From the NCBI GenBank assembly GCA_031286385.1, contig JAITUJ010000064.1, positions 1-60,339 of the forward strand: a stretch of DNA of 60,339 nucleotides, in the 5' to 3' direction. The DNA is from Clostridiales bacterium. GTDB lineage: Bacteria; Bacillota; Clostridia; Christensenellales; Pumilibacteraceae. Shown here in pieces: positions 1 through 60,339 of this stretch. The number at the start of each line of letters is the position of its first letter. The stretch's first letter is position 1. The notes below the pieces were generated by a model, which searched no databases, had not been told where the DNA came from, and saw nothing but the letters and a program-made list of their open reading frames with translations. The position numbers and the translations under genes are program-made.

Positions 1-20
1 GACGTGTGCTCTTCCGATCT
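1..20. other. Illumina TruSeq adapter remnant
   Basis: The first 20 bases are identical to the 3' end of the standard Illumina TruSeq read-2 adapter (it ends GCTCTTCCGATCT). This is library sequence left on a contig end, not genome. The genomic sequence starts at about base 21, only four bases before the stop codon of the first gene. Confidence 0.95.
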
Positions 21-24
21 GCAT

Positions 25-897
25 TCAATTCCCATCTACTACCGCCACTTTTTGTTGCTTCTCTACCATAAAAAGTTCTTCTTTTGCTTTGATGTTATCC
101 AAAATTTTTGTCACCAATAACTCCAATTTACTTCCTTTTCTGTAATCAGCAGGAGCAAAAAAACTTATGCGATTTTCCATCAAAAGTTGTTTTACGGCTA
201 CTGTGTTGTCGTCAACTGGATTGTATACCCCTATTGCAAAGCCTCCCTTGCTACTCAATAGACTCATTGCTGGTATGTCAGTATAACTGTCACCTATATA
301 TATCATATTTCTAAAAGGCACACGCCTTTGGTCATGTGGCATTGCAAGGTTGACTTTTTGTTCGTCATACAAATCCAAAGCACCTTTATTTATCCTGTAC
401 ATATACTGTGTCTTTTGAGTGTAATTTACAACTCTCTTTGGCCAAATTGGATTTTCATTTTGGTTGTAGACAAATTCTGACGCAAAGATTGCTTTGATAT
501 ATTTTGCTATACTTACACCTTCTATAATCTCTTGTTGCCCTGCCGAGATTATGTAGTGCTCTAAGTTTATATTGAGTTTTTCGGCATATGTGTTTATCCT
601 ATTAAACCAAGTTTGCACACCTTGGTAAAGCTCAACTTGCTTACCCATATCAAAAAAGTCACTCTTTGTAAGACAGTATTCATTTCTTGCTGCCATTTCT
701 ACTGTCATCTTCATGTAAGATAAGACTTTATCCATACCATTATTTTTGGCCTGAATATCACAAAGTTCCCAAAACTGACTGGCATTTATTCTAAGCTTAT
801 CAAACAAAGCATACTCTTGCATATCCTTTGGACATAGCGTCTTGTCAAAATCATAACATAAAGCGACAATGATTTTTTTTGCAGTATTTTCTATCAT
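25..897 (-). CDS. HAD-superfamily phosphatase
   Basis: A 290-residue haloacid-dehalogenase-type hydrolase. Motif I is DFDKTL (about residues 16-21), with the nucleophile and acid/base aspartates. Motif IV is IGDSYTDIPA (about residues 201-210), with the magnesium-binding aspartates. A serine in YIISAGQ fits motif II. A long helical cap sits between motifs I and II. The substrate cannot be told; the fold resembles phosphoserine-phosphatase-like HADs. The ATG overlaps the tatD stop as ATGA, so the two genes are translationally coupled. The stop codon lies just outside the adapter remnant, so the C-terminus is probably real, although it is only four bases from the contig end. Confidence 0.85.
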   Translation of the reverse strand: MIENTAKKIIVALCYDFDKTLCPKDMQEYALFDKLRINASQFWELCDIQAKNNGMDKVLSYMKMTVEMAARNEYCLTKSDFFDMGKQVELYQGVQTWFNRINTYAEKLNINLEHYIISAGQQEIIEGVSIAKYIKAIFASEFVYNQNENPIWPKRVVNYTQKTQYMYRINKGALDLYDEQKVNLAMPHDQRRVPFRNMIYIGDSYTDIPAMSLLSSKGGFAIGVYNPVDDNTVAVKQLLMENRISFFAPADYRKGSKLELLVTKILDNIKAKEELFMVEKQQKVAVVDGN

Positions 898-1655
898 AAT
901 TCAATCTTAAACAGTTTTTTAGCATTTTCAGTCGTGTGATGTTCCAATTCTAAAACTGAAATGCTTTTCAAATTCGCTAAAAATTGTGCAGTAAACTGTA
1001 CAAAAGAAGGGACATTCACTTTGCCCCTATGCGGGACAGGGGATAAGTAAGGACAATCTGTTTCTACCAAAATGCGATCCAAGGGGATAATCATAGCTGC
1101 TTGTTGTATACAATGGGCATTTTTATATGTCACATTTCCACTAAAAGATATGTGATATCCCATATCTAAAAACTGCTCTGCCAAATCTTGATTGCCACTA
1201 AAACAGTGTATTACTCCACCATATCTCAATTTTCTTTTTATCAGTATTTCGACGCAATCAGCGTCAGCATCTCGCAAGTGTACTATGTGCGGTAGCTGCA
1301 ATTTTTCTGATAAATCCAACTGATATTCAAAAGCACTTTTTTGCAAAAACTTGTCATAACCTTGATAGTGGTAATCCAAACCACACTCCCCTATTGCTAC
1401 TACTTTGCTACTATTATTTACCAAGTCTTCCATCCATTTTAAATTCAAAGGCGCTTGCAATTCACTAGGGTGTACGCCCACAGTCGCATAAATACTTTGA
1501 TGAGTCTTTGCCAAAGCAATCGCCTCTATGCTAGTTTGCTTGTCCGTACCTATACAGAGCACTGTATGTACTCCGCTGTTTACATAGTCGTCTATGACAC
1601 CATTTAAATTATCTGCATAAGTCTTATCTTGCAAATGTGTATGTGTATCTATCAT
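894..1655 (-). CDS. tatD: TatD-family metal-dependent deoxyribonuclease
   Basis: A 253-residue TIM-barrel metallohydrolase of the TatD/YabD family; characterised members are 3'-5' DNA exonucleases or DNA repair factors. The metal ligands are visible: THTHLQ near the N-terminus, the glutamate in GECGLDYHY (about residue 93), HLRDAD, HCFSG and ETDCPYLSP. Length is normal. It is the first gene of a two-gene unit with the HAD phosphatase. There is no Shine-Dalgarno sequence before the ATG; a -10 box lies seven bases upstream, so translation probably starts from a leaderless mRNA. In many Firmicutes yabD follows metG, as it does here. Confidence 0.93.
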   Translation of the reverse strand: MIDTHTHLQDKTYADNLNGVIDDYVNSGVHTVLCIGTDKQTSIEAIALAKTHQSIYATVGVHPSELQAPLNLKWMEDLVNNSSKVVAIGECGLDYHYQGYDKFLQKSAFEYQLDLSEKLQLPHIVHLRDADADCVEILIKRKLRYGGVIHCFSGNQDLAEQFLDMGYHISFSGNVTYKNAHCIQQAAMIIPLDRILVETDCPYLSPVPHRGKVNVPSFVQFTAQFLANLKSISVLELEHHTTENAKKLFKIEL

Positions 1656-1662
1656 TTCGACT

Positions 1663-1691
1663 AGTATACCCCAAACTTTTAACTAAGTCAA
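1663..1691 (-). promoter_or_regulatory. tatD promoter (leaderless)
   Basis: On the minus strand, -35 TTGACT (1686-1691), a 17-base spacer and -10 TATACT (1663-1668). The -10 box is seven bases from the tatD ATG, so the transcript should start at or within a base or two of the start codon. The promoter abuts the metG terminator. Confidence 0.75.
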
Positions 1692-1692
1692 C

Positions 1693-1718
1693 AAAAAAAG
1701 CGACAAAATGCCGCTTTT
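1693..1718 (-). terminator. Intrinsic terminator after metG
   Basis: Read on the minus strand: AAAAGCG, a nine-base loop and CGCTTTT, continuing into a run of seven T. It lies 28 bases past the metG stop and separates metG from the tatD promoter. Confidence 0.8.
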
Positions 1719-1746
1719 ATTTCATACAAATCTACATTGCACACTG

Positions 1747-3267
1747 TCAACTTTGACCCAATATGCTAAGTTCATTGGCTAAATCTAATCTATTGTATAG
1801 TATATCTAAATCTTTTAGTTTAAAAGTATTCTTTTGAAAATTCAAAGCTTTTAAAACTGTATTCGGTTTTTGTATCAAAAATGGCAAAAACAACTCACTC
1901 GCCACTTTTATACAAACAAGCAAGTTGAATAGCACGCGTTGCAAGCGTAACTTGTCAGCTTGTTGTTTTGCTAGTATCCAAGGCTTTGTGTCATCTATAT
2001 ATTTATTTGCCGCTACACACAAGTCAATGATATATTCCAAGGCTTGACTCATGTTTAAAACATCAATTTGAGAGTCTACCAATTGAGGCGTATTTTTAAT
2101 TACTGACAAAAACTCACTATCAAACTCACCAACTTGACCACCTTTTTGGTAGACAATTCCATCAAAATTTTGCTTTGCCATGGCAAATGTTCTGGACACT
2201 AAATTGCCGTATATGTTGACCAAATCAGTATTTATTCTCTTTATAAATAGCTCTAAACTGTAAATGCCATCATTACCAAAAGGAATTTCTCTTAGACAGT
2301 AATACCTAAAAGCGTCTACACCATACCTTGATACCAGTATGTTTGGATCTACGACATTCCCCTTTGACTTTGACATCTTGTCACCTCCAAACAAAAACCA
2401 ACCGTGTCCATATACTTTTTGAGGCACAGGCAATCCCAATGCAAAAAGCATTGCAGGCCAAATTATGGAATGAAACCGAACAATTTCTTTGCCCACCATG
2501 TGAAGGTTTGCTGGCCAAAACTGCTTAAACAACTTATCATTGCTACTGCCAAAACCAAGCATCGTCACATAATTGGATAGAGCGTCTATCCAAACATACA
2601 CAGTGTGCCCACTGTCAAATGGCACAGGGACACCCCAACGAACATTGCTACGACTGACTGCTAAATCTTGTAAGCCCTCTTTAATAAATTTAGACATTTC
2701 ATTCTTTCTCGATTGAGGCTGTAAAAAATCAGTATTCTCTATCAAATCTAGCAATTGACCAGAATATTTACTCAAAGCAAAGAAATAACACTCCTCAGTA
2801 GAATCCACAACTGTGCGTTTACAGTCTGGACAACAGCCATCAATTAGCTGACTGTCCGTCCAGAAAGATTCACACGGCGTACAGTATTTCCCCCTGTAAA
2901 CTGATTTATAAATGTCACCTTTTTTATACAGCGTGTCAAATAGGTGTTGAACAGCTTTCACATGATATTCATCCGTTGTTCTAATAAAAATGTCATATTC
3001 TATGCCCAATGTTTTCCACAAGTGTTTGATGTTGTCAGCGCGCTCATCTACATAAGCTTTTGGATCCATGCCTTTTTGTTGAGCAATTTGAGCAACTTTT
3101 TGACCATGTTCGTCTGTCCCTGTACCAAACAGTACCGAGTATCCCTTTGTTTTATAGTACCTTGCTAGTGCATCACAATTGACAGTAGTATAACAGTGCC
3201 CTATATGCCATTGTCCACTAGGATAGTACAAAGGTGTTGTAATGTAGTATGTCTTTTTGTTTTCCAT
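1747..3267 (-). CDS. metG: Methionyl-tRNA synthetase
   Basis: A class I aminoacyl-tRNA synthetase that charges tRNA-Met. The HIGH signature is in SGQWHIGHCY (about residues 17-26). The KMSKS loop is GGDKMSKSKGNVVDP (about residue 300). A zinc knuckle of the CxxC...CxxC type (CTPC and CPDC, about residues 128-149) sits in the connective peptide. At 506 residues it ends after the anticodon-binding helices and lacks the C-terminal EMAP/Trbp111-like tRNA-binding domain found on many Firmicutes MetG proteins. No clear Shine-Dalgarno sequence and no T-box leader precede the ATG. A terminator follows. Confidence 0.97.
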   Translation of the reverse strand: MENKKTYYITTPLYYPSGQWHIGHCYTTVNCDALARYYKTKGYSVLFGTGTDEHGQKVAQIAQQKGMDPKAYVDERADNIKHLWKTLGIEYDIFIRTTDEYHVKAVQHLFDTLYKKGDIYKSVYRGKYCTPCESFWTDSQLIDGCCPDCKRTVVDSTEECYFFALSKYSGQLLDLIENTDFLQPQSRKNEMSKFIKEGLQDLAVSRSNVRWGVPVPFDSGHTVYVWIDALSNYVTMLGFGSSNDKLFKQFWPANLHMVGKEIVRFHSIIWPAMLFALGLPVPQKVYGHGWFLFGGDKMSKSKGNVVDPNILVSRYGVDAFRYYCLREIPFGNDGIYSLELFIKRINTDLVNIYGNLVSRTFAMAKQNFDGIVYQKGGQVGEFDSEFLSVIKNTPQLVDSQIDVLNMSQALEYIIDLCVAANKYIDDTKPWILAKQQADKLRLQRVLFNLLVCIKVASELFLPFLIQKPNTVLKALNFQKNTFKLKDLDILYNRLDLANELSILGQS

Positions 3268-3301
3268 AACTGTTAATTAGCTGTTGCTTTTTTGTAATGA
3301 G

Positions 3302-3330
3302 TTGTTCACATTTACACATATTTATCCACA
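3302..3330 (+). promoter_or_regulatory. DnaA-box-like sites upstream of metG
   Basis: TTATCCACA at 3322-3330 is a perfect match to the classical DnaA box. TTGTTCACA at 3302-3310 differs by one base from the TTATNCACA consensus. Both lie in the 80-base gap between metG and dps. Two sites are not an origin; they could be a regulatory DnaA site or chance in AT-rich DNA. Confidence 0.3.
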
Positions 3331-3348
3331 ATAATTTTCTATTTTTTG

Positions 3349-3786
3349 TCATGCACTCATCGTAGATTTGAGCATCCATGACAATTTTTGATATTCACCA
3401 AGATATTTAGCAAAAATGTCAGCTGTTCCAAAATCTCCTTCCTTATTTGCAAGCTCATGGATATTCTTACTAGCATCAATCCAGAAAAGTACATCTTCAT
3501 GCAAAATTTTCACTGCTTCTGCTGCCTTGATTGGCTTGTCAGCAAGTTCTGTGATTTTTGCCAATTTTAAACTAGATGCCAAACTTGCCACTGGCGTGTG
3601 ACCTATCATCAACATTCTCTCTGCTACTTCATCAATTATCTCCGCACAAGAGTCATATAAATCTTCAAACTTGGCGTGCAGTGAAAAAAAGTTTTCGCCT
3701 TTAATGTACCAGTGCAAATTGTGTAGCTTTACAAACATAATTTGCTGATTTGCTAAGTATACGTTCATACATTCATTTAACTTCAT
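3349..3786 (-). CDS. dps: Dps-like ferritin (DNA protection / iron storage)
   Basis: A mini-ferritin of about 145 residues. It carries the Dps ferroxidase signature: H-x-x-W around HNLHWYIKG, then FFSLHAKFEDLYD and DEVAER. Family members form 12-subunit shells that oxidise Fe2+ with peroxide and protect DNA. The start is set at 3786 because TTAGGAG lies eight bases upstream; the longer frame to 3822 has no ribosome site and would run into the promoter and operator. It is a single-gene unit with a strong promoter and a palindrome at the transcription start, suggesting repression by a PerR/Fur-like regulator (inferred). Confidence 0.9.
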   Translation of the reverse strand: MKLNECMNVYLANQQIMFVKLHNLHWYIKGENFFSLHAKFEDLYDSCAEIIDEVAERMLMIGHTPVASLASSLKLAKITELADKPIKAAEAVKILHEDVLFWIDASKNIHELANKEGDFGTADIFAKYLGEYQKLSWMLKSTMSA

Positions 3787-3816
3787 ATTTTGTCTCCTAA
3801 AATTTAAAAATATATG

Positions 3817-3863
3817 ATACAATCATATTGTATGATTATATCACATCTTTTTTATTTGGTCAA
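3817..3863 (-). promoter_or_regulatory. dps promoter with start-site palindrome
   Basis: Minus strand: -35 TTGACC (3858-3863), 17-base spacer, -10 TATAAT (3835-3840). Immediately downstream, covering the expected transcription start, is the perfect inverted repeat ATACAAT-CAT-ATTGTAT (3817-3833). This position is typical for a repressor operator. The 7-3-7 layout only loosely resembles PerR/Fur boxes. Confidence 0.75.
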
Positions 3864-3885
3864 TTTATTTTTGCAAATTGAAAAG

Positions 3886-5433
3886 CTAATCTAAAATACC
3901 TGACACAAATTCTTTTGCTACAAAATCTTCAATATCGTCTATCCCTTCGCCTACTCCTACATAAACGACAGGTTTTTGCAGTTCTTCACTAATAGCCACG
4001 ACTACACCACCTTTTGCTGTGCCATCAAGCTTTGTCAATATAATGCCGTCTATGTCCACGATTTCATCAAAAGCTTCTACTTGTGCCAAAGCGTTCTGCC
4101 CCGTCGTCGCATCTAATACTATATAGGACAAAAATTGAGCATTGGGCATGTTGTTGTGGACTACTTTTACTATCTTTTTCAGCTCATCCATTAAGTTTTT
4201 TTTGTTGTGCAGTCTACCTGCTGTATCCACAAGCAACACTTGAGTATTGCGCGCTTTTGCAGATGCTATCGCATCATACACTACGGTGCCTGGATCTGCC
4301 CCTTCGTCATGTTTTATTATGCGAACCTTAGCTCTATCTGCCCATATTTCCAACTGACTGCTTGCTGCCGCTCTAAAAGTATCCGCTGCAACTAGGGTGA
4401 CAGTCTTGCCCATTTGCCTAAACATGTTTGCAAGTTTACCTAGTGCGGTAGTCTTACCAACACCGTTTACACCTACCAACATAATTACAGTAGGATATTC
4501 AATCTCTGGAATATCCCAGCGTGACAGCATGTCCGTTATTATCTGTTTTAAAATATCTTTGCAATCTTGTGGATTTGTAATGTGCTTTTTGTTAATTTCA
4601 ACTTTCAACTGTTCCAAAATCTCCTCTGTAGCACTCACGCCCATATCACTAGTTATCAATATGGACTCCAACTCTTCATAAAAATCATCATTAAGCACAC
4701 CGCCTGTAAACAAGTTGTTGAGTTTAAAAACGAAGCTATCTTTGGTCTTTTTTAAAGCAAGCTTCAACTTACCAAAAAAGCCTAACCTCTTTTTTTGCTG
4801 TGTATTTTTCTCTAATTTTATATCGCTTATTATCTGCTCTACTTGTTCTTTTGCTACTTTTTGTGCCTGCTCTTTTGCAACCCTGTCTGATTGTAATTTG
4901 GCATCTCTAATTAGGTTTTCTTTTTCTATCCGCTTATGTTGTTGTTTTACAATTTGATCTACTTTTATTTTAATTTGACTTTCATTCTTTTCTTTTAATA
5001 TACTTTCCACTTGTCGCTTTTTAGCTGTGTCCATTTTGTCAAAAACATGAAATTTAACTGCTTTTGACACATCTGCATCTTGATCAGACTGAGGTTCTAT
5101 CTGCACTTGCTGTGCATCTGTTTGCTCTGTTTGTGCTGAATTTACAGTGTCAGAAAAACTTTGTTCCTGTCCCAAATTTTCTTGCTGTAACTTTTCAACA
5201 GACACACTTTGTTCATCAGTAATTTGTTGTTCTGCTTGTACAGGCTGAAAAGGCTCTTCCAACTGTGAAGCAGAGAAAATCTGCTGTTCATCAGTAGCTT
5301 TCTGCCCTGCTTGGTCTTGCACTTGCTGTTTTGAAAGCTCCTGTTCTAGCTTTAACTGCTCTGCCTGCAGTTTGGCTTGCATTTCAGCTTTTAATTCTGC
5401 TTCTTTTTTTTTCTTCCTACCAAAAAATAACAT
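3886..5433 (-). CDS. ftsY: Signal recognition particle receptor FtsY
   Basis: The SRP receptor GTPase, which docks SRP-ribosome complexes at the membrane. The C-terminal NG domain has the P-loop GVNGVGKTT (about residues 321-329), DTFRAAA, the G3 motif DTAGR and the G4 motif TKLDGTAKGG. The first ~215 residues are a very charged, Gln/Glu/Lys-rich A domain with predicted coiled-coil character, long for a Firmicutes FtsY, starting with a basic FFGRKKKKE stretch. The start is supported by AGGAG seven bases before the ATG. Its divergent neighbour is the NUDIX gene. Confidence 0.96.
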   Translation of the reverse strand: MLFFGRKKKKEAELKAEMQAKLQAEQLKLEQELSKQQVQDQAGQKATDEQQIFSASQLEEPFQPVQAEQQITDEQSVSVEKLQQENLGQEQSFSDTVNSAQTEQTDAQQVQIEPQSDQDADVSKAVKFHVFDKMDTAKKRQVESILKEKNESQIKIKVDQIVKQQHKRIEKENLIRDAKLQSDRVAKEQAQKVAKEQVEQIISDIKLEKNTQQKKRLGFFGKLKLALKKTKDSFVFKLNNLFTGGVLNDDFYEELESILITSDMGVSATEEILEQLKVEINKKHITNPQDCKDILKQIITDMLSRWDIPEIEYPTVIMLVGVNGVGKTTALGKLANMFRQMGKTVTLVAADTFRAAASSQLEIWADRAKVRIIKHDEGADPGTVVYDAIASAKARNTQVLLVDTAGRLHNKKNLMDELKKIVKVVHNNMPNAQFLSYIVLDATTGQNALAQVEAFDEIVDIDGIILTKLDGTAKGGVVVAISEELQKPVVYVGVGEGIDDIEDFVAKEFVSGILD

Positions 5434-5452
5434 TTAAATCTCCTATTGTATT

Positions 5453-5481
5453 ATTATAACATATATAAAATAATTTTGCAA
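5453..5481 (-). promoter_or_regulatory. ftsY promoter
   Basis: Minus strand -35 TTGCAA (5476-5481), 17-base spacer, -10 TATAAT (5453-5458). The predicted 5' leader is only about 13 bases, just long enough to hold the AGGAG site. Confidence 0.6.
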
Positions 5482-5486
5482 AGCGT

Positions 5487-5515
5487 TTGACTTATGCAAA
5501 AAGATATGTTAATAT
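5487..5515 (+). promoter_or_regulatory. NUDIX gene promoter (leaderless)
   Basis: Plus strand -35 TTGACT (5487-5492), 17-base spacer, -10 TAATAT (5510-5515), then eight bases to the ATG at 5524. It diverges from the ftsY promoter in the same 90 bases. Confidence 0.6.
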
Positions 5516-5523
5516 TTCTTAAT

Positions 5524-6078
5524 ATGGAAATTAGTAAATTTGATTTGCAATTAGCATTGCAAAAATACAAAGCTTATGATGAATATGAGCAAAAAAATTT
5601 GCAAAATTTTTCAAATTTTTTGCAAAATTCAAAAGAACCATTTGTACGCTCAAATTTTATAGGGCACATCACGGGGTCTGCATACTTGCTTTCAAATGAC
5701 TTGTCCCAAGTTTTGCTACACCATCACAGATTTTTAAACAAATGGCTTCAATTTGGAGGACACAGTGATGGCGATGCCAATACACTCAGAGTAGCTTTTA
5801 GAGAAACTATTGAGGAGTCTGGTATAGACAGTATAGTGCCATTGAGCCTTGATATTGTGGACATTGATATACATAATGTTCCACCAAATGCTCAAAAATA
5901 TGAACCGGCTCATCTACACTATGATGTCAGATTCATATTTTTGACTGACCATAAAGATTTTAAAATATCGCAAGAAAGCAACGAGATAAAGTGGTTTGAT
6001 TTTACACAATTTAAAAGCCTTTTTTCAAAAACAGAACATTATAGGTTTGCAAAAAAATGGGAGCTCCTTTTGATTTAA
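5524..6078 (+). CDS. NUDIX hydrolase
   Basis: A protein of 184 residues with a Nudix box, GHSDGDANTLRVAFRE followed by EESGI. The REx2EExG core that binds the metal is intact, but the first glutamate of the GX5E element is replaced by alanine. The LQFGGHSDGD entry is typical of a clostridial NUDIX group of unknown substrate. It likely hydrolyses a nucleoside diphosphate derivative. I place the start at 5524 because the -10 box is eight bases upstream; the first in-frame ATG at 5494 lies inside the promoter. It converges with the acyltransferase, with six bases between stops. Confidence 0.82.
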   Translation: MEISKFDLQLALQKYKAYDEYEQKNLQNFSNFLQNSKEPFVRSNFIGHITGSAYLLSNDLSQVLLHHHRFLNKWLQFGGHSDGDANTLRVAFRETIEESGIDSIVPLSLDIVDIDIHNVPPNAQKYEPAHLHYDVRFIFLTDHKDFKISQESNEIKWFDFTQFKSLFSKTEHYRFAKKWELLLI

Positions 6079-6084
6079 TGCACA

Positions 6085-6933
6085 CTACTTCTCATATTCA
6101 AGAGGTTTCTCGTACTCAACTTCATAGCACTTCTGCCATGCTTTTGCATTTTGTTCTTGCAAATAAACGCTGTTAGCTTTTACAGACAAGCTTTTATCAG
6201 GATATATGACAGGCATTATGTGAAATTTAAATTTTTGCACAATCAGTCCATCTTTCCCCACTAAATCACTATCACTCATAGTCAAAAAACAGGGAATGAC
6301 AGGCACACTATTTTTGGCTGCCAATACAAATGCACCGAGTTTTGTAGGGCGAGGTTTTTTATAGTGATGCCAAAGTGAACTTTCAGCAAAAATACATATT
6401 TTTTTCCCTCTTTTTAACCAGTATTGTACGGCATCAAAGCTATGCTTGTTGAGCTGTATATTTGTTTCGCTTACTGGAATTGTATTGCAATTTCTCATAA
6501 AAACACCTATCCAGCCTGGATACGTATAATTACTTTCTTTGATAACTTTAAATAATCTAAATTTAAAATAACCAAATTGCCTTCTAAATGCCAAATATGC
6601 CAAAAAGTGGTCGTATGGATGAACATGATTTAATGTAACAATAGCACCTCCATTTACACCGATTAAGTTTTGCATGCCTTGCACATCACATTTTGAATCA
6701 AATATTAGTACCTTTTTTTTTATTTCCCTATTTATATATGCTCTTGCTATTCGGTTGCTAAAAAACTGCTTAACTTTACTAAAAATTTTTTTGTTATACA
6801 AGTCTATTTTTTTAGGGTCAAGTGTGTCATAAGGAGGATCTTCTTCTACATCATCATTGAAAAGTCCAAGCTGTTCATATTCTTTTATTTTATTTTCTGT
6901 TTGTATTCTTCTCTGACTATCTCTATAATCCAT
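6085..6933 (-). CDS. PlsC-like 1-acylglycerol-phosphate acyltransferase
   Basis: About 282 residues with the lysophospholipid acyltransferase HX4D motif in NHVHPYDHF (about residue 108) and a FAESSLW segment where the family has the FPEGT block. Such enzymes add the second acyl chain to glycerol-3-phosphate lipids at the inner membrane face. An N-terminal extension of ~85 charged residues precedes the domain, and no clear membrane segment is seen. The serine in place of EGT glycine-threonine is atypical, so the exact acceptor is uncertain. An upstream ATG at 6951 is also possible; neither start has a ribosome site. Confidence 0.75.
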   Translation of the reverse strand: MDYRDSQRRIQTENKIKEYEQLGLFNDDVEEDPPYDTLDPKKIDLYNKKIFSKVKQFFSNRIARAYINREIKKKVLIFDSKCDVQGMQNLIGVNGGAIVTLNHVHPYDHFLAYLAFRRQFGYFKFRLFKVIKESNYTYPGWIGVFMRNCNTIPVSETNIQLNKHSFDAVQYWLKRGKKICIFAESSLWHHYKKPRPTKLGAFVLAAKNSVPVIPCFLTMSDSDLVGKDGLIVQKFKFHIMPVIYPDKSLSVKANSVYLQEQNAKAWQKCYEVEYEKPLEYEK

Positions 6934-6996
6934 AACTATATAATAACACAAAAATTCAAATATTTAAAGCAAATTTAAGCCTCAAAAAAATATTTA

Positions 6997-8430
6997 TCAT
7001 TTTGTTTCCAATTTTGCAATCACAACACTCATGTCATCTTGTACTCCATCTGATTTACCAGCACTGTCAAGTATGAGTTTGCACAGTTCTTCTGGTGACA
7101 AATGCTTGAAGTTAAAAATCAACTTTGCAAGACTTTGACCATCAAATCTGTCCGTTATGCCATCTGTTGCAAACACTACAAGGTCACCAGCTTTTAGCTT
7201 AATCTTTGTAACAATTGGCTTAGTTTCCGCCAACATTCCCATGGGCAATGACAATCCATTGATGATGACAGTTTTACTGTTTTGACACACTATAGATTTT
7301 GGAGACCCAAATTTAAAAATATCCAATGTATGCTCTTTTGTATCAAAAATTGCTATGTCCATAGATGAATAAAGTTCTTGTTCGGTTATCAACAGGTCAT
7401 TTGTCAGCTGCAAAGCTGAAAATGTAGGCATATTTGTCAAAAATAATTTTTCTACCAACTGTGTACACTTTTTACTGATGCTAAAAGCTTGTTCTCCACT
7501 GCCCATTCCATCACATAAAGTCATCAAAAACTTGCCACCACCTAAATTTACAAAGTTGCTGTAATCGCCACAGACATCTCCTTTTGGCATAAAACTTTGC
7601 GCATATTTTACTGACAGTAGGTTATTTGTTCTAACTCTGTAAAGATACAAATAAACCACCCCCACTGCAAATACCAAAATACAACTGTCTATGCTAAACT
7701 TGTCAAAAAAAAGCCCAGATACCGCCACAGATACTGTACTTACCAAAACTTTGCTAAATTCGTTATTCCCAATAATGTACACAGACAGCGCTAATACACT
7801 GCTTAGTGCTACAAAATAATAGTCCTGGGAAGCTAAACTAGCACCAACCCCCAAAGCAAGTGAAAAGCAAAAGTGAGCATTTACATCTTTGCAAAATAGA
7901 ACAACGACAGTAATAAAAATTACAAACGATTGTAAACCAATATAGGGAATCGTGTACAAAGACAACCCAACAACTGTGAGTATGGAGCAATATAGTAAAA
8001 ATTTTTGTGTACTTTGTTTTTCCTCATTAAGTACCATTAAGTTACTGCATAAATAAAAAAAACCAAATGCGAGTACTCCATCTAAAATAACGAATTCAAT
8101 TAACTTGACATCTAAGTACACAAAAGCCATATCAAGCAAAATTAGTAACAAAAAAGTAATTATTATTTTATACTTAGATTTATTCTTTAAAAAACAGGAC
8201 AGTAATACAACACCCGATTGCAAAAAAAATAATAAACTGTAACTTTGATTGCCCGAACTTAAAAGTCTAGCGACCAAGTAAACAGGTACAAAAAAAATAC
8301 CATTTGGCACAGCACAAACCAAACTCAACGCCCCGACTCCAAAGGGTTGAATGTTGAAAATTGTTCCAAAGGATACTATGAACAAAAATAAAATTTGACA
8401 GTATGTGTTACTTAGTTTTATTCTATACAC
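6997..8430 (-). CDS. spoIIE: SpoIIE-like serine phosphatase, short form
   Basis: A 477-residue membrane-bound PP2C phosphatase. Roughly 8-10 hydrophobic segments occupy residues 12-265, followed at once by a PP2C domain (about 275-477) with GDVCGDY, the metal aspartate in LCDGMGSGEQA (about 308), FATDGITDRF and DGVQDDMSV. SpoIIE dephosphorylates SpoIIAA and so activates sigma-F in the forespore. B. subtilis SpoIIE is ~827 residues; the ~260-residue central region that links membrane and phosphatase and mediates FtsZ interaction and regulation is absent. The start is GTG at 8430, seven bases after a TATACT. Another SpoIIE/RsbU-type role is possible. Confidence 0.85.
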   Translation of the reverse strand: MYRIKLSNTYCQILFLFIVSFGTIFNIQPFGVGALSLVCAVPNGIFFVPVYLVARLLSSGNQSYSLLFFLQSGVVLLSCFLKNKSKYKIIITFLLLILLDMAFVYLDVKLIEFVILDGVLAFGFFYLCSNLMVLNEEKQSTQKFLLYCSILTVVGLSLYTIPYIGLQSFVIFITVVVLFCKDVNAHFCFSLALGVGASLASQDYYFVALSSVLALSVYIIGNNEFSKVLVSTVSVAVSGLFFDKFSIDSCILVFAVGVVYLYLYRVRTNNLLSVKYAQSFMPKGDVCGDYSNFVNLGGGKFLMTLCDGMGSGEQAFSISKKCTQLVEKLFLTNMPTFSALQLTNDLLITEQELYSSMDIAIFDTKEHTLDIFKFGSPKSIVCQNSKTVIINGLSLPMGMLAETKPIVTKIKLKAGDLVVFATDGITDRFDGQSLAKLIFNFKHLSPEELCKLILDSAGKSDGVQDDMSVVIAKLETK

Positions 8431-8437
8431 TGGATAC

Positions 8438-8470
8438 AGTATAACACAATATTATTAATACTTTTTGACA
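8438..8470 (-). promoter_or_regulatory. spoIIE promoter region with Spo0A-box-like site
   Basis: Minus strand -10 TATACT (8438-8443), seven bases from the GTG. No good -35 hexamer lies 17 bases upstream. TGTCAAA (8464-8470) sits 20 bases upstream and matches the Spo0A box TGTCGAA at six of seven positions. In B. subtilis spoIIE is activated by Spo0A from a promoter with non-standard spacing, so this is plausible but unproven. Confidence 0.4.
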
Positions 8471-8502
8471 TACTTTGTAAAAAATAAAATATTGCTGTCA
8501 AA

Positions 8503-9588
8503 TTATTCTACTGTACCATTTTTTATCACAAATTTTTTAAAATGTTCTATACTGTCTAACAGTTCTTGCTCTATATGCGTAGCGGTGATGAGCGTTTGAG
8601 TAAATTTACAAAACTGTAAAAGTTTTTTACAGCGACTATTGTCCAACTCGCTCAATACATCATCCAATAAAAGTATGGGAGGTTCTCTATTTAAATCTGT
8701 CAGAATGTCAATTTCAGCCAACTTCAAACTTAGCGCAGCAGAGCGCTGTTGACCTTGGCTACCAAAACACCTTGCATCTGTGCCATTTAACAAAATCTGA
8801 ATGTCGTCTTTGTGTGGTCTACTGTGTGTGTAGCCATGTTTTAAGTCTTTTACTCTGTCTGCATCTAATTGAGATTGGAGCGTCTGTTTAACTATATCTA
8901 AATCCTGTGAGTCTACTCCATGATATTTGACTGTCAATTCCTCTCTTGTATCACTCAAAGCAAAGTGTCTAACTTTTGCAAAACTTGCCAACCTATCTAC
9001 AAAACCACGGCGATTTTTTGCAATTTTAGCGCCAATTTCTACAAATTGCTTGTCCCAGATAAACAGTTCATCATCACTCGCTCTTCCATTCTTTAACAAC
9101 TTATTGCGCTGACTCAAAACTTTATTGAAATTATTTAGCGTGTAAAAATAGGTCTTTGACAACTGGCACAGCGCAATATCCATAAAACGACGTCGTTCAT
9201 TTGGACCTTCTTTGACTATCCTCAACTCGTCCGGACTAAACAGCACCACGCTACAAACTCCCATCAGCTCACCCAATCGGACAACAGGAACCCCGCTAAT
9301 TGAAACTCGCTTATTTGCCGTTCTATCCAAAACAATGTCCACACTTTCTTTGCCACGTTTTGAGTTTAATTTAACTTGCACTCTTGACTGTTTGCTTTCA
9401 ATTTTTATCATCTCTTTATCTTTTGAGGTTCTAGCACTCTTGCCCACTCCACACAGGTACACAGCCTCTAACAAGCTGGTTTTACCCTGTGCATTGTCTC
9501 CCAAAATGAAATTTATACCATTTGCAAACTGCAATTTAGCATGTTGATAATTCCTAAAATTATCAATTTGTAGAGTTGATATATTCAC
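8503..9588 (-). CDS. recF: DNA replication/repair protein RecF
   Basis: A 361-residue SMC-like ATPase that helps load RecA at gaps. Walker A is GDNAQGKTSLLEA (about residues 30-42). The ABC signature region is GSQGQQRSAALS (about 278-289). Walker B is PPILLLDDVLSELD. The start codon is GTG at 9588. A -10 box ends nine bases upstream and there is no ribosome site, so a leaderless message is likely. In most Firmicutes recF lies between dnaN and gyrB near the origin; here it stands alone downstream of the Mur ligase and gyrB is 15 kb away. Confidence 0.95.
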   Translation of the reverse strand: MNISTLQIDNFRNYQHAKLQFANGINFILGDNAQGKTSLLEAVYLCGVGKSARTSKDKEMIKIESKQSRVQVKLNSKRGKESVDIVLDRTANKRVSISGVPVVRLGELMGVCSVVLFSPDELRIVKEGPNERRRFMDIALCQLSKTYFYTLNNFNKVLSQRNKLLKNGRASDDELFIWDKQFVEIGAKIAKNRRGFVDRLASFAKVRHFALSDTREELTVKYHGVDSQDLDIVKQTLQSQLDADRVKDLKHGYTHSRPHKDDIQILLNGTDARCFGSQGQQRSAALSLKLAEIDILTDLNREPPILLLDDVLSELDNSRCKKLLQFCKFTQTLITATHIEQELLDSIEHFKKFVIKNGTVE

Positions 9589-9596
9589 TTAAATAC

Positions 9597-9625
9597 ATTA
9601 TAACACAAAGTTGCTTCACACTCAA
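9597..9625 (-). promoter_or_regulatory. recF promoter (leaderless)
   Basis: Minus strand -35 TTGAGT (9620-9625), 17-base spacer, -10 TATAAT (9597-9602), then eight bases to the GTG. Confidence 0.65.
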
Positions 9626-9665
9626 CAATAATTGGTATCGTAAAAATACTTTGTGCATTTTTATA

Positions 9666-11279
9666 TTACTCCATGCTGTCTGGCAAGTCATTTTCAAATA
9701 ACACTACATAATTGCCCTCTATTGCTTTTAACATCTCAACAGCCTCAAAAAGTGTTTTAACAACTTGAACTTTAACTTTTTCATTTTCCTGTCTTATCCC
9801 ATCAAAAATAAAATTTGCTCTACTACCTACCAAAAAGGCATAATCGCACACCTTTGCAATTTCTTTACCCAACTCCATATTTGTATTTTGAGTTTGTGTG
9901 CCCTGCTGTACAATTCCCGGTGTGATGATGACTTTTGCAAGGTCTTTAAACTGCCCCATCACTTCCAAAGCATTTTTTGCTCCAATTAAGTTGCTACTAA
10001 ACGCATTATCGATTATTAGATTGCCATTATTTTGTATTAGTTGCAATCTGTGCGGTAAAGGCTGTACTCTCTGCAAAGTATTTTTCATTAGTTCGGTGTC
10101 ATCAATGCCCATTTTAAACGCTACCGCACAACACATGGTCATCAAATGTGGTACATGTCTACCAAAAAGTGAAGAATGTACTTTAATTTTTTTTCCATTG
10201 AGAATCATGTCAAATGAAATTCCATTTTTACAAACTTCAATGTTGTCAGACATGGCAATGTCACTCTGTGTGCCCACGAATACAGCCTGTCTGTACCCAT
10301 TTGCCCTTGCCCTAATATCAAAGTTACTTCCATCAAGTATGGCTATTCCATCTTGTTTTAGACCACTGATAATTTCAAACTTTGTATTTAAAACTTGCTC
10401 CAAGCTACCAAATGTATCTAGGTGCATATTCCCTACACTCACTATCATACAAAAATCAAGCCTAGCTATGTCCACAAGCTCCAAAATGTCACCTTTATAC
10501 CTTGCACCCATTTCCAATATCAATACGTCATGGCTACTATTTAGTGTATTGTTTATCGTCTTTGTCAACCCCATAGGAGTGTTAAAACTGGAAGGAGATT
10601 TGCAGACATTAAACCTTGTCGACAAAATTTCACTCAAAATATTTTTTGCACTCGTCTTACCAAAGCTACCCGTTATGCCAATAATTTTTAAATTGGGAAA
10701 CTGCGCCAATTTTATCTTGGCCTTTTTAATATACCTTTTACATATGAGTTTTTCTATTGGGGCATTCATAAAATTGGCAAACAATACAATGGGCATACAA
10801 AACAGAGGTAAAATGCCAATGTGAGAGTATAAAAAAATACCTGATGGAATAAAACTAAAAATCAAAACTAAAAAGACTATTGACAAAATTAAAGTAAAAT
10901 AAAGTCTTTTTACTCTTGGCGTAAACTTTAAGGGAGTTTTTGATTTAACTTTTGTTATAACCAAAAAAAGCCAAGTTAGTATTACAAAAAATAAAAAACC
11001 TAAATATCTCCAACCAACAAAGTTTCCAAAACAAGCAACAAAAATTGACATACCCAATGTAGTCAAGAATGACAGAAAAAAATATCTATAAAAGTATGTG
11101 TACCCGCTATCTCTAAACCATGTCTTAAATTCGCGCATCTTGTACTGGCAGAGCTGCAACATCTGCACAGTTTTTTTGCTCAACGCAACCATAAAAACAG
11201 TGACAGTAACAAACATTATCACCGTTAGAACTCTCTCTATATTCCCATTTGCCCAAACTGTAAAATCAATATAACTCAT
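9666..11279 (-). CDS. Membrane-anchored Mur ligase (MurF-like)
   Basis: A 537-residue protein. The first ~180 residues hold about five or six hydrophobic segments. A Mur-ligase ATPase follows, with P-loop GITGSFGKTSAKN (about residues 202-214), a central-domain glutamate/histidine segment (LEMGARYKGD, VGNMHLDTFG) and a C-terminal domain with LIIDNAFSSNLIGAKNAL where MurF has its DDxYNANP block. MurF joins D-Ala-D-Ala to UDP-MurNAc-tripeptide. The usual MurF N-terminal UDP-substrate domain is missing and replaced by membrane segments, so the substrate may be membrane-linked or different (inference). The gene follows the hydrolase by 28 bases. Confidence 0.8.
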   Translation of the reverse strand: MSYIDFTVWANGNIERVLTVIMFVTVTVFMVALSKKTVQMLQLCQYKMREFKTWFRDSGYTYFYRYFFLSFLTTLGMSIFVACFGNFVGWRYLGFLFFVILTWLFLVITKVKSKTPLKFTPRVKRLYFTLILSIVFLVLIFSFIPSGIFLYSHIGILPLFCMPIVLFANFMNAPIEKLICKRYIKKAKIKLAQFPNLKIIGITGSFGKTSAKNILSEILSTRFNVCKSPSSFNTPMGLTKTINNTLNSSHDVLILEMGARYKGDILELVDIARLDFCMIVSVGNMHLDTFGSLEQVLNTKFEIISGLKQDGIAILDGSNFDIRARANGYRQAVFVGTQSDIAMSDNIEVCKNGISFDMILNGKKIKVHSSLFGRHVPHLMTMCCAVAFKMGIDDTELMKNTLQRVQPLPHRLQLIQNNGNLIIDNAFSSNLIGAKNALEVMGQFKDLAKVIITPGIVQQGTQTQNTNMELGKEIAKVCDYAFLVGSRANFIFDGIRQENEKVKVQVVKTLFEAVEMLKAIEGNYVVLFENDLPDSME

Positions 11280-11307
11280 GCATAAATTAAATAGACTTTA
11301 ACAAAAG

Positions 11308-12042
11308 TCAAAAAATATCTCTGTACTGCCTAAAAAATTCTCGTGCGATTGCGGCAAATTTTGCCTGATGTTGCATATAGCTGTAATGCCCTGCGTTGTC
11401 CAAAACAATTAAACCACTACCTTTGATTTTTTTATGCAATTTTTTTGCCATATATAACGGAGTTGTATCGTCAAGTTTTCCCCAAACTATTAAAGTGTTT
11501 GCTGTAATTTGCTTAGCTTCTTCGTTTAAATATTGGTTCACAACTCTCACAAAGACTTCTTTCATTTGAGGAGAAAGTTTTTTGTAATCGCTAGAACCTG
11601 CATTTTTGGAGCTAATTCCCATTTTCTTTTTTAACTTATAGCTCCAAACTTTAAAGTAATAACGAATACTTCTCCGTGGTTTTAAGCCCGCTGCGCTGCA
11701 CAATATCAATTTTTTGACCCTTGGATCTTTGCCCAAAATAATCCCTACTCTACCCCCAAAGCTGTGCCCAACTACATAGTACTCACCATAATCTAAGTTA
11801 TCAAACAAAACTTTTACAGAATTAGCATAATCATATATTCCCCAAGATGATGGAGGCGCTTCGCTTTGACCAAAGCCTGCAAAATCTACGGTAATGACAG
11901 TGTGCCCACTTTCAATCATATTTTTTTCCAGTGCTTGAAAGCTTGCTCTGCTCCCTCCCCATCCATGCAATAAAACAATAGGTATGCCAAATCCCTGAAC
12001 CAAATTGTGTCTAATATATTTTAATTTATCGTTATCTTCCAA
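11308..12042 (-). CDS. Alpha/beta-hydrolase
   Basis: A 244-residue alpha/beta-hydrolase fold protein. The oxyanion-hole motif is LLHGWGGS (about residues 24-31), the nucleophile elbow is GHSFGGR (about 92-98), the acid is in WGKLDDTTP and the catalytic histidine in NAGHYSYM. No signal peptide. The substrate cannot be told. The start is TTG at 12042, chosen because AGGAG lies six bases upstream. It sits between rimI and the Mur ligase in the tsaE operon. Confidence 0.85.
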   Translation of the reverse strand: MEDNDKLKYIRHNLVQGFGIPIVLLHGWGGSRASFQALEKNMIESGHTVITVDFAGFGQSEAPPSSWGIYDYANSVKVLFDNLDYGEYYVVGHSFGGRVGIILGKDPRVKKLILCSAAGLKPRRSIRYYFKVWSYKLKKKMGISSKNAGSSDYKKLSPQMKEVFVRVVNQYLNEEAKQITANTLIVWGKLDDTTPLYMAKKLHKKIKGSGLIVLDNAGHYSYMQHQAKFAAIAREFFRQYRDIF

Positions 12043-12058
12043 AAATTGCTCCTGTTTT

Positions 12059-12490
12059 TTAAAAAAGGCCTAATGTCAACTGCATAGTGTACGCATCCAT
12101 TCCATCATTATAGTATTGCTTGCGCAAGTCAATAACAAAAAATCCTAGCTTTTTATATAGAGAAATCGCTTTAAAATTCTGCACAGATACTTCCAAAAAA
12201 ATTTTTTGCACACCGTTAATCTTGCAATGCTCTATCATGTGACTACACATAACAAATCCTATTCCTTGCCCTTGCAATTGTGGTGAAACGCCAATGCTTA
12301 AAAATTCTGCAATATCATCTATTAATTTGACACAATAATATCCTGCATTACTTTCATGCAAGAAAAACTGACTGCCTGACATAAATGACTCGTATACTAG
12401 ATTGTATCCCCATGCATAATAGTTGCACTGCTGTTCAATATTGACAATCAGAGACAATTCATTAAATGACGCCAATCTCAACTTATGCAT
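12059..12490 (-). CDS. rimI: Ribosomal-protein S18-alanine N-acetyltransferase-like GNAT
   Basis: A GNAT acetyltransferase of 143 residues. The acetyl-CoA-binding motif is in GVSPQLQGQGIGFVMC (Q/RxxGxG/A pattern), and LEVSVQNFKAISLYKKLGF is the typical RimI C-terminal half. RimI acetylates the N-terminus of ribosomal protein S18; adjacency to tsaB and tsaE is the common arrangement. The ATG at 12490 is preferred because AAGGGG lies upstream and it overlaps the tsaB stop by eight bases; upstream GTG codons in frame are less likely. Other GNAT substrates are possible. Confidence 0.82.
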   Translation of the reverse strand: MHKLRLASFNELSLIVNIEQQCNYYAWGYNLVYESFMSGSQFFLHESNAGYYCVKLIDDIAEFLSIGVSPQLQGQGIGFVMCSHMIEHCKINGVQKIFLEVSVQNFKAISLYKKLGFFVIDLRKQYYNDGMDAYTMQLTLGLF

Positions 12491-13127
12491 CACAAGCACC
12501 CCTTAATGGTTGAGGTCTTCTTATATACAATGGCTCAACATTAAAATGGTTACAAAATACATCACAATCACTCATGGCCTTAACGATTCTTTGTCCATCC
12601 AAATTTGATAGAGGGATACTGCCAAAAGCAGTGTCCGTCACAATTTTTTTGGGTTCAAACTTATCCATTAGTTTTTTCAAACAATCCTCACCAACCAAGC
12701 ACTGGGGCTCATACAAAGTATGCTTACCGCTGTATACTGCTACAAAAAATACATCTTTGCCTCCGCCCACCACACTCATAATATTGTCTTTATTTGTGTC
12801 AATATATGCGTTTAACCTAAGCGATGTGACTGGAACAATTTTTGCACCAAAAACTTGGGAAAATGCTTTGATTGTGGCCACTCCTATACGCAAACCAGTA
12901 AAAGAACCAGGACCTATGCAAACTCCCATTGTGTCAAACTCACATAAGTCAGCGTTCATAGAGGAAAGCATATTGTCCAACAATGGCAAAAGTACAGTCA
13001 TAGTACTGTTTTGTTCAAGACTACATTGATAGGACAGTAAACCTCTACATTTTACCATTAATTCTACATTTTTAGATGTGTTTATAAAAATCCAATTTTT
13101 TTCTGTTTTTTTTGTATCACTATACAT
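12483..13127 (-). CDS. tsaB: tRNA t6A biosynthesis protein TsaB
   Basis: A 214-residue ASKHA-fold protein that partners TsaD and TsaE in making threonylcarbamoyl-adenosine at position 37 of ANN-decoding tRNAs. The family signature GPGSFTGLRIG is at about residues 72-82. It follows tsaE by 14 bases and overlaps rimI. tsaD and tsaC are not in the window. Length is a little under the usual 220-240. Confidence 0.93.
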   Translation of the reverse strand: MYSDTKKTEKNWIFINTSKNVELMVKCRGLLSYQCSLEQNSTMTVLLPLLDNMLSSMNADLCEFDTMGVCIGPGSFTGLRIGVATIKAFSQVFGAKIVPVTSLRLNAYIDTNKDNIMSVVGGGKDVFFVAVYSGKHTLYEPQCLVGEDCLKKLMDKFEPKKIVTDTAFGSIPLSNLDGQRIVKAMSDCDVFCNHFNVEPLYIRRPQPLRGACDA

Positions 13128-13141
13128 TTTTTAATTGTCCA

Positions 13142-13549
13142 CTAGTTATTTATTAACTCTATCATTCTTTTATACTCTTCACACTGTGTAATCTTTACAG
13201 TAAACTTAGGCTTTACATCAAGATACTCTGCCCACTCTATTAAACATATATTGCTTTGCTCTTGCAAAATTTCCTCAAATCCTAGATTTATCAAATTTTG
13301 ACCTTGCAATCTGTACGCATCAATGTGTACCAAATTAAAATTTGTCCCTTTATAATGACAACAAAGCACAAATGATGGGCTTACAACCGTATTCTCAACT
13401 CCCAAACCAATGGCGACGCCTTTGGCAAAGACTGTCTTACCCACACCTACGTCACCTACCAAACTTACAATATCTCCCCCTTCCAAGCTTTGACTAAAAG
13501 ATTTGGCAATTTTTAAAGTACATTCAGTACTATCTGAAACAAACTTCAT
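13142..13549 (-). CDS. tsaE: tRNA t6A biosynthesis ATPase TsaE
   Basis: A 135-residue P-loop ATPase, with Walker A GDVGVGKTVFAKG (about residues 32-44), the HIDAYRL segment and LIEWAEYL near the C-terminus, all typical of TsaE/YjeE. It powers the TsaBDE complex. It heads the tsaE-tsaB-rimI-hydrolase-Mur ligase run and has a strong promoter with the -10 box eight bases before the ATG and no Shine-Dalgarno site. It diverges from cysS. Confidence 0.95.
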   Translation of the reverse strand: MKFVSDSTECTLKIAKSFSQSLEGGDIVSLVGDVGVGKTVFAKGVAIGLGVENTVVSPSFVLCCHYKGTNFNLVHIDAYRLQGQNLINLGFEEILQEQSNICLIEWAEYLDVKPKFTVKITQCEEYKRMIELINN

Positions 13550-13557
13550 TGTATTTA

Positions 13558-13586
13558 ATTATAAAGTAAAATGCCAAAAAAGTCAA
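13558..13586 (-). promoter_or_regulatory. tsaE operon promoter (leaderless)
   Basis: Minus strand -35 TTGACT (13581-13586), 17-base spacer, -10 TATAAT (13558-13563), eight bases to the ATG. The divergent cysS promoter starts 16 bases away. Confidence 0.75.
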
Positions 13587-13601
13587 TCATAAACAACTCA
13601 C

Positions 13602-13630
13602 TTGACCAAAAACACAAAACAGGGTATACT
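13602..13630 (+). promoter_or_regulatory. cysS promoter (leaderless)
   Basis: Plus strand -35 TTGACC (13602-13607), 17-base spacer, -10 TATACT (13625-13630), then ten bases to the ATG. There is no room for a T-box leader. Confidence 0.72.
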
Positions 13631-13640
13631 ATACTAAATA

Positions 13641-15035
13641 ATGAAATTAAAATTTTTTAATACACTATCAAAAAGCAAAGAAAGCTTTAACCCCATTGGC
13701 TCTACTGTCAAAATGTACACTTGTGGACCTACGGTTTACAGTCACGCTCATATTGGCAATATGAGAGCCTATGTATTTATGGATACATTGCGACGCACTC
13801 TAAAATATTTTGGATACAATATATTTGGCGTACTAAACATTACAGACGTTGGACATCTGACGGATGATGGGGACTACGGTGATGACAAGATTACAAAAGC
13901 AGCTAAGCAGCAAAAAAAACAACCGTTGGAAATTGCAAAGTACTATACTGAAATATTTTTTAAAGACTTACAAACTCTAAATATAGACACTCCTGAAATC
14001 ATAGCAAGGGCTACTGACCACATTGACGAAATGTTACAAATGTGTATTTCCCTAGTGAACAATGGCTTTGCTTATCAAACAGAGGATGGAATTTACTTTG
14101 ACGTGTCAAAAGCAAACGAATACGGCAAACTAAGTGGCGATAAATCTGGCAACAAAGCAGGTGCAAGAGTAGATATAAACAGCCAAAAAAGGAATCCACA
14201 AGACTTTGCACTGTGGAAGATAGCCAAACCAAACCACATAATGCAATGGGATAGTCCATGGGGCGCTAGTTTCCCTGGCTGGCACATAGAGTGCAGTGCA
14301 ATGGCGCACAAGTACTTAGGTACAACTTTTGACATTCACACAGGAGGCATAGACCATGTTCCTGTGCACCATGAAAATGAGATAGCACAGTCAGAAGCTT
14401 TCAACAACTGCAAACCTGCAAACTTTTGGATGCACAATGAATTTATCCAAGTAGATGGCGGCAAAATGTCAAAGAGTTTAGGTACTGTTTATACATTAAA
14501 CGATTTAAAAGACAGAGGATTTTTTGCCATGCACTTTAAGTACTTTTGTCACACAACACACTATCGCAAAAAACTCAATTTCACATTCGAAGCGTTAAAG
14601 GCAGCAAACACCAGTTTTGACAGAGTTTTAGAAAGTCTAAGTCAACACCGTCAATCAAATATTAAGACGAATGTAGATGTATTAAAAGACTTTAAAACAC
14701 AATTTGACAGTGCAATTGCTGATGACTTAAACATACCATTGGGATTGGGAGTTTTGCATACAATGTTGAAGTTACCCTATTCAATATCGGTCTTTGAGCT
14801 AGCACTACAATTTGATGCGGTACTGGGACTAGGGCTTAACACGGTACAAGTTAATGCACAAAAATGCAGTACTATCCCACAATCAATAGCGGACATCGCC
14901 AAAGCTCGCTGGCAATTTAAAATAGACAAGAACTTTATAAAAGCAGATGAGCTCAGAAAAGAAATTGAGCAAAAAGGATATAGCATAGTGGACCAAAAGG
15001 ATAGCTATGAGATTCAATTATTAGATAAAAAGTAA
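13641..15035 (+). CDS. cysS: Cysteinyl-tRNA synthetase
   Basis: A 464-residue class I synthetase charging tRNA-Cys. The zinc and HIGH region is TCGPTVYSHAHIGN (about residues 27-40). GWHIECSAMA holds further zinc ligands, and the KMSKS loop is GGKMSKSLGT (about residues 273-282). Full length and intact. It starts 92 bases from tsaE on the opposite strand and is followed after 19 bases by a glycosyltransferase gene. Confidence 0.97.
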   Translation: MKLKFFNTLSKSKESFNPIGSTVKMYTCGPTVYSHAHIGNMRAYVFMDTLRRTLKYFGYNIFGVLNITDVGHLTDDGDYGDDKITKAAKQQKKQPLEIAKYYTEIFFKDLQTLNIDTPEIIARATDHIDEMLQMCISLVNNGFAYQTEDGIYFDVSKANEYGKLSGDKSGNKAGARVDINSQKRNPQDFALWKIAKPNHIMQWDSPWGASFPGWHIECSAMAHKYLGTTFDIHTGGIDHVPVHHENEIAQSEAFNNCKPANFWMHNEFIQVDGGKMSKSLGTVYTLNDLKDRGFFAMHFKYFCHTTHYRKKLNFTFEALKAANTSFDRVLESLSQHRQSNIKTNVDVLKDFKTQFDSAIADDLNIPLGLGVLHTMLKLPYSISVFELALQFDAVLGLGLNTVQVNAQKCSTIPQSIADIAKARWQFKIDKNFIKADELRKEIEQKGYSIVDQKDSYEIQLLDKK

Positions 15036-15054
15036 CTTAGTTTACAAAAAAATT

Positions 15055-16149
15055 ATGATAAATAAAAAGATAATGATACTGACATCTTACTATACTGGTC
15101 GTGGACACGCCAGTATAACACAAGCCATTGAAAGCGAATTGAAAAAGCTAGGTGCAGACTATCTTGTTGTAGAAGCCGTTGATTTGTGTGGCAAAATTGT
15201 GCAAAAACGCTGTAAAAAATATGGCATAATCACCTCAAAAAAACCATGGTTATGGAAAATTGCTTATAATTTTAGCAATAAACACAAGTACATTGTCAAT
15301 AAAATAATAAAAAGAAGTTGCAAAAAAAAATTTTTAATTAAACTAAAAGAAAACAAACCGGACATCATTCTCACTGTACACCCTATGTTTGTGGGTAGTA
15401 TTCTTGACATTTTAAAGAAAGACTTTGAGGGGAAATTTTTTACACTGATAGCAGACTTAGTATCTATAAACTCTATGTGGTTTGATAAGCGCTCTCACTT
15501 AACTTTTTGTCCAACTTGTGAGTGCTATCAATTGGCAAAAAATGGTGGATTAAAGGAAAGTAATCTCGAACCATGTAAGCTACCAACAAGGCAATCTATT
15601 ACAGAAATGGCAAAAACTGACCTCGATAAAAACAAAACATATCCTCAATTTAACAAATGTTTGATAATGTCAGGTGGTGAAGGTAGCGGCAATATGGACT
15701 GTATTATTGAAAATGTATTGCTAGCAAAAAATACAACCGTGACGGCAATTTGTGGCAAAAACAACATACTCTGTACAAAACTACAACAAAAATATTTTGG
15801 CAACGAAAGAGTTACAATCTGCGGATTTATACAAAACATGCATGAAGTTCTCTCACAACATGACATAGCAATAGTAAGAGGTAGTCCCAATGTATTGATG
15901 GAATGCATTAACTTAACTGTCCCTATAATTGTGACATCTGTCCTACCTGGGCAAGAAAAAGATAACGACACTTGGATAGAAAAAAACGGACTTGGACTCA
16001 AATGTCCAAACCCGTCCAATATACCACAGACAATAGAGAAATACCTACTCGACAACAAAACACTACTTTATCAAACTAAACAAAATCAAAGAGATTATAG
16101 AGAGCTTGACGCTGCAAAAAAAATTGTAGATACAATTTTTAATCTATAA
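15055..16149 (+). CDS. MGDG-synthase/MurG-like glycosyltransferase
   Basis: A 364-residue GT-B glycosyltransferase resembling diacylglycerol glycosyltransferases (UgtP / MGDG synthase) and MurG. The N-terminal acceptor loop is YYTGRGHASITQAI (GxGH), and the C-terminal sugar-nucleotide site is RGSPNVLMECINLTVPIIV. A likely role is glycolipid synthesis at the membrane face. The middle contains Lys-rich stretches consistent with membrane association. It is probably co-transcribed with cysS; the ATG has no clear ribosome site. The exact sugar and acceptor cannot be read from sequence. Confidence 0.8.
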   Translation: MINKKIMILTSYYTGRGHASITQAIESELKKLGADYLVVEAVDLCGKIVQKRCKKYGIITSKKPWLWKIAYNFSNKHKYIVNKIIKRSCKKKFLIKLKENKPDIILTVHPMFVGSILDILKKDFEGKFFTLIADLVSINSMWFDKRSHLTFCPTCECYQLAKNGGLKESNLEPCKLPTRQSITEMAKTDLDKNKTYPQFNKCLIMSGGEGSGNMDCIIENVLLAKNTTVTAICGKNNILCTKLQQKYFGNERVTICGFIQNMHEVLSQHDIAIVRGSPNVLMECINLTVPIIVTSVLPGQEKDNDTWIEKNGLGLKCPNPSNIPQTIEKYLLDNKTLLYQTKQNQRDYRELDAAKKIVDTIFNL

Positions 16150-16225
16150 TAAATATAGCTGACAAAATGTGCTATCTCACCAAGCCTTCTACCCTTGTCC
16201 TTTACAATTTTTGCAACCTTTTTTA

Positions 16226-16254
16226 TTGATTTAAATAATGCTGTGTGTTATAAT
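16226..16254 (+). promoter_or_regulatory. birA promoter (leaderless)
   Basis: Plus strand -35 TTGATT (16226-16231), 17-base spacer, -10 TATAAT (16249-16254), six bases to the ATG at 16261. The frame continues upstream to 16195, but those codons overlap the promoter and are not expected to be translated. Confidence 0.68.
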
Positions 16255-16260
16255 ATCAAT

Positions 16261-17040
16261 ATGTCACTTGCAAATCAATTAAACAAAGTAAAAAAGCTAG
16301 GTCAATATTTTTCTTCAATTGATTTATCTCATGTCTTTTGGTACAAAAGTATAGACTCTACAAACACAATTGCAAAGCAACTTGCGTCCACAGCCCCTCA
16401 CTTTACAACTGTGATTGCAGACAACCAGACACGCGGGTATGGAAGATTAGGTAAGTCATTTTACAGCCCAAATGGGGGCGTATATTTTAGTATTGTTTTA
16501 AAAGACAAAGCTTTTATCCATTCAAATTCACTTTTAACAATTTTTGTTGCCTGTTGCGTTGCAAAAGTTCTGGATAGTATTTTAGGCGACAAAGTTAGGA
16601 TAAAATGGCTAAACGATATCATGATAGAGGGAAAGAAAGTAGGAGGTATTTCTTGTGAAAGCAGAATGAAATCCAATGGAGACATAGAATGGATTGTCGT
16701 TGGCATAGGTATAAATGTCACAACAAATATAGGACAATTTGATGTGACCTTACAAGACAAAGTGAGTAGCTTAAAAGACTACTCAAAAACTAATTTAGAT
16801 GGCTGTCATTTGATTGCAAAAATTTTGCAGGAGATTTTTACTGCAAAATTTTCTACTGATACGCTTATACCATTTTATTCAAGCAAGTTGTACTTTTTAA
16901 ACCAAACTATAAAAGTACACAGTTTAAACTGTGAATACTCAGCAATTGCACATTCAGTCAATGACAACGGTCAACTGGTAGTAAAAAGAGGAAACGAATA
17001 TATTGCACTAAGTAGCCAAACTATCAGTATTGTGACATAA
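16261..17040 (+). CDS. birA: Biotin--[acetyl-CoA-carboxylase] ligase, no DNA-binding domain
   Basis: A 259-residue biotin protein ligase. The ATP/biotin loop is RGYGRLGKSFYSPNGG (family GRGRxGxxWxSPxGG), and KWLNDIMIEGKKVGGI is the KWPND block. The start at residue 23 of the open frame leaves no N-terminal helix-turn-helix, so this is a monofunctional class I ligase that cannot act as the biotin repressor. It attaches biotin to carboxylase carrier proteins. It is in an operon with bioY, ten bases downstream. Confidence 0.93.
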   Translation: MSLANQLNKVKKLGQYFSSIDLSHVFWYKSIDSTNTIAKQLASTAPHFTTVIADNQTRGYGRLGKSFYSPNGGVYFSIVLKDKAFIHSNSLLTIFVACCVAKVLDSILGDKVRIKWLNDIMIEGKKVGGISCESRMKSNGDIEWIVVGIGINVTTNIGQFDVTLQDKVSSLKDYSKTNLDGCHLIAKILQEIFTAKFSTDTLIPFYSSKLYFLNQTIKVHSLNCEYSAIAHSVNDNGQLVVKRGNEYIALSSQTISIVT

Positions 17041-17050
17041 AATTATCACT

Positions 17051-17623
17051 ATGAATACACAACAAAAAGACAAAATTTTCCATAATATAAAAACGAATCA
17101 TCTAACTCGGTGTGCCATATTTGTCAGCCTTTTGAGCCTGTCGTCACAGCTATCAATTTCTATGGGTCCTATACCCATGAACATGGCTACACTTATGGTT
17201 TTGTTGACTGGACTTTTATTAGGGACACTTTATGGAAGCTTATGTATTGCAATCTACTTGATTTTGGGAACATTAGGTTTGCCCATATTCTCCAATTTTG
17301 GCGGCGGAATTGGTCATATCATGGGACCTACTGGCGGTTTTTTACTTAGCTATCTGCCCGCTTGTTGCATTATGGGGCTTGCAAGTAAATACAAATACTC
17401 TAATAAACGACCAAAGAATTTTACCAGGCTTTTAATCATCATTTATTGCACTGTTGCAACCTTACTGATTTACACGATTGGAACAATTTGGTTTGCAAAC
17501 TATACAAAAAAAACAATAGATCAAAGTCTAGTTTTAACAGTCTATCCCTTTTTGATAGGCGATGCTTTTAAAATAGCCATTTCCATAGTATTGCATGAAA
17601 AATTAACAAGGTTAAAAATATAA
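17051..17623 (+). CDS. bioY: Biotin transporter BioY (ECF S component)
   Basis: A 190-residue membrane protein with about six hydrophobic helices and the BioY fingerprint: an SMGPIPMNMATL segment, LGTLGLPIFSNFGGGIGHIMGP and TGGFLLSY. BioY binds biotin as the substrate-specific part of an ECF transporter; the EcfA/A'/T module is not in this window. Pairing with birA supports biotin salvage, and no biotin synthesis genes are present here. It converges with mutS2. Confidence 0.95.
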   Translation: MNTQQKDKIFHNIKTNHLTRCAIFVSLLSLSSQLSISMGPIPMNMATLMVLLTGLLLGTLYGSLCIAIYLILGTLGLPIFSNFGGGIGHIMGPTGGFLLSYLPACCIMGLASKYKYSNKRPKNFTRLLIIIYCTVATLLIYTIGTIWFANYTKKTIDQSLVLTVYPFLIGDAFKIAISIVLHEKLTRLKI

Positions 17624-17648
17624 TGCGCTGTTAGTTTTTTCATTAAAA

Positions 17649-20069
17649 TCAATTTAACTCCACTATTGTTACGCCAACATCTCCCTCATTTAAAAAACCA
17701 TATCTAAAAGACTTGACTTGTCTGTTCTGTTTTAAGTACTGATGTACTCCTCTACCCAAAACACCACTCCCCTTTCCGTGTACAATTTTTACATATCTTT
17801 GATTGTTGAAAATACATTGTGAAAAAAAACTTTGTATAGCAACTTTACTCTCATCTACTGTGCAACCAATCAACATTAACTCAACTTGTTGTTGAGCTAT
17901 TTGTGTATCCCTTTTAGCTACCTGACTATTGGATTCTTTTTTGTTCTCTTTACGTTTTACGTTTTTATCATCAATAAGCTGCAAATTCGTTATGTCGCAA
18001 TTGATAGTAGAAGTTCCAAAGGAAACTAAAATTTTATTTTTGCGTTTTATTTCTTTTACTGTACCCACAGTATTTAAGTCTGTCACCAAAACTTGGTCAC
18101 CTTCTTTTATTTGACTGACTGTCAAATCAGATTTTTTTGACGGTTTTGCCAATAAACTGTCCACTCTGCTGTTTAGTTTTCTAGCTTCAAACAACGCTTT
18201 TTCGTCAGAAATATCTTTAATTTGATTCAATTGTTGTATGACAAGCTTTATTTGATGCTTACAATCTTGTACAAGTTGTTCTTTTATGCTGTCAGCTTTT
18301 GAAACGATCTGTTCATTCTTTTTTGTCCAAACTTGTTTTTGTCTCTCAATTTCCACTAGTTTGCTGTCTATTTGAGAATTTTTTATTTCAATCTCCTGCA
18401 ACTGTCTATCCATACTAGCTGCCTTGACATGCATATTAGACAAAAGTTGATTAAACTTGATACTTTCTTGTGATAAGTTTTTAAAAGCATCTTGTATTAC
18501 CTGTTGGGGCAAACCTAGCCTACTTGCAATATTCAATGCAAAACTAGTTCCCGGTAAATCCATTGCTAGACGATATGTCGGCTTTAATGTACTTTGATCA
18601 AACTCAAAAGATGCATTTGAGATACTTTGATTTGCAGTTGCATATTCTTTTAACTGGTTAAAGTGAGTAGTGATTACCGTTGTACACTGTAAATTGTTTA
18701 TATACTTTATTATACCTAGAGCCAAAGCTGCCCCTTCTTGCGGGTCTGTGCCTGTTCCCAACTCATCAAGCAATACAAGAGATTTGTTGCTAGCACTTTG
18801 CAAAATAAATTTGACTTTTTTTATATAGGCAGAAAAACTAGACAATGATTGCTCAATGCTCTGTCCATCTCCTATAATACAAAAAACATAATCAAAAATA
18901 CTTATTGTACTTTCTTTTTCGCAAGGCAAAAAGATACCACAACTTGACATTAAACTAAAAAGTCCCAAAAGCTTTAATGCCACGGTTTTACCACCAGTAT
19001 TAGGTCCTGATATCAACAGTATAGAAGTTTTACCGCCTACTTTTATATCTATTGGCACAACGGTCTTGCTATCCAAAAGAGGATGCCTCGCCTTTTGCAA
19101 CTCAATAATGCCAAAAGTATTCAAATTTGGTCTGGTTGAGTTTGTATCCATTGCATATTGTGCTTTTGCAAAAACGCAATCTAACTGTACACAAGCACCA
19201 AATGCTCGTTCTATTTGCTTGACATCTTTTGCTACCAATCGAGAAAGTTGTCTAAGGATAAAGTCAATCTCTATGCCTTCTTGTACTTTTAGCTGTATCA
19301 ATGCATTATTTTCTTTTACTATCTCATAAGGCTCAATAAATACAGTAGATAGAGAATCTGACTGGTCATGTAAAAGTCCTTGTACACTTGTCTTAAACTC
19401 CGCTTTTATTGGAAGTACAAACCTGTCGTTGCGAATAGTCACTATACTGTCTTGTAGATATTTAGCACAAGACCCATTCATCAATCTTTGAAGTTTTTGT
19501 AACAGCTCATTTTTGACATATTTAAGCTCGCTTCTAATTTTTTGCAACTTGTCGCTTGCGCTGTCTTTCAACTGTTGTCCATCCAATGCAGATAAGATGT
19601 GTTCTTTTAATTCTGTCAGGTCTTCAACATGGGTAAATATGCCCTGCAAGTTTTTTATACTTTCTAAAGACTCGATTGTCTTACTTGCACTATTTGCCAC
19701 TGACAGCACTTGTGCAACTTCTATCAACTCACTCACACAAGCGACACTGCCCAATGAACATTTTTGCAAATATGCCTTAATGTCTTCAAATTTTTTTAAT
19801 GGATGCAGATTTAATTGCAATACAAATATTGCTTCACTGACAGCATCCAACTGCTGTTTAACTTGCTCAATATCCGTGCAAGGCTGCAAGTTTAAAACAA
19901 GTTTCTGACCGGGTTGGGAAACACAACGCAAAGCAACCTGTTGCAACAAAGTTTCAAACTGCAAAATCTCAAATGAACTATGCTCACAGTAAACATTAGA
20001 ATTTGCGTCTTTAAATTCAATTTTTGACGGAAAATTGGACTCAATTTTCCCATTATCTAAGCTTAGCAT
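17649..20069 (-). CDS. mutS2: Endonuclease MutS2
   Basis: About 806 residues. It has a MutS core without the mismatch-recognition domain, a Walker A of the form SGPNTGGKTVALK (about residues 355-367), LLDELGTGTDPQEG as Walker B, a coiled-coil clamp (about 520-630) and a C-terminal Smr nuclease domain with HGKGSGVLGRGV. MutS2 is linked to recombination control and to rescue of collided ribosomes. In the Smr domain the usual LDLRG element reads LMLIG, so nuclease activity may be altered. The start overlaps the end of pheT; a TTG three bases earlier precedes the ATG. Confidence 0.94.
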   Translation of the reverse strand: MLSLDNGKIESNFPSKIEFKDANSNVYCEHSSFEILQFETLLQQVALRCVSQPGQKLVLNLQPCTDIEQVKQQLDAVSEAIFVLQLNLHPLKKFEDIKAYLQKCSLGSVACVSELIEVAQVLSVANSASKTIESLESIKNLQGIFTHVEDLTELKEHILSALDGQQLKDSASDKLQKIRSELKYVKNELLQKLQRLMNGSCAKYLQDSIVTIRNDRFVLPIKAEFKTSVQGLLHDQSDSLSTVFIEPYEIVKENNALIQLKVQEGIEIDFILRQLSRLVAKDVKQIERAFGACVQLDCVFAKAQYAMDTNSTRPNLNTFGIIELQKARHPLLDSKTVVPIDIKVGGKTSILLISGPNTGGKTVALKLLGLFSLMSSCGIFLPCEKESTISIFDYVFCIIGDGQSIEQSLSSFSAYIKKVKFILQSASNKSLVLLDELGTGTDPQEGAALALGIIKYINNLQCTTVITTHFNQLKEYATANQSISNASFEFDQSTLKPTYRLAMDLPGTSFALNIASRLGLPQQVIQDAFKNLSQESIKFNQLLSNMHVKAASMDRQLQEIEIKNSQIDSKLVEIERQKQVWTKKNEQIVSKADSIKEQLVQDCKHQIKLVIQQLNQIKDISDEKALFEARKLNSRVDSLLAKPSKKSDLTVSQIKEGDQVLVTDLNTVGTVKEIKRKNKILVSFGTSTINCDITNLQLIDDKNVKRKENKKESNSQVAKRDTQIAQQQVELMLIGCTVDESKVAIQSFFSQCIFNNQRYVKIVHGKGSGVLGRGVHQYLKQNRQVKSFRYGFLNEGDVGVTIVELN

Positions 20070-22383
20070 CAAAGTTTTCTTGCAAGGTCAACAAGACATT
20101 GTTCATAGTATTTGCAATTTCTTTATCTGTAAGAGTCTTATCAGCTTTTAACTCAAATTTAAGGGACACACTCTTACACTCACTTGGTACCTGCTCTCCT
20201 TTGTAAATGTCTAAAAGTGTTATTTTTGTGGGAAATTCGCAAGTTCGCAAAGCTAAATGCACAATGTCTCCAACTGCAATTGAGTTTTTTACTATAATGC
20301 TCAAATCTCTTTCCACAGTGGGATATTTTGAAATTGGCACAAATTGAATGTCCTTTCTTATAGAAAATAAAATATCATCTACAAAAATTTCTGCCAATAC
20401 TACTTTTTTATCAATGTCAAAGTTATCTAAAATAAGAGGATGTATTTGCCCTACTGTGCCATAGAACTGGTCGTTGAGAGCTATATCAACACTTGAATAC
20501 GGATTGAAGTATGGAACAATGCTGGCAGAAAAATCACAGCGTTCAAAACCTAACAGCGACATACAGAGTGCTTTTATCTCAAAAAAATCTCTATCTGTTG
20601 CGGCTATACAAAGCATGTTTCTTTCTATATAATTATTTTCTGTGTCCTTTGTATAAGTCTTAGCAAACTCAAATAGAGCTAAATTTTTGTTTTTCCTATT
20701 TAGATTTGTTTTGATGGTGTTGAGCATACTCAAAGCAAGTTGGTCACGCAGACTGTCCTGCTGCATATTTAAAGGATTTTTAATTTTTACAGTACTGTCC
20801 TTAATGCCCATTTTTTTAAAACATGAACTGTCCACAAAACTGTATGTTATCGTTTCAAAAAAACCGTGAGCTATCAAAATATTGCTCAACCTTACTCTAT
20901 TTTCATAATAGCTACCCTGTTGCCCAATACATTTAGTTACAAAATTACTGTGCTTACTGTCCAGTTTATCGTATCCATAAAATCTAATAATTTCCTCACT
21001 CAAATCAGTAAAATTTTCTATATCCACTCTCCACTGCGGAACTTCAACTTTTATTGACTGCTTATTGACTGTCACCAAAAAACCTAGACTTGTCAAAATT
21101 TTTACCATTTGTTTTTGTGGTATCTTTATGCCTATCAAACTGTTTATCTCACTGTCAGAGGTGACAATACTAATTTTTTTGGGCTTTTGTTTAAAGCGGT
21201 CTACATTGCCTATTTTGCAAATACTACCCATTTTAAATTTATCTATCAGATGTAAAGCTCGCTTCAATCCAAATTCTACACTAAAAAAACTTACCCCCTT
21301 TTCAAATCTACTACTGCTATCCGTTCTCAATCCCAAATTTTTGCCGCACCTTCTTATGTGACTCCTAGAAAAAGTTGCAGCCTCTAAAAATACATTTTGT
21401 GTGTCTTTTTGCGTTGCACCTTCTTTGCACCCTATAATGCCTGCTATTGCCAAAACTTTTGAAGGAGTACCCACAACTACTGTACTGTCATCAATGCAAT
21501 AATTCTTATCATTTAGTGCCAAAACTTGCTGTTCTTTGTGACCACAACTGACAGATATACCATCCTTGACAGATGAAAGGTCAAAAGAATGTAACGGCTG
21601 ACCTGTCTCTATCAGTACATAGTTTGTAATGTCGACTATACTATTGTAAACATTAACACCCAATTTTTTTAGCCTGTGAGCTATCATGCGTGGGACAGTG
21701 TTCTTTTCTACTTTTATGACTTGCCCCATATATCTGTTGCATACAGAGAAATCTACATTTATTGATGGGGTTATTAGAGTTGTACTTGTTGTCTTGTAGT
21801 CTAAACTAGGCACTTTCACTGTCTTGTTATACAGAGCAGCAATCTCCCTTGCCATACCAAATACACTTTGACAATCTGACCTATTTGCAGGCACTGCAAT
21901 GTCTAAAATGTAATCATCAAGACCCAAAACTAAACTTATAGGAGTTCCCAATGCAAAGGCAAACTTGTCATTTCCTAAAATAAAAATACCATCTTCAACA
22001 GAGTCAGACAGCCCTAGTTCATCTTTTGAGCACAACATACCTTGACTCTCTACGCCCCTAAGCTCTCCACACTTAATGACTTTTCCATTGGGCAACACTG
22101 CTTTGTCCAGTGCCACGGGTATAAAGTCATGTACAGAGACATTGGTAGCTCCCGTGATAATTTTCAATTTTTTATCACCGACATCAATATCACACACAAC
22201 AAGTCTGTCAGCATTTGGATGTTTATGAATTCCACAAATTTTGCCCAAAACAACATTGGTAATTGCACCAGCATTGATTATATCTTCTACTTCAAAACCT
22301 ATATTTGCTAGTTTTTTTGACAGAACAGTCACATCATCACTAACTTTTACAAAATCATTTAACCACGACATCAATAACTTCAT
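20053..22383 (-). CDS. pheT: Phenylalanyl-tRNA synthetase beta subunit
   Basis: A 776-residue beta chain of the class II heterotetramer. It has an N-terminal tRNA-binding (EMAP-like) domain (about 40-150), B3/B4 editing region, B5 DNA-binding-like domain and a C-terminal anticodon-binding FDX-ACB domain beginning near ISKYPTVERDLSIIV (about residue 682). The start is supported by TTAGGAG seven bases upstream. It lies 76 bases after pheS, with a small tandem repeat in the gap, and overlaps mutS2. Confidence 0.96.
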   Translation of the reverse strand: MKLLMSWLNDFVKVSDDVTVLSKKLANIGFEVEDIINAGAITNVVLGKICGIHKHPNADRLVVCDIDVGDKKLKIITGATNVSVHDFIPVALDKAVLPNGKVIKCGELRGVESQGMLCSKDELGLSDSVEDGIFILGNDKFAFALGTPISLVLGLDDYILDIAVPANRSDCQSVFGMAREIAALYNKTVKVPSLDYKTTSTTLITPSINVDFSVCNRYMGQVIKVEKNTVPRMIAHRLKKLGVNVYNSIVDITNYVLIETGQPLHSFDLSSVKDGISVSCGHKEQQVLALNDKNYCIDDSTVVVGTPSKVLAIAGIIGCKEGATQKDTQNVFLEAATFSRSHIRRCGKNLGLRTDSSSRFEKGVSFFSVEFGLKRALHLIDKFKMGSICKIGNVDRFKQKPKKISIVTSDSEINSLIGIKIPQKQMVKILTSLGFLVTVNKQSIKVEVPQWRVDIENFTDLSEEIIRFYGYDKLDSKHSNFVTKCIGQQGSYYENRVRLSNILIAHGFFETITYSFVDSSCFKKMGIKDSTVKIKNPLNMQQDSLRDQLALSMLNTIKTNLNRKNKNLALFEFAKTYTKDTENNYIERNMLCIAATDRDFFEIKALCMSLLGFERCDFSASIVPYFNPYSSVDIALNDQFYGTVGQIHPLILDNFDIDKKVVLAEIFVDDILFSIRKDIQFVPISKYPTVERDLSIIVKNSIAVGDIVHLALRTCEFPTKITLLDIYKGEQVPSECKSVSLKFELKADKTLTDKEIANTMNNVLLTLQENFDAKLR

Positions 22384-22404
22384 TTAATATCTCCTAAAAA
22401 CTAT

Positions 22405-22437
22405 TGCGTTTAACGACTAAATGCGTTTACGACTAAA
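22405..22437. repeat. Imperfect tandem repeat between pheS and pheT
   Basis: Two adjacent copies of TGCGTTTAACGACTAAA and TGCGTTT-ACGACTAAA, differing by one deleted base. Probably a slippage duplication; no function is evident. Confidence 0.7.
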
Positions 22438-22459
22438 ATTGAATCATACTATCAAACAA

Positions 22460-23485
22460 CTAAACACAATTTACAAACTGTGACAAAAATCTTATATCAT
22501 TTTCAAACAATATTCTCATGTCATCTATTCCATTTACAATATCCGTTATGCGTTCAACACCTATTCCAAATGCAAAACCTGTGTAAACTTTACTAGAAAT
22601 TCCACAGTTTTCCAAAACTTTTTTATTTACCATACCTGCACCCAAGATTTCTATCCAACCGGTTCCTTTGCAAACTTTACACCCATCATTGCATTTGCAT
22701 TGTGCATCCACTTCTACAGACGGTTCTGTAAAAGGAAAATAAGAAGGTCTAAATCTTATACTGGTAGTTTGACCAAAAATGTGCTTTGCAAAATTTTCTA
22801 AAACAAATTTTAAATCACACATTGACAAATTTTTGTCAATTACAAGTCCTTCTATTTGGTGAAACTGTGGCGAATGTGTAGCATCAGGTTGGTCAGCTCT
22901 GTAAACTTTACCAGGAGATAAAATACTAAAAGGCGGTTTAACCGACTGCATTGCACGAACTTGACCATTTGATGTGTGTGAACGAAGCAAGTGCGTGTCG
23001 TCAATAAAAAAAGTATCCTGCATATCTCTTGCGGGGTGGTCTGCAACCACATTTAATGCTTCAAAATTATAGTACTCCGTATCTATCTCCGGACTGTGGT
23101 ACACTGTAAACCCAAGTTTAACAAAAAACTGCACAATGCGATTTGACATCAATGTGACAGGGTGACTTGCGCCTACTTGTTTTAGTGGTCTTTCGATAGA
23201 AAGGTCCAATTTTTCTGCTTGCAAAGACTGGTTGATTTCTTTTAGTTTTAGCTGTGTCTGTTTTGTGTCAAATGCGTTTTCCAGCATGACTTTGGCATCA
23301 TTGACAACCTTACCCAAATTGGCTCTCTGCTCGCCACTAAACTCTCTCAATCCTTTAAGCAAGTTTGTAATACTTCCACTCTTGCCTAAAATTGAAACTC
23401 TCAACTCGTATAATTGTGCAGTGCTATCCGTGACGCTGATGTCCACCAAAGCACTTTGCACCAAATTGTTCAAATCTTTTTGCAT
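22460..23485 (-). CDS. pheS: Phenylalanyl-tRNA synthetase alpha subunit
   Basis: A 341-residue catalytic subunit with an N-terminal coiled coil (about residues 1-85) and class II motifs: motif 2 around LLRSHTSNGQVRAM and YRADQPDATHSPQFHQ, and motif 3 at FAFGIGVERI. The Cys-rich insert CKCNDGCKVCKGTGW is common in PheS. A -10 TATAAT (23492-23497) lies six bases before the ATG with no ribosome site, so it looks leaderless; the -35 is weak. There is no T-box. Confidence 0.97.
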   Translation of the reverse strand: MQKDLNNLVQSALVDISVTDSTAQLYELRVSILGKSGSITNLLKGLREFSGEQRANLGKVVNDAKVMLENAFDTKQTQLKLKEINQSLQAEKLDLSIERPLKQVGASHPVTLMSNRIVQFFVKLGFTVYHSPEIDTEYYNFEALNVVADHPARDMQDTFFIDDTHLLRSHTSNGQVRAMQSVKPPFSILSPGKVYRADQPDATHSPQFHQIEGLVIDKNLSMCDLKFVLENFAKHIFGQTTSIRFRPSYFPFTEPSVEVDAQCKCNDGCKVCKGTGWIEILGAGMVNKKVLENCGISSKVYTGFAFGIGVERITDIVNGIDDMRILFENDIRFLSQFVNCV

Positions 23486-23491
23486 ACGAAT

Positions 23492-23497
23492 ATTATA
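23492..23497 (-). promoter_or_regulatory. pheS -10 box
   Basis: TATAAT on the minus strand, six bases from the ATG. A TTTTAG at the -35 position is a poor match, so only the -10 is called. Confidence 0.45.
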
Positions 23498-23558
23498 TCA
23501 CAAAAAAGTTTTAACTAAAAACAAAAACGCATACTTTGAAAAAAAAGTTTTTGTTTTT

Positions 23559-24323
23559 TTAAGTTATCCGTTGGTTTTGCACTGTTAAAATTTTGTGGTT
23601 TAACAACTTAAACAAATGAAATGTACAATATGAACACAAGCAGTAAAAAGTCATATATAACAAAAAAACTACAAACTGAAACATACCAACTCCTACTTTA
23701 CGCTTTATATCATCAATAAAATCAATGGAGAAGCTTAAAAAGTTTGCATAATTTTCTTGCAATATATTGGCAAAAGTGACGATGACTATCAAATTTAACA
23801 TATAAATTCCACCTGCAAATACAATGTCCTTTTTTCTAAAAATGTAGGGCTGTAAAATTAGAATTGCTAAAAAAAACAGTACAATTACATAATGGAAAAT
23901 TACGGTCACCACATCTACATAGTCATACTTTCCCTCTACTATATTTTCCGCTGACCAACCGATAACTGGGTAAGGAGCGACAAACATCACAACCGTAATA
24001 ATAAATCCCAGAACGTATGACATTGCCCAAAATATATTACTCACTTTGCTCCCTTGTTTAAAAAAAACTGCCAAAGGTACAGAAAGTAAAAATATACTAC
24101 ATACATGTAATGGCAAAGACCAAAAGTCATAGCTATCTTTTGTAAATTCTATTGCTTGTTTAATAATCTCCATCAAGACGAAACAACTTGCAAAAATATA
24201 AAAAAGAACAAACCTTGACTTTTTTGACTTGTTTTTATAAAATGATACTATACCTAATGACAGAATTGCCAAAGCTATAAATGCAAAAATAAAAACTATA
24301 AATGTATATTTTGTGTACAGCAA
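23559..24323 (-). CDS. YwaF/TMEM164-family membrane protein
   Basis: A 254-residue protein with about seven hydrophobic helices and the LPLHVCSIFLL motif typical of the YwaF (TIGR02206-type) family, whose role in bacteria is not established. The start is TTG at 24323, chosen for GGAGAGG just upstream. It follows gyrB by 84 bases, which include a perfect inverted repeat, and may be co-transcribed with gyrB. Confidence 0.75.
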   Translation of the reverse strand: MLYTKYTFIVFIFAFIALAILSLGIVSFYKNKSKKSRFVLFYIFASCFVLMEIIKQAIEFTKDSYDFWSLPLHVCSIFLLSVPLAVFFKQGSKVSNIFWAMSYVLGFIITVVMFVAPYPVIGWSAENIVEGKYDYVDVVTVIFHYVIVLFFLAILILQPYIFRKKDIVFAGGIYMLNLIVIVTFANILQENYANFLSFSIDFIDDIKRKVGVGMFQFVVFLLYMTFYCLCSYCTFHLFKLLNHKILTVQNQRIT

Positions 24324-24366
24324 AAACCTCTCCCTTAATCAAGTAAAGCGACTAGTTTAATAAGTA

Positions 24367-24391
24367 CAACTTTGCAAAATTTGCAAAGTTG
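24367..24391. repeat. Perfect inverted repeat between gyrB and ywaF
   Basis: Twelve-base arms CAACTTTGCAAA and TTTGCAAAGTTG around a single base. No T-run follows on either strand, so it is not a standard terminator. It could be a protein-binding site or an RNA processing hairpin. Confidence 0.6.
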
Positions 24392-24406
24392 AATCCAGCA
24401 CAAAAA

Positions 24407-26352
<1,946 letters not shown>

Positions 26353-26370
26353 ACTATTTTTGCAATTATA

Positions 26371-26391
26371 TGTTTATTTGACAAATAAACA
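26371..26391. repeat. Inverted repeat upstream of gyrB promoter
   Basis: TGTTTATTT-GAC-AAATAAACA: nine-base perfect arms, 18 bases upstream of the gyrB -35. It could be an operator or chance; it has no T-tail that would make it a good terminator. Confidence 0.45.
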
Positions 26392-26438
26392 ATACCCTAT
26401 TTATACAACCTTGTTCATTGCTAAGCCGAGTTTTTAAT

Positions 26439-26478
26439 AAAAAACTATCTGCCTTTTATTTTAAAAAGCAGATAGTTT
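26439..26478 (-). terminator. Intrinsic terminator after argS
   Basis: Minus strand stem AAACTATCTGC / GCAGATAGTTT with further pairing inside (TTTTT with AAAA), ending in a run of six T. It lies 12 bases past the argS stop and insulates gyrB. Confidence 0.85.
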
Positions 26479-26489
26479 AAGCAACATAT

Positions 26490-28178
26490 TCACATCTCTA
26501 TTGGAGCTTTTAACAAAAGCAATTCAAGTCCCTTGTTTAGAGCATTTTTTGTCAAATTTATAATCCTTAAACGAGAATTTGCTAAGTCACTCTGCTCCCC
26601 CACTATGCGGTTGGATAAATAAAATCTATTAAAATTTTGAGCAATATCCAGCAAAAGTCTAGAAAGTATACTAGGTTCATATTTTTCACAAGCTAGCTTT
26701 ACTGTGTCATTAAATCGCGCTATAAGTTTAACAAGTTCAAAAGTATCACTGTCCACATCTTTAAATTTAAAGTTTTTAATATCCAATTTTTTTATTCCGG
26801 CTTGGTCTGCTTTTCTGATAATACTACAACACCTTGCATGAGTATACATCAAATACGGTGCAGTTTCACCTTCAAATTCCAAAGCTTTATCAATGTCAAA
26901 TATGATATCTTTAATTCTTCCGTTTGACAATGCACCAAACACTATTGCACCTACACCTACACTTTGAGCGACTGTTTCCTTTTCAGTCAAATTAGGATTT
27001 TTTTGCTCAATTGTATGCAAAGCTTTTTGTACAGCTTCGTCAAGCACTTTGGATAAATACATTACATTGCCTTTGCGTGTAGACAAACTACCTCCATCTT
27101 TTAAGCTGACCATACCAAATTGAACATGCACACAGTCGTCAACCCAATCCCTACCCATCAATTTTAGCGTGGAAAAAACTTGACTAAAATGCAAATTTTG
27201 TTGATAGGCAACTACATAGAGATTTTTGTAAAAATTGTATGTTTTTTTACGGTAAATAGCTGTAGCCAAATCTCTAGTCGCATACAGCGAAGCGCCGTCT
27301 GACCGCAATACAAGTAAGGGTGGTCTATTTTCTCCCACTTCCACTACCATTGCACCATCACTTTGTACCAGCAAATTTTTTTGCTTTAATTCATCTACTA
27401 CAGGCTGAATTTTGTCATTATAAAAACTTTCACCATTATAACTGTCAAACACTACTCCCAACTTGTCATAAGTTTTTTGCACTTCTTTTAAAGTTATTTG
27501 TTTAAACATATCAAATAACTGCAAAGCCTCCTTGTCACCCTGCTCTAGCTTTAAAAAGTAAACTCTTGCCCTTTCATCAAGTGTCTTATCTTTTTCTGCT
27601 TCTGCGTGAAATCTAACATACAAATCCAAAAGACTGCTTATTCCTCGCTTATCTAAGTCGTCATCATCTCCCCACATCTCATACGCACACAGTAATTTGC
27701 CAAACTGTGTACCCCAATCCCCCAAGTGATTGATTCCCACAACTTTAAAGCCCAAATAAGTAAACATACGATACAAAGAACCACCAATGACAGTAGATGA
27801 CAAGTGTCCTATATGAAAAGGTTTTGCAATATTTATACTACTATAATCTATACAGATGGTCTTACCAGCACCAAATTTTAAGTTATCAAAACTCACAGTG
27901 TTGACAGCTGATTCTACAAACTTATCTCTATCTAAGAAAAAGTTTAAATAGCCACTTTGAGCCTGCACCTTATTTATCGCTTTATCTTTGAATTTTGTAG
28001 CTAGCTCACTTGCAATCACATTTGGAGCCTTTTTTAATTCCTTTGATAACTTAAAACAAGGGAAAGCAAAATCTCCCATTTTGCTGTCAGATGGTATCTC
28101 TACATTACCCTCTACTAAATGAGCATTCATTGAAGCATTTTTTATTATAAGTTTTTCTATATATTTTTTATCTATCAT
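26490..28178 (-). CDS. argS: Arginyl-tRNA synthetase
   Basis: A 562-residue class I synthetase. The N-terminal Add-1 domain (about 1-85) is followed by the HIGH region SINIAKPFHIGHLSST (about residues 113-128), a KMSKS-like loop reading SLSTRKGN, and a C-terminal DALR anticodon-binding domain (YTHARCCSII onward). The ATG has no ribosome site, and a TATAAA box is eight bases upstream. A terminator follows. No T-box. Confidence 0.97.
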   Translation of the reverse strand: MIDKKYIEKLIIKNASMNAHLVEGNVEIPSDSKMGDFAFPCFKLSKELKKAPNVIASELATKFKDKAINKVQAQSGYLNFFLDRDKFVESAVNTVSFDNLKFGAGKTICIDYSSINIAKPFHIGHLSSTVIGGSLYRMFTYLGFKVVGINHLGDWGTQFGKLLCAYEMWGDDDDLDKRGISSLLDLYVRFHAEAEKDKTLDERARVYFLKLEQGDKEALQLFDMFKQITLKEVQKTYDKLGVVFDSYNGESFYNDKIQPVVDELKQKNLLVQSDGAMVVEVGENRPPLLVLRSDGASLYATRDLATAIYRKKTYNFYKNLYVVAYQQNLHFSQVFSTLKLMGRDWVDDCVHVQFGMVSLKDGGSLSTRKGNVMYLSKVLDEAVQKALHTIEQKNPNLTEKETVAQSVGVGAIVFGALSNGRIKDIIFDIDKALEFEGETAPYLMYTHARCCSIIRKADQAGIKKLDIKNFKFKDVDSDTFELVKLIARFNDTVKLACEKYEPSILSRLLLDIAQNFNRFYLSNRIVGEQSDLANSRLRIINLTKNALNKGLELLLLKAPIEM

Positions 28179-28186
28179 TTTTTTAT

Positions 28187-28214
28187 TTTATATTTGCAAA
28201 TGCAAATTGGTCAA
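28187..28214 (-). promoter_or_regulatory. argS promoter (probably leaderless)
   Basis: Minus strand -35 TTGACC (28209-28214), 16-base spacer, -10 TATAAA (28187-28192), eight bases to the ATG. Confidence 0.55.
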
Positions 28215-28254
28215 TATATTTCACTAGACTTGGCTTAATTTTTCAAGTTTAACT

Positions 28255-29352
28255 TCAAACATTAAATCTAAACAGCATTACATCTCCATCTTTCACGACA
28301 TAGTCTTTACCTTCTGACCTGTACTTGCCATTATTTTTGCAAGAAACAATACTGCCATATAAACACAAATCATCATAGGATACAACTTCTGCTCTAATAA
28401 AGCCTCTCTCAAAGTCAGAGTGTATTTCGCCTGCTGCTTGCGGTGCTTTTGTCCCTTTTTTTATGGTCCAAGAATGAACTTCTTTTTCTCCCGCTGTCAA
28501 AAAACTTATAAGACCCAAAGTTTTATAACCGCACTTGACTATTCTACTCAATCCACTTTCTCCTAAACCCAATTCCGCTATAAAAGATTGTCTTTCTTGT
28601 TTAGGCAACTGTGCTATCTCATATTCTAATTTAGCACTTATTGATGCCGTTTCTGCTCCCTTAATTTTTGCATACTCGGCGACAGAGGATACAAAACTGT
28701 TTTGATGAAGGTCTTTTTCAAACTCTGCAACGTTACAGCAGTAAATTACAGGCTTTGCTGTAATGAAAAAAAAGCTTTTCAAAATTGCCTTTTTAGCTTC
28801 ATCAAAATTCTTAGCAACTTCCATGCAAAAGTGACCACTGTTTAGTCCACTTAACAATTCTTGCAAAACGTCGCATTCAAGTGCACTATTTTTATCTCCA
28901 CCCTTACAAGCCTTTTGTGCTTTATCCAACCTTTTGTTGGCACTTTCTATATCTGCCAATATGAGCTCAGTATTGATAGTTTCTATATCTCTCACTGGGT
29001 CTACTGTACTGTCTATGTGAGTAATATTACTGTCATCAAAACACCGCACGACATGAAGCATGGCATCTACTTCTCTTATATTTGCCAAAAATTTATTGCC
29101 CAATCCCTCACCTTTGCTAGCACCTTTCACCAGTCCTGCAATATCAACAAATTCCAAAAGGCTAGGTATCACTTTCTTTGTGCTGTACATTTTAGCCAAA
29201 GTATCCAATCTCTCATCAGCGACTGGCACACTCCCTACATTGGGTTCAATGGTACAAAAAGGATAATTTGCACACTCTGCTGTACATTCAGTTATTGCAT
29301 TAAACAGAGTACTTTTGCCAACATTGGGCAAACCTATAATCCCTAACTTCAT
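28255..29352 (-). CDS. ychF: Ribosome-binding ATPase YchF
   Basis: A 365-residue Obg-like P-loop ATPase. G1 is GLPNVGKSTLFNA (about residues 6-18), G3 is in FVDIAGLVKGASKGEG, then a coiled coil, and a C-terminal TGS domain beginning near HSWTIKKGTKAPQAAG. YchF binds ribosomes and hydrolyses ATP rather than GTP. Full length. A TAGAAT nine bases before the ATG and no ribosome site hint at a leaderless message, but no good -35 is seen. Confidence 0.96.
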   Translation of the reverse strand: MKLGIIGLPNVGKSTLFNAITECTAECANYPFCTIEPNVGSVPVADERLDTLAKMYSTKKVIPSLLEFVDIAGLVKGASKGEGLGNKFLANIREVDAMLHVVRCFDDSNITHIDSTVDPVRDIETINTELILADIESANKRLDKAQKACKGGDKNSALECDVLQELLSGLNSGHFCMEVAKNFDEAKKAILKSFFFITAKPVIYCCNVAEFEKDLHQNSFVSSVAEYAKIKGAETASISAKLEYEIAQLPKQERQSFIAELGLGESGLSRIVKCGYKTLGLISFLTAGEKEVHSWTIKKGTKAPQAAGEIHSDFERGFIRAEVVSYDDLCLYGSIVSCKNNGKYRSEGKDYVVKDGDVMLFRFNV

Positions 29353-29430
29353 GGTAGAATTATTCTATAAATTTGCTTAAATAGCAAGTGTTTTTATAAT
29401 TTCAGTCAAACTAACTAGACATTTTTGATA

Positions 29431-31962
29431 TTACTCACTCCTCAAAGCCAAAACGGGATCTTTTTTTGCTGCAGCTTTTGAAGGCATAAATCCAGAAATT
29501 AGAGTGATAACTGTACTTACACCCAACAACAAAAGTATGTGCCACCATGCAACAACAGCAAGACCAGACATATCGGCAAATATTGCCAACAGCCAACCTG
29601 CAAGCATAGATAAAAAGAAAGTTGAAACCACGCCCACAAGTCCAGACATCAACCCTAGTATTAAGTTTTCTGCGTTAAACAACCGCGTGACATCTTTTTT
29701 TCTTGCACCTATACTTCGCAAGATTCCAATCTCTTTTGTGCGTTCCAAAACTGAAATACTCGTTATGATTGCAATCATAACTGCGGATACAATTAACGAC
29801 ACAGCCGTAAACCCTATTAACACAACGCTGACTATGTTTATAAACTGCGACATAAAACTTGCAATCATTTCTACTAAGTCAACCGCATTGATTCTGTCTT
29901 TGACTTCTTTGTCACGGTTGAATTGGTCAACCGCATGGATTATGTTTTGTTTATTTTGATAATTATTTGCAAACAAATGTATTTCTAGCGGAATGTCACC
30001 CATTCCCCCAAATTGTCGAAATACCAATTCCCATCTAAACTCCGCTGTATTTTTTACGACATAAAACTGATTGTTGAGCGGAATAGTAGCTGTATTGTTG
30101 TCAGCAAACACAAAGTCATCTCCACTCAATTGAGACTTTACTTGAATTGGTCTAATAATTTTACCGTAATTATCTTTTTTTTGTAATTTCATCCACTCAA
30201 CAATTTGACTATTTTGATTTAATTGCTGCATGTGCGTGTAAAGTTTTCCGTGCAAAGCTATTCCAGGGGTTAGCACTCCACTTTTTCTGCCTTCTCTCAA
30301 TCTAATAATGCCGCTAACTTTTAGCTGTACTCCACCATTTGCTAAAAACTCTTCATCACTTAAATTTAAATCTTGTGTATTCTTATATGCGAATGGAGGT
30401 AACAACAAACTGTCTTTTTGTTCGTCATAATTTAGTATTTGCTCGTTGTTGTATACACGCAAGTTGGCACTAAGAATTTTCTCACTGTCAATCACCTGTG
30501 TTGACGTATCTGTCAAAGACAATAATCCCAACATTTTTGCCAAATCGTCATTTATTGTCCCATCATTGTTCAACACGACTGCTATCTGATTAAAATTGTT
30601 TGGTATAGTACCATACAACAGTTCAAATTGAGAACTCACCAAATCTAGATTATTGGGCATTCGCTGAACAGTAGCTAGGCCAAAGCTTACAATACCTCCC
30701 AAATTTACACTGCCCATACCGTCATTTAAAGTGTTGTTAATCAGTTGCCATCCAAAAGGCTTAGAATTTACATACACAGGGACATGAATACCCGTACTGA
30801 TTATCCTATCATTCAACCAATCTTTTTCTATTCCATTGCCATATGTGTTTAAAGCAAAGTCCATTCCCTGTTTACTTAGGCGTATTCTCTCACGCGGTGG
30901 TGTAGTTTGGTTGACGCCTATATCTCCTCTGCCATACCCTCCAATTACATCGCCCACATAATCTGAAATTGTAATTGGACTACTCTCTGCTTCCGCCCTT
31001 GTCATATCTTCGATGTATGTTCCTAAACCGTTTGAGAGCGCCAATATTAGCCCTATCCCTATGATACCTATTGCACTGGCTATAGATGTCAGTATGCCTC
31101 GTTTTTTCTTTGTTAAAAGATTTTGTCCAGATAACTTTACAGAAGTAAAAAAAGACATAGATGATTTTTTTACATTCAACTCTTTTTTATCTTCTATTAT
31201 ATTATCTGATGTACTGTCCACTTTATCTGTAATGTCCGCTACATCACCTAATATCTTTTTTGAATTTTGAGTATTTTCATCTTCAAAATAAGGATTGCTG
31301 TCACTGGACAAAACGCCATCTTTAAGCTGGATTATCCTTGTACTAAAATTTTGTGCCAATTCTGAATTGTGCGTGACCATTATCACAAGCTTGTCCTTTG
31401 CAATCCTTTTAATCAGTTGCATAATTTGCTCACTTGTGTTTGTGTCAAGTGCCCCAGTAGGCTCATCCATCAATAGTATTTCTGGACTATTGACAATTGC
31501 ACGAGCAATGGCCACTCTCTGCATCTGACCACCAGACAGTTGATTGGGTCGCTTTTTTATATGCTCTCTCAATCCTACCGAAGTTAAAGCTTCTATCGCT
31601 CTACTGCGACGGGAAGTAGCAGAAATTCCTGCAATACTCAAAGCTATCTCTACATTACCTAAAACCGTCAGTTGAGGTATCAGGTTGTAGCTTTGAAACA
31701 CAAATCCCACTTTTTTATTGCGATAATTGTCCCAGTCACTGTCTTGGTAATTTTTTGTAGAAACGCCTTCAATTATCAAATCACCACTTGTATATCTATC
31801 AAGCCCCCCTATAATATTCATCGTTGTAGTCTTGCCACAGCCAGAAGGACCTAGTATAGACACAAACTCACTGCGTCTAAACTGCAAGTTCAAATTACTG
31901 ACAGCAGAAAAAGTGTTGCCTGCTAGTGTATAATTTTTTGTGATGTTTTGTAACTTTAACAA
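29431..31962 (-). CDS. MacB-type ABC transporter, ATPase fused to FtsX-like permease
   Basis: An 843-residue fusion. The N-terminal ATPase (about 1-225) has Walker A GPSGCGKTT, signature LSGGQMQR and Walker B LLMDEPTGALD. A Ser/Asp-rich linker leads to one transmembrane helix (about 290-310), a ~370-residue extracytoplasmic domain and three C-terminal helices (about 700-835), the type VII mechanotransmission layout. Probable roles are export of a lipoprotein, peptide or antibiotic, or envelope signalling; no partner membrane-fusion gene is nearby. Start TTG at 31962 with AAGGAG five bases upstream. It lies 37 bases after the Ca2+-ATPase gene and may be in its operon. Confidence 0.9.
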   Translation of the reverse strand: MLKLQNITKNYTLAGNTFSAVSNLNLQFRRSEFVSILGPSGCGKTTTMNIIGGLDRYTSGDLIIEGVSTKNYQDSDWDNYRNKKVGFVFQSYNLIPQLTVLGNVEIALSIAGISATSRRSRAIEALTSVGLREHIKKRPNQLSGGQMQRVAIARAIVNSPEILLMDEPTGALDTNTSEQIMQLIKRIAKDKLVIMVTHNSELAQNFSTRIIQLKDGVLSSDSNPYFEDENTQNSKKILGDVADITDKVDSTSDNIIEDKKELNVKKSSMSFFTSVKLSGQNLLTKKKRGILTSIASAIGIIGIGLILALSNGLGTYIEDMTRAEAESSPITISDYVGDVIGGYGRGDIGVNQTTPPRERIRLSKQGMDFALNTYGNGIEKDWLNDRIISTGIHVPVYVNSKPFGWQLINNTLNDGMGSVNLGGIVSFGLATVQRMPNNLDLVSSQFELLYGTIPNNFNQIAVVLNNDGTINDDLAKMLGLLSLTDTSTQVIDSEKILSANLRVYNNEQILNYDEQKDSLLLPPFAYKNTQDLNLSDEEFLANGGVQLKVSGIIRLREGRKSGVLTPGIALHGKLYTHMQQLNQNSQIVEWMKLQKKDNYGKIIRPIQVKSQLSGDDFVFADNNTATIPLNNQFYVVKNTAEFRWELVFRQFGGMGDIPLEIHLFANNYQNKQNIIHAVDQFNRDKEVKDRINAVDLVEMIASFMSQFINIVSVVLIGFTAVSLIVSAVMIAIITSISVLERTKEIGILRSIGARKKDVTRLFNAENLILGLMSGLVGVVSTFFLSMLAGWLLAIFADMSGLAVVAWWHILLLLGVSTVITLISGFMPSKAAAKKDPVLALRSE

Positions 31963-31998
31963 AATTGCTCCTTAGAATACAAAGTTATTTTAACAAAA

Positions 31999-34701
31999 TT
32001 AGGCAATTTTCCTCTGTTCAACCCTATTTTTTTCATCATTGTTGTACCTGTAATTGTCCCAAAATTTGGAATATTCTGAAACAATAATTGGCAAAATTGA
32101 CAAACCTATGGTTATCAACCAATTTTTAATTCCCAAATTTGCAGTCATATGCAAACTTGAATTTAAACCTGGAATGACAACAAAAGCTACGAATAATAAA
32201 AGCATTGCTACAACGCTTATCAACAGTTGACGATTCCCTTTAAATCCTTTTTTAAATACGCTTTTTCTGCTTCGGACAGTCAAGACATGAATGATACTAG
32301 TCCAACCAAGCACCAAAAATGTCATAGTTTGCCCAATCTTATGATTGTCACCTACACCAGGTTGATTTTTAGAACCTATATAGTAGGCAAGCAAACCGAC
32401 AATAGTAAATGCCAATGATTGCTGTATGATAGCTTGCAATAGTCCACCACCAAAAAAGCTCTCCGAACGGTTAAATGGTTTGCGTTTCATTATCCTACTG
32501 TCCGAACGCTCTTTGCAAAGTGCCAAACCAGGAACGCCATCACCCAACACATTTACCAGCAATAACATGACAGGAGTGACAGGCAACCACCAAATTACAT
32601 TGCCATTGTTGTCCGTTTGCCTAAACAACAACACGCCAAATAGCATTATGAAAATTTCTGATAAATTACAAGCGATTAAAAAGTAAATCGCTTTTCTAAT
32701 ATTTGCAAAGATATTTCTACCTTCTGCCACTGCCTCTACTATTGTACTAAACTTGTCATCTAAAAGCACCATATCAGAAGCAGACTTTGCCACTTCTGTA
32801 CCCGTAACACCCATTGCTACGCCTACGTCAGCAGCTTTAAGTGCAGGAGCGTCATTTACTCCATCTCCTGTCATGCTGACGACAGCACCCAATTTTTGCC
32901 ATGCTTGCACAATGCGTATTTTGTCTTCGGGGGATACTCTTGCATATACGCTGTAAAATTCCACACTGTTGTACAGTTCGTCATCGGTCATCTTGTGTAA
33001 TTCTTGACCAGAAATAACACCCTCTTTGTGTGCTATTATCCCCAAATCTCTGGCAATTGCTGTTGCGGTAGAAGCGTGGTCACCTGTAATCATAATCGTG
33101 CGTATCCCTGCATTCTTTGCCAGTGCAATAGATTTACGCACCTCTGGTCTTGGTGGATCTATAATACCTACAAAACCTTCAAATACAAGCTCTCGTTCAA
33201 TATCTTTTAACTGACTTTTTGAAGGTACGCTGTCCAAAGTCCTTGTAGCAAGTGCAATTACACGCAAAGCGTCTCCTGTAAAAGTATCGTGTACAGTATC
33301 CATGTGCTTGCGCTGTTCTACATAGTTTATAGAGTAAGGAATGCGGTCAAATGCGCCTTTTGTCAAGACTAAATACTTGTCATCTTGTGTTTTCACTACT
33401 ACAGTCATCATCTTTCTTGACGAACTAAAAGGTATCTCTGCAACTCTCTTAAATTTGGCTTTTAAGTCTTTTACATCAATTTGCTTTTTTAATGCCAGTC
33501 TAATCAAGGCACTTTCTGTCGGGTCACCCAACACAGTGTCTGTTCCATCTTCTTTTTTTTGCACAGTAGCATTTGTACACAGCAAAAACTTTTGCAAAAA
33601 CTCTATTTGATTTTCATTCAAACTATCTTCATCACTTGCTATCTCGTCCCCATATCTCCATATTCTAGTTACAGTCATTTTGTTTTGTGTGAGTGTGCCC
33701 GTCTTGTCACTACAAATTACGCTTGTAGAACCCAAAGTTTCTACGGATGGCAACTTACGGACAAGTGCTTTTTTGCTAGCCATAACCTTTATACCTTGAA
33801 TCAAAATTAAAGTGACTATTATTGCCAAAGTTTCTGGTACGGCAGCAACGGCAAGTGTAATGACCATTAACGACAAATGCCAGCCATTTTGTTTTTGTGC
33901 TATTCCAAGTGCCAACATGCACAAAGCAGCAAGGATAGCTATGCCACATACCACTCTTGCCAATTTATCTAAGCGCACTTGTAGAGGGGTCTTTCGCTTT
34001 TTAGTTTGACTCAAATACTTTGCAATCTTACCTATCTCTGTGTTCATACCGGTAGAGAGTACAAGCGCCTTGGCATTTCCACCTGCAATTAAACAACCGC
34101 TAAATAGCATGTTCTTTTGGTCACCCAACGGAGCATCTACAATATCCAAAACATCACTGCTCTTTTTTATGGGTTCTGACTCACCTGTCAAACTTGACTC
34201 ATCTACCAAAAATTCTGTACAGTCAATTACCCTTGCATCAGCAGGCACAAGGTCACCAGTCTTCAAAACAATGATGTCACCAGGGACTAAAAGCACAGTG
34301 TCTATAAGCAACTTTACGCCCTCTCGTATGACATGACATTGGGGGGCATTGAGTTTTGACAGTGCATCCAATGCCTTTTCTGCCCCTAGCTGTTGCGTAA
34401 CAGAAAGTACACAGTTGACGGTGATAATGGACAATATGACGATGGGACTTATAAAGTCTCGTGGTAAAACCATAAAAGCTTCTATAAAACTTAAAACTGC
34501 TGCTATCATCAAAATGATAGCAGAAATTTCTAAAAGCGGATGCAAAATCAATTTTAATATACTTTCTTTCTTTTTTTGTGCAAACTCATTGCGTCCAAAT
34601 TTAATTGACCTTGTATCCGCATCACTTTTGCTCAACCCTATACTTTTATCTACACCATATTCCAAAGTCAACTGTTCAACTGATTTATTATAATTTGACA
34701 A
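31999..34701 (-). CDS. P2-type cation (Ca2+-like) ATPase, copy 1
   Basis: About 900 residues. The P-type ATPase phosphorylation site is SDKTGTLTQNK (Asp near residue 332 of this start), with TGES in the actuator domain and TGDGVNDAPALK in the P domain. In M4 the calcium-site motif PEGLP reads PETLA, in M5 NLSE is kept, and in M6 the NxxxD block reads NVLGD (SERCA-like NLITD in the other copy). It probably exports Ca2+, but specificity may differ. The start is taken as the TTG at 34701, because GAGGAG lies seven bases upstream; an earlier TTG at 34716 has none. A perfect consensus promoter precedes it. Confidence 0.93.
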   Translation of the reverse strand: MSNYNKSVEQLTLEYGVDKSIGLSKSDADTRSIKFGRNEFAQKKKESILKLILHPLLEISAIILMIAAVLSFIEAFMVLPRDFISPIVILSIITVNCVLSVTQQLGAEKALDALSKLNAPQCHVIREGVKLLIDTVLLVPGDIIVLKTGDLVPADARVIDCTEFLVDESSLTGESEPIKKSSDVLDIVDAPLGDQKNMLFSGCLIAGGNAKALVLSTGMNTEIGKIAKYLSQTKKRKTPLQVRLDKLARVVCGIAILAALCMLALGIAQKQNGWHLSLMVITLAVAAVPETLAIIVTLILIQGIKVMASKKALVRKLPSVETLGSTSVICSDKTGTLTQNKMTVTRIWRYGDEIASDEDSLNENQIEFLQKFLLCTNATVQKKEDGTDTVLGDPTESALIRLALKKQIDVKDLKAKFKRVAEIPFSSSRKMMTVVVKTQDDKYLVLTKGAFDRIPYSINYVEQRKHMDTVHDTFTGDALRVIALATRTLDSVPSKSQLKDIERELVFEGFVGIIDPPRPEVRKSIALAKNAGIRTIMITGDHASTATAIARDLGIIAHKEGVISGQELHKMTDDELYNSVEFYSVYARVSPEDKIRIVQAWQKLGAVVSMTGDGVNDAPALKAADVGVAMGVTGTEVAKSASDMVLLDDKFSTIVEAVAEGRNIFANIRKAIYFLIACNLSEIFIMLFGVLLFRQTDNNGNVIWWLPVTPVMLLLVNVLGDGVPGLALCKERSDSRIMKRKPFNRSESFFGGGLLQAIIQQSLAFTIVGLLAYYIGSKNQPGVGDNHKIGQTMTFLVLGWTSIIHVLTVRSRKSVFKKGFKGNRQLLISVVAMLLLFVAFVVIPGLNSSLHMTANLGIKNWLITIGLSILPIIVSEYSKFWDNYRYNNDEKNRVEQRKIA

Positions 34702-34736
34702 TATAAATCTCCTCAATTTTTACAATATTATTTTTA

Positions 34737-34765
34737 ATTATATCAACCACATTGTCTATTGTCAA
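34737..34765 (-). promoter_or_regulatory. Promoter of Ca2+-ATPase copy 1
   Basis: Minus strand TTGACA (34760-34765), 17 bases, TATAAT (34737-34742): an exact consensus promoter. It gives a leader of about 28 bases holding a GAGGAG ribosome site. Confidence 0.85.
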
Positions 34766-34888
34766 CTAAAAAATCATTTAATAATGAAATTTTACTCCAT
34801 CGTCATAACAAAGTTTTTTGTGTTAATTTTAAAAAAGCATTTTTCACTGTGTCATTCATTTTACTCTTTATAAATATAGTTTAGAAAT

Positions 34889-34922
34889 AAAAGACAGCTA
34901 CAAGGGGGCGTAGCTGCCTTTT
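34889..34922 (-). terminator. Terminator after the Cys-rich protein gene
   Basis: Stem CAGCTAC / GTAGCTG with an eight-base G-rich loop, flanked by AAAA and TTTT so it can work in both directions. It lies 60 bases past the stop at 34982 and before the ATPase promoter. The rest of the 34766-34981 gap shows nothing further. Confidence 0.75.
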
Positions 34923-34981
34923 TATCTTTGGTATTGTTACTATATGCAATTTTTTAGTTTTTATACATGTAGTATGATTAG

Positions 34982-35497
34982 TTATCTCCAAGATGTACTA
35001 CCACATTCTTCGTTTGTAGATCCACTCCAATTTTGCTCTCGCGCATCCATGAATTGTGCTTCATTTGAACCTGCAAGTGGTACTATTTCTTGCATTCCAC
35101 CACCACACCTATTAGCATTGCCATTACACCTATTGCACATATTGCTGTTATTACACCTACTGCTATTGTTGCAGCCGCTATTGCAATTACACCTATTCGT
35201 ATTTTCATGTCGACAGTTTTCTGTTCTGCCCCACAACATAACTCTTATGCCCCCAAGTCTTTGAACATTTTCAAACTCTACCGTTTGACAACGCCCATTG
35301 CAATCAATGATGACTTCACGACAATTTCTCTCGCCTTCAAATTCTGATGAGTTGTTCAACTGTTGAACAAAATATCTACCCATTGGCAGACCCTCAAAAT
35401 CTATTTCACCATTACGGTTGGTGCAGCCTGTTGCTAGTTGCCTACCACAGCTATCAAACAAACCAAATCTTATGCCTTCTAATCTACAATTTTTCAT
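34982..35497 (-). CDS. Cys/Asn-rich protein with CnaB/SpaA-like domain
   Basis: 171 residues with 15 cysteines. Residues 1-80 match a CnaB (SpaA prealbumin-like) repeat: GIRFGLFDSCGRQLATG, TNRNGEIDFEGLPMGRYFV. Residues ~95-130 are a low-complexity Cys/Asn/Arg stretch (CNCNSGCNNSSRC and similar), then a short tail. There is no signal peptide, membrane helix or LPXTG motif, unlike surface CnaB proteins. A structural role such as spore coat is conceivable given the Cys content and the Spo0A/SpoIIE genes nearby, but this is inference. Start 35497 is fixed by AAGGAG six bases upstream. Confidence 0.75.
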   Translation of the reverse strand: MKNCRLEGIRFGLFDSCGRQLATGCTNRNGEIDFEGLPMGRYFVQQLNNSSEFEGERNCREVIIDCNGRCQTVEFENVQRLGGIRVMLWGRTENCRHENTNRCNCNSGCNNSSRCNNSNMCNRCNGNANRCGGGMQEIVPLAGSNEAQFMDAREQNWSGSTNEECGSTSWR

Positions 35498-35530
35498 TTG
35501 AACTCCTTGCATAATTTGCCAAAAAATTTT

Positions 35531-35599
35531 AGCAGATTATGTATACTATGCTTTTAAAGGCTCATATATAAATTATTTGCAGATTATACTATATTATAT
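35531..35599. repeat. Direct repeat upstream of the Cys-rich gene
   Basis: GCAGATTAT occurs at 35532-35540 and again at 35579-35587, each followed by a TATACTAT-like stretch. Spacing is 47 bases. On the minus strand CATAGTATA (35542-35550) resembles the -10 element of sporulation sigma-E/sigma-K promoters (CATANNNTA). Both readings are tentative. The remainder of 35600-35687 is AT-rich with no clear feature apart from a TATAAT at 35668-35673. Confidence 0.35.
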
Positions 35600-35687
35600 T
35601 TACAACAGTAAAAAAATGTGATATAATATTTTCTATAAATTTGCAAAACTTTTTTGATGCAAGTTGATATAATTTTAGACAAAATAA

Positions 35688-35951
35688 ATGGTAAAAATTT
35701 GGGCCAAGTTAATAAAAGAGCAAAGAATTATCAAAAGTGAAATTGTAGAAATTGACGACTACTATCACTCTTCTAAATTGTTTGAATATGTAGTTTTGGT
35801 ATGTTATCAACTTGATATTCCTACCCCAGCAATCATAAAAAGCCATAAGTTTAACTTTACAAACTTTAATCTGACAAAATTTAGACCGTCAGACTTTTTA
35901 GAGTATGTGGATTTTGATATGCTCACCATAGAACATATAGTGGACAAATAA
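35688..35951 (+). CDS. Small conserved-looking hypothetical protein
   Basis: 87 residues, mixed charge, no membrane segment or signal peptide. It begins MVKIWAKLIKEQRIIKSE and contains a LDIPTPAIIKSH block. I do not recognise the family by name. The frame is well formed and a TATAAT lies 14 bases before the ATG, with no ribosome site. It is the first of three small plus-strand genes in a mostly minus-strand region. Confidence 0.6.
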   Translation: MVKIWAKLIKEQRIIKSEIVEIDDYYHSSKLFEYVVLVCYQLDIPTPAIIKSHKFNFTNFNLTKFRPSDFLEYVDFDMLTIEHIVDK

Positions 35952-36007
35952 ATGTCATTGTTTGTAAATGTACCGTTATTTTTTTGTATGGTGCACATAC
36001 TATATAA

Positions 36008-36172
36008 ATGAAAAAAAATCTAAGTAGTTGTAATAGTAAATTTCCAAATAAAAAAAGCAACAAGCCTTTTACAGAACACAGTTTAAAAGACAGTGCAGGT
36101 GTAACGGATAATATAAAACACAAGTCAATTGCATTCAACAATACCAATGACACGGGCATGCAACATCAATAA
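36008..36172 (+). CDS. Tiny hypothetical protein (54 aa)
   Basis: A 54-residue hydrophilic frame beginning MKKNLSSCNSKFPNKK and ending in TGMQHQ, rich in Asn, Lys and Ser. There is no ribosome site. An AT-rich TACTATATAA lies just before the ATG, as seen before leaderless starts elsewhere in the window. No family recognised. It could be a chance frame; its codon composition looks like that of the neighbours. Confidence 0.35.
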   Translation: MKKNLSSCNSKFPNKKSNKPFTEHSLKDSAGVTDNIKHKSIAFNNTNDTGMQHQ

Positions 36173-36257
36173 TCGTCAACAAAATTTGTAAAGCTGATGA
36201 AACTTTTTGTCAATATGGATATTTTTTGTGACAATAAATACAAATTGCAAATTTTGC

Positions 36258-36401
36258 TTGACAAATTGACAAAAATGTGGTATAATAAGTTTATACAGAT
36301 TTAATGTCATGTTTTTACCCAAGAGCTGTTCTATTCTGTGCCATGCTTTTTTAAAAAACTTTACATTAACTTTCAAGTTTTTAAAGGAGGTTTTAGCACT
36401 A
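36258..36401 (+). promoter_or_regulatory. Consensus promoter and ~110-base leader of zinc-ribbon gene
   Basis: TTGACA (36258-36263), 17 bases, TATAAT (36281-36286): exact consensus. Predicted transcription starts near 36293, leaving a leader of about 109 bases, long for this genome, with AAAGGAGG 11 bases before the ATG. The leader could hold post-transcriptional control. Confidence 0.75.
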
Positions 36402-36581
36402 ATGGCATTTACGGATAAACAACTCAAATGTAAAGACTGTGGTAAAGATTTTGTCTTTACAGCAGGAGAGCAAGAGTTTTACGCAGAAAAACAATTTACA
36501 AATGAGCCACAAAGATGTGCTGATTGTCGCAAAGCAAAGAAAGCAATGCGTAACAACGGCGGATATAACAATCGTTATTAA
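36402..36581 (+). CDS. Small zinc-ribbon protein
   Basis: 59 residues with two CxxC knuckles (CKDC near residue 10 and CADC near residue 39) separated by the FTAGEQEFYAEKQF segment, and a Lys/Arg/Asn-rich tail. This matches the short treble-clef-like zinc-binding family found in many bacteria, sometimes beside cold-shock proteins. It probably binds zinc and nucleic acid. The strong promoter and near-perfect AAAGGAGG site predict high expression. The upstream in-frame codons from 36309 lie in the leader and are not the start. Confidence 0.85.
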   Translation: MAFTDKQLKCKDCGKDFVFTAGEQEFYAEKQFTNEPQRCADCRKAKKAMRNNGGYNNRY

Positions 36582-36583
36582 GA

Positions 36584-36621
36584 AAAAAACACACACATCA
36601 AGTTTGACGTGTGTGTTTTTT
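36584..36621. terminator. Bidirectional terminator
   Basis: Arms AAAAAACACACAC and GTGTGTGTTTTTT pair perfectly, and part of the 12-base loop (TCAA/TTGA) can pair as well. T-runs follow on both strands. It ends the plus-strand zinc-ribbon gene and, on the minus strand, the ruvX-DUF1292 unit, whose stop codon lies in the stem. Confidence 0.88.
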
Positions 36622-36913
36622 AATTTCTCATTGCTTTTAAGTATTCATTGAACACATCGCTTGCAATTGAGTTGTCTAAAACAGGTAAGTATAAGTCTGT
36701 CAAATCATCTTCTTGTCGCATCTTAAATATCAACGCCTCATCTTGATCTACACTATCGGGTTGCATAAGTACATAAATACCGTCCTCTCTATCCACGACA
36801 GCTATGACTGCAAAATTCTCTATACTACCGTCATCACCTGTCATGGCTACAATTTCAGGTTTGTCAAAAATTCTGACATTTTCTTCTACTTGCATTTGTT
36901 TTTTTTCTTTCAT
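36620..36913 (-). CDS. DUF1292 family protein
   Basis: 97 residues, acidic, with the DUF1292 layout (VAMTGDDGSIENFAVIAVVDREDGIYVLMQP). Function unknown. In Firmicutes it commonly follows ruvX (yrrK), as here, with an ATGA overlap that implies coupled translation. A bidirectional terminator covers its stop codon. Confidence 0.85.
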   Translation of the reverse strand: MKEKKQMQVEENVRIFDKPEIVAMTGDDGSIENFAVIAVVDREDGIYVLMQPDSVDQDEALIFKMRQEDDLTDLYLPVLDNSIASDVFNEYLKAMRN

Positions 36914-37347
36914 AATGTTTGATTTTTATTTTGTTGCAGTGCGCTATCTAGATATTCTTGCAATATTATTTGAGCTGCAACTTGATCAATAATTTTTTCT
37001 CTCTTATCCAATGATACGCCTGCTTCTTTGAGCTTTTGGTTTGCTTCAAAAGTTGTCAATCTTTCATCAGAATAAACGACAGGAATATTTAACACTTTTT
37101 GCAATACCGAGCCAAAGAATTTTGTACTCTTTACTCTCTTTCCTTCTGAACCGTCCATATTCAGAGGCAATCCGATTACAACAGTTTCTATTGACTTGGT
37201 TTGCACTATGTCTGCAATATAATCAACATTGTTGCGTACGCCTTGTGAAATAATTGTTTCTAGCGGTGAAGCCAATATTCCCAACATGTCACTTATGGCA
37301 AGACCTATCCTTCTCTCCCCATAATCAATTCCCAACATTCTCACCAT
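36910..37347 (-). CDS. ruvX: Putative pre-16S rRNA nuclease RuvX/YqgF
   Basis: A 145-residue RNase-H-fold protein. The catalytic aspartate is in GIDYGERRIGLA (N-terminus), with VIGLPLNMDGSEG and YSDERLTT. It matures the 16S rRNA 5' end. Start is the ATG at 37347, with AAAGGAG five bases upstream; the frame opens one codon earlier with TTG. First gene of the ruvX-DUF1292 pair. Confidence 0.93.
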   Translation of the reverse strand: MVRMLGIDYGERRIGLAISDMLGILASPLETIISQGVRNNVDYIADIVQTKSIETVVIGLPLNMDGSEGKRVKSTKFFGSVLQKVLNIPVVYSDERLTTFEANQKLKEAGVSLDKREKIIDQVAAQIILQEYLDSALQQNKNQTL

Positions 37348-37381
37348 CAATACTCCTTTGTATTTTTTAAATAGTACTAAT

Positions 37382-37410
37382 ATAATAACATATTATTTCT
37401 AATTTGTAAA
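37382..37410 (-). promoter_or_regulatory. ruvX promoter
   Basis: Minus strand -35 TTTACA (37405-37410), 17-base spacer, -10 TATTAT (37382-37387). Leader of about 28 bases with an AAAGGAG site. Confidence 0.6.
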
Positions 37411-37453
37411 CAAATTTATTGCAAATACTTATTATGACATTTTTACAACTATG

Positions 37454-38332
37454 TCATAATCTTACAAGTGTTTTAAAGTACTGACTCATTGTAAAAGCAT
37501 CATCTGCCTGTGTACCATTTGATTCGACAATTACAAAGGGCGAAAGTTTGCAGTCAATGATTGCTTCTATAAACAATTTGTAAGATGGACCAAAAACTTT
37601 ATCCTCAAAAGTCAAATGTCGAATTTCACCTGCTTTACCATACTGTATTTGGCTAAAATGCACGTGTACGTTTTGCATTTTGTCTCTACCTAAATGCTCT
37701 ATACAATAGTTTAATATAGCTTTAAAGTCTTCCACTTTTTGCAATTGTCCTTGTAAAGTACAGTTCATATGACCAAAATCAAGACATGGAATAATGCGTC
37801 TATCAATTTTACATAAGGATACAATTTCTTGATAATTGCCAATTTGACTGTATTTCCCCATAGTTTCTGGACATAGTATGAAGTCTCCATCTGTATTTAA
37901 GTCTAGGTACTCCATTAATTTCCTAAAATTTTGAACGACTCTATCCACTGGCACATCTCTGTCTTTTTCTTTTCCTTGAACACCACTGTGCAAAACTACC
38001 CTTTTACCAGAAAAATGTTTTACTGCTTTTATAGAATTTAAAACATAGTCAAATGACTTTGCTATCATTTCTGGTTCGGGATTTGCAAGGTTTATATAGT
38101 ATGGAGCGTGTACAGAAACTTCTATATCACATTCACCCATGTGTTTAGCTATAACTTTTGCAGTGTCTTCTCCTATATTCACACCCCGCCCAAAAGAATA
38201 TTCAAAAGCGTTCAAATCCAACTTTTTTAGCCATTGTGCAGCTTGATATGTGTGCTTGTACCCTTCATCATAAAACCGTTGACAGTTGCCAGATGGTCCA
38301 AACCTAATTTTATTTTCAATTTTTTCAATCAT
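37454..38332 (-). CDS. AP-endonuclease-like (endonuclease IV family) TIM-barrel protein
   Basis: 292 residues of the xylose-isomerase-like TIM barrel fold, close to endonuclease IV. Metal-ligand segments: SVHAPYYINLA, VLHSGVQGKE, LCPETMGK, CLDFGHMNC, VHVHFSQI and VVESNG. Endonuclease IV cleaves DNA at abasic sites using three zincs. The start at 38332 gives the normal N-terminus; a TATAAT lies nine bases upstream and there is no ribosome site. It follows ribF closely. Confidence 0.82.
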   Translation of the reverse strand: MIEKIENKIRFGPSGNCQRFYDEGYKHTYQAAQWLKKLDLNAFEYSFGRGVNIGEDTAKVIAKHMGECDIEVSVHAPYYINLANPEPEMIAKSFDYVLNSIKAVKHFSGKRVVLHSGVQGKEKDRDVPVDRVVQNFRKLMEYLDLNTDGDFILCPETMGKYSQIGNYQEIVSLCKIDRRIIPCLDFGHMNCTLQGQLQKVEDFKAILNYCIEHLGRDKMQNVHVHFSQIQYGKAGEIRHLTFEDKVFGPSYKLFIEAIIDCKLSPFVIVESNGTQADDAFTMSQYFKTLVRL

Positions 38333-38363
38333 TTTTTTATAATTATACTGCAAGTTTAAAAGC

Positions 38364-39245
38364 TCACATATTGTCCCAAGCTTTTATATCTTGTAGTACT
38401 TGAAGCTTCAATTTTTGTAAGTTTTCAAATTTTATTATCTCTCTCAATTTTTTTTCAAATCTAACCTCTACGTACTCTCCATAAATGTCCTTATCAAAAT
38501 TCAGTATGTGTGTCTCCACTACAATTTTTTCACCGCCAAATGTAGGTTGAGTGCCAAAATTTGTGATTGATTTATACCAACAGCCCTGCACGCAAGTGTA
38601 TGTACCATACACAGCAGGAGGCAATTGCTGTTTATCAACTGGATAAAGCATATTTATTGTGGGAGCAATCAACTTGCCCATACCCTTACCATGTATAACT
38701 TTGCCAAAAGTTTTAAAGGACTCACCCAAACATTCATTGATAAACTTTAAGTCGCCTCGCCGCAATCCCTCTTTGATGAATGTACTGGATACTTTTTGAC
38801 CATTTAAATTCAAAGACGGTATAACTTTGCAAAGAACATTTAATGGTTCTAATTCTTGTTGCAAAAAGTTCACATCTCCCACTGCATCTTTTCCGAATCT
38901 AAAATCCTGACCACAAGCTACCATCTTAATATCAAACCGTTGCATGCAGTACTGTAAAAACTTATCAGGAGTCCAACTTTGTATTTGACTAAATTTTAGA
39001 GGCAAAAAATAATCAATGCCACATTTTTTAAGCAAGTGTACACGCTCTTCCAATGTGTATACCAACTTACCGTTTTGTTTTGGATTATCACTAAATGTTA
39101 CAATTGCAGATGCTGTTTCATTTGTTAAAGCAAAACTTTTTAAAACATCAATGATTTTTCTATGTCCTATGTGCAAACTATCAAAAAAACCAAGTCCCAA
39201 AGCACAGTGCGGCCTATTTTTTGGTGTCAACAATATATTTTCCAT
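38364..39245 (-). CDS. ribF: Riboflavin kinase / FAD synthetase
   Basis: A 293-residue bifunctional enzyme making FMN and FAD. The N-terminal nucleotidyltransferase has GFFDSLHIGHRKII (about residues 19-32) and the FSTFIKEG-like SSTFIKEGLR motif. The C-terminal kinase has GKVIHGKGMGKLIAPTIN and TNFGTQPTFGG. It lies 15 bases after truB, the standard truB-ribF arrangement. Confidence 0.94.
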   Translation of the reverse strand: MENILLTPKNRPHCALGLGFFDSLHIGHRKIIDVLKSFALTNETASAIVTFSDNPKQNGKLVYTLEERVHLLKKCGIDYFLPLKFSQIQSWTPDKFLQYCMQRFDIKMVACGQDFRFGKDAVGDVNFLQQELEPLNVLCKVIPSLNLNGQKVSSTFIKEGLRRGDLKFINECLGESFKTFGKVIHGKGMGKLIAPTINMLYPVDKQQLPPAVYGTYTCVQGCWYKSITNFGTQPTFGGEKIVVETHILNFDKDIYGEYVEVRFEKKLREIIKFENLQKLKLQVLQDIKAWDNM

Positions 39246-39260
39246 CTCAAAATTGTTCTC

Positions 39261-40133
39261 TTAGTATAAATTAGACTTAATTACCAATCTAGAATCTTCT
39301 TCTGTGCTGGCTATACCAAATAGCTTATCACCACAATAAATAATGTGAGGTCCATCTAATACGCAATCCAAATGCACTTTTACTCCATTTAGTAAACTGG
39401 CAAGTAAATTTGAAGGTAAGTTAAACTTAGGCAGGTTTGGCAAACAATTATCCATTGGTAACAAGTTATCTAGTGACACGTCTTGCAACTCAACGCTTTG
39501 CGCTAACTCAAATTTATCACATCTCGTTCTACAAATGTATGTCATAGTGGCAAAACTGTCCAAGTACCTAGCAATATCTCTGCACAGCGAACGAATGTAA
39601 GTTCCACTACTACAAGCAATTTCAAATTTAAAAATGCACAAATCGTCAGTAGGACGGACTTTTATACTGTGTACTTTTACCATTGATGGTTTTAAATCTA
39701 CTACTTTACCTACTCTTGCATACTTGTAAGCCCTAACACCTCCCACACTCTTTGAACAAAACTGTGGAGGCAATTGATTTAACTCACCTACAAATTTACA
39801 GCTAGCTTCTTGCACTTGCCTCAATGTTGGAATATTGTCCGTTTTGTATAGAACTTTACCTGTGCAATCCAGAGTATCTGTCTGATAGCCAAATGCAAAG
39901 TAAGCTATATAAGTTTTGTCATGCGCTAAATACCAATTAAACAGCCTTGTTGCCTTACCTACTCCCAACAACAAAACTCCACAACCCATTGGGTCAAGTG
40001 TACCCATGTGCCCTATTTTGTCTATGCAAGTGTTGTCATTTCGTATATTTTTTAAAGTTGCCTTTACAATACTAACACACTTTGCACTACTCATGTCAGA
40101 TGGTTTGTTTAGATTAATGATTCCACTTATCAA
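39261..40133 (-). CDS. truB: tRNA pseudouridine(55) synthase
   Basis: A 290-residue TruB. It opens with GIINLNKPSDMSS and has the catalytic aspartate in KIGHMGTLDPMGCGVL (about residues 40-55), then the YIRSLCRDI motif and a short C-terminal domain. It makes pseudouridine in the T-loop of tRNAs. The start appears to be TTG at 40133 with no obvious ribosome site. Part of the rimP-infB-rbfA-nrnA-truB-ribF series. Confidence 0.94.
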   Translation of the reverse strand: MISGIINLNKPSDMSSAKCVSIVKATLKNIRNDNTCIDKIGHMGTLDPMGCGVLLLGVGKATRLFNWYLAHDKTYIAYFAFGYQTDTLDCTGKVLYKTDNIPTLRQVQEASCKFVGELNQLPPQFCSKSVGGVRAYKYARVGKVVDLKPSMVKVHSIKVRPTDDLCIFKFEIACSSGTYIRSLCRDIARYLDSFATMTYICRTRCDKFELAQSVELQDVSLDNLLPMDNCLPNLPKFNLPSNLLASLLNGVKVHLDCVLDGPHIIYCGDKLFGIASTEEDSRLVIKSNLY

Positions 40134-40184
40134 AATTAAACTTACAATTAAAAGATTGAAAACAGAAAGTAAGAGTGTTCACTC

Positions 40185-41141
40185 TCACTCATTCTCCAAA
40201 CAATCTCCCAATGCCTTTACAACTTTTTCTACAACTGTTTCTAAAACTCCACTCATCATACAACCAGCAGCATATTTATGACCACCACCACCAAAACTAC
40301 ACGCAGCTACTGAAACATCGATATCTGGTTTGCTTCTCAAACTCACTTTATAAGAATTTGTACTGCTGTGTTGTGATATTATTGCACCAATTGTCACTCC
40401 TCTTTGATTTATGCAGTACCCTACCAGACCTTCTGTGTCTTCAAATGAGCAGTTCAAAGTATCAATTTCTTGTTTAGTCAATGTCATCAAACATATCCTA
40501 TCATTACTGTAATACTTAATTTTGGACAGTGCATAAGACAATAACCTCAACCAATCTTTGCTATTCTCTTTGTATAATTTGCGTGTAATAAACTCCAAAT
40601 CTACTCCCTTTTGTGTCAAGTCAGCTGCCATCAAAAAAGTTGATTCGTTAACATTTGAATGTTTAAAGTGACCAGTATCCGTGGACAATCCAGTATACAA
40701 ATGCGTTGCAATTGTTGAGGTGATTTTAATATCAAATTTTTTGTAAAGCTCATACAACAATTGGCAAGTACTACTCGCTTGTTTGTTGACAAAATTCACA
40801 TCGCCAAAACTGGTGTTGGTGATGTGATGGTCAATGTTTACTTTTGTTTTACCAGACAAAAATACACCTTCCAAACTCCCCAATCTGCCTTTATCTCCAC
40901 AGTCAACTGCAAATACTAAATCATATTTATCTGTACTACTCTGTGCAAAAATTTCCACGCCATTCATAAATGAAAAATACTGTGGTATTTCACTTTCACA
41001 CAAAAGCACAGGATTTTTACCCATATCTTTGCACACATTGTACAAAGATAAGCTTCCACCCAATGTGTCTCCGTCCGGTCTAATGTGACTTATTATAGCA
41101 ATTGAATTTGCTTTATTGATAATTTGTTTTAAATTAGTCAT
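40185..41141 (-). CDS. nrnA: DHH-family phosphoesterase (NrnA-like nanoRNase)
   Basis: 318 residues with DHH motif I-IV: HIRPDGDTLGG, AVDCGDK, NIDHHITN and the DHHA1 GGGGHKYAAGC near the C-terminus. NrnA degrades 2-5-mer RNA and pAp, and in some species cyclic dinucleotide products. Located between rbfA and truB as in many Firmicutes. Confidence 0.93.
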   Translation of the reverse strand: MTNLKQIINKANSIAIISHIRPDGDTLGGSLSLYNVCKDMGKNPVLLCESEIPQYFSFMNGVEIFAQSSTDKYDLVFAVDCGDKGRLGSLEGVFLSGKTKVNIDHHITNTSFGDVNFVNKQASSTCQLLYELYKKFDIKITSTIATHLYTGLSTDTGHFKHSNVNESTFLMAADLTQKGVDLEFITRKLYKENSKDWLRLLSYALSKIKYYSNDRICLMTLTKQEIDTLNCSFEDTEGLVGYCINQRGVTIGAIISQHSSTNSYKVSLRSKPDIDVSVAACSFGGGGHKYAAGCMMSGVLETVVEKVVKALGDCLENE

Positions 41142-41169
41142 AATATTTTGTAATTACTGATTAAAAATT

Positions 41170-41511
41170 CTACTTTTTAACATCATCTATTAGTTTGTTA
41201 ATTTTTTCTGCGTATTCCATACTTGTATCTAGCATGAATCGCACTTGTGGAGTGTGTCGTATATCCTTAAAGTGCTTTGTCAACTCTTTTCTGATATAAC
41301 CAGAACTTGCCAATAATCCTTCAAATGTAGACTGCACTTTGTCACTGTCACCATATATACTGACATATACTTTTGCAAATTCCAAATCTTTGGACACCTC
41401 CACACCTGTTACAGATACCATTTCTGTAATTCTGTAATCTTTTAAATCTCTAATTATTTGTGACAATGCCTTTTGCATCTCACTGCCTATTCTTTGTAAT
41501 CTTATTGACAT
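41170..41511 (-). CDS. rbfA: Ribosome-binding factor A
   Basis: 113 residues of the KH-like RbfA family, which helps mature the 30S subunit. Typical segments are RIGSEMQKALSQII and DLEFAKVYVSIYGD, and the family's C-terminal arginine/proline loop appears as HTPQVRFMLDTSMEY. Start at 41511 with GGGAGG five bases upstream. It follows infB by 13 bases. Confidence 0.94.
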   Translation of the reverse strand: MSIRLQRIGSEMQKALSQIIRDLKDYRITEMVSVTGVEVSKDLEFAKVYVSIYGDSDKVQSTFEGLLASSGYIRKELTKHFKDIRHTPQVRFMLDTSMEYAEKINKLIDDVKK

Positions 41512-41524
41512 TTGACCTCCCACA

Positions 41525-44134
41525 TCACTTATTGATTTGTTCTTGAATATACACTTCTATCTCGTCATCTAATTTATATAAATCAAATCCGTCTATGACT
41601 ATACCGCACTCATAATTTATACCAACTTCCTTTACATCTTCTTTAAAGCGCTTTAAAGAGCTAATTTTACCGTCATATATTCGTTCTTTCCCACGCCATA
41701 CCCATGCTTTTGAATTTCTCACAACTTTACCACTCAAAACATAGCATCCAGCGACAACTCCGTGGCTTGAAAGTTTAAAAATATGTCTGACTTGCATACG
41801 CCCAATAGAAGTATCTTTGTACACTGGTTTTTGCAACCCTTTGATAGCACGAGTTACGTCATCAATGGCTTCGTAAATGACTTTGTAAAGCCTTATATCA
41901 ATATTAGAGCGTTCTGCCATAATTTTTGATTCAGAATCTGGTTTTATATTAAATCCTACAATTATAGCATTACTAACTTCTGCCAACATGATGTCCGATT
42001 TACTGATAGCACCCACACCACTGTGCACGACTTTAACCTTGACTTCATCATTGCTCAATTTACTTAGACTAGCATGCAATGCCTCAGCACTTCCTTGAAC
42101 GTCAGCTTTGATGATGATGTTCAAATCTTTTAGTTGACTTTGAGTAATGCGGTCAAACACATCATCTAATGATACTTTGTGACCAACTACGACTTGTTGC
42201 AATTTTATTTTATCTTCTCTTTCACTGACAACTTGTTTTGCAAGTTTTTCGTCTTCCACTACAAATATACCATCACCCGCGTTTGGAACATCGTTAAAAC
42301 CCAATACAGACACAGCAGTAGATGGTCCAGCAAATTTAACTTTGGTTCCAGTCCAATCTACCATACCTCTAATTTTACCATAAGTACGCCCAGACACAAC
42401 GACATCACCCAATTTTAAAGACCCATTTTGTACGATTATTGTAGCCATAGGACCTTTGCCTTTGTCCATTTTAGCTTCTATTACACTTCCTCTTGCACTT
42501 CTCTGAGGATTTGCCCTAAAATTTTGATACTCTGACAAGAACAAAATATTTTCTAGCAATTTTTCAATTCCTTCGCCTTTTTTAGCGGCAACAGGAACCA
42601 TCATTGTATCTCCACCCCACTCTTCACTGACTACACCATGTGCTGAAAGCATCTCTTTTACTTTTGCAGGGTTTGCACCTGACTTATCCATTTTGTTTAT
42701 TGCAACAATCATTGGCACATTGGCAGCTTTTATGTGGTCAATTGCCTCTATTGTCTGTGGCATCACACCATCGTCAGCTGCAACAACCAATATAGCTATA
42801 TCCGTGACCTTTGCCCCTCTTGCACGCATGTGTGTAAAAGCTTCATGACCAGGCGTATCCAAAAATGTAATGTTTTCTCCATGCGTCTTTACAGTATAAG
42901 CTCCAATATGTTGTGTAATACCACCCGCCTCGCCAGACATTACATTAGTCTTGCGAATGGCGTCTAGTAGGCTAGTCTTTCCGTGATCGACATGCCCCAT
43001 GACTGCCACGACAGGCGGACGCTTAAACAACTGTTCTTCTGTATCGTCTATATCTTTGTGATACTCTACCAACTTTTCTTCGTTAGTTTTGTCCAACTTC
43101 AATTCCAACTCAACACCAAGTTCATTGGCAACCAACTCCATAGTTGCAAAGTCAACTACACTGTTGATATTACACATGATACCCAGTACCATAAGCTGTT
43201 TGATAATCTCTTGTGCTGTTTTCCCTATTTTTTCTGACAGTATTTTCACTGTCAGATTTTCTGTCGTGATGACTGCCTTTTCTATTTTTATAGGAGCAAA
43301 CTTTACTGCATCTTTTATTTTGCGGTTTTTTAATTTGCGCGTACCCATGCGAGTATCGTCCATATCTAGCGTAATGAAACCTTTTCTGATTAGCGTTCGC
43401 TTACTCATCTTACTAGAATCATTTGTCTTATACTCTTTTTTCTTGTGATCTACAGCGCTTTTTGTGCGTGTATCTTTTACAGTAGACGATACAATGTTTG
43501 GTCTAGGGGTAGAGTTTGTGCGCACATTCTGTTGATTCTTTGTATTTTGTTTGGTTGAATGTGCATCAAACTTACCAGTACCTTTGGACACTCCCATATT
43601 GCCAATGACACTAGGCTTTGCTTTTTGAGTGCCAAAACTTCGCTCTCTGGTAGATTGCATACTACCCACCGCCGATCTAGATGTTACAGGTGGTGTGTAG
43701 TTGCCTCTTATATAGCTAGGTCTTGCCACTGTCTGTGTAGAAGAGGAGTCCAAAGATTTTTTGGTCACAATGCTAGCCAATATCTTTGGTTTCCCTAGCT
43801 GCGCAGATTTTTGCGGATTGACATGCTTTTGATGCTGTGATTGAACATGAACTGTTTTTTTCTCCACAACTTCTACTGTGCTTTGTGCGTGAGTCGCACT
43901 CTGCTTTGCTTGATTCTGATTGTTTGAACGCAAACTTTCTCGCTTTTCTTTCAACTTGGCTATGACAGCTTCCATATTCTTGCGTGCATCTTTAACTTTG
44001 GCAATGAGTGAATGAATTCTACCCCCAGCCTTTATCTGTTCATTGAGCAACTTTACACTAGCTATACCAGCAGTATTGGTAGTAGCTTTTTGCTTAGTTT
44101 TATTTGAATCTGTGTCCTTAACTGTGACTGACAA
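41525..44134 (-). CDS. infB: Translation initiation factor IF-2
   Basis: 869 residues. The first ~285 are low-complexity, Lys/Gln/Ser-rich; an IF2_N domain (about 290-345) follows, then the G domain with GHVDHGKTSLLD (about 380-391), DTPGHEAF and NKMDKSG, and the C-terminal domains that bind fMet-tRNA. The start codon is TTG at 44134, supported by GGAGG five bases upstream. Central gene of the operon. Confidence 0.97.
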   Translation of the reverse strand: MSVTVKDTDSNKTKQKATTNTAGIASVKLLNEQIKAGGRIHSLIAKVKDARKNMEAVIAKLKEKRESLRSNNQNQAKQSATHAQSTVEVVEKKTVHVQSQHQKHVNPQKSAQLGKPKILASIVTKKSLDSSSTQTVARPSYIRGNYTPPVTSRSAVGSMQSTRERSFGTQKAKPSVIGNMGVSKGTGKFDAHSTKQNTKNQQNVRTNSTPRPNIVSSTVKDTRTKSAVDHKKKEYKTNDSSKMSKRTLIRKGFITLDMDDTRMGTRKLKNRKIKDAVKFAPIKIEKAVITTENLTVKILSEKIGKTAQEIIKQLMVLGIMCNINSVVDFATMELVANELGVELELKLDKTNEEKLVEYHKDIDDTEEQLFKRPPVVAVMGHVDHGKTSLLDAIRKTNVMSGEAGGITQHIGAYTVKTHGENITFLDTPGHEAFTHMRARGAKVTDIAILVVAADDGVMPQTIEAIDHIKAANVPMIVAINKMDKSGANPAKVKEMLSAHGVVSEEWGGDTMMVPVAAKKGEGIEKLLENILFLSEYQNFRANPQRSARGSVIEAKMDKGKGPMATIIVQNGSLKLGDVVVSGRTYGKIRGMVDWTGTKVKFAGPSTAVSVLGFNDVPNAGDGIFVVEDEKLAKQVVSEREDKIKLQQVVVGHKVSLDDVFDRITQSQLKDLNIIIKADVQGSAEALHASLSKLSNDEVKVKVVHSGVGAISKSDIMLAEVSNAIIVGFNIKPDSESKIMAERSNIDIRLYKVIYEAIDDVTRAIKGLQKPVYKDTSIGRMQVRHIFKLSSHGVVAGCYVLSGKVVRNSKAWVWRGKERIYDGKISSLKRFKEDVKEVGINYECGIVIDGFDLYKLDDEIEVYIQEQINK

Positions 44135-44237
44135 TATATCCTCCGGGTATTTTTATTTTTAAGTACTGTATAAAGTAAAACTTAGAAATAATTTATCTGC
44201 TACTAAAAATATTTATTTTTCTTTTATAAATAAAATA

Positions 44238-44534
44238 TCAGTTATTCTGTAAAAATGCACTAATTGCACTGGCAAAATCTCTGTCTACAATGCCTATTAG
44301 CTTGCAATTTGCTTTAAACACAATATACTCTAATCTTTCACTTTCTAATTTTATGCAAATTAAAGATTTTTTTTGACAGTAATTTTTCAATTTATCTTGT
44401 GAGCTACTTGACAAAGTAAAATCATAGACAACCAATTTGATATGCGAACTTTTTACAACGCTATCCAACCCATATATGACCTTTCCGGATTTTATTGCAA
44501 AACCAATGAGTGCAGTAGCTTTTTTTATATCCAT
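44238..44534 (-). CDS. ylxQ: L7Ae-family RNA-binding protein (YlxQ-like)
   Basis: 98 residues with the L7Ae/L30e fold pattern (ALIGFAIKSGKVIYG, VVKSSHIKLVVYD), as in YlxQ, a kink-turn RNA binder of the ribosomal L7Ae family. The ATG at 44534 gives the usual MDIKKA-type N-terminus; a longer frame opens at 44552. Between ylxR and infB, the standard place. The 103 bases to infB hold only the infB ribosome site and AT-rich DNA. Confidence 0.88.
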   Translation of the reverse strand: MDIKKATALIGFAIKSGKVIYGLDSVVKSSHIKLVVYDFTLSSSSQDKLKNYCQKKSLICIKLESERLEYIVFKANCKLIGIVDRDFASAISAFLQNN

Positions 44535-44561
44535 AACACTGTTTACCAGCAAACATAGAAC

Positions 44562-44849
44562 CTATGCGTCGTGTAAAAGCAATTGATAAACTTCATCATT
44601 TACATTGCATTTAAATGCCCTATTCAAACACTTTGACTTCACACACTTTGACAGACATTTTTCCAAATTACACACATAACTGCCCCTACCCCCCATGTTC
44701 TGTCTTTGATCCAATATGATTGCTCCACTTTTCAGTTTTGCAATCCTTTTCATACTGGTTTTTTCAACAAAATCTCGGCATACTATGCAAGAACGCTCAA
44801 ACTTTTGTCTTTGTGCCTTTATACGCCTTTGCATCCAACCTCCAAACAT
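44562..44849 (-). CDS. ylxR: YlxR (RnpM) RNA-binding protein
   Basis: 95 residues (90 from the second start). The family motif SCIVCRDFVEKTSMKRIAK is followed by GGRGSYVCNLEKC. YlxR/RnpM binds the RNase P RNA and affects its activity. The first ATG overlaps the nusA stop (TAATG); a second ATG at 44834 has GGAGG four bases upstream and is equally likely. Confidence 0.9.
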   Translation of the reverse strand: MFGGWMQRRIKAQRQKFERSCIVCRDFVEKTSMKRIAKLKSGAIILDQRQNMGGRGSYVCNLEKCLSKCVKSKCLNRAFKCNVNDEVYQLLLHDA

Positions 44850-45973
44850 TAAATATCTGCTAATTCATCTAAAAATACGTCGTCAATTGTACCATTTTCT
44901 GCACTTTGTTCTTTAATTTCCTCTTCTTGCATTGCCTTTGCAAATAAAGAATAAGCTTTCACATCAATTTTCCAACCTGTCAACCGTGCTGCTAACCTTG
45001 CATTTTGACCATCTCTACCAATAGCCAAACTCAACTGTTCGTCAGGCACAGCAACTTTTGCTGTCTTTTCATTGTCGTTTACTTGTACCATGGCCACTTT
45101 TGCAGGATTCAATGCTCTTGCTATAAACTCTAATGTATCTTCACACCACGGTATGATGTCAATCTTTTCCCCGCCCAATTCGGAAACAATAGAGTTGACC
45201 CTCATACCTCTATTCCCTACAAAAGCACCCACTGGGTCTACATCTGTATTGTCTGTGGCGACAGCAATTTTTGTTCTATATCCAGCCTCTCTTGCAATAG
45301 ATTTAATGGTGACAACGCCACTAGACAGCTCAGGGACTTCCAATTCAAACAACTTTTTTACAAAACCAGCACCACTTCTAGTGAGTAATATTTGCGGACC
45401 TCTCTGCGTCGCTCTGATCTTTTTTACATACACCTTGATACGATCGCCCAATTTGAATTTGTCATTTGGCATCAAGTCAGCTTGAGAAAGTTGAGCTTCC
45501 AGTTTGTTTATTTCCACAAATATAGTGGAGCCTTCCATGCGTCGAGCAACACAAGTCATTATCGTGTTTTCACAGTCAACAAGGTCTTCTATCGCTTTTA
45601 TACTTTCCTGTTCTCTCAATTTTTGCAAGATAATTTGCTTTGCCGTCTGCGCTGCAATTCTACCAAAATCTTTGCTTGAAACTTCTTCACTTACAATGTC
45701 TCCAACTTTGTACTTCTTACTTATGATTCTTGCATCCTCTAAACTAATTTGAGTTTCTCTATCTTCTACTTCTTCTACAACAGTTTGATAAGCTACTATC
45801 TTTATAGTATTACGCTCAGGCACAAGTCGCACGTCAATGGCCTTTTGTATTCCCGTATGTCGCCTGTATGCATTGACCAATGCCGTTTCCAAAGCTGTAA
45901 TAAATACGCTCTTTTGGATCCCCTTTGTACGCTCCAAATCTTCTAGCGCTAAAAAAAAGTCTTTGTTTATCAT
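44849..45973 (-). CDS. nusA: Transcription termination/antitermination factor NusA
   Basis: 374 residues: N-terminal RNA polymerase-binding domain (about 1-125), S1 domain (about 130-200), KH1 and KH2 (about 205-350, with AFVGNRGMRVNSIV and LAIGRDGQNARLAA), and a short acidic tail. It lacks the extra C-terminal repeats of proteobacterial NusA, as is normal in Firmicutes. GGGAG lies ten bases before the ATG. Confidence 0.96.
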   Translation of the reverse strand: MINKDFFLALEDLERTKGIQKSVFITALETALVNAYRRHTGIQKAIDVRLVPERNTIKIVAYQTVVEEVEDRETQISLEDARIISKKYKVGDIVSEEVSSKDFGRIAAQTAKQIILQKLREQESIKAIEDLVDCENTIMTCVARRMEGSTIFVEINKLEAQLSQADLMPNDKFKLGDRIKVYVKKIRATQRGPQILLTRSGAGFVKKLFELEVPELSSGVVTIKSIAREAGYRTKIAVATDNTDVDPVGAFVGNRGMRVNSIVSELGGEKIDIIPWCEDTLEFIARALNPAKVAMVQVNDNEKTAKVAVPDEQLSLAIGRDGQNARLAARLTGWKIDVKAYSLFAKAMQEEEIKEQSAENGTIDDVFLDELADI

Positions 45974-46049
45974 TATAAATGGCTCCCAAGTATTTGTTTA
46001 AAATAAATTAAAGTAATCTTTTATCATAGGCACAGCTGTATTTTTAATC

Positions 46050-46505
46050 TCAACTAAATTTAACAAGCGGTGTACTAAACTTTATGTTGTCCATTGATAT
46101 TACAATCTCACCTTTTCTAGTCATTATTATTATTTCTTTTTCATTATGTGAAAGCAGTTTACCATCAAATTTCAGTTTTTTGTCTATGTGATTAAACAAA
46201 TTGACTTCTATCTCCTTACCTAAATTTCTAGCATAATCCCTAGCTGTCTTAAAAGGTCTATCCAAACCAGGGCTACTGATATTTAAAATATACGGTTTGT
46301 CATTAGTAGGATTGAGTTGTTCTAAAATATCGTCTACAGCACTGTTTATTTTTTCACAGTCATCTAGACTCATTCCACTAGCACAATCACAAAAAATTGT
46401 GAGATGCATGTCTCCCCTAATATTTTTATACTCTATGTCTACAATCTCATATCCTAGCTGCACAATGATAGGATTTATCGCTCTGTGTATGTCTTGTTCA
46501 ATCAT
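46050..46505 (-). CDS. rimP: Ribosome maturation factor RimP
   Basis: 151 residues, the RimP/YlxS family, with the ISSPGLDRPFKTARDY signature (about residues 77-92). It assists 30S assembly. First gene of the rimP-nusA-ylxR-ylxQ-infB-rbfA-nrnA-truB-ribF series. No Shine-Dalgarno sequence is seen. The leader carries a stable hairpin about 50 bases before the ATG. Confidence 0.94.
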   Translation of the reverse strand: MIEQDIHRAINPIIVQLGYEIVDIEYKNIRGDMHLTIFCDCASGMSLDDCEKINSAVDDILEQLNPTNDKPYILNISSPGLDRPFKTARDYARNLGKEIEVNLFNHIDKKLKFDGKLLSHNEKEIIIMTRKGEIVISMDNIKFSTPLVKFS

Positions 46506-46557
46506 ATTTAAAGTAACTATTTTGCAACAACAATATTAAGCAAAGCTAATAAAGAGT

Positions 46558-46585
46558 TTGGGAGCAGGTCTAACCCTACTCCCAA
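46558..46585 (-). promoter_or_regulatory. Leader hairpin upstream of rimP operon
   Basis: On the minus strand TTGGGAGTAGG and CCTGCTCCCAA form an 11-pair stem (one G-U) with a six-base loop. No T-run follows, so it is not a terminator. It lies in the transcript predicted from the promoter at 46617-46645. Confidence 0.7.
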
Positions 46586-46616
46586 TCAACCATCAATCAA
46601 ACTTCACAACCCATAC

Positions 46617-46645
46617 AGTATAACACATATTTCAAAAAAAAACAA
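46617..46645 (-). promoter_or_regulatory. Candidate rimP operon promoter
   Basis: Minus strand -10 TATACT (46617-46622), 17-base spacer and a weak -35 TTGTTT (46640-46645). Gives a leader of about 100 bases. Confidence 0.45.
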
Positions 46646-46685
46646 GCGTTTTAAACAAAGTTTTTAAAATTACAATATTATACAA

Positions 46686-47210
46686 CTATTTATTTAATAC
46701 ATATATTCTAGAATGTTTTTTTTGAATCTGCCTATTGTTATTTAAAGTGTAAGGCAGTTCTATGTTATCAAAAAGTTTATTGATTTTCATTTTAAACTCA
46801 TAAAAAATGTCATTGGATTCTTCATCAAACAGTAACTCAAAGTAACCCAATAAGTCGTTAAATTTACCCAAAGAATAGTCTTTAATATGCTCTGCCACAT
46901 ATTCAACCAAGTCAAATATAGCTGCACCATCGTAAGCGTCACCAATCTCTGGTACAGTAATCCATCCGCCACCTTTGATGTGAAGTTTGGGTACAATAAG
47001 TAAGAGCCATGCATTTAACTTATCATCATCGACACCGATAATGACACCAGGCTCACCAGGCATATAAGACGGAAAAATCCAAGCAATATTTGTAAAATAG
47101 TTTTTACAAATTTCCAATATTATTGCATACTCTTTGTATGTTATGTTTATTTTATACTTATCATTGTCGCGCATGTGCTCTCTTTGTGAGAACAATTTTT
47201 TTTCCAGCAT
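46686..47210 (-). CDS. Hypothetical protein (174 aa)
   Basis: I do not recognise the family. It is a soluble protein with an aromatic-rich N-terminal half (ICKNYFTNIAWIFPSYMP, GGGWITVPEIGDAYDGAA) and an acidic C-terminal half ending in a basic tail. No signal peptide or membrane helix. The start is well supported: TTAGGAG with five bases to the ATG. It stands alone between rimP and the second Ca2+-ATPase. Confidence 0.75.
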   Translation of the reverse strand: MLEKKLFSQREHMRDNDKYKINITYKEYAIILEICKNYFTNIAWIFPSYMPGEPGVIIGVDDDKLNAWLLLIVPKLHIKGGGWITVPEIGDAYDGAAIFDLVEYVAEHIKDYSLGKFNDLLGYFELLFDEESNDIFYEFKMKINKLFDNIELPYTLNNNRQIQKKHSRIYVLNK

Positions 47211-47309
47211 ATAAACTCCTAAAATGTCTGATAAGATATTTTGAATACACTTTTAATATTGTATCCATTTTTTGCTATAACAATACACAACACAATAAAT
47301 ACCAAAACA

Positions 47310-49952
47310 TTACTTGCTTTTGACTTTTGTCAACTTTTTTTCTATTAGTTTGTAAATCTCCACAATAGGAATAATCATTGCAGCAAAGCCAAGCGCAATC
47401 AAAAATTCCCAAATTGTCAGTCCAGGCAATTTAAAAAATGCAGACAGAGTAGGAATATAAATTATGGCAACGACAAGACCAAATCCAATGAGAAAACTTA
47501 TATTTAAAAAAGTATTGCTAAATGGACTACTTTTAAACAAGCTATGTTGCTCACTTTTACAATTGTATGCATGGAATAACTGTACATTGATGAGCGTGAC
47601 AAATACCATGGCCAAACCCAAACGAGGTTCCACACTTTTAATAACAAAATTAGCAACAATATAACTCAACATTACAAGACCGGTCTGCAATAGCCCTTGA
47701 ATGAGAATCTGCATACCCATTGCACCTGCGAACAGTGATTTATTCTTGCGTTCTGGCGGTCTATTCATCACATCAATTTCTGGTTTTTCTAAACCAAGAG
47801 CCAACGCTGGCAAGCTATCCGTAATGAGATTTACCAACAGTATCATAATAGGAGTTAAAAAAGGCTTTCGTAAAATTACAGATATAATAAACAGGCTCAA
47901 AACTTCTGCGGTGTTTGCTGACAGTAAAAATCTGATAGCTTTTTTAATGTTATCATAAATACGCCTGCCCTCTTGTACTGCACCGATAATGGTTGCAAAA
48001 TTATCGTCAGCCAAAATCATATCTGCTGCCCCTTTACTCACATCAGTACCAGATATTCCCATGCCTATACCGATATCAGCCGCTTTTATGCTAGGAGCAT
48101 CATTGACTCCATCCCCTGTCATAGCAACGACTAAACCTTTGCCTTTTAAAGTGTTCACTATGCGCACTTTGTTCTGTGGACTGACTCTTGCAAATATACC
48201 ACATTTCAAAATACAAGAATCAATTTGTGCGTCTGTCATAGAATCAAGTTCTGCACCTGTGACCACTTTGCCCTCAATCCCTATCTGTCTTGCAATAGCA
48301 CTGGCAGTCGTTGCGTGGTCACCTGTAATCATGATTGTTTTTATACCGGCCCGCTTGCAGACATTGACTGCTTCAGCAACTTCGGGACGAGGTGGGTCTA
48401 TCATGCCACAAAGCCCAACAAATGTTAAGTCAGTTTCCAGCTTGTCCACATCATGTGTTTTTATGGCTACCCCCAACACGCGCAACGCTTCGTTTGACAT
48501 CTTGTAACAGACATTATTAATTTGTGATTTATCAATATCTGTAATAGGACGAGTCCTTGTTCCGTCATATATGTGAGTACAAAGCTTTAATAAACAATCA
48601 TTTGCTCCCTTTGTGTAAGCAGTCTTTACACTGCCGCTTTCCATCACTACCGTCATAAGCTTTCTTTCACTGTCAAATGCTCTCTCCTTTACTCTTTTTT
48701 CAAGTTGCGTGTGCTCCAATAAACTGTGATTTTTAGCATAGTTTATTAGAGCAATTTCTGTCGGATCACCCAATATTTGGTCTGCACCAAATTTTGCATC
48801 ATTGCAAAATACCATTGCTTTTGCAAGGGTCATCTGACTAGCTAATGTTGGTCTTTTAAATCCATCATACACTTTTGCATCCAGCGTGTAAAGTTGCACA
48901 ACAGTCATTTTATTTTGTGTTAAAGTGCCTGTCTTGTCACTACATATTACTTGCGTATTTCCCAAAACTTCTACGGATGGAATGTTGCGTATAATGGCTC
49001 TCTTTAAACTCATCTTTCGTACACCTACTGCTAAAACAATGGTCAATATTGCAGGCAGTCCTTCCGGAATTGCTGCAACAGCAATGGCAACGGCAGTCAT
49101 AAAGGACTCTACTACACTGGTTTTATTAAATAGTGCTACAACAAATATTATGCAAGACAACACCACAACGGACAAACTAATTATGTTTGCCGTTTTAAAT
49201 AACTGTCTTTGCAATGGTGTCTTTTGTGTTGGCTGTTCAGAAATTAAAGTTGCTATCTTACCAACTTCTGTGCACATTCCAATACCGATTACTACGCCTT
49301 TACCTCTTCCACTCAAAACCACACCACTGCTATATACCATATTTGTCCTATCCCCAATTGGTAAATTGGGATTACTTTGTGTAGCAATATTTTTTACAAC
49401 ACCCATAGACTCGCCAGTCAACGCAGCTTCTTCCACAGTGAGTTCAATACTCTCTATCAACCTTAAATCGGCAGGTATATTATCACCCGCCACCAATACA
49501 ACGATGTCACCATTTACCAATTCACTAGTAGCTATTCTGCTTTCTTGTCCATCACGCACTACTGTGCAAAATGGCTTGCTCATTTTTTTTAAGGCTAGCA
49601 ATGCAGTTTCCGCTTTGCCCTCTTGAATAATGCCTATCATTGCGTTTACTATCAAAATAAGCAAAATGACACCCCCATCAATCAGCTCGCTAGGTTTGCC
49701 ATTGTAAACAGCAATAGAGGTAGAAATTATAACAGCTCCTATCATAATCATGATTAGCGGATCATTCAATTGCTTTAACAACCTCAACCAAAATGAAGTG
49801 CGGCTTTTTGCAACCAATTCATTTTTCCCAAACTGCTGTTGCCTTTTTTTCACCTCAATTTGACTCAACCCTTGCATAGATGTTTTGAGGTCACTCAAAG
49901 TTTGGCTAGCTGTCAATGTATGAAACTTTTTGTCCATAATAGAGAAATCCAT
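47310..49952 (-). CDS. P2A-type Ca2+-transporting ATPase, copy 2
   Basis: 880 residues. The phosphorylation site is CSDKTGTLTQNKM (Asp 339), TGES is at about 179-182, TGDGVNDAPSIK in the P domain. Calcium-site residues match SERCA: PEGLP in M4, NTAE in M5 and NLITD in M6. Ten membrane helices are expected. It likely pumps Ca2+ out of the cell. An alternative ATG at 49937 exists; neither has a ribosome site, and TATAAA lies seven bases upstream of the first. Confidence 0.94.
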   Translation of the reverse strand: MDFSIMDKKFHTLTASQTLSDLKTSMQGLSQIEVKKRQQQFGKNELVAKSRTSFWLRLLKQLNDPLIMIMIGAVIISTSIAVYNGKPSELIDGGVILLILIVNAMIGIIQEGKAETALLALKKMSKPFCTVVRDGQESRIATSELVNGDIVVLVAGDNIPADLRLIESIELTVEEAALTGESMGVVKNIATQSNPNLPIGDRTNMVYSSGVVLSGRGKGVVIGIGMCTEVGKIATLISEQPTQKTPLQRQLFKTANIISLSVVVLSCIIFVVALFNKTSVVESFMTAVAIAVAAIPEGLPAILTIVLAVGVRKMSLKRAIIRNIPSVEVLGNTQVICSDKTGTLTQNKMTVVQLYTLDAKVYDGFKRPTLASQMTLAKAMVFCNDAKFGADQILGDPTEIALINYAKNHSLLEHTQLEKRVKERAFDSERKLMTVVMESGSVKTAYTKGANDCLLKLCTHIYDGTRTRPITDIDKSQINNVCYKMSNEALRVLGVAIKTHDVDKLETDLTFVGLCGMIDPPRPEVAEAVNVCKRAGIKTIMITGDHATTASAIARQIGIEGKVVTGAELDSMTDAQIDSCILKCGIFARVSPQNKVRIVNTLKGKGLVVAMTGDGVNDAPSIKAADIGIGMGISGTDVSKGAADMILADDNFATIIGAVQEGRRIYDNIKKAIRFLLSANTAEVLSLFIISVILRKPFLTPIMILLVNLITDSLPALALGLEKPEIDVMNRPPERKNKSLFAGAMGMQILIQGLLQTGLVMLSYIVANFVIKSVEPRLGLAMVFVTLINVQLFHAYNCKSEQHSLFKSSPFSNTFLNISFLIGFGLVVAIIYIPTLSAFFKLPGLTIWEFLIALGFAAMIIPIVEIYKLIEKKLTKVKSK

Positions 49953-50118
49953 ATTTGTATTTATATGTTCACAATGGAAATATTATAATTTATTATTTTT
50001 AAATACAATGGAAACAATCATAATTTGTATAAATGTTTACAAAAAATGGTCTATTTTTTATTTACATATTTTCCCTTATTTTTTTGTTGATATTATAGAA
50101 AAAAAATGACACTTTTTT

Positions 50119-50147
50119 TTGCTTTTTTATTGTATATTTGTTATAAT
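50119..50147 (+). promoter_or_regulatory. Promoter of the 198-aa gene (leaderless)
   Basis: Plus strand -35 TTGCTT (50119-50124), 17-base spacer, -10 TATAAT (50142-50147), six bases to the ATG at 50154. Confidence 0.55.
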
Positions 50148-50153
50148 AATATA

Positions 50154-50750
50154 ATGGACGCAAAGCATATAAAGTTTTTACAATTATTTAGTGAATTGGC
50201 AAAAGTCAAAGTAGACGACATTGCAAGTATGGAAACAAAATTGGTGCCAATAATAAAACTAGATTTTTGCTTTGGACTAGACATTTGGGAATATCTTTCT
50301 ATAACAAATGAAGAGGCTTATACTAAAAATGTTGCGATGTCAGAGTTTTTAGGGAACAGAGTGTTGGAATTGTTTTTTAGTTTTTCCTCACAAAAAACAA
50401 TTTACGCAGTGGAGAGCATAGATGCCATTGCAAAGTTTGTATTTTGCTACAATCCACATGCAGACAAAGGCATTCCCCTTGACATTGTACTCAATGCTTT
50501 GGTGACAAACAAGATAGATCTTGCAAACTTTGTGCTGTCAAATGTGCAAAAAAATAATAGAGTTTCCTTTGACAACTACTTAAAGACAATTGTAGAGCAC
50601 TGCATTGTCGTGCATATAAAAAAGTTGGATAAATCTACAAAAAATATGCCTTTCCCTAAAAAACAAGCTAATTTGCTGCTTGAATATATCGCCAAAGTTA
50701 GAGGACCAAACAGAGCTCTACTAGAACAAAGGCTGAAAGAAGTCAGTTAA
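50154..50750 (+). CDS. Hypothetical protein (198 aa)
   Basis: Unrecognised soluble, mostly helical protein beginning MDAKHIKFLQLFSEL, with a Phe-rich middle and a C-terminal RGPNRALLEQRLKE. The ATG at 50154 is chosen because the -10 box lies six bases upstream; the frame's earlier ATG at 50106 lies upstream of the promoter. It converges with ksgA and the two stop codons overlap by four bases. Confidence 0.7.
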   Translation: MDAKHIKFLQLFSELAKVKVDDIASMETKLVPIIKLDFCFGLDIWEYLSITNEEAYTKNVAMSEFLGNRVLELFFSFSSQKTIYAVESIDAIAKFVFCYNPHADKGIPLDIVLNALVTNKIDLANFVLSNVQKNNRVSFDNYLKTIVEHCIVVHIKKLDKSTKNMPFPKKQANLLLEYIAKVRGPNRALLEQRLKEVS

Positions 50751-51541
50751 CATAGCTTTTTTATCTGCTCTTGCAAAGCAATGAACTGTTCTAAATTCAA
50801 AGCCTCCCCCCTCACACTCGCATCAATACCCAAATTTGTCAAGCACTGCACTATTTGCAGTCTTGTCACATTGTAGCATGCCAAAATATTGTTGACCAAA
50901 GTCTTTCTTCTGCTACCAAATGCACATTTCACAAGTTTTTTAACAGCCTGCTTGTCAACACAGCTATTGTCATAGCTTGTAAGGTGCATCAGTGCACTGT
51001 CAACTTTGGGCTGAGGGGTGAAAACCTCACTTTTGACAATTCGCATCAATTTTGGTTTTGTGTGGAGTGCGACATTGAGCGTCAAAATACCAAAATCTTT
51101 TGTGTTTGGTTTTGCTGTCATTCTGTCCGCAACTTCTTTTTGCACCATGATTGTTATAGATTTTGGAGGATTGCCACACTCTAACAGTTTAAAAATTATT
51201 TGTGTAGTTATATAGTAAGGCAAGTTTGCGACTACTTTATAATTTCCAAAACTACATATATCACGGTCACTTAACAATAAAAAATCCTCATACCTTACAG
51301 ATACATTTAAATTTTTATGCAACAAATCTGTGTGATAAAACTCCAATCTCTTGTCAATCTCAAAACTCAACACATGCTTGACTCTGTTAGCCAAAACGGC
51401 TGTCAATGTGCCCATTCCCGTCCCAATCTCCAACACAAAATCATCTTTATCTACGCAAGAATCGCTGACAATTGCATTTAGTAAGTTGATATCATAAATA
51501 AAATTCTGTCCGAGACTTTTTTTGTAATCAAAAACTTTCAT
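50747..51541 (-). CDS. rsmA: 16S rRNA dimethyladenosine transferase KsgA
   Basis: 264 residues. The SAM-dependent methyltransferase motifs are LGQNFIYD, LEIGTGMGTLT (motif I, about residues 37-47) and NLPYYITT (motif IV). It dimethylates two adenines near the 3' end of 16S rRNA. Preceded by pth after six bases and probably co-transcribed; no ribosome site. Confidence 0.95.
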   Translation of the reverse strand: MKVFDYKKSLGQNFIYDINLLNAIVSDSCVDKDDFVLEIGTGMGTLTAVLANRVKHVLSFEIDKRLEFYHTDLLHKNLNVSVRYEDFLLLSDRDICSFGNYKVVANLPYYITTQIIFKLLECGNPPKSITIMVQKEVADRMTAKPNTKDFGILTLNVALHTKPKLMRIVKSEVFTPQPKVDSALMHLTSYDNSCVDKQAVKKLVKCAFGSRRKTLVNNILACYNVTRLQIVQCLTNLGIDASVRGEALNLEQFIALQEQIKKLC

Positions 51542-51547
51542 TTTTTG

Positions 51548-52093
51548 TTAACTATTCAACCAATCCTGAACACAATCCGCTGCACACTCTATTGTTTTTG
51601 CTATCAAAGGACGGTCAGAGGCAGATACATTCATCACTACCCAATCTCCAAGTTGTATACCTTCTGGGGGCTTGCCAATCCCTATCCTCACTCTTGCAAA
51701 ATCTTGATTTTTAAGTACGGATACAATATTTCTCATACCATTGTGCGTACCTCCACTGCCCCTTTGTCGCACTCTTACACATCCTTTTTCTATATCAATG
51801 TCATCAAAGATGACAATCAAATCAGATAAATTAATTTTATAAAATGAAAGCAGTTCTGCAACGCAGATGCCACTCAAATTCATATATGTCCATGGTTGAG
51901 CCAAAATAATTTTGTCTCCATTTTCTGTAACAAATTGTGCCAATCGAGCGTGCAGCTTTGGTTTTTGTTTAAAATCCAACCTATACCTTTCTGCCAAACA
52001 TTCCACAACCATAAACCCCATATTGTGATAAGTATAAGCGTACTCATCGCCATAATTGCCTAAACCTACGATTACTTTGGTTTTTACTTCCAT
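51548..52093 (-). CDS. pth: Peptidyl-tRNA hydrolase
   Basis: 181 residues with active-site residues in GLGNYGDEY (Asn), TYHNMGF (His) and FDDIDIEKG (Asp), and the RVRQRGSGGTHNGM segment. It recycles peptidyl-tRNA. The ATG is five bases after a TATAAT, with no ribosome site. Operon with ksgA. Confidence 0.96.
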   Translation of the reverse strand: MEVKTKVIVGLGNYGDEYAYTYHNMGFMVVECLAERYRLDFKQKPKLHARLAQFVTENGDKIILAQPWTYMNLSGICVAELLSFYKINLSDLIVIFDDIDIEKGCVRVRQRGSGGTHNGMRNIVSVLKNQDFARVRIGIGKPPEGIQLGDWVVMNVSASDRPLIAKTIECAADCVQDWLNS

Positions 52094-52098
52094 ACCAA

Positions 52099-52127
52099 AT
52101 TATACCATAATAAAAGAAAAAAATCAA
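52099..52127 (-). promoter_or_regulatory. pth promoter (leaderless)
   Basis: Minus strand -35 TTGATT (52122-52127), 17-base spacer, -10 TATAAT (52099-52104), five bases to the ATG. Confidence 0.7.
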
Positions 52128-52178
52128 ATCTGTTTATTATAAAAATCCTATTATCATCCATTACACAACCAAAACTAT

Positions 52179-52213
52179 AAAACAACAGGCTGTAGTTTTT
52201 AGCCTGTCGTTTT
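52179..52213 (-). terminator. Terminator after trxB
   Basis: Minus strand AAAACGACAGGCT and AGCCTGTTGTTTT pair with one G-U over a nine-base loop and end in a T-rich run, ten bases past the trxB stop. Confidence 0.85.
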
Positions 52214-52223
52214 ACAATGTATT

Positions 52224-53156
52224 TTACTTTTTCGCATACACAACGCTACCCAGAATACTGCACACCGCGATGGCACCATCACTGCACGCTACGGTAATTT
52301 GCTTTACAGCATCAGCTCTGACATCGCCTATTGCATAGATGTTTGGCTTACTAGTTTGCATTTTTTTATCTGTCACAATAGCACCCACTTTATCGGTAAT
52401 TACTTGACCAAACACTAGATGACTATTGGGCATACTTCCCAATGCAACAAACAAGGAGTCTATTTCAATGCTTTGTTCTTTGCCCTTAGTATCTGTGACT
52501 GTCACAGCAGATACAACCTCTCTGCTACCATTTTCCACTACACTGACTGCCGTCGCTCTACTGTTGTACAGAATTTCAACCTTTGGGGACTGTGACAAAA
52601 GTTTTATGTGGTCAGGCAATCCTCTCATTTTGTCCGTTGGAACAACGATTGTCAGTTTAGAAACAATAGGCTCTAAATATATAGCGTCCGTTGTAGTGTG
52701 CACTGTACCGCCCGCAATTGCGACAGGTTTATTTTTAAAAAAAGCACCATCACATGTTGCACAGTAACTTATACCATTGCCCGTCAACTGTTCTTCTTTA
52801 CCCAGCCCCAATTTTTTGCTACCCGAACCTGTCGCTATGATGATATTATCTGCTGTCAATTCTCTGCCATCATCTAAAAAAACAGTTTTTGTGTCACAGT
52901 CAAGCTTTTGAATGATGGCGTATTCTACCTCTGCACCAGCTGCCAAGAGCTGTTCCTCCATTTTTATAGCAATCTCTGCTCCACTTGTAGAAACAAATCC
53001 TGGGTAGTTATCTATACGCTCTGTACTGGCCATTGTACCCCCCAACACAGCACTTTCTATTATCAGTACACTTTTACTTGCACGAGCGGCATAAATGCCC
53101 GCAGTCATTCCACCTGGGCCGCCCCCTACAATAATGATATTATAATGTTTTGCCAT
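52224..53156 (-). CDS. trxB: Thioredoxin-reductase-like flavoprotein lacking NADPH motifs
   Basis: 310 residues of the low-Mr thioredoxin reductase family. The FAD site GGGPGGMTAGIYAAR is at the N-terminus, the redox pair is CATCDG and the C-terminal GDVRAD is present. In the second nucleotide-binding domain the GxGxxA motif reads AGGTVHTT and the arginine motif HRRxxxR reads VPTDKMRG. Canonical enzymes need these for NADPH. The pattern recalls clostridial ferredoxin-dependent flavin thioredoxin reductases, which lost NADPH binding (inference). ATG at 53156, six bases after TATAAT. Confidence 0.88.
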   Translation of the reverse strand: MAKHYNIIIVGGGPGGMTAGIYAARASKSVLIIESAVLGGTMASTERIDNYPGFVSTSGAEIAIKMEEQLLAAGAEVEYAIIQKLDCDTKTVFLDDGRELTADNIIIATGSGSKKLGLGKEEQLTGNGISYCATCDGAFFKNKPVAIAGGTVHTTTDAIYLEPIVSKLTIVVPTDKMRGLPDHIKLLSQSPKVEILYNSRATAVSVVENGSREVVSAVTVTDTKGKEQSIEIDSLFVALGSMPNSHLVFGQVITDKVGAIVTDKKMQTSKPNIYAIGDVRADAVKQITVACSDGAIAVCSILGSVVYAKK

Positions 53157-53162
53157 TATTAT

Positions 53163-53191
53163 ATTATAGAACAATGTTAAAAAAAAGTCAA
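53163..53191 (-). promoter_or_regulatory. trxB promoter (leaderless)
   Basis: Minus strand -35 TTGACT (53186-53191), 17-base spacer, -10 TATAAT (53163-53168), six bases to the ATG. The -35 overlaps the stop codon of the LRR gene. Confidence 0.75.
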
Positions 53192-53634
53192 ATATTATCA
53201 ACCCCCCAGCTCACTTGACAATTTAAAGGATTCCACTCATCATGCCAATCTTTTGGCTTTTCTTTGTGTTGACAGTATATTGCCAGTTTTACACACCCAG
53301 CAAATACACTGTTGCCCATTTCTAAAACGCTGTCAGGAATAAATATTGATTGCAAATTTTTACAATCCCAAAACACTAAATTGCCAATTTTTTGTACACT
53401 TCTTGGTATAACCACATTACATAGCCCAACACACCCCCAAAAAGCCAAATCTCCAATGTTTGTGACACCTTTTGGAATATTTACTTTTTTTAAAAACTTG
53501 CAACAATTAAAAGCACCCCCACCTATTTGAGTGATATTATCTGGAATGATGGTGTTATCAAAACCCAAAACGAGAATATCTTCGCTAACAAAACAGTGCG
53601 TCTTGCCAATATATTGTGTGTGTAACAAAGTCAT
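53188..53634 (-). CDS. Small BspA-type leucine-rich-repeat protein
   Basis: About 148 residues, with three to four LRR_5 (BspA/TpLRR) units of the form IPxxVxxIGxxAFxxCxxL (for example VNIPKGVTNIGDLAFWGC and VVIPRSVQKIGNLVFWDC). Larger relatives are surface adhesins, but this one has no signal peptide or anchor and is probably cytoplasmic. An upstream GTG at 53652 is an alternative start. No ribosome site; a TATATA lies five bases before the ATG. The closing residues KDWHDEWNPLNC are typical of the end of such repeat domains. Confidence 0.8.
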   Translation of the reverse strand: MTLLHTQYIGKTHCFVSEDILVLGFDNTIIPDNITQIGGGAFNCCKFLKKVNIPKGVTNIGDLAFWGCVGLCNVVIPRSVQKIGNLVFWDCKNLQSIFIPDSVLEMGNSVFAGCVKLAIYCQHKEKPKDWHDEWNPLNCQVSWGVDNI

Positions 53635-53730
53635 ACACATATATATTGTCACAACACATTACAAAATATAATCGTTATTTTCAGTTAATTTTAAAAATAA
53701 AAAGTTTGTATACTTACTCATTTTTATACA

Positions 53731-53773
53731 AAAAACAAAAGTTGAAAAATTATTTTACTTCAACTTTTGTTTT
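53731..53773 (-). terminator. Terminator after spo0A
   Basis: Perfect 15-base arms AAAACAAAAGTTGAA and TTCAACTTTTGTTTT with a 12-base loop, extending into T on the minus strand, 34 bases past the spo0A stop. Confidence 0.85.
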
Positions 53774-53807
53774 GCAATTCAATCTCAAATGTATTGCTTA
53801 TAAATCA

Positions 53808-54536
53808 TCAAATCACTTCAAGCAACATTTTGTCAGCTACAAGGGCAATAAACTCACCGTTTGTAGGTCTATCTTTATTGCTGTACACTTTAACGCCAAA
53901 TAGTGTATTTATATTTTCTATCCTCCCTTTATTCCATGCAACCTCAATGGCATGTCTAATAGACCGCTCCACCTTGCTCGCACTTGTGCTAAACTTGTCG
54001 GCAATGACAGGATATAATTTTTTTGTAATGCTGTTTACAATACTTGGATTGTCAATAGCCAACTTTATTGCTTCTCGCAAAAACTTATACCCCTTTATAT
54101 GGGCAGGTATTCCTACTGTGATAAAAATATTTGTTATCTTCTCCTCCAAACTCTTATTGTTGCTTCGCACAAGCGTTCCTATATTTTTTTGGGGTAGCTC
54201 TAATATGCGATTGTACAAAACATCTTTGTCATAAGGTTTTATTATATAGTACACAGCACCTAGCCGTGTTGCTTTGACAATAAAGCCCTCTTTTGACAAT
54301 GCAGATAGTATAATGATTTTAGTGTGACAACTTGCGTTCATGTTCTCCAACAACCAGTAACCATCAGCCTCAGGCATGATTAAATCAACGATGGCAACGT
54401 CAGGATTTAAACTATTTATCAACTCCAAACCTTGTCTTCCATTTGTAGCTGTACCCACGACTTCAAACTTTTCATTTAAGTCGCTTTTAAGCTTTTCTAA
54501 AAGTTCTACATCATCATCAACTAGTAAAATATTCAT
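53808..54536 (-). CDS. spo0A: Sporulation master regulator Spo0A
   Basis: A 242-residue response regulator. The receiver domain has acidic residues VDDDVE (6-11), phospho-acceptor Asp 51 in VDLIMPEADGYW, and Lys 100 in IIKPYDKD. The DNA-binding domain (about 130-242) has the Spo0A-specific GIPAHIKGYKFLREAI and the recognition helix SASKVERSIRHAIEVAW (185-201). Phosphorylated Spo0A controls entry to sporulation. Start supported by GGGAGGAG two bases before the ATG. It is followed by a strong terminator. Confidence 0.97.
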   Translation of the reverse strand: MNILLVDDDVELLEKLKSDLNEKFEVVGTATNGRQGLELINSLNPDVAIVDLIMPEADGYWLLENMNASCHTKIIILSALSKEGFIVKATRLGAVYYIIKPYDKDVLYNRILELPQKNIGTLVRSNNKSLEEKITNIFITVGIPAHIKGYKFLREAIKLAIDNPSIVNSITKKLYPVIADKFSTSASKVERSIRHAIEVAWNKGRIENINTLFGVKVYSNKDRPTNGEFIALVADKMLLEVI

Positions 54537-54654
54537 TTCTCCTCCCTAATAAAATTAAATTTTTCAATTAAAAATAAAATTGTTCTGTCAATATTTTCAA
54601 ATAATAGCATCATATTATTTATTCATTTGTTAAAAATTTGATTACAGTAATTGT

Positions 54655-54683
54655 ATTATAACAAATAAATATGTTAAAAGCAA
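54655..54683 (-). promoter_or_regulatory. Candidate spo0A promoter
   Basis: Minus strand -35 TTGCTT (54678-54683), 17-base spacer, -10 TATAAT (54655-54660), giving a leader of about 110 bases. No sigma-H promoter could be recognised. Confidence 0.45.
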
Positions 54684-54742
54684 GCACAAAATATATAATT
54701 TTTCATTTATTTAAAAATATTTTGTTTTATTTAAATATTTAT

Positions 54743-54749
54743 TGTCGAA
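54743..54749 (+). promoter_or_regulatory. Spo0A box upstream of spo0A
   Basis: TGTCGAA, an exact match to the Spo0A-binding consensus, 207 bases upstream of the spo0A ATG and about 60 bases upstream of its candidate -35. Suggests autoregulation. Confidence 0.45.
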
Positions 54750-54866
54750 ACCAATTTTTTGATGTTATTTTCAACAATAAAAAGCATTTTTAAACTAATT
54801 ATTTGAAATATTTTAAATTACTTTAATAACAACTTTCTATAAAACCTCATTATGAAAATGTGCAAC

Positions 54867-54911
54867 AAAAAACACATGTAAAGCTTACAACAACAATAAC
54901 ATGTGTTTTTT
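54867..54911. terminator. Strong terminator hairpin
   Basis: Thirteen-base perfect arms AAAAAACACATGT / ACATGTGTTTTTT, T-runs on both strands. It would also end any read-through from the cas-permease unit. Confidence 0.75.
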
Positions 54912-54934
54912 ATATTCTACTCATTCAACTGTAA
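54867..54934 (-). ncRNA. Candidate ~70-nt small RNA (or spo0A leader attenuator)
   Basis: A consensus promoter (TTGACA-17-TATACT) should start transcription near 54934. A strong hairpin with T-tail (arms AAAAAACACATGT at 54867-54879 and ACATGTGTTTTTT at 54899-54911, 19-base loop) lies only ~25 bases further. The product would be a ~70-base RNA dominated by the terminator hairpin. If polymerase reads through, the same RNA would become a long leader of spo0A, making the hairpin an attenuator. No open frame longer than a few codons fits. A tracrRNA was considered but cannot be tested without the CRISPR repeat. Confidence 0.45.
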
Positions 54935-54969
54935 CAAGTTAGTATAAAAAATATACTAACTTGTGTCAA
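54934..54969 (-). promoter_or_regulatory. Consensus promoter embedded in a perfect palindrome
   Basis: Minus strand -35 TTGACA (54964-54969), 17-base spacer, -10 TATACT (54941-54946). A 13-base perfect inverted repeat ACAAGTTAGTATA / TATACTAACTTGT (54934-54964) with a five-base centre spans from the last base of the -35 through the -10. This is a classic repressor-operator position. Confidence 0.65.
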
Positions 54970-55336
54970 TGATGTTTATTTTAGGAATCAGATAAATGAA
55001 AATTGCAACTAAATATCATCAGCAAATATTCTGTATATTCATAATGATTTATCATGAAAAATGTCTTGCTTTCTATTTGTCCAATGAACTAGGATAAAGA
55101 ACCACTTGGACTAAAATACATTGCCTTTAATTTTTCGTTGGTTTTTACTTTTTCAAGTGAGCTTTTTACATAATTTATTTTACCTAGTCTATATCACTTT
55201 TTTTCAAAGTTCTCTTAAATAGCGCCTATCAACAAGTCAACCGACAAAAAACTTTAAATATTTTCCCATTCGTTTCTAAAATTGACATCACAAAGTGCAA
55301 TTAAAATTCCTGTTATAAAATGTGGATTGCGTTCCA
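54970..55336. other. AT-rich intergenic stretch without a recognised gene
   Basis: About 370 bases between the permease stop and the small-RNA promoter. I see no frame with a ribosome site, no repeated unit of CRISPR type, no tRNA and no terminator right after the permease. It could hold an undetected RNA such as a tracrRNA. The 54540-54866 part contains the spo0A leader, promoter and box described separately. Confidence 0.6.
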
Positions 55337-56779
55337 CTATGCAACAGCATTTTCTTTTGGTTTTTTAAACCAAATAAAACCAATCAATATCGTCACAAAA
55401 ATTACAGCCAGATAAATAAGCGTCATTATCCACCCAGGAGTATTGTTTAAAGATCCATTGATAAAAAAGCTTACAATAGAGAATACAGTTGTAATCAGTG
55501 CTAAAAGTGGCATAAAAAACCGATTAATCCAATGCAAATCTTTCATTTTAAACATAAAAAATACAAATATCGGGGACACTGTTACAGCAAAGCCAAGGAT
55601 AGTGATGTCACCTATGTCAAAAATTATTCCACTTTTATCCCAATTATATATTCCAAAACCCCACAATTCACTAAACATTTGTATGCACAACCAAAACATA
55701 GTAATACCCAATACTAGTATTGATGCGTTATGTGGAGAATTGGTAGAAGGGTCCAATTGAGAAAATACCTTTGAGTTTGGACCCAAACCTCTACATGATA
55801 TTGCATACAGACTGCGATTTTGTCCCATGATATTTGAATTTAATGCACCTATGCAAGAAATGATAATAAACAAAATCATAATTGTAGAAAAGCCACTGTT
55901 TATTAGCCTAGAAAAAGCATCCGCTGCCCAGTTGGATTCAGACCCACTTACACTAGGGTCAGGTGGATTTGCTCTGTCTCCCAAAAATGAAAGACCTAAA
56001 AAGTAAAGTACATAAGCAGCAATAACAATGATAGAACCAGCTATTAACGCTATGGGCAAATTTCGTTTACCATTTTTTATCTCTGCATTCAATGCAGTTA
56101 CGGTGTACCAGCCACCGTAAGCAAACCCAGTAGCGATCAAGGCCCCAAAAAAGCTACTTCCACTACCTTCTGTCCTCGACTGTATCATATCCGTTATTGT
56201 AGGTGTTTGGTGAAAAATTGCCCAAACCATGCCGCCAAATCCAATAAAAATTATGGGTATCAATTTTATATAAGTGGCCGTTGTGTTTAACTTGCCTGCC
56301 AATTTGGGCGCCAACACATTGATACAAAAGAGTACTACAATATAAAAACCAGCCAATGTAAAGACAAAACGTGAGTCCCACCCGTATACAGACTTATCTA
56401 ACCCCAAAAATTGACTGGTAAAGTCAGCGGCAACTACGGCCATGATTGCGGTTGCACAGGGGTGATAGATGGTTGCTAAAAACCATCCTGCACCATATGC
56501 ATACTTCTTACCTACTATTTCTTCGCTGTAATCCATGAATCCGCCGCACTTTTCGTACTTCGTTGCCAAAATGGCAAAGACATAGGCACCACTCAACATA
56601 GATATGCCACCTAGTACCCAGGCCAAAACGCCCATGAATATGTCACCATCAGTATTGAACAAAACTCTACCTGGCCTAAAAAATATACCGGCACCGATGA
56701 CACTGCCCACTACCATGGCAATTGCAGCAATTAAACCATACTTACGCGTTAAAGCGTTATGACTACTGTCACTTTGCAT
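55337..56779 (-). CDS. APC-family amino-acid permease
   Basis: 480 residues from the chosen start, about 12 hydrophobic helices. The first helix has the APC signature AMVVGSVIGAGIFFRPG. It resembles LAT/SteT-type amino-acid exchangers. Substrate unknown. The open frame extends to 56842, three bases from the cas2 stop, but the N-terminus there (MIKFLQRKYGLK) precedes the normal APC start. I prefer the ATG at 56779, with a GGGGG stretch 11 bases upstream. It is oriented with, and probably transcribed from, the cas9-cas1-cas2 unit, an unusual neighbour for a CRISPR locus. Confidence 0.88.
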   Translation of the reverse strand: MQSDSSHNALTRKYGLIAAIAMVVGSVIGAGIFFRPGRVLFNTDGDIFMGVLAWVLGGISMLSGAYVFAILATKYEKCGGFMDYSEEIVGKKYAYGAGWFLATIYHPCATAIMAVVAADFTSQFLGLDKSVYGWDSRFVFTLAGFYIVVLFCINVLAPKLAGKLNTTATYIKLIPIIFIGFGGMVWAIFHQTPTITDMIQSRTEGSGSSFFGALIATGFAYGGWYTVTALNAEIKNGKRNLPIALIAGSIIVIAAYVLYFLGLSFLGDRANPPDPSVSGSESNWAADAFSRLINSGFSTIMILFIIISCIGALNSNIMGQNRSLYAISCRGLGPNSKVFSQLDPSTNSPHNASILVLGITMFWLCIQMFSELWGFGIYNWDKSGIIFDIGDITILGFAVTVSPIFVFFMFKMKDLHWINRFFMPLLALITTVFSIVSFFINGSLNNTPGWIMTLIYLAVIFVTILIGFIWFKKPKENAVA

Positions 56780-56801
56780 AAATAAATGTACCCCCGTAAA
56801 G

Positions 56802-56816
56802 TGGGCTTTAAGCCCA
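56802..56816. repeat. Short palindrome between cas2 and permease
   Basis: TGGGCTT-T-AAGCCCA, a 15-base perfect palindrome in the 66 bases between the cas2 stop and the preferred permease start. No T-tail, so not a terminator. It could be an RNA hairpin that tunes permease expression. Confidence 0.4.
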
Positions 56817-56845
56817 TACTTCCTTTGTAAAAACTTTATCAAAAA

Positions 56846-57166
56846 TTATAAAAAAGTCAACTGGTGCCACTGGGCACTTTTATCATACTTTGTGGCTTCA
56901 CCCACAAGGATATCCACACCATTGTATTGTTTTTCTGTAATAGTAAGCAACCTTACACTGCCCAAAGCAGGAATTGCAGTTTTAATTCTTTTGCGATATT
57001 TTTCCACGCAATCCAAACCGTTGCAAATTCGTACATATACAGAATACTGAATCATATAAAAGCCTTCTTTCAACAAAAAGTTTCTAAACTGCGTTGCAAC
57101 GCGTCGTTCATCTTTTGTATTGGTAGGCAAATCAAACATAATTAACATTCTCATAAATTTACTCAC
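56846..57166 (-). CDS. cas2: CRISPR-associated endonuclease Cas2
   Basis: 106 residues (102 from an internal ATG at 57154). The ferredoxin-like fold starts RMLIMFDLPTNTKDERR, with the conserved aspartate in FDLP, and QYSVYVRIC follows. Cas2 with Cas1 forms the spacer integrase. A GTG start at 57166 overlaps the cas1 stop as GTGA; the ATG at 57154 gives the usual family N-terminus. Confidence 0.94.
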   Translation of the reverse strand: MSKFMRMLIMFDLPTNTKDERRVATQFRNFLLKEGFYMIQYSVYVRICNGLDCVEKYRKRIKTAIPALGSVRLLTITEKQYNGVDILVGEATKYDKSAQWHQLTFL

Positions 57167-58062
57167 AAAAACTTGAACCTCTCTATGGGCGTCAATTTTA
57201 CATGTGGTAAAATTACAGTACTGTTAACAATACTTTGGTTCAACCCTATTATGACTTTGTCAATTGCATTGTTTAGATTGTATTTTTTTTCATCTACTGT
57301 AACAGAACTGTCTACTATGGCAAACAACTGTCGCTTGGCTTGCACATCAAAATCTTGATGACGCTCGACCATCGAAAATACAAACTGGTCAACAAAAGGC
57401 CTAAACGGCTCTATCATATCATCTGCAAGATTAAAAGCGTTTAATTCACTTTTATGCCAAATTCCTATACATGGCTCATATCCGTAGGCTACAATTGTGC
57501 GAGATATAAGCCCACGCAAAATTGCATAACCGTAATCTAGCGCTGCATTGATAAAGTTGTCTTGATGTCGTGCAAACCCTACACCAAATAATTGTTCAAA
57601 GTAAACAGATGCAGCGTTAGCTTCCGTGTGAGTTTGGTCACCAGGTTGTACCTTATTGGATAAATCAAAAATGTAGTCTGCTTTATCTTTGCTAAAAAGT
57701 TGCAACACTTTGGCTTGATTTTGCAATTTATTTTTTATGATTGCCTGCCACAAACTATCTTTAAACTCCTGCGTCATATTTATCTGACTTTTCAACGCTT
57801 TTAAATGTCTGCTGTGACTACAAAAAGGCAAAAGCACACCAGATGGTGAGTGTCTTGCATTGCACACAAATACACAAACTTGGTATTGTGCCAACTGTGA
57901 GAGTGTATATACAGAAATTGTGCTGTCTCTACTCTCCAATACAAGACTATTTATGTCTTCAATATCAAATTTGGTTTGGTCAAACTCTTGTTTTATACAT
58001 AGACGATTTTTGTCTATGTATAAATAACTCGGGCTGGATACAAAAATATTTCTAAAAGCCAT
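57163..58062 (-). CDS. cas1: CRISPR-associated integrase Cas1 (type II)
   Basis: 299 residues. Metal-site residues are Glu 147 in HTEANAAS, His 203 in GIWHKSELNAF and Glu 218 in LADDMIEPFRPFVD. It inserts new spacers with Cas2. Size and motifs match type II Cas1. A weak AAAGGAT lies 11 bases before the ATG. It is followed by cas2 with a four-base overlap and preceded by cas9 after 98 bases. Confidence 0.95.
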   Translation of the reverse strand: MAFRNIFVSSPSYLYIDKNRLCIKQEFDQTKFDIEDINSLVLESRDSTISVYTLSQLAQYQVCVFVCNARHSPSGVLLPFCSHSRHLKALKSQINMTQEFKDSLWQAIIKNKLQNQAKVLQLFSKDKADYIFDLSNKVQPGDQTHTEANAASVYFEQLFGVGFARHQDNFINAALDYGYAILRGLISRTIVAYGYEPCIGIWHKSELNAFNLADDMIEPFRPFVDQFVFSMVERHQDFDVQAKRQLFAIVDSSVTVDEKKYNLNNAIDKVIIGLNQSIVNSTVILPHVKLTPIERFKFL

Positions 58063-58140
58063 TATTTCTTTTATCCTTTAAATTTTTTATCCCCTATTTA
58101 TTAAAAACCCTTGTGTCAACCCTATTTGTATTTTTGCAAA

Positions 58141-58165
58141 CTACATAATTCTACATAATTCTACA
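58141..58165. repeat. Ten-base tandem repeat at the cas9 3' end
   Basis: CTACATAATT occurs twice in tandem, followed by a half copy CTACA that contains the cas9 stop codon. The rest of the cas9-cas1 gap (58063-58140) holds a TTGACA on the minus strand but no matching -10 at normal spacing. Confidence 0.6.
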
Positions 58166-60339
58166 CCAAACTGGATTTTTTGTCAAATGTTTGACGAACT
58201 TGTTTTGCTTTTATTGAAGTAATTTTTCCCAGTACATCAACTTCGCATTTTTTGATTGTTTGAAGTGTTTTTAAGCCTATCCTGCCATCCCAGTCTTTGC
58301 CATCACTTTTAAGCTGTGACCGATCGTGGGATAATAGCCCTATTGTTCCGCTGCTAATATCAGCACCATTATAATAAAAGTGACCTTTTTTACCTTTATT
58401 TTCCATATAAACTAAGTCATTTGGATACAAGCTAAACAAAAAGTCAGTTTCTTTCATCTCTTTCCACTCTTCATACGGCTTTTTTGCCACAACTGCTTTA
58501 TTTGGCAATTCTTTTTTTACGGTGTCATACACATAAATTGGCACAAAGTAGTACCCTAAATCCTTCTTTACAGCATCATTATCTGGTGTCAACTTGTCAC
58601 CTATTTTAAAAACATCAATCCTTATCATATCACCGTTTGCAGCTAAACCCCCACGCAACTCCAAATTTAGATTGGTACTCTCAATACATTTAACGGATTT
58701 TACTAGATTACCGTCTTCTATTTTGTTCCCTTTTTTATCTATAATTGGCTTAAAAAATGGCTTTTTAAAAGCTTTTTCGGCATCTCCATTGTACTCTATC
58801 AATTTATCTATCAAAGCTTTATGCAAAATTTGGTCACTTTTAGCAAAAATTGTATCACTGTAACCTTCTATTTTGTCTTTATTTTTATTTAACTTTAAAG
58901 CTTGTAATTTAGTAGTCTTAAATCTCTTTGTACTGTCAAATTTACCGTTGTGATTTTCAACTTTGACTTTTCCATACACAGTGTCTTTGTGCGCTTGCCC
59001 GCTCACTTTGCGTGTAGGTTTTCTAGATACAAATATTTTATCCTCAGCACAATCATGCAATCCTTGACTTTTTGTAATTAAATTTTCCACATTTTCCCTG
59101 AAAATTGTCGCATTTACATTTTTTAGTGGAGAAAATTCACTGTCAAAATGTTGCTTGTCCAAATCTTTTTTTAACTTATGACTGACTTGCCTTTTATCAA
59201 GCCCTCTTTGAATATATTCTTGATGTTCTAGAACTTCACCTGTGCCAAAGTCAATAAATTTGCCTGCCTCCATATCATGTTTACGCTGTCCATTTTCCAA
59301 TTTTTTGTAATGTCTACTTATTTGAGAAATATAAGATTGCGTAGTACAGCCTACTACAATGGCATCCAAAGCGTGGTGCGTATCACCAGCTTCTCTAATT
59401 TTGTTAAACCCAAATCTTGAACGAATAAAACTAGTCATAGTTCCATTGACGGATAAAACTCTACTTCTATTTGCACCGTCATCATCTTTGAAATTTGGGG
59501 CATCACTGAACTGCAAATATTTTTTGAACATATTTGCAATTAATTTAGTAGCGTATCTTGTATCATTGAGGTTGCGATCAATAAAATTTTGTCTGTCTTC
59601 CTGTGTAATTTCTAATTTTAATAGCCTAGCTTTCTTTTCAAAATTTCTCTCGTATATGCGGTTGACATTGCAAATAAACTGCTCTTTCTTTTGACCATCT
59701 AGGTATTCTAACGGCAACCTGTTTCCTTTCTGTTGATTTTCTGCTGCCAAAACCAAAACTTTGTTTTTATAGCTGTCGTTAAAACTCACACTGTATGGCA
59801 CTATGTGGTCTATTTCTACATACCCATCTTTAAGCAAATCTTCTTCTTTAATATGAACTCCACTGTACATACACAATCCACGCTGCTCTCTAAAAAGTTT
59901 TACTTTTTGAATATCTATACCGCCTGGTTGTGATTTATTCAAATCTTTTTTTATATAGTTTTTGATTCCTTCATTATTATTTCTATTTTCACTTTGCTCA
60001 TTTGCAATTCGTTTTCGTTCATCTGCACTTTTAGCCATCTCTCGCGCCAACTCTATGTTTATTGCTATTGGACTTGTATACTGCTGTATAAGTGCATTGA
60101 CAACTTTTATTGTCTGAGACGTAGAACGCCTGACAATTGGGTTGCTTATAGGCGACTTACCATCATTTTCTGCATGTTTTATGAGTTCCAACTTTTTTAC
60201 CCTTATTTTTTCACCTTCTGCTTTAAAGTCATATTCCGCTTTTTCGCACGCCTTGTCATAAGTCAAACCCGGTGTCCAATGAGGCAAAATTTTGTTTATC
60301 GCTTTAACAGAAAGATGCCCAAAACCTGACGGAAAGTCA
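58161..60339 (-). CDS. cas9: Cas9 endonuclease, 5' part missing
   Basis: The C-terminal ~725 residues of Cas9; the frame runs off the window end without a start codon. The entry FPSGFGHLSVKAINKI is the end of the recognition lobe. RuvC-II is SPIAINIELARE. The HNH domain has VEIDHIVPYS and NKVLVLAAENQQKGNRLP, with catalytic Asp/His and Asn intact (His codon at 59805-59807). RuvC-III is THHALDAIVVG. About 400 residues follow, covering the PAM-interacting region. RuvC-I, the arginine-rich bridge helix and most of the REC lobe lie outside. Without csn2 or cas4 next to cas1-cas2, the locus looks like type II-C. Confidence 0.96.
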   Translation of the reverse strand, partial: DFPSGFGHLSVKAINKILPHWTPGLTYDKACEKAEYDFKAEGEKIRVKKLELIKHAENDGKSPISNPIVRRSTSQTIKVVNALIQQYTSPIAINIELAREMAKSADERKRIANEQSENRNNNEGIKNYIKKDLNKSQPGGIDIQKVKLFREQRGLCMYSGVHIKEEDLLKDGYVEIDHIVPYSVSFNDSYKNKVLVLAAENQQKGNRLPLEYLDGQKKEQFICNVNRIYERNFEKKARLLKLEITQEDRQNFIDRNLNDTRYATKLIANMFKKYLQFSDAPNFKDDDGANRSRVLSVNGTMTSFIRSRFGFNKIREAGDTHHALDAIVVGCTTQSYISQISRHYKKLENGQRKHDMEAGKFIDFGTGEVLEHQEYIQRGLDKRQVSHKLKKDLDKQHFDSEFSPLKNVNATIFRENVENLITKSQGLHDCAEDKIFVSRKPTRKVSGQAHKDTVYGKVKVENHNGKFDSTKRFKTTKLQALKLNKNKDKIEGYSDTIFAKSDQILHKALIDKLIEYNGDAEKAFKKPFFKPIIDKKGNKIEDGNLVKSVKCIESTNLNLELRGGLAANGDMIRIDVFKIGDKLTPDNDAVKKDLGYYFVPIYVYDTVKKELPNKAVVAKKPYEEWKEMKETDFLFSLYPNDLVYMENKGKKGHFYYNGADISSGTIGLLSHDRSQLKSDGKDWDGRIGLKTLQTIKKCEVDVLGKITSIKAKQVRQTFDKKSSLV

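Follow-up and report, generated by a model that had tools for sequence, protein, structure and literature searches.

Upstream of spo0A in a draft clostridial genome stands a compact arrangement of a promoter, a perfect dyad and a hairpin, which raises the question of what such a unit would make, and under what control, beside the master gene of sporulation. The genome comprises 1.37 Mb in 94 contigs and is 87% complete; the window, that is, the whole stretch of 60,339 nucleotides analysed here, is 60 kb of this total. In the window, the next gene upstream of spo0A (53808–54536, minus strand; Response_reg and Spo0A_C domains in Pfam) encodes an amino acid permease (55337–56842, minus strand) and comes after cas9-cas1-cas2 on the same strand. 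A permease gene also follows cas2 in the only other genome of the genus. The best reading of the arrangement, held here at a little under even confidence, is that of a lineage-specific repressible promoter predicted to make an RNA of about 70 nt.

Anatomy of the promoter, dyad and hairpin

The promoter, the hairpin and the predicted transcript are all features of the minus strand. The promoter consists of a −35 hexamer, TTGACA (54964–54969), and a −10 hexamer, TATACT (54941–54946), separated by a 17-nt spacer, both of which were identified from the sequence, by a promoter scan and with shuffled controls. Together they match 11 of 12 consensus bases, the top score among nine promoter-like sites in 53700–55400. 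The operator-like dyad (13+5+13, ACAAGTTAGTATA / TATACTAACTTGT) occupies 54934–54964, is strand-neutral and is centred near −15, with two perfect arms at 54934–54946 and 54952–54964. When +1 is placed 7 nt past the −10 hexamer, at about 54934, the dyad extends from about −31 to +1 and takes in the −10 hexamer, the spacer and the predicted start. Of the −35 hexamer it includes the final base alone, so that the covering of the promoter by a perfect 13-base inverted repeat, as proposed in the earlier note, holds for the −10 hexamer and spacer but not for the −35 hexamer.

About 67 nt lead from the promoter to a hairpin resembling an intrinsic terminator (54867–54911, minus strand), in which arms at 54867–54879 and 54899–54911 form 13 perfect pairs around a 19-nt loop, with T6 on both strands. 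Its stem is A/U-rich, with five to six pairs making up the A/U flank and only three G-C pairs, and its loop is long. The positions of promoter and terminator predict a short minus-strand transcript of about 68–75 nt (54867–54934), ending at or just past 54867. On its own strand, this predicted RNA contains no open reading frame of at least 20 aa, while a single frame of 24 codons, starting with GTG (54860–54934), is present on the opposite strand. In both the minimum-energy and the centroid structure, the RNA folds into the terminator, accompanied by no more than a weak 5′ hairpin. The promoter, the perfect 13-base repeat and, following within about 70 bases, the 13-pair hairpin that the earlier note had described are all present.

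The anatomy of this DNA is rare by chance. Dinucleotide shuffling (2000 shuffles) of the 800-bp gap that separates spo0A from the permease gene (GC 23%) yielded perfect inverted repeats of at least 13 bp with a spacer of 3–25 nt at 0.0065 per shuffle; the real gap has two such repeats, compared to none of the 2000 shuffles. Promoters matching 11 of 12 bases with a 17-nt spacer arose at 0.046 per shuffle. Across the whole window there are five long perfect inverted repeats compared to 0.05 expected (40 shuffles), and nine promoters of at least 11/12 compared to 3.5 expected and a shuffle maximum of seven. A scan of the window for a promoter followed by a terminator returned no equally good pair, its only other match being a weaker one at 28065–28214.

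Two of the other long repeats in the window are plain terminators, one at 36584–36621 directly after a zf_Tbcl gene (Pfam) and one at 53732–53773 directly after spo0A. The hairpin at 54867 shares the style of these two, in support of its reading as a terminator. A further perfect 13-bp dyad, with a 7-nt spacer and TATA-rich arms of different sequence, lies within the start of cas1 (57992–58024).

Distribution of the cassette and the control region of spo0A

The cassette, taken as 156 bp, is absent from the other family genomes searched. A DNA search of 74 family genomes returned only the cassette itself above chance, the remaining matches being scattered stretches of 15–39 bp. Twelve of these weak matches were inspected by sequence, and none is the same element; those on contigs C33 and C25 fall inside open frames. 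With up to three mismatches allowed, the dyad is found as one copy in its own genome and in none of the 73 others. Its 16-base core, with two mismatches, occurs in four further places in its own genome compared to two for a control, and two of the four are in open frames. No exact match to the dyad is present in IMG/VR, and the surrounding 497 bp have no match in phage or plasmid collections. A repeat or mobile element was rejected as an explanation, given the single copy of the dyad and the unrelated nature of the inspected weak matches. Elsewhere in the genome, a repeated piece at G000:C88:5793 (L139) and G000:C64:261 (L140), made up of a hairpin and then TTTTTTATACTGACTT, may be a small element, mobile or repeated; one copy is near a contig end.

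At the spo0A locus itself, 80 loci of relatives were fetched with Spo0A, of which 78 had at least 300 bp upstream (best-segment identities 52–61%). A comparable operator-promoter, defined as a promoter of at least 10/12 centred in a perfect repeat of at least 10 bp with a spacer of 3–9 nt, was found upstream of spo0A in none of these 78; the lone match, at locus L006, is a terminator-like repeat with the promoter match on the opposite strand. Conservation in close relatives, whose lack the earlier note had named as a refutation, was likewise found in none of the 73 other family genomes; relatives other than the genus-mate share only about 60% of the Spo0A sequence. For the genus-mate, the nearest genome and the decisive one to compare, the comparison is silent, as its contig starts within the last spo0A codons and the region 5′ of the gene falls outside it.

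What relatives do share is a 0A box, TTCGACA, which in the window (54743–54749, minus strand) is part of the control of spo0A rather than of the cassette. It stands 213 bp before the spo0A start codon, with the terminator upstream of it and, downstream, a separate promoter-like site for spo0A, TTGCTT-17-TATAAT (54655–54683, minus strand), that was read from the sequence; the promoter scan placed an overlapping site, TTAACA-16-TACAAT, at 54677–54650 (minus strand). The core motif of the 0A box is given as TGTCGAA in PMC3485338. In the sense orientation, TTCGACA lies between −60 and −260 of spo0A in 65 of the 78 relatives, at positions of 87–251 bp and mostly about 141–160 bp, compared to 2 of 78 for the reverse orientation and 0.56 for shuffles. 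In a second set of 30 loci (L082–L111, including that of the window), 17 have it no more than 260 bp from the start, and two have it reversed. The conserved 0A box is likely an autoregulatory site of spo0A across the lineage. By these comparisons, it is the 0A box, and not the promoter-dyad cassette, that is conserved in this lineage as a control element of spo0A.

Candidate regulators and RNA partners

The Pfam scan took in all 54 chosen window genes (at least 80 aa). Among these 54, no DNA-binding repressor other than Spo0A was recognisable, and the remark in the earlier note that nothing nearby encodes an obvious cognate repressor is borne out. Four of the 54 genes, at window positions 44241, 46689, 50106 and 35688, have no Pfam family. 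Recombinase and transposase domains were also absent from the 54. As an operator, the dyad has the expected overlap with a near-consensus promoter; of the supporting but not strictly required features, a cognate repressor was not found among the 54 genes, nor a second operator in the genome, where the operator is unique.

Layouts of this kind have been described in other bacteria. In the QacR/IR1 system of the TetR family, a long dyad over the qacA promoter and/or start site is bound by a repressor, which represses transcription, according to PMC3617543 and PMC3022030. The likeness is one of layout only, since the QacR repressor and its regulated gene are known, whereas for the cassette no repressor was found in the window and the predicted product is an RNA of very small size that contains no open reading frame. 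Symmetric bidirectional bacterial promoters form a class defined, in PMC10268837, by starts 7–25 bp apart. Like these, the dyad of the cassette gives a TATACT −10 hexamer on both strands. Its predicted starts, however, are about 30 bp apart, outside that range of 7–25 bp, and the plus-strand −35 hexamer, CTGTAA, matches at 3 of 6 bases; the spacing of the starts was the reason to reject this class.

A role of the short RNA in base-pairing with spo0A was rejected as well. The best duplex with the spo0A leader has an energy of −18.4 kcal/mol compared to a median of −19.9 kcal/mol for 300 shuffles, no better than chance for an antisense or trans-acting small RNA. Against other window genes, the strongest duplexes reach −30 kcal/mol, these being raw energies without a shuffle background. 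A type I toxin-antitoxin system was set aside owing to the lack of an open reading frame of at least 20 aa on the RNA strand of the transcript. Rfam 15 gave no match in the window at the gathering score, and at E up to 1 a single sub-threshold miRNA match, at 55348–55382, lies outside the cassette. A literature search on small RNAs upstream of spo0A in Clostridium returned no matching paper by the terms used.

The neighbouring type II CRISPR-Cas system suggests another partner, as a tracrRNA is likewise a short terminated RNA near cas9-cas1-cas2. The cassette shares the strand of these genes and is some 2 kb past cas2, and its RNA would have a fitting size and terminator. It has no anti-repeat to the CRISPR repeat, the longest stretch common to it and the matching array being 9 nt and T-rich, and a better candidate exists. 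The cas9 gene, cut by the window end (58161–60339), continues on contig C24 as its N-terminal half (G000:C24:11016–12481, L160). Directly upstream of it is a tracrRNA-like stretch that matches, and would pair with, a 66-nt-period array on contig C17 (C17:37–465, in G000:C17:1–530, L178; repeat GTTATAGCCCCCTCTCAATTTTTGTTATGATATAGT). The short RNA is therefore almost certainly neither the tracrRNA nor another CRISPR RNA of the adjacent Cas9 system, whose tracrRNA is likely the one on C24.

Several further observations concern the CRISPR loci. A second tracrRNA-like stretch seems to come after the C17 array. In the genus-mate (L161), 18 kb around the cas genes contain no CRISPR-like repeat array. 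The genome also carries a second, different type II system (G000:C25:1–14000, L135), with a Cas9 frame of 1590 codons and a 66-nt-period array (repeat GTTTTAGACTACTAAGGAATTACACTACTCTCAAAC) that by eye has no likeness to the cassette. On C24 (L160), the genes at 5646–10678, directly upstream of cas9, are presumably those of an arginine deiminase pathway (carbamoyltransferase, carbamate kinase, antiporter and arginine deiminase).

Explanations for the cassette

It was proposed in the earlier note that the element might form an attenuated leader of spo0A. With its 0A box and promoter-like site downstream of the terminator, spo0A appears to have its own control region there; since the 0A box stands between the terminator and this separate promoter, an attenuated leader is unlikely, and the minimum-energy and centroid folds show no competing antiterminator (no relatives were available for covariation). 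A broader form of the idea is that the cassette is a distal, repressible spo0A promoter with a leaky or regulated terminator, the short RNA being its attenuated leader, similar to Pv of B. subtilis. The promoter, the 0A box and the second promoter do stand in that order on the spo0A strand, the long loop and A/U-rich stem of the terminator would suit leakiness, and spo0A of B. subtilis is described as using two promoters and 0A boxes in PMC12090719. The window shares a 0A box (TTCGACA/TGTCGAA) upstream of spo0A with the Pv/Ps region of B. subtilis and with spo0A of C. difficile. It differs from such Spo0A-autoregulated regions in that its dyad promoter is above a terminator, outside the conserved region. 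Considering also the strength of the separate promoter-like site, the fold without a visible antiterminator and the failure of all 78 relatives to show a comparable operator-promoter (the one match, at L006, being a terminator), the distal promoter is quite improbable.

The main rival, unlikely in our judgement but the most serious of those considered, is that both hairpins belong to a long 3′ UTR of the cas9-cas1-cas2-permease unit. The hairpin at 54867–54911 would then terminate that unit, the dyad would be an RNA hairpin at which the transcript is processed or its 3′ end stabilised, and an AT-rich palindrome would have given the promoter match as a by-product. Strand and order agree with this, and the only other terminator-like site in the stretch from the permease stop (55337) to the hairpin is a weak stem of five pairs, situated at the stop codon. 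The dyad does fold as RNA (−14.7 kcal/mol, free of mismatches), and its role could be that of an RNA hairpin rather than of an operator, two possibilities that sequence alone does not distinguish; as a hairpin it lacks a U-tract. The 3′ UTR would have to be about 430–470 nt long, and chance would have to account for the 11/12 promoter with its exact spacing of 17 nt, which arises at 0.046 per shuffle. It is rather improbable that the cassette is neutral or decayed sequence or some other DNA-binding site, such as a core site for recombination or the border of a mobile element since lost. Its uniqueness and lack of conservation are in keeping with such an origin, as is the upstream neighbour of the gap, which differs from that of many relatives. 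A perfect 13/13 dyad beside a perfect terminator stem is unlikely to outlast drift, though, and neither a recombinase or transposase domain in the 54 scanned genes nor a second copy in the genome accompanies it.

A lineage-specific repressible promoter thus remains the preferred reading, and from it we infer transcription, a repressor and, as the product, the RNA or simply insulation. The near-consensus housekeeping promoter and the operator-like dyad would form a stand-alone transcription unit, restricted to this lineage, whose non-coding RNA of about 68–75 nt would end at the intrinsic terminator. A dimeric or paired-dimer repressor on the dyad would block RNA polymerase, since the dyad takes in the start site and everything up to the border of the −35 hexamer. 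The terminator would separate this short unit from spo0A, whose own promoter and 0A box are further downstream. Of the small RNA under tight repression that the earlier note envisaged, a repressible promoter that would make a short, terminated RNA survives as the best reading of the anatomy, while the repressor has no counterpart in the window.

A link between the promoter-dyad cassette and sporulation is a prediction only, from one genome. In its fullest form, a signal would release the dyad, and the RNA, or read-through past the weak terminator, would tune entry into sporulation above the 0A-box circuit; such a repressor-gated, lineage-specific RNA at spo0A is highly improbable. If transcribed, the cassette would give this uncultured, gut-type clostridium a further orphan small RNA, whose operator is unusually clear. 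Its cognate repressor, if mapped, could reveal a signal wired beside the sporulation master gene.
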